Assembly: GCA_019113145.1 (NCBI GenBank)
Contig: DXHZ01000001.1
Span: forward strand, 1-32,779
Source of the DNA: Candidatus Avanaerovorax faecigallinarum
GTDB lineage: Bacteria > Bacillota > Clostridia > Peptostreptococcales > Anaerovoracaceae
Length of the DNA: 32,779 nucleotides
Direction: 5' to 3'
Shown here: positions 1-32,779 of the stretch, one piece after another
Layout: the number at the start of each line of letters is the position of its first letter
How positions within the stretch are numbered: position 1 is the stretch's first letter
Made by a program: the position numbers and the translations under genes
Notes under the pieces: generated by a model
What the model was told of the DNA's origin: nothing
The model's input: only the letters and a program-made list of their open reading frames with translations
Database searches by the model: none

Positions 1-88
1 TCCCTACGTTGGCATTACCCAAATCAGGTCACGGGTCAAAGCGGTCACGCTTACTCTCAGCCGGATTACACCGGCTCCCCAGTTTTAA
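1..88 (-). ncRNA. TPP riboswitch (THI box)
   Basis: Read on the minus strand, this stretch carries the conserved THI-box blocks in order: GGGGAGCC, then GGCTGAGAG, then a variable hairpin, then GACCTGATTTGGGTAATGCC and the closing GTAGGGA at the window edge. These are the thiamine pyrophosphate-binding segments of the family. The aptamer sits just after a good promoter (100-127) and reads leftwards, so it should control a thiamine synthesis or transport gene beyond position 1. The expression platform and the last bases of P1 may lie outside the window. Confidence 0.93.
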
Positions 89-99
89 GTTCCGTTAAC

Positions 100-127
100 A
101 TTATACTCCTCACAGGCGGAAATGCAA
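100..127 (-). promoter_or_regulatory. Promoter for the TPP-riboswitch transcript
   Basis: On the minus strand TTGCAT (122-127) and TATAAT (100-105) are separated by 16 bp, a good sigma-A promoter. The aptamer begins about 12 bases downstream, as expected for a riboswitch leader. Confidence 0.75.
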
Positions 128-169
128 GAAAAGTTTTTCAGCGCTATTTCCAATGTGCCTCAATATATT

Positions 170-463
170 TTACCCCAAAACCTTCTTTAAGTTGTCCCTG
201 TCCAGCTTTCTTTCTCTCAGTTGTTTTTCCAGCGATTTTCTCTTTGCAATCTGCTTCTTAACTTCGTCTACCTGTTCGGGCCTGATATATCTTGATTTTA
301 CCTTCCCGCCTTCGCGGTACTGGATATAACAGTACTCTTTTCCGTTTATTCTTTTCACGGAAATATAACCTCTTGGGAGGCTATCGATTTCAGCCTTAAG
401 GCTGTCTATTATCCTGCAGGAGCGTTCATACTCCTCATTCAGCACATCAAGCAGAATACTCAT
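170..463 (-). CDS. Small coiled-coil protein, DUF6788-like
   Basis: A 97-residue, highly charged protein of unknown function. Residues 1-28 look like a coiled-coil helix. A central beta-rich stretch (residues 30-62) contains LPRGYISV, NGKEYCYIQY and KSRYIRPEQ, followed by a second basic helix (65-95). This resembles DUF6788-type domains, where a GK-x-YYY strand precedes a YI/YV-x-x-E turn. The same layout occurs in the N-terminal 80 residues of the 258-residue nuclease-like protein at 22947-23723. The start is supported by GGAGGGG 6-8 bases upstream of ATG 463 and by a dedicated promoter at 495-523. It lies downstream of folBK but does not look like a folate enzyme. A nucleic-acid or regulatory role is only a guess. 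Confidence 0.75.
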   Translation of the reverse strand: MSILLDVLNEEYERSCRIIDSLKAEIDSLPRGYISVKRINGKEYCYIQYREGGKVKSRYIRPEQVDEVKKQIAKRKSLEKQLRERKLDRDNLKKVLG

Positions 464-494
464 TTAAATCCCCTCCGTACTACCTGATGCTTGT

Positions 495-523
495 ATTTTA
501 CATTCTTAACCTACATTTGTCAA
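495..523 (-). promoter_or_regulatory. Promoter of the 97-residue protein gene
   Basis: On the minus strand a perfect TTGACA (518-523) is followed after 17 bp by TAAAAT (495-500), about 32 bp upstream of the start codon. This is one of the strongest-looking promoters in the window. It separates the gene from the folate operon and overlaps the inverted repeat at 506-546. Confidence 0.75.
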
Positions 524-546
524 TTATATTCAAAAAGGTAGGTTAA
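506..546. promoter_or_regulatory. Inverted repeat straddling a promoter (operator candidate)
   Basis: TTAACCTAC (506-514) and GTAGGTTAA (538-546) form a perfect 9-bp inverted repeat with 23 bp between the arms. Arm centres are 32 bp apart, close to three helical turns. The -35 box lies between the arms and the promoter-proximal arm falls in the -35/-10 spacer. That geometry suits a repressor contacting two sites on one face of the DNA. A weak terminator for folBK is less likely because the arms are AT-rich and no T tract follows. Confidence 0.5.
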
Positions 547-561
547 ATCCCTCTCATCTCC

Positions 562-1386
562 TTACTCCGAAAGCTCCGCCAGCAGCTGCTTCACGGTCTT
601 TCCCAGCACGGGGTGGACTTTGCCCGGCGCGATTTCCGAAAGGGGCGCGAGGACGAAGTCCCGGTTCTGCATGTCGGGGTGTGGCACGGTGAGGTTATCC
701 CCGGAAATCACCTCGTCGTCGTAGAAGATTATATCGACGTCAAGAGTCCGCGGCCCCCAGTGCCTTGTGCGCACCCGGCCCGCGGCGTTTTCAGCCTCAT
801 GGGAAAAATCCAGAAGTTCTTCCGGACTCATGAGTGTCTCCACAGTAAAGCAGGCGTTTAAAAACTCGTCCTGATCCGTCACGCCGTATGGCTCCGTCTC
901 AATGTAGGACGAACATCTGAGATTTCTGCAGAGGGGGCTTTCTTTAAAGAATTTAACCGCTCCGTCGAGATAGGCTTTTTTGTCGCCCATGTTGGAACCG
1001 ACGGCCATGTACGCCCGGCGCCAGAACCTTGTTATTTCAACTGCCGCATAGTCAACGGGAAGTCCGATGGGCGCCCACGGCTTTTTCAGCTCAACGGTAA
1101 CGCCGGCGAGAAGTTCGTACTCTCGAAGCAGCATTTCCGCCAGGTTTTCCGCAGCGGCCTCTATGAGCCTGTAGGTATTCTCCTCCATGAATTTTGTCGC
1201 CTGCAGGCACACGTCGCCGTAGTCGATAGAAGCTGCAAGCTCGTCGGACTTTCCGGCTCTGCGGGTATCCGTGTAGAGCTTAAGGCTCAGAACGAACTTC
1301 TGACCCAGGGCCGTCTCTTCGGGAAATACCCCGTGGTTTGCGAACACCTGGAGGTTTTCTATTTTTATCGTATCGTATTCTTTCAT
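562..1386 (-). CDS. folBK: FolB-FolK fusion: dihydroneopterin aldolase / HPPK
   Basis: This bifunctional folate enzyme has 274 residues. Residues 1-118 are FolB, which converts 7,8-dihydroneopterin to 6-hydroxymethyl-dihydropterin and glycolaldehyde; it shows the opening IKIENLQVFANHGV and a conserved VELKKPWAP near residue 100. Residues 125-274 are FolK, which pyrophosphorylates that product using ATP; it shows AYMAVGSNMGDK at the start and WGPRTLDVDIIFYDD, holding the metal-binding aspartates. The order matches consecutive pathway steps. The gene overlaps folP by 4 bp (ATGA) and AGAGAGG precedes the start. It is the last clear folate gene of the operon. Confidence 0.95.
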   Translation of the reverse strand: MKEYDTIKIENLQVFANHGVFPEETALGQKFVLSLKLYTDTRRAGKSDELAASIDYGDVCLQATKFMEENTYRLIEAAAENLAEMLLREYELLAGVTVELKKPWAPIGLPVDYAAVEITRFWRRAYMAVGSNMGDKKAYLDGAVKFFKESPLCRNLRCSSYIETEPYGVTDQDEFLNACFTVETLMSPEELLDFSHEAENAAGRVRTRHWGPRTLDVDIIFYDDEVISGDNLTVPHPDMQNRDFVLAPLSEIAPGKVHPVLGKTVKQLLAELSE

Positions 1387-2207
1387 AACGACCTCTCTTT
1401 TAAAATCGCTTCCGCCATCTTCACGGCGCGCAGGTTTTCCTTTACGTCGTGGACTCTGACAAAGGCTGCGCCTTTCATAACTCCGATTACCGACGTTGCA
1501 ACGGTTCCTTCAACTCTCTCTCCTGCCGGGAGATTCAAAGTGTTTCCTATAACCGATTTCCTCGACGCCGCAAGAAGCACCGGAAATCCCATGCCGCAGA
1601 GCTCGTCGAGTCTGTTTATGGCCGTAAGATTCTGCTTGTAAGTCTTTCCGAAACCGATACCCGGATCCAGAATAATGTTTTCGTCGGCCACTCCGGCGCG
1701 CCGCGCGATTTCTACGCTCTCGGCGAGGGTTGCCTTCATGGCTTCCATTATGTCGCCTGCAACCGGCTCCGTTCTGTTGTCCATAAGTACGCATGGAAGT
1801 CCCGCTTCGGCCGTAATGCGTGCAAGACCTTCGTCGTACCTGAATCCCCATATGTCGTTTATGAGATCAGCTCCGGCCTTTACGGCAGCCTCGGCGACGT
1901 CGCTTTTGTACGTGTCCACGGAAACGGGAACGTCAAGCTCCTCCTTTATTTTCTCTATTACAGGAACCACCCTTGCGATTTCCTCCTCGTCGGAAATCCG
2001 CGTGTGGCCCGGTCTTGTGGACTCTCCCCCCACATCGATTATATCGGCTCCTTCGGCGACCATTTCACGGGCCCGTAAAACAGCCGCCTCCACGCTGTTA
2101 AAGCGTCCCCCGTCGGAGAATGAATCCAGCGTAACGTTTAAAATTCCCATGATGCGGCAGCTTCCGTCAAGGTCGAACCGCCTGTTTCCGATTTTGATGT
2201 AATTCAT
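1383..2207 (-). CDS. folP: Dihydropteroate synthase
   Basis: FolP (274 residues) condenses hydroxymethyl-dihydropterin pyrophosphate with p-aminobenzoate to give dihydropteroate; the family is the sulfonamide target. Visible signatures are MGILNVTLDSFSDGG near residues 20-34 and GADIIDVGGESTRPG near 54-68, the two pterin-binding TIM-barrel loops. Further on are DTYKSDVAEAAVKAGA, DPGIGFGKT and, near the end, a VRVHDV segment. Length is normal for the family. GGGGGATT precedes ATG 2207. The gene follows the HD hydrolase by 10 bp and overlaps folBK by 4 bp, so they are probably translationally coupled. Confidence 0.96.
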   Translation of the reverse strand: MNYIKIGNRRFDLDGSCRIMGILNVTLDSFSDGGRFNSVEAAVLRAREMVAEGADIIDVGGESTRPGHTRISDEEEIARVVPVIEKIKEELDVPVSVDTYKSDVAEAAVKAGADLINDIWGFRYDEGLARITAEAGLPCVLMDNRTEPVAGDIMEAMKATLAESVEIARRAGVADENIILDPGIGFGKTYKQNLTAINRLDELCGMGFPVLLAASRKSVIGNTLNLPAGERVEGTVATSVIGVMKGAAFVRVHDVKENLRAVKMAEAILKERSL

Positions 2208-2217
2208 TCCAATCCCC

Positions 2218-2700
2218 CTATACCGTTAAACTCATATTCTTCTTCTCGTCGCTCCAGCCGCACTCCTTTTCAACGGGACAAAGGCAGCATATCCTGGATT
2301 TTTTGTCGGCACGGTAGAGAAGACCTGCGATGCTCTCCTCGTCCCGGACGGACTCGTCCCTGTGCTTTCCGATGGCGAACACTATGGCGTCGGTTTCGAG
2401 GTTTGTGAAGCCTGCTCTTTCCGCAATCTCACGGGCTATCTCCTGCCCTGCAATCTCGTGAGGCGTGCCGTTCCTGTACTCCTCGCCACGGCCTATATCG
2501 TGCAGCAGGGCCGCAGCGTACAGAATCTCAGGGTCCACGTCCGCCCTCTGCTCCATGCTTTCGATGTACGCAATCCTTGCGACGGCGACGAGATGAGGAA
2601 TGCCGTGACCGCAAAACCTTCTCTTCGCCTCAAATCTTCTGATTTCCGCTATCTTTTCCTTCCACAGCGGATCCTTTATAATTCTGTTTACTCTCTCCAT
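2218..2700 (-). CDS. HD-domain phosphohydrolase of the folate operon
   Basis: This 160-residue protein has an HD metal-dependent phosphohydrolase fold: H36 in GIPHLVAVARIA, the HD pair H67-D68 in LLHDIGRG, H81 in TPHEIAGQEI, H113 in GKHRDE and D132 in YRADK. A cysteine cluster near the C-terminus (C138, C141, C147; C-x2-C-x5-C) could bind zinc or an Fe-S cluster. It sits 6 bp after folE and 10 bp before folP. That position suggests the step between FolE and FolB, removal of phosphates from dihydroneopterin triphosphate, for which no Nudix enzyme is seen here. The role is inferred from context; the fold call is firm. Confidence 0.85.
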   Translation of the reverse strand: MERVNRIIKDPLWKEKIAEIRRFEAKRRFCGHGIPHLVAVARIAYIESMEQRADVDPEILYAAALLHDIGRGEEYRNGTPHEIAGQEIAREIAERAGFTNLETDAIVFAIGKHRDESVRDEESIAGLLYRADKKSRICCLCPVEKECGWSDEKKNMSLTV

Positions 2701-2706
2701 AAAGTC

Positions 2707-3261
2707 CTATCTTCCCAGCATACGGTAAAAATCGTTCTGAAGCTTCTCGTCCTCTTCAAATACGCCCCGGGTGACCAAAGTTACGGTCTTTGCGCCCGGC
2801 TTTTTTATCCCTCTCATGCTCATACACATGTGCTCGGCCTCGATGAGAACCATCACGCCCTTAGGCTTCAGCTCCTTCATGAAAGCGTCTGCAATCTGGC
2901 TCGTGAGCCTTTCCTGCAGCTGAAAGCGCCTTGCGTAGACCTCCACAGTTCTCGCAATCTTTGAAAGGCCCACCACTTCGCCGTCGGGAACGTATGCCAC
3001 GGCGGCTTTTCCGAAGAAGGGAAGCATGTGATGCTCGCAGAATGAGTAGAAGGTTATGTCCTTTTCCACCACCATGTCGCTGCTTCCGGCGTGAAACCTC
3101 TTTGAAAGATGAACTGCCGGATCGTCCTCGTATCCTGCGGCAAGCTCGTGATACATTCTGGCTATCCTGTCCGGAGTCTCAATGAGCCCCTCTCTCGTTA
3201 TGTCCTCGCCTACGCCCTCAAGAATGAGGCGCACGCCTTCTTTAATCTTATTTTCGTCCAT
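2707..3261 (-). CDS. folE: GTP cyclohydrolase I
   Basis: FolE converts GTP to 7,8-dihydroneopterin triphosphate and formate, the first step of folate synthesis. From ATG 3261 it has 184 residues. The zinc site is visible as the [12 protein letters not shown] motif together with the later cysteine in [10 protein letters not shown]. Other family blocks are [23 protein letters not shown] and the ending FYRMLGR. A TTG at 3270 in frame could add three residues, but AGAGG at 9 bp from ATG 3261 favours the shorter form. The gene overlaps the end of folC by 14 bp. Confidence 0.96.
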
Positions 3262-4537
3262 AGCTTTCAACCTCTCTTTCAGCCTCCCCTAAAAATGACA
3301 GGGAGCCGAAGATAACAACCGCGTCATCATCTCCCGACGCATCCATGACCCGGCGAACGGCAGAGCCTATCGAGTCTGCCGCCTCTGCCCGGGGGTTTAC
3401 CTCTCTTACCGCTTCCGCAAGCTTTTCTGCAGGAAGCGCTCTCGGGTTTCCCGGAGTCTCAACGCACACAATCTCCTCCGCAAAAGGAGCAGTCAGCTCT
3501 ATTATCTTCCCGTAGTCCTTGTCGGCGAACACTCCGAAAACGTACCGGACTTTCTTCCCTGCAAGGTACTGCTTTACGGATTCCGCCAAAGCCTTCGCCC
3601 CTGCGGGATTGTGAGCGCCATCCAGAATCACCGCCGGATTACGGTTTATAACTGTAAATCTGTACTGCCATTTAGCGTTTACAAATCCGCTGTAAACCGC
3701 TTCATCGCTTATTTTGTATCCCCGTTCTCTCAAAACCCTCAATACTTCTATAGCCGTGCAGGCGTTTTCCACCTGATAGGTCCCTGCGAGGGATATTTCA
3801 AACTCTTCTCCCCTGTACCTGAACCTCTGTCCGTCAAGACCCGCATAAATCCGCTCTATGGAGCCCGTATCCACGGCCGTCAGAGGGCAGCTTTCCCGGA
3901 GACATTTCTCTTTTACGACATTCATGACCGGCTCGTCCTGAGGCGCCGTTACAACCTCTGCGCCGGGTTTGATTATACCGGCCTTCTTCTCCGCAATCTC
4001 TGTCAGCGTGCTTCCCAGAACCGATGCGTGATCCATGCTCACCGGGGTGATGACGCACACGTCGGTATTCTCTATTATATTGGTGGCGTCGTCCGTTCCT
4101 CCCAGGCCCGTCTCAAGCACCACGACGTCGCAGTTTTTCTTTTTAAAATATAAAAAGGCAAGGACCGTTTCCACTTCAAAAACCGTAGGCGTCCCTGCTT
4201 TTTCTCTTTTCTGAGCATCGGCCGCCCGGGCAATCTGAGTCACAAGCTCTGCCAGGTCGGCTTTATCTATGGGGATTCCGTCTACCTGTATTTTCTCCTC
4301 GTAGGAGGAAACCACGGGTGAAATATATCTTCCCACCCTGTAACCGGCTTCCGTAAGCACCGACGAAACGTATGCCAGTACGGAGCCCTTGCCGTTGGTT
4401 CCGGCAATGTGGACGAATTTCAGCTGATTCTGAGGATTTCCCAGTCTTTCAGCCAGTTCCCTCATATTACTGAGACCAAGTACACTTCCGTATCCGGCGA
4501 TTTCGTCCAGATATACTCTTGCTTCTTCGTAATTCAT
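3248..4537 (-). CDS. folC: Folylpolyglutamate / dihydrofolate synthase
   Basis: FolC joins glutamate to dihydropteroate or extends folate polyglutamate chains, using ATP. From ATG 4537 it has 429 residues, starting [17 protein letters not shown] as FolC proteins commonly do. The P-loop is [11 protein letters not shown] and the central Mur-ligase motifs include [12 protein letters not shown] and [19 protein letters not shown] marks the C-terminal domain. A TTG at 4579 would add 14 residues, but that extension lies in an intercistronic hairpin and does not resemble the family. GGGAG precedes ATG 4537 with a short 4-base spacer, so some uncertainty remains. Confidence 0.94.
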
Positions 4538-4563
4538 TTTGCTCCCGTATTCTGTTTTTATGA

Positions 4564-4598
4564 GGGACAAAGGGCTCAAGATCTGCGCTCTTTGTCCC
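4564..4598 (-). promoter_or_regulatory. Intercistronic hairpin before folC
   Basis: GGGACAAAG and CTTTGTCCC form a perfect 9-bp stem with a 17-base loop, between the stop of the cofE-like gene and the folC ribosome binding site. No T tract follows, so it is not an ordinary terminator. It could protect an mRNA end, mark a processing site or tune folC translation. It does not match folate riboswitch consensus sequences that I know. Confidence 0.5.
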
Positions 4599-4607
4599 CT
4601 GAATTCA

Positions 4608-5798
4608 TTAAGAAATATAGTTATCGAAATATCCCTGAACCAGTACCACCGGCGTTCCCTTGTCTCCGGAGCCGCTTGTAAGGTCGCAGAGAGAACCGAT
4701 AAGGTCGGTAAGTCTTCTCGGAGTGGTTCCCTGAGAAGCCATGTCTCCCGTAAGGTCGGATTTCTTCGACTTTATCTTCTCGGAAATGGCGTCTCTTAAA
4801 GCCTCGCCGGAAAGATCCTTAAAGTCGTTGTCCGCAAGATACTTGAGCTTCAGCTCGTTAGGCGTTCCGTCAAGGCCTTCCGTTGCGGCAACTCCCACCA
4901 CAGGGTCTGCAAGCTCCCATATTTTGCCCACAGGATCCTTGAACGCTCCGTCGCCGTAAATCATTACCTCGACGTGCTTTCCCGTCTCCTTCAGTATCTT
5001 CTCCTGAATTTCGTGAACCACAGGGTCGCCGTTTTCAGGGAAGAGCTTGATGGTGTCCTCCGTCGCCTTGTTGGAGCCTAAGAGTCCGTATCTGCTGTTG
5101 TATCCGCTTCCGTCTACGGATTCGTTCATTATGTCGTCAAGACCGCATACCGCCTTTGCTCCTGCTGCCTTAAGTATTCTCTTGGTGCGCGCTCTGGTGT
5201 GAATGTCGCAGGTCAGAACGCTGTCAGCGTATTTCAGAATTTCTCTCGGATTGTTTGCGAAGATTATCTCGCACTCCGCGCCTGCCTCCTCTACGAGGGA
5301 CTTGTAGTAGGCCACGTAGTCGATTCCGGTGAACGGGTGAAGGTTCTCGCCGAAGAGCTCTCTGTACTTTTCCAGTGTGAGAACGTCGGAATAAGGGTTT
5401 ATTTCCTTTTCGTCGAGCTGGTCTAAAGAAACAAGCGCATTTCCCACCTCGTCGGAAGGATAGCTGAGCATGAGAACCACCTTCTCCGCTCCTCCTGCGA
5501 TTCCCTTAAGACAGATTGCGAATCTGTTTCTGGAAAGTATAGGGAATATTACGCCTATGGTCTTTCCGCCCAGCTTCTTCTTTACGTCCTTGGATATTGC
5601 GGAAACGGGAGCGTAGTTTCCCTGAGCTCTTGCGACTACCGATTCGGTCACGCATATAACGTCTCTGTCTCTTATTTCAAAGCCGTCGCACTCTGCGGCC
5701 TCAAGGACGCTCTTTACGACTATATCTGCAACGTTGTCCCCTTCTCTGAAAATGGGACATCTTATACCTCTGGATATTGTACCGGTTCTTCTCTCCAT
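4608..5798 (-). CDS. CofE-like gamma-glutamyl ligase family protein
   Basis: A 396-residue protein similar in layout to the coenzyme F420-0:L-glutamate ligase family: an N-terminal strand pattern TGTISRGIRCPIFREGD, then DGFEIRDRDVICVTESVVARAQG, and later VMIYGDGAFKDPVGKIWELADPVV. It is longer than archaeal CofE (about 250 residues), with an extra central region (about 150-260). F420 synthesis is not expected in Clostridia and no other F420 gene is present. The gene sits between sufB (36 bp away) and folC (70 bp away), hinting at a glutamylation job on folate or another substrate, which is inference. AGGAG lies 7 bp before ATG 5798. Confidence 0.78.
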   Translation of the reverse strand: MERRTGTISRGIRCPIFREGDNVADIVVKSVLEAAECDGFEIRDRDVICVTESVVARAQGNYAPVSAISKDVKKKLGGKTIGVIFPILSRNRFAICLKGIAGGAEKVVLMLSYPSDEVGNALVSLDQLDEKEINPYSDVLTLEKYRELFGENLHPFTGIDYVAYYKSLVEEAGAECEIIFANNPREILKYADSVLTCDIHTRARTKRILKAAGAKAVCGLDDIMNESVDGSGYNSRYGLLGSNKATEDTIKLFPENGDPVVHEIQEKILKETGKHVEVMIYGDGAFKDPVGKIWELADPVVGVAATEGLDGTPNELKLKYLADNDFKDLSGEALRDAISEKIKSKKSDLTGDMASQGTTPRRLTDLIGSLCDLTSGSGDKGTPVVLVQGYFDNYIS

Positions 5799-5834
5799 TA
5801 TTTTCTCCTACTCTCTTTGTTTAAATGAATCGCG

Positions 5835-6773
5835 CTAACCTCTTAAGAAACCCTCTATTATCTTCTTTTCAGCCTCTTCCTCAGTAAGTCCCAGAGTTCT
5901 CAGTTTCATTATCTGTTCGCCCGCCACCTTGCCGATAGCCGCCTCGTGAATGAGGGAGGCGTCAAGGTGTCCCGCGTAAAGCTCGGGAGCCGCATTGACT
6001 CTGCCCTTTCCCACCAGTATGGCGTCGCACTCGGAGTGTCCGGTGCAGCGGTTGTTTCCCGCAATGCGGGAGTGGTAGGTCTGATAGGAATTATCCCTCG
6101 CAACGGACCTTGAGATAAGGTCTACGGCGCTGTCCTCGCCGTTCATCTCCACGTCGAAATCAGTCTCGGCGTATTCCTCTCCGTCCGTCATTATGCTTTC
6201 GTGGATTACGAGTCTCGCCCTGTCCGCCAGCTTTCCGCTGGTCTTTCTGATGCTGCTGTCAACTCCGCTTATCTGAACGGTGTTCATCTCAAGGCAGGCA
6301 TCTTCGGCAAGCTCCACGTGGGTAACAGGGTCGATGCGCTTTTTGCCCGCGCCGTCTCCCGTTCCTATGTGCTTTTCCTCGTAGAGAACGTGGGCGCCCT
6401 TTTCGAGGAAAAATCTGTGTATGCCGTTGTGAAGGGCTTCCCCTTCTCCGTCGCTGTGAACGCCGCAGCCGGCGACGATTCTCACGTCCGCGCCCTCGCC
6501 GACATGAAAGTCGTTATACACCACGTCCTTCACGTTGCTTTTAGTTACGCATGCCGGAATGTAGACCTTTTCGCTCTTCGTTCCCGGCGCGATGTAGATA
6601 TCTATTCCCGCGCCATTTTCCTTCGGCTCGATTTTTATGTTCTCCGTGGAGTGTCTTCCGGCGCAGCCGCCGTCTTCTCTGATGTTATACGCCGCTCCGT
6701 CAAAATCTCCGCTGACCCAGTCCGTAACGGCTCTCAGAAGCTCCTCGGTGACTTTGTTCATCTCAGCCATCAC
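5835..6773 (-). CDS. sufB: SufB/SufD-like Fe-S scaffold protein (SmsB type)
   Basis: This 312-residue SufBD-family protein would form the scaffold of a two-gene Fe-S assembly complex with SufC. The beta-helix core shows GEGADVRIVAGCGVH, GVDSSIRKTSGKLADRARLVIH and YQTYHSRIAGNNRCTGHSECDAIL. The C-terminal family signature is IHEAAIGKVAGEQIMKLRTLGLTEEEAE. It is much shorter than classical SufB (about 470-495). Where classical SufB has a cluster-assembly cysteine before the A-H motif, this protein has GKGRVNAAPEL with no cysteine; C243 and C249 lie slightly earlier. No sufD, sufS or sufU is in the window. The gene overlaps sufC by 4 bp. This fits the SUF-like minimal SmsCB pair of anaerobes. Confidence 0.88.
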   Translation of the reverse strand: MMAEMNKVTEELLRAVTDWVSGDFDGAAYNIREDGGCAGRHSTENIKIEPKENGAGIDIYIAPGTKSEKVYIPACVTKSNVKDVVYNDFHVGEGADVRIVAGCGVHSDGEGEALHNGIHRFFLEKGAHVLYEEKHIGTGDGAGKKRIDPVTHVELAEDACLEMNTVQISGVDSSIRKTSGKLADRARLVIHESIMTDGEEYAETDFDVEMNGEDSAVDLISRSVARDNSYQTYHSRIAGNNRCTGHSECDAILVGKGRVNAAPELYAGHLDASLIHEAAIGKVAGEQIMKLRTLGLTEEEAEKKIIEGFLRG

Positions 6774-7504
6774 ATCGCCTCCTTTTCAAACTTCCCTATA
6801 GGGCAGCCGCCCGACTTCTCGTCGTGCATGAGCTCCGGAAGTATCTCTTTCGCAGGGCCTGAAATTCTCACTCTGCCGTCCGCGATAACGACGATCTCGT
6901 CGGCTATTTCAAGAAGTCTCTCCTGGTGGGAAATCACGAGAAGGGCTTTATCCTTCTCCTTCTTAAGTTCCTCAAAGGCTTCAATGAGTCCCGCAAAGCT
7001 CCACAGGTCTATTCCGGCTTCAGGCTCGTCAAAGATGAGCAGCCTGCTGTCCTTCCTGCAGAGAACCGTTGCAATCTCAATCCTCTTTATCTCGCCGCCA
7101 GACAGGCTGGCGTTGACTTCTCTGTCTATGTAATCCTTTGTGCAGAGTCCCACCTTGTTCATGACGGTGCAGACCTCTTCGTCGGGAATGGTTCCGCCTG
7201 CCGCAAGATCGAGAAGATCCTTGACCGTAAGTCCCTTAAACCTCACCGGCTGCTGGAACGCATAGCTTACGCCCAGGTTGGCTCTTTCAGTAATATCAAG
7301 GTTGGTTATATCTTTTCCCTCCAGCAGTATCTGTCCGCCGGTTGCCTGTCTCAGCCCGGAGATGACCTTGGCAAGGGAAGTCTTTCCTCCTCCGTTAGGT
7401 CCTGTAACGACGGTAAGCTTTCCGGTCTCAACCGTAAGGTCGATGCCCTTTAACACCTCGTCGCCGTCGTCAGGCTTCCACTTTACGTTTTTAAGTGTAA
7501 GCAT
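6770..7504 (-). CDS. sufC: Fe-S assembly ABC ATPase SufC (SmsC type)
   Basis: A 244-residue soluble ABC ATPase powering SufB-type cluster assembly. Walker A is GPNGGGKT (residues 35-42), the ABC signature LSGGE lies near 134-138, Walker B RLLIFDEP near 154-161, and the switch His is in VISHQE. The start is ATG 7504, because AGGAGG lies 7 bp upstream; a longer reading from 7534 would place that ribosome site inside the gene. A cysteine near the end (SGGCPIG) is typical of SufC from two-gene systems. It is the first gene of the Fe-S/folate operon, behind the promoter at 7569-7598. Confidence 0.92.
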   Translation of the reverse strand: MLTLKNVKWKPDDGDEVLKGIDLTVETGKLTVVTGPNGGGKTSLAKVISGLRQATGGQILLEGKDITNLDITERANLGVSYAFQQPVRFKGLTVKDLLDLAAGGTIPDEEVCTVMNKVGLCTKDYIDREVNASLSGGEIKRIEIATVLCRKDSRLLIFDEPEAGIDLWSFAGLIEAFEELKKEKDKALLVISHQERLLEIADEIVVIADGRVRISGPAKEILPELMHDEKSGGCPIGKFEKEAM

Positions 7505-7556
7505 CAGCTTTCCTCCTCTATGTCGACGCCGCATTCATAATGCTGCAGCCTGTTTA

Positions 7557-7601
7557 CTCCAACAAGTTATTATACCCTAAAACCTGTGTCTCTAACAAGT
7601 A
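7557..7601. repeat. Direct repeats flanking the sufC -10 box
   Basis: CTCCAACAAGTT (7557-7568) and CTCTAACAAGTA (7590-7601) agree at 10 of 12 positions and start 33 bp apart, about three helical turns. One copy covers the -35 box and the other lies just downstream of the -10 box of the sufC promoter. This arrangement suggests two sites for one regulator. An Rrf2/IscR-type regulator would fit the pathway, but none is present here. Confidence 0.45.
7569..7598 (-). promoter_or_regulatory. Promoter of the sufCB-folate operon
   Basis: On the minus strand TTGTTA (7593-7598), an 18-bp spacer and a perfect TATAAT (7569-7574) lie about 65 bp ahead of the sufC start. I see no terminator or convincing promoter between here and folBK, so this may drive all eight genes. 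Confidence 0.7.
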
Positions 7602-7610
7602 CTAAATTCG

Positions 7611-7740
7611 GCCAGAGGGTGAGGCCGGCGCAAAGGGCGCAGCCACGTCGGCTTTACGCAGACGCAAACCCCGCGCCACTCGGCGCGCCGGTCGAGACGG
7701 CGGCGGAAGACCCGCGCCTCTTTACAAAGATTTAACCTTT
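7611..7740. other. GC-rich non-coding stretch with hairpin
   Basis: This stretch between the sufC promoter and the small gene at 7817 is clearly richer in G+C than its flanks. It contains a perfect hairpin, CGCGCC-ACTC-GGCGCG (7672-7687), and several further GGCGC/GCGCC words able to pair. No believable open reading frame is present and it does not match 4.5S RNA, 6S RNA, tmRNA or RNase P motifs that I know. It could be a small RNA or a decayed sequence. An AT-rich tract (7731-7750) follows it and may hold the promoter for the next gene. Confidence 0.35.
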
Positions 7741-7816
7741 ATTTAATGAAAACACGATAGTCCGCCCCTGCCGAAGGCTTCATAATATAGTCAGAAGCTG
7801 CAGGGAGGTAAAGGAT

Positions 7817-7954
7817 ATGATGAGCATTCTTGATTATTTCGGCTATCTGAACAATATAGCAGTCTGGTCGGTAGTTGCGGTCTTTGCTGCGGCCGGCCTT
7901 ATCTGCGACTGGGTCAAGACCAGAAAAACACGGCAAACAAATAAGGAAGGCTGA
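7817..7954 (+). CDS. Small single-pass membrane protein (45 residues)
   Basis: A 45-residue reading frame starting MMSILDYFGY. The hydrophobic segment IAVWSVVAVFAAAGLI (residues 14-29) is followed by CDWVKTRKTRQTNKEG, a strongly basic tail predicted to stay in the cytoplasm. Expression is supported by GGAGG 8 bp before ATG 7817 and by a terminator-like hairpin that overlaps the stop codon. I recognise no family. It resembles other short, one-helix proteins of Firmicutes that associate with membrane complexes, but no partner can be named. It is not part of either neighbouring minus-strand operon. Confidence 0.68.
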   Translation: MMSILDYFGYLNNIAVWSVVAVFAAAGLICDWVKTRKTRQTNKEG

Positions 7955-7979
7955 TTACAACCTTCCCTTTCATTTTTTC
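7945..7979 (+). terminator. Terminator of the small membrane protein gene
   Basis: GGAAGG (7945-7950) pairs with CCTTCC (7961-7966) around a loop holding the stop codon, followed by CTTTCATTTTTTCTTTTC. The stem is short but the T-rich run is clear. Confidence 0.6.
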
Positions 7980-8102
7980 TTTTCAGCCTCCACCTTTTTT
8001 CGGTGCTTTCGCAGCATTCTCCCTCGCTGCGGAGGCGCTTTTTATTTTTTGTCTTAACTTTCCCGGAGCTCCCACCCTTTGTCTAAGCTCCCCGTGTCAG
8101 AG

Positions 8103-8591
8103 CTAAATCTGCCTGAAAATCGTGCTCTTATGCCTTTCCAGAACAGCCGCAAGCATGAGGCCTAAAACCCCGACGGATACGACTTCTCCGATTCCCACGG
8201 TGCACATCATAAACGGGATTGAGAAAGGCTCGCCGTAAGCGTACTTCAGCACAAACGGCACGATGACCGCGTTGGATATTATCGGCGGCAGCACCGCGAT
8301 TATGCGGTTTTTCTCCCTGAGCCTGTACGTGAGCACGGCTCCTATAAGAGTCGCTATGGTTCCGCAAATAACGTCCGGCAGTATAGCTCCTCCCAGGATG
8401 TTTGCGATAAAGCATCCCAGAACCACTCCCGGCACCGCAGCCGGCGTAAAGATTGGCAGCACGCACAGCATTTCCGAAATTCTCACCTGAACCGGACCGA
8501 AACCGAGGGGCCTTAAAATCACCGTCACTACAACGTAGATGGCCGCAATCAGCGCAGCCTGAGTCATGTAGACTACTTTCCTGTTTTTCAT
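8103..8591 (-). CDS. queT: QueT family queuosine-precursor transporter
   Basis: A 162-residue membrane protein, about five transmembrane segments, of the QueT family, thought to be the substrate-binding S component of an ECF transporter for queuosine precursors. Family features are TQAALIAAIYVVVTV near the start, GPVQVRISEMLCVLP (residues 32-46), FTPAAVPGVVLGCFIANILGG and an IISNAVIVP segment. The preQ1-I riboswitch directly upstream supports the substrate assignment. AAAGGAG lies 9 bp before ATG 8591 and forms part of the riboswitch pseudoknot. No ECF ATPases are nearby, so it probably uses a shared energy-coupling module. Confidence 0.92.
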   Translation of the reverse strand: MKNRKVVYMTQAALIAAIYVVVTVILRPLGFGPVQVRISEMLCVLPIFTPAAVPGVVLGCFIANILGGAILPDVICGTIATLIGAVLTYRLREKNRIIAVLPPIISNAVIVPFVLKYAYGEPFSIPFMMCTVGIGEVVSVGVLGLMLAAVLERHKSTIFRQI

Positions 8592-8600
8592 TTTTCATTT

Positions 8601-8643
8601 CTCCTTTAGTTTTGTTTTACGTGAGGAAGGTCTCGAACTCACG
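8601..8643 (-). ncRNA. preQ1-I riboswitch
   Basis: On the minus strand a 6-bp stem CGTGAG/CTCACG (8638-8643 with 8620-8625) encloses the loop TTCGAGACCTTC. An A-rich tail, TAAAACAAAACTAAAGG, follows. The loop CCTT can pair with AAGG of the tail, giving the H-type pseudoknot of class I preQ1 riboswitches. AAGG is part of the queT ribosome binding site, so ligand binding should block translation. The gene downstream, queT, is a known target of this class. Confidence 0.85.
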
Positions 8644-8673
8644 ATTTTCTACCGTCAAAAAGCCGGCCCGATT

Positions 8674-8702
8674 ATTTTAGCAGAATACGGCCGCAGGCGC
8701 AA
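8674..8702 (-). promoter_or_regulatory. Promoter of queT
   Basis: On the minus strand TTGCGC (8697-8702), 17 bp, TAAAAT (8674-8679). The riboswitch begins about 30 bp downstream. Confidence 0.65.
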
Positions 8703-8739
8703 GGGAATGGTTCGCCGTTTCCCCTGTTCATTTCCACTG

Positions 8740-8768
8740 TTGCTAACGTCACTGCTTTAAGTTAAAAT
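8740..8768 (+). promoter_or_regulatory. Promoter of the first DMT transporter gene
   Basis: TTGCTA (8740-8745), 17 bp, TAAAAT (8763-8768), about 50 bp ahead of ATG 8821. It is divergent from the queT promoter, with about 38 bp between the two -35 boxes. Confidence 0.65.
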
Positions 8769-8820
8769 GTATATTGCGGCGCAAAGGCTGCAGTTTTATT
8801 GCATTTACGGAGTTAACAGT

Positions 8821-9723
8821 ATGAAATTACACGATGGAAAGGACAGAAAAATACTGCTGGCGGAATTCGGCATGATCTGCGTTGCCCTCTTCTGGGGAAT
8901 GGGTTTTGTCGCGGGTAAATTCGTGCTTGAAGACATGGGGCCTTTCGACCTGATGGGTTACAGGTACGGTCTCGCCTTCCTGACCATGTTGATTCTGTCC
9001 GTAAGGCATTATAAATTCATGACTAAGAAAACTCTGTATTCCGGCGCACTTATCGGAATTCTCATGTTCATCGGAAACATGGTTCAGACCTACGGGCTGC
9101 AGTTCACCACGCCGGGAAAGCAGACGTTTATCATATGCACCTATACGGTTATAATCCCGCTGCTGTCGTGGATTGTCTTTCGCGAAAAAATCCCCGCAAA
9201 TATGATAGCGGCGGCGGCAATCGCCTTTGTTGGAATAGCCCTGCTTACTCTTCAGGACGACCTTTCAGTCAATTTCGGAGACGCCCTGACATTCGTTTTT
9301 GCGCTTGTTTTTTCGGTGCAGGTAATCATCATCGGAAGACTTGCGGGAGAGCTGGATCCTTTCATGTTCGCCCTTTCCCAGATGGGAACCTGCGCGGTAT
9401 TTTCCGTAGCGGCGAGCTTTCTCTTCGGGGAAGGCCTCAGCTTTGAAGCGCTGACATCCATGAGTTTTTCAGCTTCCCTTGGGATGATTGAGCTGGTGTT
9501 CTTCAATACGGTGTTCGCATTCGTGGTTCAGACCGTATGCCAGAGAATCGTTCCGGCACATCACATCGCCATTCTCATGTCAACGGAAACCGTCTTCGGC
9601 ACATTTTTTGCCGTGACCCTTGCCGGTGAAGTTTTTACAGGCCGCATGACCATAGGCTGCGTGCTCATGTTTACATCGCTGATTGTGAGCAATATCACCC
9701 TTGACGGGAAAGCCCGGTCGTGA
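8821..9723 (+). CDS. DMT-family (EamA) transporter
   Basis: A 300-residue integral membrane protein with ten predicted helices in two EamA repeats. The first repeat opens with FGMICVALFWGMGFVAGK and holds the family pattern RYGLAFLTMLIL and GLQFTTPGKQTFI; the second starts near DALTFVFALVFSVQVIIIGRL. It probably exports or imports a small metabolite; the substrate cannot be read from the sequence. ATG 8821 is chosen because GGAG lies 8 bp upstream, and the possible extension to 8767 overlaps the promoter. The second gene of this type at 9897 is a distant paralog, with a tRNA gene between them. Confidence 0.9.
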   Translation: MKLHDGKDRKILLAEFGMICVALFWGMGFVAGKFVLEDMGPFDLMGYRYGLAFLTMLILSVRHYKFMTKKTLYSGALIGILMFIGNMVQTYGLQFTTPGKQTFIICTYTVIIPLLSWIVFREKIPANMIAAAAIAFVGIALLTLQDDLSVNFGDALTFVFALVFSVQVIIIGRLAGELDPFMFALSQMGTCAVFSVAASFLFGEGLSFEALTSMSFSASLGMIELVFFNTVFAFVVQTVCQRIVPAHHIAILMSTETVFGTFFAVTLAGEVFTGRMTIGCVLMFTSLIVSNITLDGKARS

Positions 9724-9729
9724 TAGAAT
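9701..9729 (+). promoter_or_regulatory. Promoter of tRNA-Ala
   Basis: TTGACG (9701-9706), 17 bp, TAGAAT (9724-9729). The boxes overlap the 3' end of the preceding transporter gene. The mature tRNA starts 21 bp after the -10 box, leaving a short leader. Confidence 0.7.
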
Positions 9730-9749
9730 AACTTGGTCAGATAAAATAC

Positions 9750-9825
<76 letters not shown>

Positions 9826-9835
9826 CACATCGCAG

Positions 9836-9872
9836 ATCCGAGCTTGGAAACGAGTTCGGATTTTTCTTTTTT
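9836..9872 (+). terminator. Terminator after tRNA-Ala
   Basis: An 11-bp stem, ATCCGAGCTTG/CGAGTTCGGAT with two G-T pairs, closed by a GAAA tetraloop and followed by TTTTTCTTTTTT. It should end tRNA transcription before the next transporter gene. Confidence 0.92.
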
Positions 9873-9896
9873 ATTCTGTTTAACCGGTGATACGAT

Positions 9897-10793
9897 ATGG
9901 GCAAAAACAGCAGCATAGGAAAAGTCTTTCTCGTACTTTCGGCCCTCATATGGGGGTGCGGACTTGTGGCGCAGAAAAACGGCATGAACCATCTTGGGCC
10001 GTTTGCCTTCACAGCAATCAGATGCTCTCTTGGAGGCGTCTCTCTCCTTCCCCTGGTATGGTTCATGGAGAAGAAAAAGAGCACATCCGGCAAAAGCAGC
10101 AATCCGAAACCGGACCGCGCAGTCACATTCAAGGCATCTGTAATCTGCGGACTTGCTCTTGCTGCAATAATACTGTTTCAACAGACGGGCATATCCTACA
10201 CCACCGTAGGAAAAGCCGGATTCATAACGGGCCTTTACATAATAATAACCCCTATACTTGAAAGAGTCCTCGGAAAGCAAATCTCGAAAAACGTCTGGAT
10301 AAGCGCCGCAATCGGACTCATCGGACTGGCAATGCTCACACTGAGCGGAGGAATAGAAGGGCTGACCATAGGAGATGTACTCATGCTGGGCGGCGCATTT
10401 TCTGCAGCCGTTCACATCATCGTAATAGACAAATGGGTCAGATACGTGGATTCCGTCAAGCTTTCCTGTTATCAGTTTCTGGTTGCCGGAGTTCTTTACA
10501 TACCTTTTGCGGTAATTTTTGAAACGACTACGTGGGAAGCTGTTATAAGCTGTGCAGTACCTATTCTCTATACCGGCCTGCTGTCATGCGGCATGGGCTA
10601 CACCCTTCAGACCCTTGGCCAGCGCAGCACACCTCCGAGTCAGGCGTCTCTGATCCTGTCTCTGGAAACTGTGTTCACTCTCCTTGCGGGAATGCTGTTC
10701 CTTAACGAGATGATGACGGGGATGGAGTACGCGGGATGTGCCGTGATGTTTGCCGCGATACTTTTGAGTCAGAAAAAAGACAGAAAACTGTAG
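9897..10793 (+). CDS. DMT-family (EamA) transporter, second copy
   Basis: A 298-residue membrane protein with two EamA repeats. Family features include LVLSALIWGCGLVAQKNGM at the N-terminus, RCSLGGVSLLPL, and GISYTTVGKAGFITGLYIIITP. The second repeat has DVLMLGGAFSAAVHIIVID and ends with ASLILSLETVFTLLAGMLFLNE. A lysine-rich loop (residues 59-75) separates helices 2 and 3. The substrate is unknown. Its ribosome binding site is weak (GGTGATACG before ATG 9897). No promoter is obvious in the 25 bp after the tRNA terminator, so expression may depend on read-through. Divergence from the gene at 8821 argues against a recent duplication. Confidence 0.9.
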   Translation: MGKNSSIGKVFLVLSALIWGCGLVAQKNGMNHLGPFAFTAIRCSLGGVSLLPLVWFMEKKKSTSGKSSNPKPDRAVTFKASVICGLALAAIILFQQTGISYTTVGKAGFITGLYIIITPILERVLGKQISKNVWISAAIGLIGLAMLTLSGGIEGLTIGDVLMLGGAFSAAVHIIVIDKWVRYVDSVKLSCYQFLVAGVLYIPFAVIFETTTWEAVISCAVPILYTGLLSCGMGYTLQTLGQRSTPPSQASLILSLETVFTLLAGMLFLNEMMTGMEYAGCAVMFAAILLSQKKDRKL

Positions 10794-10803
10794 ATTATAA
10801 AAA

Positions 10804-10849
10804 GGGCTGCCGCCGATGTTCCGCCATCTGCGCACAGCCCCGTTTTTTT
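10804..10849. terminator. Terminator between convergent genes
   Basis: GGGCTG (10804-10809) and CAGCCC (10835-10840) form an outer stem, with an inner GATG/CATC stem, followed by CGTTTTTTTATTT on the plus strand. On the minus strand the hairpin is followed by TTTTTATAA, so it may serve both the transporter and the minus-strand gene ending at 10848. Confidence 0.8.
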
Positions 10850-11342
10850 ATTTACGGCGTTTTGAGGTCCTCTTCCGGGCACGTTCAACTTCCTGTTCGT
10901 GAAGTATCTGTCTTTCTCGTTCCTCCTGCTCTTCCACAGTCATATGATCTATGAATATATCCGGATTATTTTCAGCTGCCATTTCTATTACAGGTTCTAT
11001 ATCTTCCGGCTTCATTATGAAAGTCCTTATGGACACTCCCTTTTCGAAGTGAAGCATGACATATGGAGCAGCCTTCTTCATGTCCGTCTGCATTTCCGTT
11101 ATCTCGCCCCATGACCAGTAACTGCTTATATTCATGCCAAACAGATGGTATCGGATGTCTGCACCCTTTTCGTCAACAATATGTTCTTTAGTAAAAAAGC
11201 ATGCGAGAAAAACGACGATACCTATAAGGATATATATCCACTGCTCCGTCACTATGCTACGGTATATAACCAGACCTGCAACTATCAGAGCCACTATCTT
11301 TATCCAGAGCTTGTGCTCGCGAACTATACCTCTGTATTCCAT
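10848..11342 (-). CDS. Membrane protein of unknown function, possible PH-like domain
   Basis: A 164-residue protein I do not recognise by name. Two hydrophobic helices (about residues 12-28 and 34-50) are followed by a region with alternating strands, including EHIVDEKGADIRYHLFGMNI, ISSYWSWGEITEMQ and VSIRTFIMKPEDIEPV, which looks like a bacterial PH-type domain. The C-terminus (about 133-164) is a highly charged helix ending in KRTSKRRK. It starts 3 bp after the nhaC stop, so both are probably translated from one message. A link to the antiporter is possible but unproven. Confidence 0.75.
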   Translation of the reverse strand: MEYRGIVREHKLWIKIVALIVAGLVIYRSIVTEQWIYILIGIVVFLACFFTKEHIVDEKGADIRYHLFGMNISSYWSWGEITEMQTDMKKAAPYVMLHFEKGVSIRTFIMKPEDIEPVIEMAAENNPDIFIDHMTVEEQEERERQILHEQEVERARKRTSKRRK

Positions 11343-11345
11343 AAA

Positions 11346-12857
11346 TTATTCAGCCTTTCCTCTGATCGATGCCAGAGCGCTCATAGCTGTTTCATGCGCA
11401 TCATCCGGAGCTTCAGGTACGGGACCCTGTTTCAGCTTTCCAGTGAAGAGGGTGGTGCGTGTGCCATCCGCATAGATGATATTTCTTCCTAATGCCGCCG
11501 TAATAAGGGCGTAAATCGGATTTATAATATTCATGAAACAGAACGGTACATATGAAAGAGTCGGTACGCCAAGCGTTGCTGCATGGTATGCGCCACAGGA
11601 CGACCATGGTACCAGCGGCGACCAGAGAGTTCCGCTGTCTTCCATAGTTCTGGACAGCAGATTTCTTGCAAGTCCCAGCTCGTCATAACGGTCTTTGTAC
11701 ATGGTTGACGGTATGATCAGACCCAGGTACTGGTCGCACATGGTCGTTATGCAGAATATCGAAGTGAGCATCGTAACGATGATGAGGTGGAACGGTTTCG
11801 TGACTCTGTGAACGAGTCCTCCAATCAGGGCTTCCACCGCTCCTATCTTGTGAAGAATTCCGCCGAATCCAACCGCTACGATAACCAGATTGTTAGTCCA
11901 GAGCATGCTGTCCATTCCTCCGCGGTTAACGAGCTCATCGCAAAGCGCATTTCCCGTTTCGGCCGTATATCCGTAGTGGAGCATGGTGATACAGTCAGAC
12001 AGACTTGCCCCCTGGAATATTACCGCAAACACACATCCCACACCGGATACCAGCAGTACCGCTGCGAGAGCCGGCATTTTCGCCAGAGCTACAACTACAA
12101 TAAGCACAATCGGCAGAAGCAGAACCGGACTCATGTAGTTATAGTGATCCACTATGGCCTGCTGAAGTTCCGAAGCCAGCTGAGGATCGTAATTTCCGGA
12201 AAAACTTATTGAGAAAAACGTGTAAAGTATGATTGCCATTATCAGACTCGGGAACGTGGTCGTGGTCATCGCTCTCACGTGATCGAAAAGCCCGGTCTGA
12301 GAAGCGCCCGCTGCCAGATTGGTGGAGTCGGAAAGCGGCGAGAATTTGTCTCCGCAGCACGCTCCCGAAAGCACCATTCCTGCCACCAGGCCCGGGTTGA
12401 ATCCCATAGTCGTGCCTATGGCCATAAAAGCTATACCCAGCGTTGCCGATACAGTCCATGCCGAACCAAGGGTAATACCCACTATTGCACATAGGATACA
12501 GGCCAACGGCAGAAACATGGCCGGGGAAATAAGCTCCAGTCCGTAATACACTACAGACGGAATCGTGCCTGCCCACTCGAATGAACCTATGAGGCAGCCG
12601 ACACATAAAATGATGATAATTGCTTCAAGGGACTGACTTACCGCATCCAGCGCACCTGTCAGCATTTCCTTATAGGTCCAGCCGCATCGTTTTCCTACAA
12701 GCATCGCAATTACACACGTAAAAAGTACAGGAATGTGAGGATCCTGTCCCCAGTCCAGAACATAGTTTGAAATCATTATCGCCAGAAGCACGACGATAGG
12801 AATCAGAGCTTCTATTCTGGTCGGGAGTCTGCGGGTTACATTTCCATTTCCTTTCAT
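11346..12857 (-). CDS. nhaC: NhaC family Na+/H+ antiporter
   Basis: A 503-residue membrane protein with about 11-12 helices, of the NhaC ion transporter family, normally exchanging protons for sodium or for paired organic acids. Characteristic blocks are GSAWTVSATLGIAFMAIG, the polar segment SGACCGDKFSPLSDSTNLAAG (about residues 165-185) and, in the second half, SRTMEDSGTLWSPLVPWSSCGAY. AGGAG stands 5-6 bp before ATG 12857 and a good promoter lies 107-135 bp upstream. The substrate (sodium, malate/lactate or other) cannot be told from sequence; the family name is secure. Confidence 0.93.
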   Translation of the reverse strand: MKGNGNVTRRLPTRIEALIPIVVLLAIMISNYVLDWGQDPHIPVLFTCVIAMLVGKRCGWTYKEMLTGALDAVSQSLEAIIIILCVGCLIGSFEWAGTIPSVVYYGLELISPAMFLPLACILCAIVGITLGSAWTVSATLGIAFMAIGTTMGFNPGLVAGMVLSGACCGDKFSPLSDSTNLAAGASQTGLFDHVRAMTTTTFPSLIMAIILYTFFSISFSGNYDPQLASELQQAIVDHYNYMSPVLLLPIVLIVVVALAKMPALAAVLLVSGVGCVFAVIFQGASLSDCITMLHYGYTAETGNALCDELVNRGGMDSMLWTNNLVIVAVGFGGILHKIGAVEALIGGLVHRVTKPFHLIIVTMLTSIFCITTMCDQYLGLIIPSTMYKDRYDELGLARNLLSRTMEDSGTLWSPLVPWSSCGAYHAATLGVPTLSYVPFCFMNIINPIYALITAALGRNIIYADGTRTTLFTGKLKQGPVPEAPDDAHETAMSALASIRGKAE

Positions 12858-12963
12858 GAATTCTCCTTTCTTTTCTGTTACCCTTCAAAAAAAGACGTCT
12901 CAAAGATTTTGTCCGCCATCGCTATCTCAGGCAAAACTTTGAACCGTCAAAACTTATGGAGAA

Positions 12964-12992
12964 ATTTTACCGTAGACGTAAAACCTTTGCAA
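12964..12992 (-). promoter_or_regulatory. Promoter of nhaC
   Basis: On the minus strand TTGCAA (12987-12992), 17 bp, TAAAAT (12964-12969). This leaves an untranslated leader of about 100 bases before nhaC, long enough for control, but I see no known riboswitch in it. The hexamers and spacing equal those of the promoter at 27553-27581. Confidence 0.72.
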
Positions 12993-13035
12993 TACTTTTT
13001 TAAGATTGTTCCAATTTATACATTTCACATTGTCA

Positions 13036-14415
13036 CTATCTGTATTTCCTGTCGAGTATCCGCGCCACGTGAACGCCGCTGGCCGAAGCCTGGGACAGAG
13101 AATGGGTCACTCCCGAGCCGTCGCCTATGGCGTAAAGTCCGGCTACCTCCGTCTCCAGCTCTCCGCTCACTTCTACCTTGGAATTGTAGAACTTGACCTC
13201 TACGCCGTAAAGGAGGGTGTCCTCGTTGGCCGTTCCCGGCGCAATCTTGTCAAGGGCATAAATCATCTCAATTATGGAATCCAGCTGGCGCTTCGGAATC
13301 ACCAGAGAAAGGTCTCCCGCAGTGGCGTTTAGAGTCGGTCTGGTGAAGCACTTTTCCATTCTCCGCTCGCTGCTCCTCCTGCCCTTTACCAGATCCCCGA
13401 ACCGCTGAAGGAGAACTCCCCCTCCGAGCATATTGGAAAGCTTTGCAATGGATTCGCCGTATTCGTTGCTGTCCTTAAAAGGCTCGGTGAACTTGTTTGA
13501 AACCAGAAGAGCGAAATTGGTGTTCTCAGTGTGAAGGCTTTCGTCCGCATAGCTGTGGCCGTTTACGGTGACGATACCGTTAGTGTTCTCCGAAACAACC
13601 TCTCCGTAAGGGTTCATACAAAAGGTTCTCACCATGTCGTTGTACTGCTGGGTTTTATACACTATCTTGGACTCGTAGACGTCGTCGGTTATGTGTTTGA
13701 ACACCTCAGCAGGAAGTTCCACCCGCACTCCTATGTCAACCCTGTTCTTCTTCTGTGAAATACCGAATTTATCACAGACTCCGGAAATCCACCTGGAACC
13801 GGAGCGGCCTGTGGCAAGAATCAGATCCTTACACCCGAACTCTTCTCCGTCTGCCGTCCTTACCGTAAACCCGCCTGCTGACTTTTCCACGTCTTCGATG
13901 GTGGTGAAGAACTTCATATCTGTGCTGTCTTTAATGAAGTCGTATATCTTACCGAGAATGCGGACGTTTCTGTCCGTCCCCAGGTGCCTTACCTTTGCGC
14001 TCAAAAGGTGCAGGTCGTGCTGAAGGCACTTTGTCTTAAGGTCGGAGTTTCCCGTAGAGTAAAGCCTTGCTTCGCTTCCTCCCATGGAGCAGAGAACGTC
14101 GTCCACGTATTCCATAAGCTCCATGGCATGTTTTTCTCCCACGTATTTATGAAGGTCGCCGCCAAATTCAGTGGTAATGTTGTACTTTCCGTCGGACAGA
14201 GTGCCTGCGCCGCCATAGCCGTTCATAATGTGACAAGGAGCGCACTTGACGCATTTGTCCGTCTTGCCCGCTTTGATGGGGCATATTCTCTTCTCCAGGG
14301 GAGCGCCCTTGTCAATCATGAGAACCGACGCTCCGGTACCCATCTTTGTAAGCTCATATGCCGCGAATACACCGCCGGCCCCTGCCCCCGCTATTATTAT
14401 GTCGTAATTTTTCAT
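13036..14415 (-). CDS. FAD-dependent oxidoreductase (COG2509 type)
   Basis: A 459-residue flavoprotein of the uncharacterised COG2509 FAD-dependent dehydrogenase family. The N-terminal Rossmann motif is YDIIIAGAGAGGVFAAYEL, and the C-terminal FAD-binding block is GLYAIGDGSGVTHSLSQASASG. A cysteine group (C-x9-C-x2-C-x2-C, in PIKAGKTDKCVKCAPCH) comes shortly after the FAD motif and precedes NGYGGAGTLSDGK. ATG 14415 is chosen because GGGAGG is 4-5 bp upstream; a reading from 14427 would start inside the terminator region. Substrate and electron acceptor are unknown. Expression may come from read-through of the partial terminator after the DUF1292 gene. Confidence 0.88.
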   Translation of the reverse strand: MKNYDIIIAGAGAGGVFAAYELTKMGTGASVLMIDKGAPLEKRICPIKAGKTDKCVKCAPCHIMNGYGGAGTLSDGKYNITTEFGGDLHKYVGEKHAMELMEYVDDVLCSMGGSEARLYSTGNSDLKTKCLQHDLHLLSAKVRHLGTDRNVRILGKIYDFIKDSTDMKFFTTIEDVEKSAGGFTVRTADGEEFGCKDLILATGRSGSRWISGVCDKFGISQKKNRVDIGVRVELPAEVFKHITDDVYESKIVYKTQQYNDMVRTFCMNPYGEVVSENTNGIVTVNGHSYADESLHTENTNFALLVSNKFTEPFKDSNEYGESIAKLSNMLGGGVLLQRFGDLVKGRRSSERRMEKCFTRPTLNATAGDLSLVIPKRQLDSIIEMIYALDKIAPGTANEDTLLYGVEVKFYNSKVEVSGELETEVAGLYAIGDGSGVTHSLSQASASGVHVARILDRKYR

Positions 14416-14429
14416 AGTTCCTCCCATAG

Positions 14430-14456
14430 AAAAAGCCCCACCTCAAAAGACGGGGC
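14430..14456 (-). terminator. Terminator after the DUF1292 gene
   Basis: On the minus strand GCCCC (14452-14456) and GGGGC (14435-14439) form a GC-rich stem with a 12-base loop, followed by TTTTTC. It lies between the DUF1292 gene and the oxidoreductase gene. Confidence 0.82.
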
Positions 14457-14476
14457 CCTGTCAACAAAAGACTTCT

Positions 14477-14758
14477 CTATTCTTCTTCCTCTTCAGCCAT
14501 GATAGTGTCGAATTCGCCTACCACACGGTTAAAGAGCTCGTCGTCTTCGATGTCAACAAGCTCGAACTCATCGTCGCCTACTTCCCTGTATCCGTAGATG
14601 TAAACATCGTCGGAATCGTCTAACGGAATGAGCGCGATGTAATCGCTGCCCTCGCAGTCAAAGATTCCCATGATTTCGCATTCCAGCTCAACGCCGTCCT
14701 CGAATTCCAAAGTTATGATATCAGCTTCGTCCTGAACATTGTTCCTGTTATCTGCCAT
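14477..14758 (-). CDS. DUF1292 (YrzB-like) protein
   Basis: A 93-residue acidic protein of the DUF1292 family, common in Firmicutes and of unknown role. Family features are DIITLEFEDGVELECEIMGIF, SDYIALIPLDD and VYIYGYREVGDDEFELVDIEDDEEL-like acidic strands ending in EEEEE. TGGAGG is about 7 bp before ATG 14758. It has its own promoter (14822-14850) and a terminator, so it can be expressed alone. In many Firmicutes this family sits near the Holliday junction resolvase gene yqgF, but here it lies beside uvrC. Confidence 0.9.
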   Translation of the reverse strand: MADNRNNVQDEADIITLEFEDGVELECEIMGIFDCEGSDYIALIPLDDSDDVYIYGYREVGDDEFELVDIEDDELFNRVVGEFDTIMAEEEEE

Positions 14759-14821
14759 TGTTATTCCTCCAGGTTATTTTCTCGTTATACAAAACGCGCC
14801 TCACTTCTGCACGCTACTTAG

Positions 14822-14850
14822 AATATACCATTTATGCGGGCTGTTGGCAA
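14822..14850 (-). promoter_or_regulatory. Promoter of the DUF1292 gene
   Basis: On the minus strand TTGCCA (14845-14850), 17 bp, TATATT (14822-14827), about 65 bp upstream of ATG 14758. A weak CCGCA/TGCGG hairpin just upstream may end the uvrC message. Confidence 0.7.
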
Positions 14851-14880
14851 CCGCAAAAATCCATGCGGAAAAGTTTTTGC

Positions 14881-16716
14881 TTATTTTCCGAAAAACTTCA
14901 CTATGTTCTCCGCAACGGCCTCCGTAATTCCCGGAACCTCCGCAAGCTCGGCTGCCGTCGCCTTTTTTATTGCCTCCACCGTCTTAAAGTGATTCAGCAG
15001 GGCGTTTCTTCTGGTCGGCCCCACGCCCTGTATGCTGTCTAAAACCGAGTGGATGGAGTTTTTGTTTCTCAGGTTTCTGTGATACTCGATGGCGAAGCGG
15101 TGAACCTCCTCCTGAATGGTTCCGCAGTATTTGAAGAGAACAGGATGCTGTTTGAGGTCGATTTCCCTTCCGTCTGCAAAGACTATTGCCCTGGTTCTGT
15201 GGCTGTCGTCCTTAGCCATGCCCGCAACGGGTATATCCAGCTTCATGGCGGCAAGCACCTTTTCTGCCGCAGTCACCTGTCCCTGTCCGCCGTCCATGAA
15301 AATGGCGTCGGGCAGAATCGCAAAGGCAGGATCTCCTTCCTTTGCTCTTTTAAACCGGCGATACAGCATCTCCTGAAGGCTGCCGTAATCGTCGGGCCCC
15401 TCCACGGTTTTAATCTTGAATCTGCGGTAGTCCTTTCTGACTTTGCGGGTTCCCTCGAATACGACCATAGCTCCTACGGAGTCCACGCCGTTTGTGTTGG
15501 ATATATCGTAGGACTCTATGCGGTAAGGCCCTTCTCCGCATGAAAATCCGCCTTCTCGCAAGGTCCACGCCACCTCTTCGCTTAAAGCCCTCTCCTTTTC
15601 GTAGTTTGCCTGAGCCTTGTCTGCGAGGGTCTTTACCATTTCCGTCACGTCGCTTTGGGCAAGTCTTAAGAGATTTCGCTTATCGCCCTTCTGGGGTACG
15701 AATATTCTCACCTTCCTGCCGTCGCGGCTTAAGAACTCCTCTAACAGCTCGTTTTCCGGAAGCTCCGTCTCCACCAGAATCTCCGGCGGAACCTGGGCCC
15801 ACTGGCTGTAGTACTGCTTTATGAACTCGGCCGTAATCTCGCCCCTGTCGTCACCGTCAGATGCCTGAACCTGAAAGGTCTCACGGCCGGAAAGCTTTCC
15901 GTCCCTGACTGTGAAGAGGACGACGAAGGAATTCTTATCGTCCTTGACAGTAAGCACCACGTCAAGATCCCTTCCGCTTATCATGGTGACTCTCTGTTTT
16001 TCGCTTATGGATTCTGCCGCGGTTATGTAATCCCTGTAGACAGCAGCCTCCTCGAATCGCATATCGGAAGAAGCCTCCTGCATAAGCTCAGTCAGGTGCT
16101 TTATCAGAGGCTTTTCCCGACCACTTAAGAATTCGATTACCTTGTCGATATCTGCGAGATATTCCTCCCTGTCCGCCTTCCCGACGCACACGCCGGCGCA
16201 CTTTTTGATGTGATAGTTAAGGCACGGCCTGTGACCCTTGGGGAATTCCGTCATGGAGCATCTCTTCAGGGAATAGATGTTGTTCATAAGATCAACTATG
16301 AGGTTTACGGCTCCCGCATCGCTGTAGGGCCCGAAATACCTGTCCCCGTCCTTCTTAATTATACGGGTTTTAACGACCCGCGGGTATTCCTCCGACGTTG
16401 TGACCTTTATGTAGGGGTAGGTCTTGTCGTCCCGGAGAAGGACGTTGTACTTGGGCTGGTACTTCTTTATCAGGTTGTTCTCAAGAATCAGGGCCTCCAT
16501 CTCCGTGGCGCAGGTTATGTACTCAAACTCCGCAATGTGGGAAACCATTGCGCGAACCTTGGGGTTGGAATTAGCCGACGCCTGAAAATACTGGCGCACC
16601 CGGTTTCTCAGAGAGACGGCCTTGCCCACGTAGATAACCTGTCCCAGCTCGTCCTTATGCATATAAACTCCCGGGGTGTCCGGGAGTTTTTTAAGATTTT
16701 CCTTTATGTCAAACAT
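14881..16716 (-). CDS. uvrC: Excinuclease ABC subunit C
   Basis: UvrC makes both incisions in nucleotide excision repair after UvrA/UvrB have located damage. At 611 residues it has a normal length. The N-terminal GIY-YIG nuclease shows PGVYMHKDELGQVIYVGKA (residues 14-32) with the following RNRVRQYF. A cysteine group CLNYHIKKCAGVC lies near 165-177, the UVR helix (UvrB binding) is near 200-235, and the RNase H-like nuclease covers roughly 370-540 with DGGQGQV. Helix-hairpin-helix motifs end the protein (IQGVGPTRR and VPGITEAVAENIVKFFG). The start abuts the stop codon of the preceding carboxypeptidase gene. Confidence 0.97.
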   Translation of the reverse strand: MFDIKENLKKLPDTPGVYMHKDELGQVIYVGKAVSLRNRVRQYFQASANSNPKVRAMVSHIAEFEYITCATEMEALILENNLIKKYQPKYNVLLRDDKTYPYIKVTTSEEYPRVVKTRIIKKDGDRYFGPYSDAGAVNLIVDLMNNIYSLKRCSMTEFPKGHRPCLNYHIKKCAGVCVGKADREEYLADIDKVIEFLSGREKPLIKHLTELMQEASSDMRFEEAAVYRDYITAAESISEKQRVTMISGRDLDVVLTVKDDKNSFVVLFTVRDGKLSGRETFQVQASDGDDRGEITAEFIKQYYSQWAQVPPEILVETELPENELLEEFLSRDGRKVRIFVPQKGDKRNLLRLAQSDVTEMVKTLADKAQANYEKERALSEEVAWTLREGGFSCGEGPYRIESYDISNTNGVDSVGAMVVFEGTRKVRKDYRRFKIKTVEGPDDYGSLQEMLYRRFKRAKEGDPAFAILPDAIFMDGGQGQVTAAEKVLAAMKLDIPVAGMAKDDSHRTRAIVFADGREIDLKQHPVLFKYCGTIQEEVHRFAIEYHRNLRNKNSIHSVLDSIQGVGPTRRNALLNHFKTVEAIKKATAAELAEVPGITEAVAENIVKFFGK

Positions 16717-18156
16717 TTAATAACGCCAGCCTCTCTCTTTCTTCTCCTGCTCGCGGCGCAGCTCCTCCATGGCCATTTCCATCACCATCTGCCTGTGAAG
16801 CCGCTTTTTCGCCCTGCGGACTCTCACGTTGTGAACCTTTATCCATATGAACAGAATCAGTAAAACGCCAATGACAGCTCCGCCGATTGCCGTAGTCGTA
16901 TTGGAAATTCCCAGATACGACGGAAGCCATCCCGTCTTCACGTCCTCGCCTGCAATAAGGTCAACCTCGTTTACCAGCTCGTCGGCAACGTAAATTCTGT
17001 ACGTTCCCACCACGTCGCCCTTCTCAACGGGAGCCTCCACATCATCTTTCATCACGGCCTCCGTGGTTATTAGGGATTCCGACGCTCCCGCCGGAAGATA
17101 TGCCACGCCGCCAAGGGCCGCAAAAGCTTCAATTTTCGTCTTTGCTCCGTGATGTACCCGGACGTTTCCCGCAACTTCCCCGTTTTTCACCACGGTAATA
17201 CCCTGAATGGTGCGCTCGGCGTATTTTGTCAGAGCCAGAACGTCATCCGTTCTCTCGTCCATGGTGTCGCCCATAAGGATAATTATAAGTCTGAGGCCGT
17301 CTTTATCGTATAAAGCCGCGATGGAGCAGTTTGCTTCGTCCCAGAATCCCGTCTTTGCGGCAACGATACCGCTCGACGCCTTTGATATGAGTTCCGTATG
17401 CTCCTCCAGCTTTCTCTCTTCGCTTTTATTGGTGGCTTTAACCGTGTATTTCTCCGTGCCGGCGATGGTTCTTACCGTCTCGTCTGAAAAAGCAAGCTTG
17501 GCGATTTTAAGAAAATCATCGGCTGTGGTATAGTGCTTCTTAATGTCGTTGGAAAGACCGCTGGGATTGGAAAAGTGAGTATCCTCGCAGCCTATATTGG
17601 CAGCCGTCTTATTCATAAGTTTAACAAAGTCCGCAGCAGAACCGCTTACGGCCTCAGCCAGCGCATAAGCCGCATCGTTTCCCGATACCACAAGGGTGCC
17701 GTACAGCAGATCCTTTACAGAAATCTGCTCTCCCTCTTTCAGCTCCATCCTGCTTCCGCCCTGGCCGGCAGCTGCGGCGCTCACCGTTACCATCTGATCC
17801 ATGGGCAGATTCTGAACAGCAAGAAGAGCCGTAAGCAGCTTTGTGATGCTGTACGGCTTCATTCTGGAATCTTCATTTTTAGAGTAGATAATTTCGCCCG
17901 TGTTCTCGCAGTACACAATAGCGCTGCCGGCGATAATCTCAGGTCTGGCAGCAGAATCGTCTTCATCCGTCTTTTCTTCTTCCGCCTCTGTATCACTGCC
18001 GGAACCGGTTTCCTCCCCGCTGCCGGATGCCGAAGCCTCACTGCTTTCCGGCTCCGCATACACGTAAATAACCGCCGTGGCAAGGCTGGCAAACACCATA
18101 CCCGCTATAATCAGTACCACCAGAATTTTCTTGAGTAAATCTCTTTTTCCGCCCAT
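16717..18156 (-). CDS. D-alanyl-D-alanine carboxypeptidase (peptidase S11 family)
   Basis: A 479-residue DacA-like serine peptidase that trims the terminal D-Ala from peptidoglycan peptides. An N-terminal hydrophobic segment (residues 10-32) is followed by an acidic, Ser/Gly/Glu-rich linker (35-70). The catalytic motifs are SITK (103-106), SGN (158-160) and KTG (268-270). After a beta-rich PBP5-type C-terminal domain comes a transmembrane helix (about 425-442). Last is a basic, charged tail of about 37 residues that should lie in the cytoplasm. Two membrane anchors and that tail are longer than in typical PBP5. GAGG lies before ATG 18156; it lies 33 bp after apgM. Confidence 0.93.
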   Translation of the reverse strand: MGGKRDLLKKILVVLIIAGMVFASLATAVIYVYAEPESSEASASGSGEETGSGSDTEAEEEKTDEDDSAARPEIIAGSAIVYCENTGEIIYSKNEDSRMKPYSITKLLTALLAVQNLPMDQMVTVSAAAAGQGGSRMELKEGEQISVKDLLYGTLVVSGNDAAYALAEAVSGSAADFVKLMNKTAANIGCEDTHFSNPSGLSNDIKKHYTTADDFLKIAKLAFSDETVRTIAGTEKYTVKATNKSEERKLEEHTELISKASSGIVAAKTGFWDEANCSIAALYDKDGLRLIIILMGDTMDERTDDVLALTKYAERTIQGITVVKNGEVAGNVRVHHGAKTKIEAFAALGGVAYLPAGASESLITTEAVMKDDVEAPVEKGDVVGTYRIYVADELVNEVDLIAGEDVKTGWLPSYLGISNTTTAIGGAVIGVLLILFIWIKVHNVRVRRAKKRLHRQMVMEMAMEELRREQEKKERGWRY

Positions 18157-18189
18157 ATATCCTCAAACACTTCCGATACGTCCGTCGGA

Positions 18190-19401
18190 TTATTCTCCGA
18201 AGAAGTAATCCGCCAGTTCGCATCCGTTTTCGAAATATCTTCCTTTCTCACCGGACGATTCGCAGAATCTCCTGGATTTATCCTCCGGTTTTTCATCAGA
18301 ACTATTGTAAACCATATACGAAACAGGGGTTGACGAATGTGTTCTGATAGCAAGCGGTGTCCTGTGATCAGGCACCACAAGCACCTTGAAGTCTTCTCCG
18401 TCCTCCCGAAGCGCTTCCACTATCGGCTTCACTATTTTCTGGTCTATGTCGTGAAGGCACGTAAGCTTTCCGTCCATATCTCCCTGATGAGAGCACTCGT
18501 CCGGCCCTTCCAGATGAACATAAACAAAATCCTTTCCGCTTCTGAATTCACGGATTGCAGCATCGGCTTTCCCCTTGAAATTGGTATGCATAGTTCCGGT
18601 AGCGCCTTCAACGTCTACCGAACCAAGTCCCGCACAGAGAGCAATTCCCTTTATCAGATCTACTGCACTGATTGCGGTTCCCTTAAGTCCGTACTTATCA
18701 TAAAACGGTGAAAGCTGCGGCTTCTTGCCCTGTCCCCATATCCACAGCGAGTTGGCCGGATTAAGGCCTTTCTCCACGCGCGCTTCGTTCACGGGATGCT
18801 CCCTGAGTATTTCATAGCTTTTCTTCATCATATCGAGGAGTTCACCGGAACCCTCTCCGGAAGGCAGATAATCCCCGCATCGCTTCCCCAGAATGTCGTG
18901 AGGCGGTGTGGTTGTCATGGCCGTAGTGCCGCCGTGAACTATGAGACAGTGTCTGTAGCTGGTTCCCGTGTAAAATTTCCTGCGTTCATCGGCAAAAGCT
19001 TCGTTGACAGCTTTAATGAGCTCATCCGCCTCTTCGGTGGTAATCTCTCCTGAGCTGTGATCTCTGACAATCAGGTCCTCGTATGCTCCGTCTCCTTCCA
19101 GCGTTATAATGTTGGCTCTGAAGGCAACGTCATCATCGGCCATTTCGATTCCTATGCTTGCAGCCTCCAGAGGAGATCTTCCCGTGAGATAAACCGCCGG
19201 GTCGTAACCCATGACCGAAAGGTTGGCTGCATCGCTTCCCGGTGCGATTCCGGGAGGAACGTTGCACACCATTCCCACTTCACCTCTGGCCGCAAGGCCG
19301 TCGGTAAACGGCATATCCGCAGCGTCCAGCGCGCTCTTTCCCGCGAGCGCTTCTATTTTATCGTCCCCGGCTCCATCGGGAACTACCACTAAATACTTCA
19401 T
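18190..19401 (-). CDS. apgM: Archaeal-type cofactor-independent phosphoglycerate mutase
   Basis: A 403-residue alkaline-phosphatase-superfamily enzyme, normally interconverting 2- and 3-phosphoglycerate with metal ions. Evidence: VVPDGAGDD at the start, the serine nucleophile region GIAPGSDAANLSVMGYDP, TTTPPHDILGK, VHLEGPDECSHQGD and VPDHRTPLAIRTHSS, which carry the metal ligands. Some bacterial members act as homoserine kinases instead, so the substrate is not fixed. Lying directly after serC (1-bp overlap, TAATG) and near serA, a role in supplying 3-phosphoglycerate for serine synthesis is the simplest reading. Confidence 0.9.
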   Translation of the reverse strand: MKYLVVVPDGAGDDKIEALAGKSALDAADMPFTDGLAARGEVGMVCNVPPGIAPGSDAANLSVMGYDPAVYLTGRSPLEAASIGIEMADDDVAFRANIITLEGDGAYEDLIVRDHSSGEITTEEADELIKAVNEAFADERRKFYTGTSYRHCLIVHGGTTAMTTTPPHDILGKRCGDYLPSGEGSGELLDMMKKSYEILREHPVNEARVEKGLNPANSLWIWGQGKKPQLSPFYDKYGLKGTAISAVDLIKGIALCAGLGSVDVEGATGTMHTNFKGKADAAIREFRSGKDFVYVHLEGPDECSHQGDMDGKLTCLHDIDQKIVKPIVEALREDGEDFKVLVVPDHRTPLAIRTHSSTPVSYMVYNSSDEKPEDKSRRFCESSGEKGRYFENGCELADYFFGE

Positions 19402-20492
19402 TACTGATTCGCCTTTCTGAATTCCTCCATGAACTCTATGAGTTTATCCACACCTTCCTCAGGCATGGCGTTATAAATGCTCGCTCTCATTCCGCCGATA
19501 GACCTGTGTCCGTTAAGGTTCACAAGTCCATGCTCCTTTGCGGCGGCAACGAACTTCTTATCCATGTCCGCATCTCCCGTTACGAATACGACATTCATGA
19601 TGGAACGGTCCTTTTCCCTTACAGGGGATTTATAGAAACCGCTTCCATCGATGTATGCATAGAGCTTTCCGGCCTTGCGGACATCAACTTCGTGCATTGC
19701 CGGAACGCCTCCCATCTTCTTAAGATACTTGAACACCTCGCCTGCAATATGGATTGCGAAGCACGGCGGCGTATTATACATGGAATCGTTATCTGCGTGA
19801 GTCTTATAGTCCAGGTAAACAGGAGTTTCAGGCTTTGCAAATCCGATAAGGTCCTCTCTGATTATAACTATGGTAACACCTGCCGGGGCGATATTCTTCT
19901 GTGCGCCCGCAAAGATAAGACCGAACTTTGAGACGTTAATCTCCTCGCTGAGTATGCAGCTTGACATATCGGCGACCAGCGGAATGTCTCCCGTATCAGG
20001 TATGTAAGGGAAATGGGTGCCGTAAATGGTGTTGTTATAGCACACGTACACATAATCGGCATCTTCCCTGAAGTCTTCCCTCTTAACCTCAGGAATATAT
20101 GTAAAGGTTTCGTCCTCGGAGCTTGCCACTACCCTGATATCGCCGAACTTCTGCGCTTCTTTGGCTGCTTTCTTCGCCCAGGATCCGGTAACGATGTAAT
20201 CCGCCTTTCCGGACTTTCTAAGAAGGTTCAGAGGTACCATGGAAAACTGGAGGGTTCCTCCACCCTGCAAAAACAGCACCTTGTAGTTATCAGGTATGTT
20301 CATCAGCTCTCTGAGATCGGCTTCTGCATCTTCGATAATTTTCTTGAACTCGGAAGATCGGTGACTCATTTCCATAACTGACTGCCCGCAGCCATGATAA
20401 CTGGCCAGATTATCAGCCGCTTCTTTAATAACTTCCAGCGGCAGTATGGACGGTCCTGCTGAAAAATTGTACACTCTGTTTTCGTATTTCAT
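19401..20492 (-). CDS. serC: Phosphoserine aminotransferase
   Basis: SerC transfers an amino group from glutamate to 3-phosphohydroxypyruvate, giving phosphoserine, with pyridoxal phosphate. At 363 residues it is full length. Family features are YNFSAGPSILPLEV at the N-terminus, GGGTLQFSMVPLNLL, and the PLP-lysine region FAGAQKNIAPAGVTIVI (about residues 193-209). The C-terminal GLVNLNGHRSIGGMRASIYNAM is conserved. GGAGG stands upstream of ATG 20492. It is the first gene of serC-apgM-dac-uvrC and is divergent from serA, the preceding enzyme of the pathway. Confidence 0.97.
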   Translation of the reverse strand: MKYENRVYNFSAGPSILPLEVIKEAADNLASYHGCGQSVMEMSHRSSEFKKIIEDAEADLRELMNIPDNYKVLFLQGGGTLQFSMVPLNLLRKSGKADYIVTGSWAKKAAKEAQKFGDIRVVASSEDETFTYIPEVKREDFREDADYVYVCYNNTIYGTHFPYIPDTGDIPLVADMSSCILSEEINVSKFGLIFAGAQKNIAPAGVTIVIIREDLIGFAKPETPVYLDYKTHADNDSMYNTPPCFAIHIAGEVFKYLKKMGGVPAMHEVDVRKAGKLYAYIDGSGFYKSPVREKDRSIMNVVFVTGDADMDKKFVAAAKEHGLVNLNGHRSIGGMRASIYNAMPEEGVDKLIEFMEEFRKANQ

Positions 20493-20563
20493 ATTCCTTC
20501 CTCCGTTCCTGAAGCGTTTTCAAAGTCCCTTCGAATACGTCTCTGCAATAAAATATCTTTTAG

Positions 20564-20592
20564 ATTATACCACTTTACTTGTTGAAAGTAAA
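20564..20592 (-). promoter_or_regulatory. Promoter of serC
   Basis: On the minus strand TTTACT (20587-20592), 17 bp, perfect TATAAT (20564-20569), about 72 bp upstream of the serC start. The -35 box lies within the palindrome 20573-20593. Confidence 0.78.
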
Positions 20593-20593
20593 G
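20573..20593. promoter_or_regulatory. Palindrome shared by the divergent ser promoters
   Basis: CTTTACTT (20573-20580) and AAGTAAAG (20586-20593) are perfect inverted arms around GTTGA. The palindrome covers the -35 boxes of both serC and serA. One dimeric regulator bound here could control both directions; the regulator is not identified. Confidence 0.6.
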
Positions 20594-20610
20594 GAATTCA
20601 GTGCTATAAT
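20582..20610 (+). promoter_or_regulatory. Promoter of serA
   Basis: TTGAAA (20582-20587), 17 bp, perfect TATAAT (20605-20610). Its -35 box shares one base with the serC -35 box on the other strand. Confidence 0.8.
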
Positions 20611-20616
20611 TTTGTT

Positions 20617-20711
20617 TAACATTCACAAAAAATGATACGGTCCAGGGCATAGCCTTGGGTAAATAACCAAATTTTTTCACTTTTTGCTGCAGTTTTTCAG
20701 GAGGTATCACA
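20617..20711 (+). promoter_or_regulatory. serA leader with two overlapping hairpins
   Basis: CCAGGGC/GCCTTGG (20642-20648 with 20652-20658) forms a 7-bp hairpin. A second, weaker one uses the same TTGG (20655-20658) with CCAA (20667-20670) and is followed by TTTTTT. They cannot form together, as in attenuators. No T-box motif is present, so serine tRNA sensing is not supported. AGGAGG precedes the serA start. Confidence 0.35.
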
Positions 20712-21896
20712 ATGTACAAAATTTCCACTCTAAACAAAATTTCACCTGCAGGCCTGGGGGCCTTCACGGACAGCTATTCCATAACCGACGATGTCTCCTG
20801 CTGCTGCGGAATCGTTGTCCGCAGCGCCGACATGCACGAAATGGAATTTGGCAAAGGACTTTTAGCCATAGCCAGAGCCGGCGCAGGCGTAAACAACATT
20901 CCCTTAGACCGCTGTGCCGAAAGCGGAATCGCCGTTTTCAACACCCCCGGCGCCAACGCCAACGCCGTCAAGGAACTGGTAATCGGAGCCATGATTCTGG
21001 CGGCCAGAAATATTCCCGAAGGTATCGCCTGGGCATCCGGCCTTCATGGCGACGATGTATCCAGGCAGGTTGAAAAGGGCAAAGGCCAGTTCGCAGGAAC
21101 GGAAATCGCCGGAAAAACCCTCGGCGTAGTGGGCCTGGGAGCTATCGGTGCAATGGTTGCCAACGCAGCTTCTTCTCTCGGGATGAACGTAATCGGCTAC
21201 GACCCTTACCTTTCGGTAAACGCAGCGCTCAGACTTCTGCCCGGAGTGGGAATCCGCCGCGACATCAAAGAACTTCTCGGCGAGAGCGACTATATTACTC
21301 TCCACCTTCCTGCCACCGATTCGACCAGAGGTATGTTCAATGATGAGCTTCTCTCATGTGTAAAGTCCGGCGCAGTGTTCCTGAACTTCTCCCGTGACAA
21401 GCTGATGGACGAAGGCGCGCTGATTAAAGCTCTGGACGCTGACGGCACTGCCCCTTTGGGCAAAATTTCCAAATACGTTACCGACTTTGTCACCGCCGGC
21501 ATCCACGGGCGCCCGGACGTAATCGTCCTTCCTCACCTGGGCGCATCCACCGCGGAGGCCGAGGATAACTGCGCGGCGATGGCAGCCCGCGAGCTGATGG
21601 ACTACATAGAAAACGGAAACATAGTAAATTCCGTGAACCTGCCCGCAGTTTCTTTGGGACCTGTAACGGCGGACGAAACCCGCGTAGCGGTTATAACCAA
21701 AGATGAACCCGATCCGGTCAGACTGGCTTCAGCTATGTTTGCCGATAATACAGTCAAGGCCGCCGCAGGCGGCACCCGTCCTTCCACTGACGGCTCTTCA
21801 CTTTACGGCTATGCCCTCTTAAGCCTGGCACAGCCCGTAACTTCCGTTCCGAAGGTGGACGGCGTTGTAAAAGTGCGCGTGCTGCAGGATATGTAA
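20712..21896 (+). CDS. serA: D-3-phosphoglycerate dehydrogenase
   Basis: SerA oxidises 3-phosphoglycerate to 3-phosphohydroxypyruvate with NAD+, the entry to serine synthesis. It has 394 residues: a substrate domain with IARAGAGVNNIP (54-64), an NAD domain with GVVGLGAIG (138-146), and an ACT-like C-terminus from about 318. The catalytic Arg (R228, in NFSRDK) and His (H275, in LPHLGAST) are present. The usual acidic partner in the P-x-E loop is not obvious; the region reads TDFVTAGIHG. AGGAGG lies 8 bp before ATG 20712. The layout matches the short clostridial SerA group. Confidence 0.93.
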   Translation: MYKISTLNKISPAGLGAFTDSYSITDDVSCCCGIVVRSADMHEMEFGKGLLAIARAGAGVNNIPLDRCAESGIAVFNTPGANANAVKELVIGAMILAARNIPEGIAWASGLHGDDVSRQVEKGKGQFAGTEIAGKTLGVVGLGAIGAMVANAASSLGMNVIGYDPYLSVNAALRLLPGVGIRRDIKELLGESDYITLHLPATDSTRGMFNDELLSCVKSGAVFLNFSRDKLMDEGALIKALDADGTAPLGKISKYVTDFVTAGIHGRPDVIVLPHLGASTAEAEDNCAAMAARELMDYIENGNIVNSVNLPAVSLGPVTADETRVAVITKDEPDPVRLASAMFADNTVKAAAGGTRPSTDGSSLYGYALLSLAQPVTSVPKVDGVVKVRVLQDM

Positions 21897-21955
21897 GGCG
21901 GAAAGTCTGTCTGATTTTATTCTTTAAGCTATGAGACACGGAGGTGTTACAGACT

Positions 21956-22849
21956 ATGAAATTTTTTATTGCCGATGCGTTTACGGATTCACTTTTCGGC
22001 GGCAACCCGGCAGGGGTGGTCATACTCGACAGGGACGGCGATTTCCCGCCTGACGAGACCATGAGAAAAACGGCCGCCGAGCTTCGCTACTCAGAGACCG
22101 CTTTCATTAAGGTTCTGGGCGACAGAGAGTTTCAGATAAGATATTTCACACCGGCGGCGGAGGTGGATCTTTGCGGACACGCCACCATCGCATCCTTTGT
22201 ATGCCTGGTCAAAGCCGGCATTCTGCCGGAAAACTGCGCCTGCATCAACCACACTCTGGCAGGCGACCTCAACATTGAAATCAAAGACGGCTTTGTCATG
22301 ATGGATATGGCGTCTCCTGTGGAAATGGGTACAATATCTGAACCCGGAGAAATGCAGCGCCTTTACAACGTCATGGGCTACGGCGGCGAAATTCCCGATT
22401 TTGGCGGGCTGAAGCCTCAGCTCATCTCCACCGGACTTCCGGACATTATGATGCCTGTGGGAAGCTGCGCGGAGCTTGACGCCCTCAACCCTGATATGAA
22501 GGCTCTCTCTGACCTTTCCGCCGAGTACAAGGTTACCGGCGTCCACGCGTTTACGGTAAACTGCGACGATGCCACCGCCCACTGCAGGAATTTTGCTCCT
22601 CTCTACGATATAGACGAGGAGGCTGCGACGGGAACCTCCAACGGCGCTCTCACGTATTATTTCAGGCTCAACGGACTGCTGCCCGATGCAGGTGCCGACG
22701 GCTCCGTATCCTGCCGCATCGTCCAGGGCGAGAAGATGGACAGGCCGTCTGTTATTCTCACTGATATCCGTGAAGACGCCGACGGCGGGTGCCTTATCCG
22801 CGTGGGAGGCAGCGCAGTTCTCCTGGCCGAGGGCGATATAAAGCTGTAG
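21956..22849 (+). CDS. PhzF family isomerase-like protein
   Basis: A 297-residue protein of the PhzF / diaminopimelate-epimerase fold. Typical marks are FIADAFTDSLFGGNPAGVV at the start, LRYSETAFI with the likely catalytic Glu (about 45), FTPAAEVDLCGHATIAS and, late in the sequence, EEAATGTSNGALTYYF. Most family members are isomerases or hydrolases of unknown substrate; this one should not be called phenazine synthesis. ATG 21956 has GGAGGTG 9 bp upstream; the GTG at 21944 overlaps that site and is rejected. It follows serA by 59 bp without a terminator, so they are probably co-transcribed. Confidence 0.92.
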   Translation: MKFFIADAFTDSLFGGNPAGVVILDRDGDFPPDETMRKTAAELRYSETAFIKVLGDREFQIRYFTPAAEVDLCGHATIASFVCLVKAGILPENCACINHTLAGDLNIEIKDGFVMMDMASPVEMGTISEPGEMQRLYNVMGYGGEIPDFGGLKPQLISTGLPDIMMPVGSCAELDALNPDMKALSDLSAEYKVTGVHAFTVNCDDATAHCRNFAPLYDIDEEAATGTSNGALTYYFRLNGLLPDAGADGSVSCRIVQGEKMDRPSVILTDIREDADGGCLIRVGGSAVLLAEGDIKL

Positions 22850-22946
22850 AATATTTACTCCGGCGGCGGCGGTTTGCGACCGGTCGTAACAGTTCGACCT
22901 CAAAGGCTGCAGACACCGTCGCCGTCAAATGCCTGCTGCACCCCGC
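22850..22946. other. Convergent intergenic gap without a clear terminator
   Basis: The stretch between the phzF stop and the nuclease-like gene stop contains GC-rich GGCGGCGGCGG runs and short words such as CGACCGGTCG. I see no hairpin followed by a T tract, and no open reading frame worth reporting. Confidence 0.5.
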
Positions 22947-23723
22947 TCACCTGAAATACGTTTCCATCAGATAATCTATAAACTGTGTATCTATATTTCC
23001 GTCCAGATCTTCAAACGTAAAGAACACATCCCTGTACGGCATATAACCCGCCTTAATGTACAGATGCACCTTCCACGCAAAATCATCACGGTACTTCCTG
23101 TTATACATCATCCCGAAGTGCTCCAGAAAAAGAACCTTCCCGTCACTTTCCCGATACACCGCAAAATCCGGAGCGATGGTCTCTCCGCAAAGCTCCGTCA
23201 CCTCCTCATATCGATACGGTATCCCCTTCATATACATCATATTTGCGATGTTGAGCTCAGACTTTGACCTCACGTAATCGCCCTTCATGGTAAGCTGCGA
23301 CGGATCCTCATACCTGCCGTAGCTGCTCTTTTTCATATACGGCGCATCTGCCCACGCCTCGCCGTCCGTAATTATGCTGCTCACCTCACTTATATATGCC
23401 TTCGGCAGTTTTCTCCGTATACTCTCCGGAGATACAGGCTGAAGAACTGCAAGAGTACGCAAAAGGCACGCCTCATCATCGCCTGCAGTTTTCAGCATTT
23501 CCTCCGCAAATCTCCGTTCCTGCAGCCGTTCGACCAGCCCGCTCTGTTTTCTTCCAATATATGTTGCCTTCCCCTCCAGCAGATGGTAGTAATATTTCCT
23601 TCCGTTCTTTTCGTCAACCTTCAGCTTTCCCTCCGGAAGATACTCCAGTCGCCTCAGGTATTCATCTTTTAAGTCTCTCAATCTAAGCAGTTCTCTCCTG
23701 ATGTGCGAGATAAGTTCTTTCAT
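22947..23723 (-). CDS. Nuclease-like protein: DUF6788-like N-terminus plus PD-(D/E)XK-type C-terminus
   Basis: A 258-residue protein I cannot name. Residues 1-80 contain a coiled coil, LPEGKLKV, NGRKYYYHLLEGKATYIG and a second basic helix, the same layout as the 97-residue protein at 170-463. Residues 85-145 form a linker. Residues 150-258 look like a restriction-endonuclease fold: YVRSKSELNIANMMY (E156), GIPYRYEE, APDFAVY (D186) and FLEHFGMM (E201), the pattern of many uncharacterised nuclease-like domains. Whether it cuts nucleic acid, and which, is unknown. It has its own promoter (23766-23794) and a GGAGG-like site. It converges with phzF. Confidence 0.75.
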   Translation of the reverse strand: MKELISHIRRELLRLRDLKDEYLRRLEYLPEGKLKVDEKNGRKYYYHLLEGKATYIGRKQSGLVERLQERRFAEEMLKTAGDDEACLLRTLAVLQPVSPESIRRKLPKAYISEVSSIITDGEAWADAPYMKKSSYGRYEDPSQLTMKGDYVRSKSELNIANMMYMKGIPYRYEEVTELCGETIAPDFAVYRESDGKVLFLEHFGMMYNRKYRDDFAWKVHLYIKAGYMPYRDVFFTFEDLDGNIDTQFIDYLMETYFR

Positions 23724-23765
23724 CTCTTCCTCCTCTACCTCAGTATCTTCGTTCTATATGGGAAT

Positions 23766-23794
23766 ATTTTACTGTTATTTTATTTCATTTTCAA
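23766..23794 (-). promoter_or_regulatory. Promoter of the nuclease-like gene
   Basis: On the minus strand TTGAAA (23789-23794), 17 bp, TAAAAT (23766-23771), about 43 bp ahead of the start codon, within an AT-rich tract. Confidence 0.7.
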
Positions 23795-23830
23795 TATAAA
23801 TTTCTATTTTTCTGTTGCCCGTGACTGAGG

Positions 23831-24041
23831 CTTTTTAGCGTTTCGACAAAGTTATCTGTTTCTGGAGGTTTTGCCGAAGCTTTTTCGGCTTCAAAGGTAG
23901 CATCTACAGATTTTGTCGAAATATCATCGCTAAAAACCTGCCCGGCCCGCTTACTTTTTCGGCAGATTTTGATTTCGCGTCAAAAAAGCCGAAAAAGTCT
24001 TCGACAACTTCCCGAAAAATACGGTTCGTTGTCGAAGACTT
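23831..24041. repeat. Array of three nested inverted repeats
   Basis: Three foldback units follow one another in a gap with no gene (23724-24063). Unit 1: TTTTTAGCGTTTCGACAAA (23832-23850) against TTTGTCGAAA (23912-23921) and CGCTAAAAA (23928-23936), with inner TCTGT/ACAGA and GCCGAA/TTCGGC stems. Unit 2: ACTTTTTCGGC/GCCGAAAAAGT (23953-23963 with 23988-23998), with inner TTTTGA/TCAAAA. Unit 3: AAGTCTTCGACAAC/GTTGTCGAAGACTT (23995-24008 with 24028-24041). The words TCGACAA, TTGTCGAA, TTTTTCGGC and GCCGAA recur, so alternative pairings are possible. Confidence 0.8.
23990..24041 (-). terminator. Likely terminator of wecA/tagO
   Basis: The third foldback unit, read on the minus strand, is a 14-bp perfect stem with a 19-base loop followed by TTTTT and, after CGGC, TTTTTT. 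It lies 23 bp past the wecA stop, where a terminator is expected. Confidence 0.7.
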
Positions 24042-24063
24042 CCTAAAAATCCTAAAATCAGAA

Positions 24064-25197
24064 CTACTTTTCGCTGTCAGCTCCCTCCTCCGCCGACGCA
24101 GCAGCCGCTTCCGCCGCCTGCTTCTTCTCTTCCTTGGCGATGTTTACAGCTTTGATGTGAGGCATCTTGTGGTTAGGGTCCGTCAGGAACACGTAAAGGT
24201 AGACGGCAGCGATAACCGCAAGGGCGCAGGCGTCTTTGTAGAGCTCGCGGCTTATGAGGACGGCGGCCATTCCCATAATGGCGCTGATGCCGTAGAGCAT
24301 GAGTACCGCCCTGCGCTGGCCGTAGCCTGCATCCATGAGACGGTGGTGAAGATGGCCTTTGTCCGCTTCCATGATAGGCTTGCGGTTTACGATGCGTCTT
24401 ACTATGGCAAAAGACGTATCGAAAATAGGAATAGCCAGAACCACCACCGGCACCACCACCGCAATCACGGTGGAACGCTTTAAAGGCCCGATAACGGAAA
24501 GAACCGCTATCATAAATCCGAGGAACAGCGCCCCGCCGTCGCCCATAAAAGTCTTGGCCGGTGAAAAGTTATACGGCAGAAATCCCAGGCAGGAGCCTGC
24601 CAGAGCCAGCATCGCCACGCATACGGTCGCCATTCCGAAGGTGTCGCCGTGAATATATGCGATATATGCGATGCACAGCGCCGCTATGGCCGAAGTCCCG
24701 GCCGCAAGACCGTCGAGGCCGTCTATGAGATTTATGGTGTTTGTGATGCCCACTATCCACAATACTGTAACTATGAAGCAGATGGCGTCGCTCAAAATCC
24801 AGTTGCCCGGCCCGAAATAGTTGTTTATTATGTTTATCCTGATGCCCATGGCATAAATCATAACCGCCACGGCTATCTGATATCCGAACTTTATCCCCGC
24901 GTGGAGATTTTTCAGGTCGTCCACGACGCCTAAGACGTATATCAGCGCGCCGCCCAGCATGGCAACGCGAATCTTCGGATCGTCCCACAGGAAAAGCCCT
25001 ACGGTTATCATGGTTCCTGCGAAAACCGCAAGACCTCCGAACCGGGGTATGGTTCTTCTGTGCATGCGCCGGCTGTCCTTCGGCACATCTACTGCGCCTA
25101 TCTTCGGCGCGATTTTTATGCTGAGCGGAGTGACGATAAATGCAATCATAAATGCCACGCCCAGAATCAGCAGAACACAGCGCAGTGTAATTTCCAT
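24064..25197 (-). CDS. Undecaprenyl-phosphate GlcNAc-1-phosphate transferase (WecA/TagO family)
   Basis: A 377-residue membrane protein with about ten helices that starts cell-wall polymer synthesis by putting a sugar phosphate on the lipid carrier. Family motifs are PRFGGLAVF, GVVDDLKNLHAG (metal-binding aspartates, near residue 90), ITNTINLIDGLDGLAAG (about 151-167), FMGDGGALFLGF and DKGHLHHRL (about 280-288). An Ala/Glu-rich tail (about 350-377) extends beyond the usual core. It follows the deaminase gene by 8 bp, with AGGAG before ATG 25197. It could serve teichoic acid, capsule or other glycan synthesis. Confidence 0.93.
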   Translation of the reverse strand: MEITLRCVLLILGVAFMIAFIVTPLSIKIAPKIGAVDVPKDSRRMHRRTIPRFGGLAVFAGTMITVGLFLWDDPKIRVAMLGGALIYVLGVVDDLKNLHAGIKFGYQIAVAVMIYAMGIRINIINNYFGPGNWILSDAICFIVTVLWIVGITNTINLIDGLDGLAAGTSAIAALCIAYIAYIHGDTFGMATVCVAMLALAGSCLGFLPYNFSPAKTFMGDGGALFLGFMIAVLSVIGPLKRSTVIAVVVPVVVLAIPIFDTSFAIVRRIVNRKPIMEADKGHLHHRLMDAGYGQRRAVLMLYGISAIMGMAAVLISRELYKDACALAVIAAVYLYVFLTDPNHKMPHIKAVNIAKEEKKQAAEAAAASAEEGADSEK

Positions 25198-25205
25198 TTT
25201 ATCTC

Positions 25206-25670
25206 CTAAGCATCCTTCAGCATGACTATCCTAAGTCCCGCTTCTGCGAGAATCTCCACCGAAAGCTCATCCGGGTAGCCGTCCTTCACCACGATACGGT
25301 CAATCCCCGCGTTGATAATCATCTTCGCGCAGATCACGCAAGGCTGATTGGTGATGTATATGGTCGCTCCCTCTATGCTCTGGCCTAAAGTCGCCGCCTG
25401 GATTATGGCGTTCTGTTCGGCGTGAAGAGCCCGACAGAGCTCGTGTCTTTCTCCCGACGGCACGCCCAGCTTCTCTCTCAGGCACCCGCCCTTTTCATCG
25501 CAGTGGGCGATTCCTCTCGGAGCACCGTTGTACCCCGTTGCGATTATATGCTTATCCTTTACGATAACCGCGCCTACGTGACGGCGGAGGCAGGTAGAGC
25601 GCTGAGCCGTAAGCTCAGCCATCTGCATAAAGTAATGATCCCAGTCCGGGCGATTCTTGCTCTCGTACAT
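25206..25670 (-). CDS. Deoxycytidylate (dCMP) deaminase
   Basis: A 154-residue zinc deaminase of the dCMP deaminase / ComEB family, making dUMP for thymidylate synthesis. Motifs: [21 protein letters not shown], the zinc-binding HAEQNAI (catalytic Glu) and PCVICAKMI with the paired cysteines. [10 protein letters not shown] near residues 57-66 probably binds a second, structural zinc. It begins 1 bp after the truA stop with AGAGG within the end of truA, so translation is probably coupled. The length is normal, with no added DNA-uptake domain. Confidence 0.93.
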
Positions 25671-25671
25671 G

Positions 25672-26463
25672 CTATCCTCTCATTTCTTCCCGGTCGTAAT
25701 AGACCTTTGCAAGATAAAGACCTCTCGCCGGCGCCGTATGCCCGGCCTTCGTGCGGTCTTTTGCTTCAAGAATATCCTTAAGGGACGCTGCCGGAATTTT
25801 TCCCAGGCCTGCATCCACTAAAGTTCCTGCGATGATTCTCACCATATTATAGAGAAATCCGTCGCCGGTTATCTCCATCGTGATGTAATCTCCGGCGCTC
25901 CCGTCAATTCTCAGGTCGTACACAGTTCTGACGGTGGTTTCTCTCTCGTTTCCTCCCGCCGCCTGAAAGCTTGCGAAGTCATGCTCTCCTATGACAAAGG
26001 CTGCAGCCTCTCTCATGGCATCTACGTCGAGGTTCTGCTGAACGTGGTAGCAGCGGTTTCTCATAAATATATCCGGCTCGGGACTGTTGTTTATGAGGTA
26101 CCTGTACGTCTTTCCCACCGAACTGAATCTGGCGTGAAAGTCCGCCGGAACCTCTTCGGCCCTTATTATTCTCACGTCCGACGGCTGACGGGCCGGCTTT
26201 TTCCCCCCGTCGAGGAGGTTATTGGCCACCTCCGCTATTTTCTCGACCGGTATGGCAAAATCTGCGGAAAAGGTTGCCTTCTGATCCAGTGCGTGAACTC
26301 CCGCGTCAGTTCTGCTCACTCCGTTTATCTCTATCTTTCGGGCGCATATGACGCTTAAAACCTTCTCTATCTCTCCCTGAACCGTCCTGACGTCGGGCTG
26401 CCTCTGCCATCCGAAAAAGTCCGTTCCGTCATACTCTACGGTTAAAAGTATATTCTTCTCCAT
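25672..26463 (-). CDS. truA: tRNA pseudouridine synthase A
   Basis: TruA converts uridines 38-40 of the tRNA anticodon stem to pseudouridine. It has 263 residues, with [14 protein letters not shown] near the start and the catalytic aspartate in [13 protein letters not shown] (near residue 52). [19 protein letters not shown] and [17 protein letters not shown] are further conserved blocks. It starts 6 bp after yhbY and abuts the deaminase gene, placing it in a five-gene run. Its own ribosome binding site is weak, consistent with coupling to yhbY. Confidence 0.96.
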
Positions 26464-26469
26464 GGCTTG

Positions 26470-26763
26470 CTATTTCGGCAGATAAATCTTCTTGTTATCC
26501 TTTGACTCTCTGTAGAGGACGAATTTACGGCCTATGGCCTGAACGAATTCTGCTCCCAGCAGGTCCGCCAGTTTATTTGCCGTCTCCTTCGGGTCGAGGA
26601 GCGAGCTTTCCTGTATCTTCACCTTCACCAGCTCCCTGGCGTTGAGAACGTTGTCTATCTCTTTTATCACGGTATCCGTCAGGTCCGCCTTGCCGATGAA
26701 CACCAGCGGATCCAGCTGATTGGCAAGACCTTTAAGATAACTTCTCTGCTTTCCTGTAATCAT
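26470..26763 (-). CDS. yhbY: YhbY-type ribosome-associated RNA-binding protein (CRM domain)
   Basis: A 97-residue CRM-domain protein associated with the large ribosomal subunit precursor in other bacteria. The family signature is complete: LKGLANQLDPLVFIGKADLT with the G-x-x-x-L loop, then VIKEIDNVLNARELVKVKI and VQAIGRKFVLYRES near the end. AGGAG stands before ATG 26763. It follows the prepilin peptidase by 29 bp. Confidence 0.94.
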   Translation of the reverse strand: MITGKQRSYLKGLANQLDPLVFIGKADLTDTVIKEIDNVLNARELVKVKIQESSLLDPKETANKLADLLGAEFVQAIGRKFVLYRESKDNKKIYLPK

Positions 26764-26792
26764 ATGCGAATCTCCTTAATCGGTTTATTATA

Positions 26793-27515
26793 TCAAAAAT
26801 TCATAAGTCCTGCAAACAGGGTTTCCTCGATGCCGTATCCGAATACCAAATAAATGCTGGAAGCTATGGCTATATACGGGGCCATGGCGATGGTATCGGT
26901 TCTCTTCAGTTTTCCTCTCGCCATTAAAATCACGGCATGACCTGCGCTGAGCAGTGCCGTCATCATGAACACCAGTATTATCCCTCCCGGTCCGCATACG
27001 AGGCCGAGCGCCGAAAACAGCTTGATGTCCCCTCCCCCTACGGCGTCACGCCTGTATGTAATCTTTCCCAGGATTGCCGTCAGAGCCATGAATCCGAAAC
27101 CGATGATAACACCGTAAAGGCACCGCTGCCAGCTGCCGTGAAAAGGAATAAGCCCTATGCCGCACACCGCTACGAGAACCACCAGCTGATCGGGGATTAT
27201 CCTGTATTTTCTGTCGGCTATGGCAATTTCAAGGAGCAGCCAGAGAACGCAGGCTCCCGCGGCGGCAAGCTGTACGTCCTCAGTTACAAGCTTTATGTAG
27301 AGCACAGAAAAGAGCATGGTGAACACGAACTTCCACGGGTAGCTCTTCACCCTTTGCACGTAAGGGTCCAGAAGGTCCTCAGAAGGCTTCTCTCCGTAGT
27401 CCGTAAGCCATGCTGCAGGCATTTTATTGAAGAAGTACACGGCGCCGTTTCCCGCGAAAATTCCGGCGAGGACGGCGGCGAGACATTTTATTAAAGTGAT
27501 AAGCGCATCGGTCAT
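26793..27515 (-). CDS. Prepilin peptidase (type IV leader peptidase, A24 family)
   Basis: A 240-residue membrane aspartyl peptidase with about seven helices, which would cut leader peptides of type IV pilin-like proteins. The two catalytic aspartates are visible in AIADRKYRIIPDQ and GGGDIKLFSALGL. The N-terminal methylating/cysteine domain of larger PilD proteins is absent, as in short A24 members. ATG 27515 is chosen for its GGGGAGGGG site; a frame open to 27602 would cross the promoter. No pilin or secretion ATPase genes are in the window, so its substrates are elsewhere. Confidence 0.88.
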   Translation of the reverse strand: MTDALITLIKCLAAVLAGIFAGNGAVYFFNKMPAAWLTDYGEKPSEDLLDPYVQRVKSYPWKFVFTMLFSVLYIKLVTEDVQLAAAGACVLWLLLEIAIADRKYRIIPDQLVVLVAVCGIGLIPFHGSWQRCLYGVIIGFGFMALTAILGKITYRRDAVGGGDIKLFSALGLVCGPGGIILVFMMTALLSAGHAVILMARGKLKRTDTIAMAPYIAIASSIYLVFGYGIEETLFAGLMNF

Positions 27516-27552
27516 CTTCCCCTCCCCTTCAGGCCGCTTTTTTCGTAGTGAC

Positions 27553-27581
27553 ATTTTACCGTTTTTTGGAAGAATTTGCAA
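27553..27581 (-). promoter_or_regulatory. Promoter of the prepilin peptidase-yhbY-truA operon
   Basis: On the minus strand TTGCAA (27576-27581), 17 bp, TAAAAT (27553-27558), about 38 bp from ATG 27515. The five following genes are closely spaced and have no visible internal terminator before 24041. Confidence 0.72.
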
Positions 27582-27615
27582 GATAAGAGACAAAGTCTTC
27601 ACAGGTTTTTCAGAA

Positions 27616-27645
27616 AAGACCTCCTGCGCGGGTCTTGAATTTTTT
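27616..27645 (+). terminator. Hairpin with T tract ahead of the 30-residue peptide gene
   Basis: AAGACC (27616-27621) pairs with GGTCTT (27631-27636), followed closely by TTTTTT (27640-27645). It looks like a small terminator on the plus strand, but no plus-strand gene precedes it. It overlaps the -35 box of the promoter at 27635, so it may instead insulate or regulate that promoter. Confidence 0.4.
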
Positions 27646-27664
27646 GCTCTTCAGGTGGTATCAT
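27635..27664 (+). promoter_or_regulatory. Promoter of the 30-residue peptide gene
   Basis: TTGAAT (27635-27640), 18 bp, TATCAT (27659-27664). The start codon follows 34 bp downstream of the -10 box. The -10 match is fair rather than strong. Confidence 0.5.
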
Positions 27665-27697
27665 TGTAATGTTTGTTTTGAAGGAGGAGATTTTTCT

Positions 27698-27790
27698 ATG
27701 TGGATAGCTGACAAATACATAGACTACGTTAAAAATGCCGCAGGAGCCGCACTGTACGCTCTCGAAAAGCTCGGAATACCGGAAAAATAA
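27698..27790 (+). CDS. Small peptide gene (30 residues)
   Basis: A 30-codon frame, MWIADKYIDYVKNAAGAAL followed by YALEKLGIPEK. It would form one amphipathic helix with aromatic and aliphatic residues on one face and Lys/Asp/Glu on the other. AAGGAGGAG stands 9-12 bp before ATG 27698, one of the best ribosome binding sites in the window, and a promoter-like pair lies just upstream. No signal peptide is seen. A new promoter for pncB lies just after it. I recognise no family; a membrane-surface or toxin-like peptide is possible, and so is a leader peptide for pncB. Confidence 0.62.
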   Translation: MWIADKYIDYVKNAAGAALYALEKLGIPEK

Positions 27791-27815
27791 AAGGTGAATC
27801 CTGCGCAATATGTGG

Positions 27816-27821
27816 TATAAT
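27816..27821 (+). promoter_or_regulatory. Extended -10 promoter of pncB
   Basis: A perfect TATAAT preceded by TGG (TGnTATAAT, an extended -10). The -35 region (GGTGAA at 17 bp) is poor. The following leader has a GGCAC/GTGCC hairpin (27832-27836 with 27847-27851) before the ribosome binding site. Confidence 0.55.
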
Positions 27822-27871
27822 AAACTGGATAGGCACCAGACAAAAAGTGCCGGGACAGGAGATAATTGAAA

Positions 27872-29308
27872 ATGATTAAAACGAAAAACCTGACTATGCT
27901 TACGGATTTCTACGAAATCACCATGGCAAACGGATACTTTCAGTCAGGTAAGGTGGACGAGATCGCTTATTTTGACATGTTCTTCAGAACCGTGCCCGAC
28001 GGCGGAGGCTACGCCATCATGGCCGGAATAAGTCAGCTCATCGACTACCTTGATAATCTCACCTTTACGGACGAAGACATCGAGTACTTAAGGGAGAAGA
28101 ACCTCTTCTGCGAGGACTTTCTGGAATACCTGAGAAACTTCAGGTTCACCTGCGACGTTTGGGCCGTTCCCGAGGGAACGCCTATATTCCCTCACGAGCC
28201 TATAGTTACGGTAAGAGGCCCCGTTATCCAGGCTCAGTTCGTCGAAACGATGATTCTTCTCACCGTAAATCACCAGTGCCTCATAGCCACCAAGGCCAAC
28301 AGAATCGTAAGAGCGGCTAAAGGCCGTCCTGTCATGGAGTTCGGTACCAGAAGAGCTCACGGAACCGCAGCAGCAGTGTACGGAGCCAGAGCGGCCTACA
28401 TCGCAGGCTGCGCGGGAACGGCTTGCACCATCGCGGACAGAGATTACGGTATCGCAGCTCTCGGAACCATGGCCCACAGCTGGGTTCAGATGTTCCCAAG
28501 CGAATATGATGCCTTCAAGAAGTACGCCGAGATCTATCCTGACAACTGCGTCCTTCTGGTTGATACATACAACGTGCTGAAGTCGGGAGTTCCGGCCGCC
28601 ATCAAAGTCTTCAAGGAAATGAAGCCGGCCAGAATGGGCATAAGAATAGACAGCGGCGACATCACTTATCTGACGAAGAAAGCCAGGAAGATGCTGGACG
28701 ACGCCGGTCTTAAGGACTGCACCATCACCGTTTCCAACTCACTGGACGAGTACATCATCAGAGACGTAATACTGGAAGGTGCTCAGATAGACAACTTCGG
28801 CGTGGGCGAAAGGCTCATAACAGCTAAATCGGAGCCCGTGTTCGGCGGAGTGTATAAGCTTGCCGCCCTTGAGAAGGACGGAGAGATCATACCTAAGATA
28901 AAGATTTCCGAGAACGTGGGTAAGATTACCAACCCGGGCTTCAAGACTCTCTACAGGCTTTACGACAAAGACAGCCATAAGGCTCTCGCAGACGTTATGA
29001 CCCTGGACGGCGAAACCATCCCCGAGGTGGACGGATACGAAATATTCGATCCGGACGCCGTATGGAAGAGAAAGAAGCTCTATAACTTCTACGCCAAGAA
29101 CCTGAGAGTTCAGCTCTTCGATCACGGAAAACTGGTCTACGACGAGCCGGATATCGAGGACGTAAAGACTTACTGCAGAGAACAGATAGACACGCTCTGG
29201 GACGAAACCCTGAGATTTGAAAACCCGCAGACCTACTATGTGGATCTTTCCCAGAAGCTGTGGGACGTTAAAGATAAGCTCATAAAGGAGCATACGGAGG
29301 AGAAATAA
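27872..29308 (+). CDS. pncB: Nicotinate phosphoribosyltransferase
   Basis: PncB joins nicotinate to PRPP, forming nicotinate mononucleotide for NAD salvage. It has 478 residues. Features: NLTMLTDFYEITMANGYFQ at the N-terminus, EFGTRRAHG with the likely active-site region (about 163-171), VDTYNVLKSGVPAA, MGIRIDSGDI and FGVGERLITAKSEPVFGGVYKL. Length and motifs match the long bacterial PncB-type group. ATG 27872 has AGGAG about 10 bp upstream; a TTG at 27866 would leave only 4 bp. The stop overlaps the next start by 1 bp. Confidence 0.95.
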   Translation: MIKTKNLTMLTDFYEITMANGYFQSGKVDEIAYFDMFFRTVPDGGGYAIMAGISQLIDYLDNLTFTDEDIEYLREKNLFCEDFLEYLRNFRFTCDVWAVPEGTPIFPHEPIVTVRGPVIQAQFVETMILLTVNHQCLIATKANRIVRAAKGRPVMEFGTRRAHGTAAAVYGARAAYIAGCAGTACTIADRDYGIAALGTMAHSWVQMFPSEYDAFKKYAEIYPDNCVLLVDTYNVLKSGVPAAIKVFKEMKPARMGIRIDSGDITYLTKKARKMLDDAGLKDCTITVSNSLDEYIIRDVILEGAQIDNFGVGERLITAKSEPVFGGVYKLAALEKDGEIIPKIKISENVGKITNPGFKTLYRLYDKDSHKALADVMTLDGETIPEVDGYEIFDPDAVWKRKKLYNFYAKNLRVQLFDHGKLVYDEPDIEDVKTYCREQIDTLWDETLRFENPQTYYVDLSQKLWDVKDKLIKEHTEEK

Positions 29309-29997
29309 TGAACAATTACATGGATACCGCCGGAAACTATTCCGGCATCGGAACCAATAAGCTTTTAGGAAAGAGCTTCATATGGATGTTTATAGGAATG
29401 ATCATTTCCGGAGGCGCGGCGTGGTTCACATATTCGTCGGGCCTGTGGATGCGGGTATTTACTTCGGGGATGTTTACGGGACTTCTCATCACGGAACTTG
29501 GAGCTGTAGTCATCTTCTCATTCCTCTTCAGAAGGCTGCCCGCTTTCATGGTGACCTTCCTTTACCTGCTCTACGCCCTCATAAACGGCGTGACCCTTTC
29601 GTGCATATTCGTGGTTTACGAGCTCGGCTCCATAGTGATGCTGTTCGGCGTTGCCGCTCTTGCATTCGGAGCTTTAGGAATCATAGGCTATAGCACGAAG
29701 AAGGATATGACCGGCTGGGGAGTATATCTGTCCGTATTCCTCATCGCCGCCATCGTCATCGAGGCGCTGAACATATTCTTATTCAAAAGTGATTTCACTC
29801 AGCTTCTCATAAACGCCGGCGTGCTGACTCTTTTCTTTGCAATCACCATATACGACGTGAACAAACTGAAGAATACTCAGAACTACGGCTACTACGACGT
29901 GAGCAAAGCTCACATCTACTTCGCAATGCAGCTTTATCTCGACTTTATCAACATCTTCTTAAGGCTGCTCGCTCTCTTCGGAAAGCAGAAGAACTAA
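29308..29997 (+). CDS. Bax inhibitor-1 (BI-1) family membrane protein
   Basis: A 229-residue integral membrane protein with about seven helices, of the BI-1 / YccA / YetJ family. Bacterial YetJ is a pH-dependent calcium leak channel; a similar role here is inference. Features: LLGKSFIWMFIGMIISGGAAW, LYALINGVTLSCIFVVYELGS, ALGIIGYSTKKDMTGWG and the C-terminal IYDVNKLKN with the paired Asp region. A hydrophilic N-terminus (1-18) precedes helix 1. It shares a TAATG stop/start with pncB. A strong hairpin follows. Confidence 0.9.
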   Translation: MNNYMDTAGNYSGIGTNKLLGKSFIWMFIGMIISGGAAWFTYSSGLWMRVFTSGMFTGLLITELGAVVIFSFLFRRLPAFMVTFLYLLYALINGVTLSCIFVVYELGSIVMLFGVAALAFGALGIIGYSTKKDMTGWGVYLSVFLIAAIVIEALNIFLFKSDFTQLLINAGVLTLFFAITIYDVNKLKNTQNYGYYDVSKAHIYFAMQLYLDFINIFLRLLALFGKQKN

Positions 29998-30027
29998 GTA
30001 TGTGTTATCTGAATTTTGAGGGGTCGG

Positions 30028-30080
30028 GGGCTGCCCGCATTAACATATCCTTCGTTAATGCGGGCAGCCCTGTGATTTTT
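30028..30080 (+). terminator. Terminator of pncB-BI-1
   Basis: A 17-bp perfect stem, GGGCTGCCCGCATTAAC (30028-30044) with its complement (30054-30070), and a 9-base loop. TGTGATTTTTGT follows, so the T tract starts about 6 bases after the stem. The stem is unusually long for a terminator. Confidence 0.72.
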
Positions 30081-30149
30081 GTATCGACGGAGGAAGGCCA
30101 AAGGCCTATTAAATTATTGATTTGTTGGTCTTTTTGCGATTTCGACATC

Positions 30150-30346
30150 ATAAAGCCAAATTTTATTGGTTTTATGGGATTTTTGACATTAAAAAACCAA
30201 TGATACAAGCTCTTTTGGGGCCAAAAGTAGCTATAATCAGTGCTATTCGGTCCTTCTGAACCATTATTTCTTGGTTTTACAATAGATAAAATGCAATAAA
30301 GCCAAGAAAAATTGGTTTTACGGTGGAATAATCGCGATTAAACCAA
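30150..30346. repeat. TTGG/CCAA repeat cluster upstream of rarA
   Basis: Two 28-base elements share the pattern ATAAAGCCAA-N6-TTGGTTTTA-Y-GG (30150-30177 and 30296-30323), each a 9-bp hairpin with one G-T pair; only the 6-base loop and one other base differ. Between and after them are AAAACCAA (30193-30200), the palindrome CTTTTGGGGCCAAAAG (30212-30227), TTGGTTTTA (30271-30279) and TTAAACCAA (30338-30346). Possible -10 boxes are TATAAT (30232-30237) and TAAAAT (30287-30292), both without good -35 boxes. No open reading frame is convincing. Nothing notable is seen from 30081 to 30149. Confidence 0.7.
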
Positions 30347-30361
30347 AATGTGAGTGTGAAA

Positions 30362-31693
30362 ATGAAACAGATGTCATTTTTTGAAAACAGCATGAGCCAG
30401 CCCCTAGCGGCCCGGGTGAGACCCCGTACCCTCGACGAATTCGTAGGCCAGAAGCACCTTTTGGGCGAGGGAAAGGTCTTAAGAAAGCTCATAGAGGAAG
30501 ACAACATTTCCTCCATGATATTCTGGGGACCTCCGGGTGTAGGCAAGACCACCCTTGCGCGGATTATAGCGGGTCAGACCCGATCCGAATTCGTGGATTT
30601 TTCCGCCGTCACCAGCGGCATAAAGGAAATACGCCAGGTCATGAAGCAAGCTGACGAAAACGGTTTTACCGGCCGCAGGACAATAGTGTTCGTTGACGAG
30701 ATTCACCGCTTCAACAAAGCCCAGCAGGACGCATTCCTTCCTTTCGTGGAAAAGGGCAGCATAATCCTCATAGGCGCGACCACGGAAAATCCGTCCTTTG
30801 AGGTCAACAGCGCTCTTCTGTCCCGATGCAAGGTTTTCGTCCTTCAGGGACTTACGGTAGACGACCTGACGGAGCTTCTTTCGAGAGCCGTGAAAAACCC
30901 TCTGGGCTTCGGAGACCAGAAGGTGGAGATAGACGAGGACGCTTTAAGGCTCATCGCCGAATTTGCAAACGGAGACGCAAGAACTGCTCTTTCCACCCTT
31001 GAGATGGCCGTCCTTAACGGCGAGGCTCTGGAGGGAGGCGGCACGGCCGTAACGGAAGATGTGCTCAGGCAGTGCATTTCCACGAAATCCCTTCTCTACG
31101 ACAAAAACGGCGAAGAACACTACAACATAATCTCCGCCCTTCACAAGTCCATGAGAAACTCGGACCCCGACGCGGCCGTCTACTGGCTTGCCAGAATGCT
31201 GGAAGCGGGCGAAGATCCTCTCTACGTTGCCAGAAGGGTTATCCGCTTTGCCAGCGAAGACGTGGGACTTGCCGATTCAAGAGCCCTTGAAGTTGCCGTG
31301 GCGGCCTACCAGGCCTGCCACTTTATAGGCATGCCCGAGTGTTCCGTAAACCTTACTCATGCCGTGGTTTACATGTCTATGGCGCCTAAATCCAATGCCA
31401 TGGAAGTTGCGTATAACCGGGCAAAAGACGATGCGCTGAACACTTTGAGCGAGCCCGTTCCCCTCGTGATACGAAACGCCCCGACCCGGCTCATGAAAGA
31501 CCTGAAGTACGGCGAGGGCTACGTGTACGCCCATAATACCAGGGAAAAGATGGCCGCCATGCAATGCCTGCCCGATTCACTTAAAGACAGAGTTTACTAC
31601 GAACCGACAGAGCAGGGTCTTGAAGCAAAGTACAAGGAACGCCTCGCTTCCATCAAGGACTGGAAGCGCCGTCATCAGAAACAGGAGAAATAG
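30362..31693 (+). CDS. rarA: Replication-associated recombination protein A (AAA+ ATPase)
   Basis: A RarA/MgsA clamp-loader-like AAA+ ATPase that acts at stalled replication forks. From ATG 30362 it has 443 residues. Walker A is [13 protein letters not shown], Walker [24 protein letters not shown], followed by [13 protein letters not shown]; the C-terminal tetramer domain includes [25 protein letters not shown] and YNRAKDDAL. Upstream GTG codons at 30350 and 30356 and a downstream ATG at 30371 are alternatives: no start has a strong ribosome binding site. It is followed 6 bp later by feoA. Confidence 0.95.
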
Positions 31694-31699
31694 CTTTAA

Positions 31700-31927
31700 A
31701 TGAAACTGAGCCAGTGTGTACCCGGAAAAACCTACCGGGTTAAAAATATAGATTTGCCCGAAGCTCTTGCGAAAAGGCTGGAGGTTCTGGGCATGATTGA
31801 AAACACCCCCATATCCGTATACAACAGGAAGGGGAAGGGAATCCTCATCGTATACGTAAGAGGCACCCGCCTCGCCCTGGGGGTAAACATCACCGAAAAC
31901 ATCACCGTGGAAGGAGGCGATAACTGA
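31700..31927 (+). CDS. feoA: FeoA ferrous-iron transport protein
   Basis: A 75-residue SH3-like protein that partners FeoB in ferrous-iron uptake. Features: LSQCVPGKTYRVKNID, KRLEVLGMIENTPISVYNRKGKG and VYVRGTRLALGVNITENITVE, where GTRLALG is the usual family ending. AGGAG sits at the end of rarA, before ATG 31700. The stop codon overlaps the feoB start by 1 bp (TGATG). Confidence 0.93.
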   Translation: MKLSQCVPGKTYRVKNIDLPEALAKRLEVLGMIENTPISVYNRKGKGILIVYVRGTRLALGVNITENITVEGGDN

Positions 31928-32779
31928 TGTCCATGACAATAGGCTTTATCGGAAACCCTAACTGCGGAAAGACGACGCTGTTCAACGCCTACACCGGCGC
32001 CAACCTGAAAGTTGCCAACTGGCCGGGAGTTACCGTTGAAAGAACCGAAGGAACCATTACGAGAAACGGAGAGGAAATACGCCTTGTGGATCTTCCCGGA
32101 ACATACAGCCTCACCTCCTATACCATGGAGGAGCAGGTTGCCAGGAGCTTCATAATGAGCGAAGAGGCCGACGTAATAATCGACGTTGTGGACGCTTCCG
32201 TCCTTGAGAGGAACCTTTACCTTACCCTGCAGCTTCTGGAGCTGGGAAAGCCGGTAGTCGTTGCCCTCAACATGATGGACATAGTGAAGAAGCGTGGCGC
32301 GGAAATAGACATGCACAGGCTTCCGGAAATGCTGGGCTGTCCCGTGATTCCCATTTCCGCAAGAAAGAGAACGGGTCTTTCCATACTCATGCACGCCGCG
32401 GAGCATCACAAGGACGCGCAGGTTCACGACCCTCTCATTCACGAGCACGCCTACGACTCCGGGCACCGTCACGACCACCATGCGGAATTTGCCATGGTTT
32501 ACAGTGACGAAATAGAGGATAAGATAGACGTCATTATGGACGCTCTTTCAGAGAAGTATCCGGATATCGAAAACCCGAGATGGCACGCCATAAAGCTTTT
32601 GGAGCAGGACGGCGAAGTCTGTCGGAAGTATCCCGTAGACCTTCCGGACGTCCTTGACAGAAGCTACGAGTCGGACATTATCAATCAGAAATACGACTTC
32701 ATTCAGGAAATCATCGACGAGGTACTCGTCAAAAGCGAAAAGGCCGAAGCTCTCACCGAGAAAATCGACGGACTTCTTA
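31927..32779 (+). CDS. feoB: FeoB ferrous-iron transporter (partial)
   Basis: The first 284 codons of FeoB, cut by the window edge. The G-protein domain is complete: G1 IGFIGNPNCGKTTLFNAYTG, G2 region VTVERTEGT, G3 VDLPGTYSLTSY, G4 NMMD and the G5 ISARKRTG segment. After the G domain is a histidine-rich stretch (HEHAYDSGHRHDHH, about residues 175-189) that could bind metal, then the start of the helical GDI-like spacer. No transmembrane part is inside the window. It forms the classic feoAB pair, with rarA just upstream in the same direction. Confidence 0.97.
   Translation, partial: MSMTIGFIGNPNCGKTTLFNAYTGANLKVANWPGVTVERTEGTITRNGEEIRLVDLPGTYSLTSYTMEEQVARSFIMSEEADVIIDVVDASVLERNLYLTLQLLELGKPVVVALNMMDIVKKRGAEIDMHRLPEMLGCPVIPISARKRTGLSILMHAAEHHKDAQVHDPLIHEHAYDSGHRHDHHAEFAMVYSDEIEDKIDVIMDALSEKYPDIENPRWHAIKLLEQDGEVCRKYPVDLPDVLDRSYESDIINQKYDFIQEIIDEVLVKSEKAEALTEKIDGLL

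Follow-up and report, generated by a model that had tools for sequence, protein, structure and literature searches.

REPs and MITEs of other bacteria are mobilised by HUH or DDE transposases (PMC8266576, PMC3733652). In the RAYT (TnpA-REP)/REPIN "REPtrons" (PMC3116915, PMC8049555, PMC8266576, PMC3733652), each repeat family has one enzyme gene per genome, flanked by palindromic repeats, together with a dispersed, non-autonomous population of intergenic repeats; a genome can host several families side by side, each served by a separate enzyme; enzyme and repeats co-evolve, and the enzyme is inherited vertically. MITEs derived from insertion sequences are likewise short, non-coding, dispersed elements with inverted repeats that depend on a protein made elsewhere. 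Our analysis of 32,779 nt of Candidatus Avanaerovorax faecigallinarum (contig DXHZ01000001.1, positions 1 to 32,779; hereafter the window), and of related loci in its genus and taxonomic family, revealed an arrangement that resembles these systems in organisation, and that looks like a mobile-DNA system based on an enzyme type previously unlinked to such repeats.

An earlier note on the window, made from the DNA letters, had proposed that a small stand-alone protein shares its domain with the N-terminus of a nuclease-like protein. Both open reading frames lie exactly where that note placed them, and both are on the minus strand, which it had left unstated:

170..463, minus strand: P0001, solo protein of 97 aa; helix, three-stranded sheet, helix; DUF6788-like domain; putative DNA-binding autorepressor
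22947..23723, minus strand: P0002, nuclease gene, 258 aa; DUF6788-like N-domain and PD-(D/E)XK-type C-domain
23445..23723, minus strand: N-domain (residues 1-93) of P0002, putative recognition module for the word TTCGACAA
22950..23366, minus strand: PD-(D/E)XK-type nuclease domain of P0002 (E156, P185-D186, E201-H202, K218), from conservation, an AlphaFold2 model and weak profile matches

A single-sequence BLASTP comparison of the two proteins gives a weak match (E 0.005, 29% over 72 aa). The common domain is borne out by alignment of profiles built from 12 solo proteins and 13 nuclease N-termini (hhalign probability 98.4%, E 4.3e-15, 91 columns) and by AlphaFold2 models that have the same order of helix, three strands and helix: H3-27/E33-39/E42-51/E54-60/H62-96 in P0001 (pLDDT 94) and H2-27/E33-39/E42-49/E52-57/H62-93 in residues 2-93 of P0002 (pLDDT 93). 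On this sequence and model evidence, P0001 and the N-terminus of P0002 are homologous. A 96% identical copy of P0001 is found in another species of the genus (G116), and solo relatives are present in other genera. The closest Pfam family is DUF6788 (PF20586), which has no stated function; P0001 matches it with 18.5 bits (E 0.0023), under the curated cut-off of 27.2 bits, and 13 of 20 members (P0001 and 12 of its 19 relatives) match at E <= 0.1 (best E 2.9e-5), such that the likeness is sub-threshold for every member with a score shown. The three-stranded sheet followed by a helix is also the arrangement of the arm-type DNA-binding domains of integrases, from which the P0001 domain differs by its long flanking helices; 3jtz and 3rmp were among the weak, non-significant matches of a fold search with P0001 (E about 0.5).

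The same N-domain occurs in about ten P0002 paralogues per genome and is also fused to AAA_14 ATPases, with one such fusion in this genome; it is thus a widely reused module. At one fusion locus (L044:4978-6855), a protein of ~625 aa combines the N-domain with the AAA_14 ATPase, and a 19-nt perfect inverted repeat lies over the promoter; similar fusions are found in other genera. Given the word TTAACCTAC, repeated in inverted orientation at the promoter of the solo gene, and the word-bearing nuclease loci described below, the helix-sheet-helix domain is most likely a sequence-specific DNA-binding module, and we consider it probable that the P0002 N-domain binds its own word.

The C-terminal part of P0002 is predicted, from conserved residues and its AlphaFold2 model, to be a PD-(D/E)XK-type nuclease. 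The three residues that the earlier note had picked out hold up across 52 homologues: E156 and E201 are invariant, as are K218 and R152-S153, and D186 is at least 90% conserved, along with P185 and H202. The model has the alpha-beta3-alpha-beta order of PD-(D/E)XK enzymes (the alpha-beta-beta-beta-alpha-beta core with acidic residues), with E-H as the third motif instead of E-x-K. The domain has weak matches to TPD, DUF790 and Vsr, and a phage endonuclease model matches it at E 6e-4. Searches with P0002 in Pfam, NCBIfam and PHROGs, and of the PDB by sequence, returned nothing useful, and a whole-chain Foldseek search of the PDB gave no significant match. No relative was detected on the viral contigs searched; four phage records with partial matches are all short, unannotated contigs. 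Of 199 genomes sampled from the taxonomic family, 105 have at least one P0002 relative.

P0002 sits ~115 bp downstream of a palindromic element, which we call A:

23766..23794, minus strand: promoter-like TTGAAA-17-TAAAAT of the nuclease gene, 10/12 consensus bases
23840..24049, minus strand: miniature interspersed element A, ~210 bp, three hairpins; the copy adjoining P0002, with dispersed copies elsewhere
23842..23849, plus strand: word TTCGACAA, copy 1
23913..23920, minus strand: word TTCGACAA, copy 2
24000..24007, plus strand: word TTCGACAA, copy 3
24029..24036, minus strand: word TTCGACAA, copy 4

All four exact copies of TTCGACAA in the window fall within element A, with inverted words near both of its ends. 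In the window alone, a count of four is no higher than in shuffled sequence; the significance of the word comes from the dispersed copies of the element. Element A occurs at six further places in the same genome (best E 4e-51) and in three sister species. The aligned copies have conserved ends (AGGAAGTCTTCGACAA...TTTGTCGAA[G/A]C), and their flanks are unrelated except in orthologues; the copies away from P0002 are complete units, mostly in intergenic gaps, none with a nuclease gene or its remnant. RNAalifold predicts three hairpins, with two-sided changes in just 2 of 37 pairs, too few to tell folded single strands from double-stranded protein-binding palindromes. Described structured RNAs were ruled out as the identity of the repeats, since five loci searched with their repeats match no Rfam family but a tRNA.

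Pairing of a nuclease gene with its own repeat is a recurrent feature of the genus, for which we sampled four draft genomes (G000, G043, G158 and G116). Five nuclease genes each adjoin a different dispersed palindromic repeat family (A, A', B, E and K2), often with copies on both sides. In this genome, solo copies of E lie at 12 places, and for B there are four strong solo sites plus weaker, partial ones; K2 has two solo copies in the sampled G158 DNA. Within 481 kb sampled from this genome (26%, partly biased towards already known sites), dispersed flank copies were seen for just three of ten nuclease/ATPase loci (A, B and E). In a second genus (G098), the repeat beside one nuclease gene has more copies on a different contig; the L016 repeat of G185 has almost no dispersed copies, so the pattern is non-uniform outside the genus. 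Intergenic DNA beside many nuclease genes contains inverted copies of a locus-specific word. When 7-mers were counted in the 500 bp on each side of the gene, the top words (GGCTGAC 15 times, GCGGGCC 12, CATCGAA 10, GCGTCCC 10 and AGGTCAA 8-9) compared with a maximum of 4-5 in dinucleotide shuffles. Direct or inverted repeats of 120-260 bp bracket several of the genes.

Within the genus, the word has changed together with the N-domain at P0002 itself. The change is confined to one block:

23357..24120, minus strand: element, promoter and N-domain; sharp difference from G043

In comparison with G043, the flanks and the nuclease domain are mostly 92-100% identical, versus largely 35-65% from 24120 to 23357. 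G043 and G158 both have TTCGATG/CATCGAA as their word, along with the alternative type of N-domain. Between the window and the G158 locus (L045), the nuclease domain is 97% identical and the N-domain 49%, a divergence ratio of 20 (range for 13 other orthologue pairs, 0.6-7), and TTCGACAA is replaced by TTCGATG. A second candidate pair (L064/L047) is weaker, leaving one clear case; as a single event, the switch is strong but non-statistical evidence. The G043 sister copy of P0002 (L057:4870-5651) is frameshifted, and A'-type elements are still present in that species. G043 also holds six A elements, mostly vertically inherited, without an A-type nuclease. In G116, the window's locus (L100:5196-5284) has no nuclease; a fragment with TTCGACCTCA-type words adjoins the glycosyltransferase gene, and the gene order differs beyond that region.

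We propose that the N-domain of P0002 would bring the PD-(D/E)XK-type nuclease to the inverted TTCGACAA copies that compose the 210-bp palindromic element. The nuclease gene would then be the single "autonomous" partner of a dispersed, non-autonomous element population, and the enzyme would cut at or near the elements, leading to their copying or relocation in a manner similar to RAYT/REPIN systems, with an unrelated enzyme. DNA binding, cleavage and mobilisation by P0002 are what we infer from this arrangement; for the specific step of promoting copying or relocation, we judge the case for and against to be about evenly balanced.

A different enzyme, such as a RAYT or IS transposase encoded elsewhere, could instead move the elements, with the nuclease merely binding them, either to regulate its own gene or because the host has adopted it as a nucleoid or repair factor. 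HUH and DDE transposases do this for REPs and MITEs in the bacteria cited above. Consistent with this view, several nuclease loci are orthologous and syntenic across the four genomes, having been retained vertically, and several have weak or no word clusters within 500 bp, among them the L042 and L043 groups. These two groups are orthologous paralogues kept across the genus, and are possibly host-adopted copies. Nonetheless, a foreign transposase would leave unexplained why five nuclease genes pair with five element families, often with copies on both sides, and repeat counts tend to peak in genomes that have an intact copy of the cognate nuclease: for A', 26 matches were counted in G158, whose nuclease of this family is intact, versus 6-10 elsewhere. 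We therefore regard mobilisation by another enzyme as unlikely, though it is the alternative that best survives.

Comparison of orthologous sites shows that the elements are polymorphic. One gap holds an A element in both G000 and G043, whereas its orthologue in G158 has none; at locus D, three species have a nuclease and G116 has a solo E element in its place; and the L066 site of G116 corresponds in G000 and G043 to the remnant of a nuclease gene together with a solo B element. One E-element site is occupied in G158 by a different word-rich element. Gaps in which one species has an A or E element and another has a different word-rich element (L141:2553-2900 and L135:3130-3460) suggest insertion hot spots. 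We sought target-site duplications and exact ends at several occupied/empty pairs, and none could be defined there; for the absent site in the L116/L136 comparison, this is because the flanks are too diverged.

In another reading, solo elements would be dead remains similar to solo LTRs, with repeat-gene-repeat composites transposing and recombination between direct repeats then removing the gene. Direct repeats do lie on both sides of the genes in L039, L045, L016 and L023, and there are gene relics at L086 and L106. This scheme fits poorly with a single gene copy per family against up to 12 solo copies, with the inverted orientation of the family B flanking repeats, between which recombination cannot delete the gene, and with the completeness of the solo A copies; we consider it improbable.

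Still less probable, in our view, is that the nucleases are anti-phage or anti-plasmid effectors, with decoy or regulatory sites at their own loci and the repeats secondary. In each of the 52 members, the nuclease domain matches the C-terminal end of a candidate defence protein, PDC-S68 (E down to 4e-38), and UvrD-helicase proteins on plasmids also match this domain. However, the PDC-S68 match is confined to the last ~120 residues of a profile of ~1200, the rest being unmatched; the loci read showed no sign of a defence island nearby, the genes being isolated among housekeeping genes; and defence would not lead one to expect dispersed intergenic copies of one word cluster.

The solo gene has a word of its own, and its promoter region contains the following:

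495..523, minus strand: sigma-A type promoter of the solo gene, TTGACA-17-TAAAAT, 11/12 consensus bases
506..514, plus strand: operator-like word TTAACCTAC in the promoter spacer, copy 1 of two in 481 kb
538..546, minus strand: inverted second copy of TTAACCTAC, upstream of the -35 box, copy 2 of two in 481 kb

These are the only two copies of TTAACCTAC in the 481 kb sampled. In other genera, solo and ATPase-fusion relatives mostly have inverted pairs of AACCTACA, AACCAACA, TTACCCCACA or related words at their own promoters, and an inverted repeat is present at the promoter in most of 22 such cases. The simplest reading of these sequences, and the most likely one, is that P0001 is a putative autorepressor that would bind the inverted TTAACCTAC sites over its own promoter. 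Downstream of P0001 and likewise on the minus strand, a TPP riboswitch aptamer (window 1-91, cut by the window start) presumably controls a gene outside the window.

The earlier note had suggested that the solo and nuclease-fused forms share a target or act as regulator and effector. The presence of both forms, with a common domain and fold, in one genome stands, but we think it highly improbable that they are a regulator and an effector with one common target, since the words differ (TTAACCTAC for the solo promoter, TTCGACAA in the DNA near the nuclease gene), the proteins are not found as a pair across genomes (G043 and G158 have nucleases and no solo homologue, and G036, G058, G111 and G122 are among genomes with a solo copy yet outside the nuclease-match set), and the nuclease is one of about ten paralogues that carry a domain also found on ATPases. 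The explanation as a whole, in which a word-reading domain serves as a solo autorepressor and guides a nuclease that serves its own miniature elements, we hold to be somewhat likelier right than wrong.

The likeness of this system to RAYT/REPIN is one of organisation only, since the defining HUH transposase is absent: a Y1 domain (PF01797-type) has no Pfam match in P0002 and is not among the families listed for 51 homologues. The enzyme is instead a PD-(D/E)XK-type nuclease with a DUF6788-like domain, the elements are ~210-250 bp with several words rather than the 20-40 bp of REPs, and the GTAG or CGTC tag found at the hairpin base in RAYT/REPIN systems is absent from an alignment of 15 A copies. 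The elements differ from MITEs in having many internal inverted words beyond terminal repeats; there is no DDE or HUH transposase relative here, and no target-site duplication was found. PDC-S68 and the UvrD-type helicases that end in a nuclease (PADLOC) have a nuclease domain homologous to that of P0002, in proteins of ~1200 aa, whereas that of P0002 is joined just to a small DUF6788-like domain. A literature search, which covered few subscription papers and preprints, found no description of such a nuclease-repeat pairing. We tentatively suggest, with slightly less confidence than we have in the explanation above, a new class of mobile DNA: ~200-bp palindromic elements moved in trans by a stand-alone PD-(D/E)XK nuclease, with an interchangeable DUF6788-like domain that sets the family, several nuclease-element pairs in parallel per genome, about ten at most, and specificity switched by replacement of one block. 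If this is correct, a domain that recurs in solo regulators, nucleases and ATPase fusions would gain a likely function, the reading of DNA words; the nuclease-word pairs would be a natural set from which to learn its recognition code; and one could test where many of the unexplained palindromic repeats in the intergenic DNA of Firmicutes come from. An arrangement similar to RAYT/REPIN would then have evolved independently in bacteria with another kind of enzyme.
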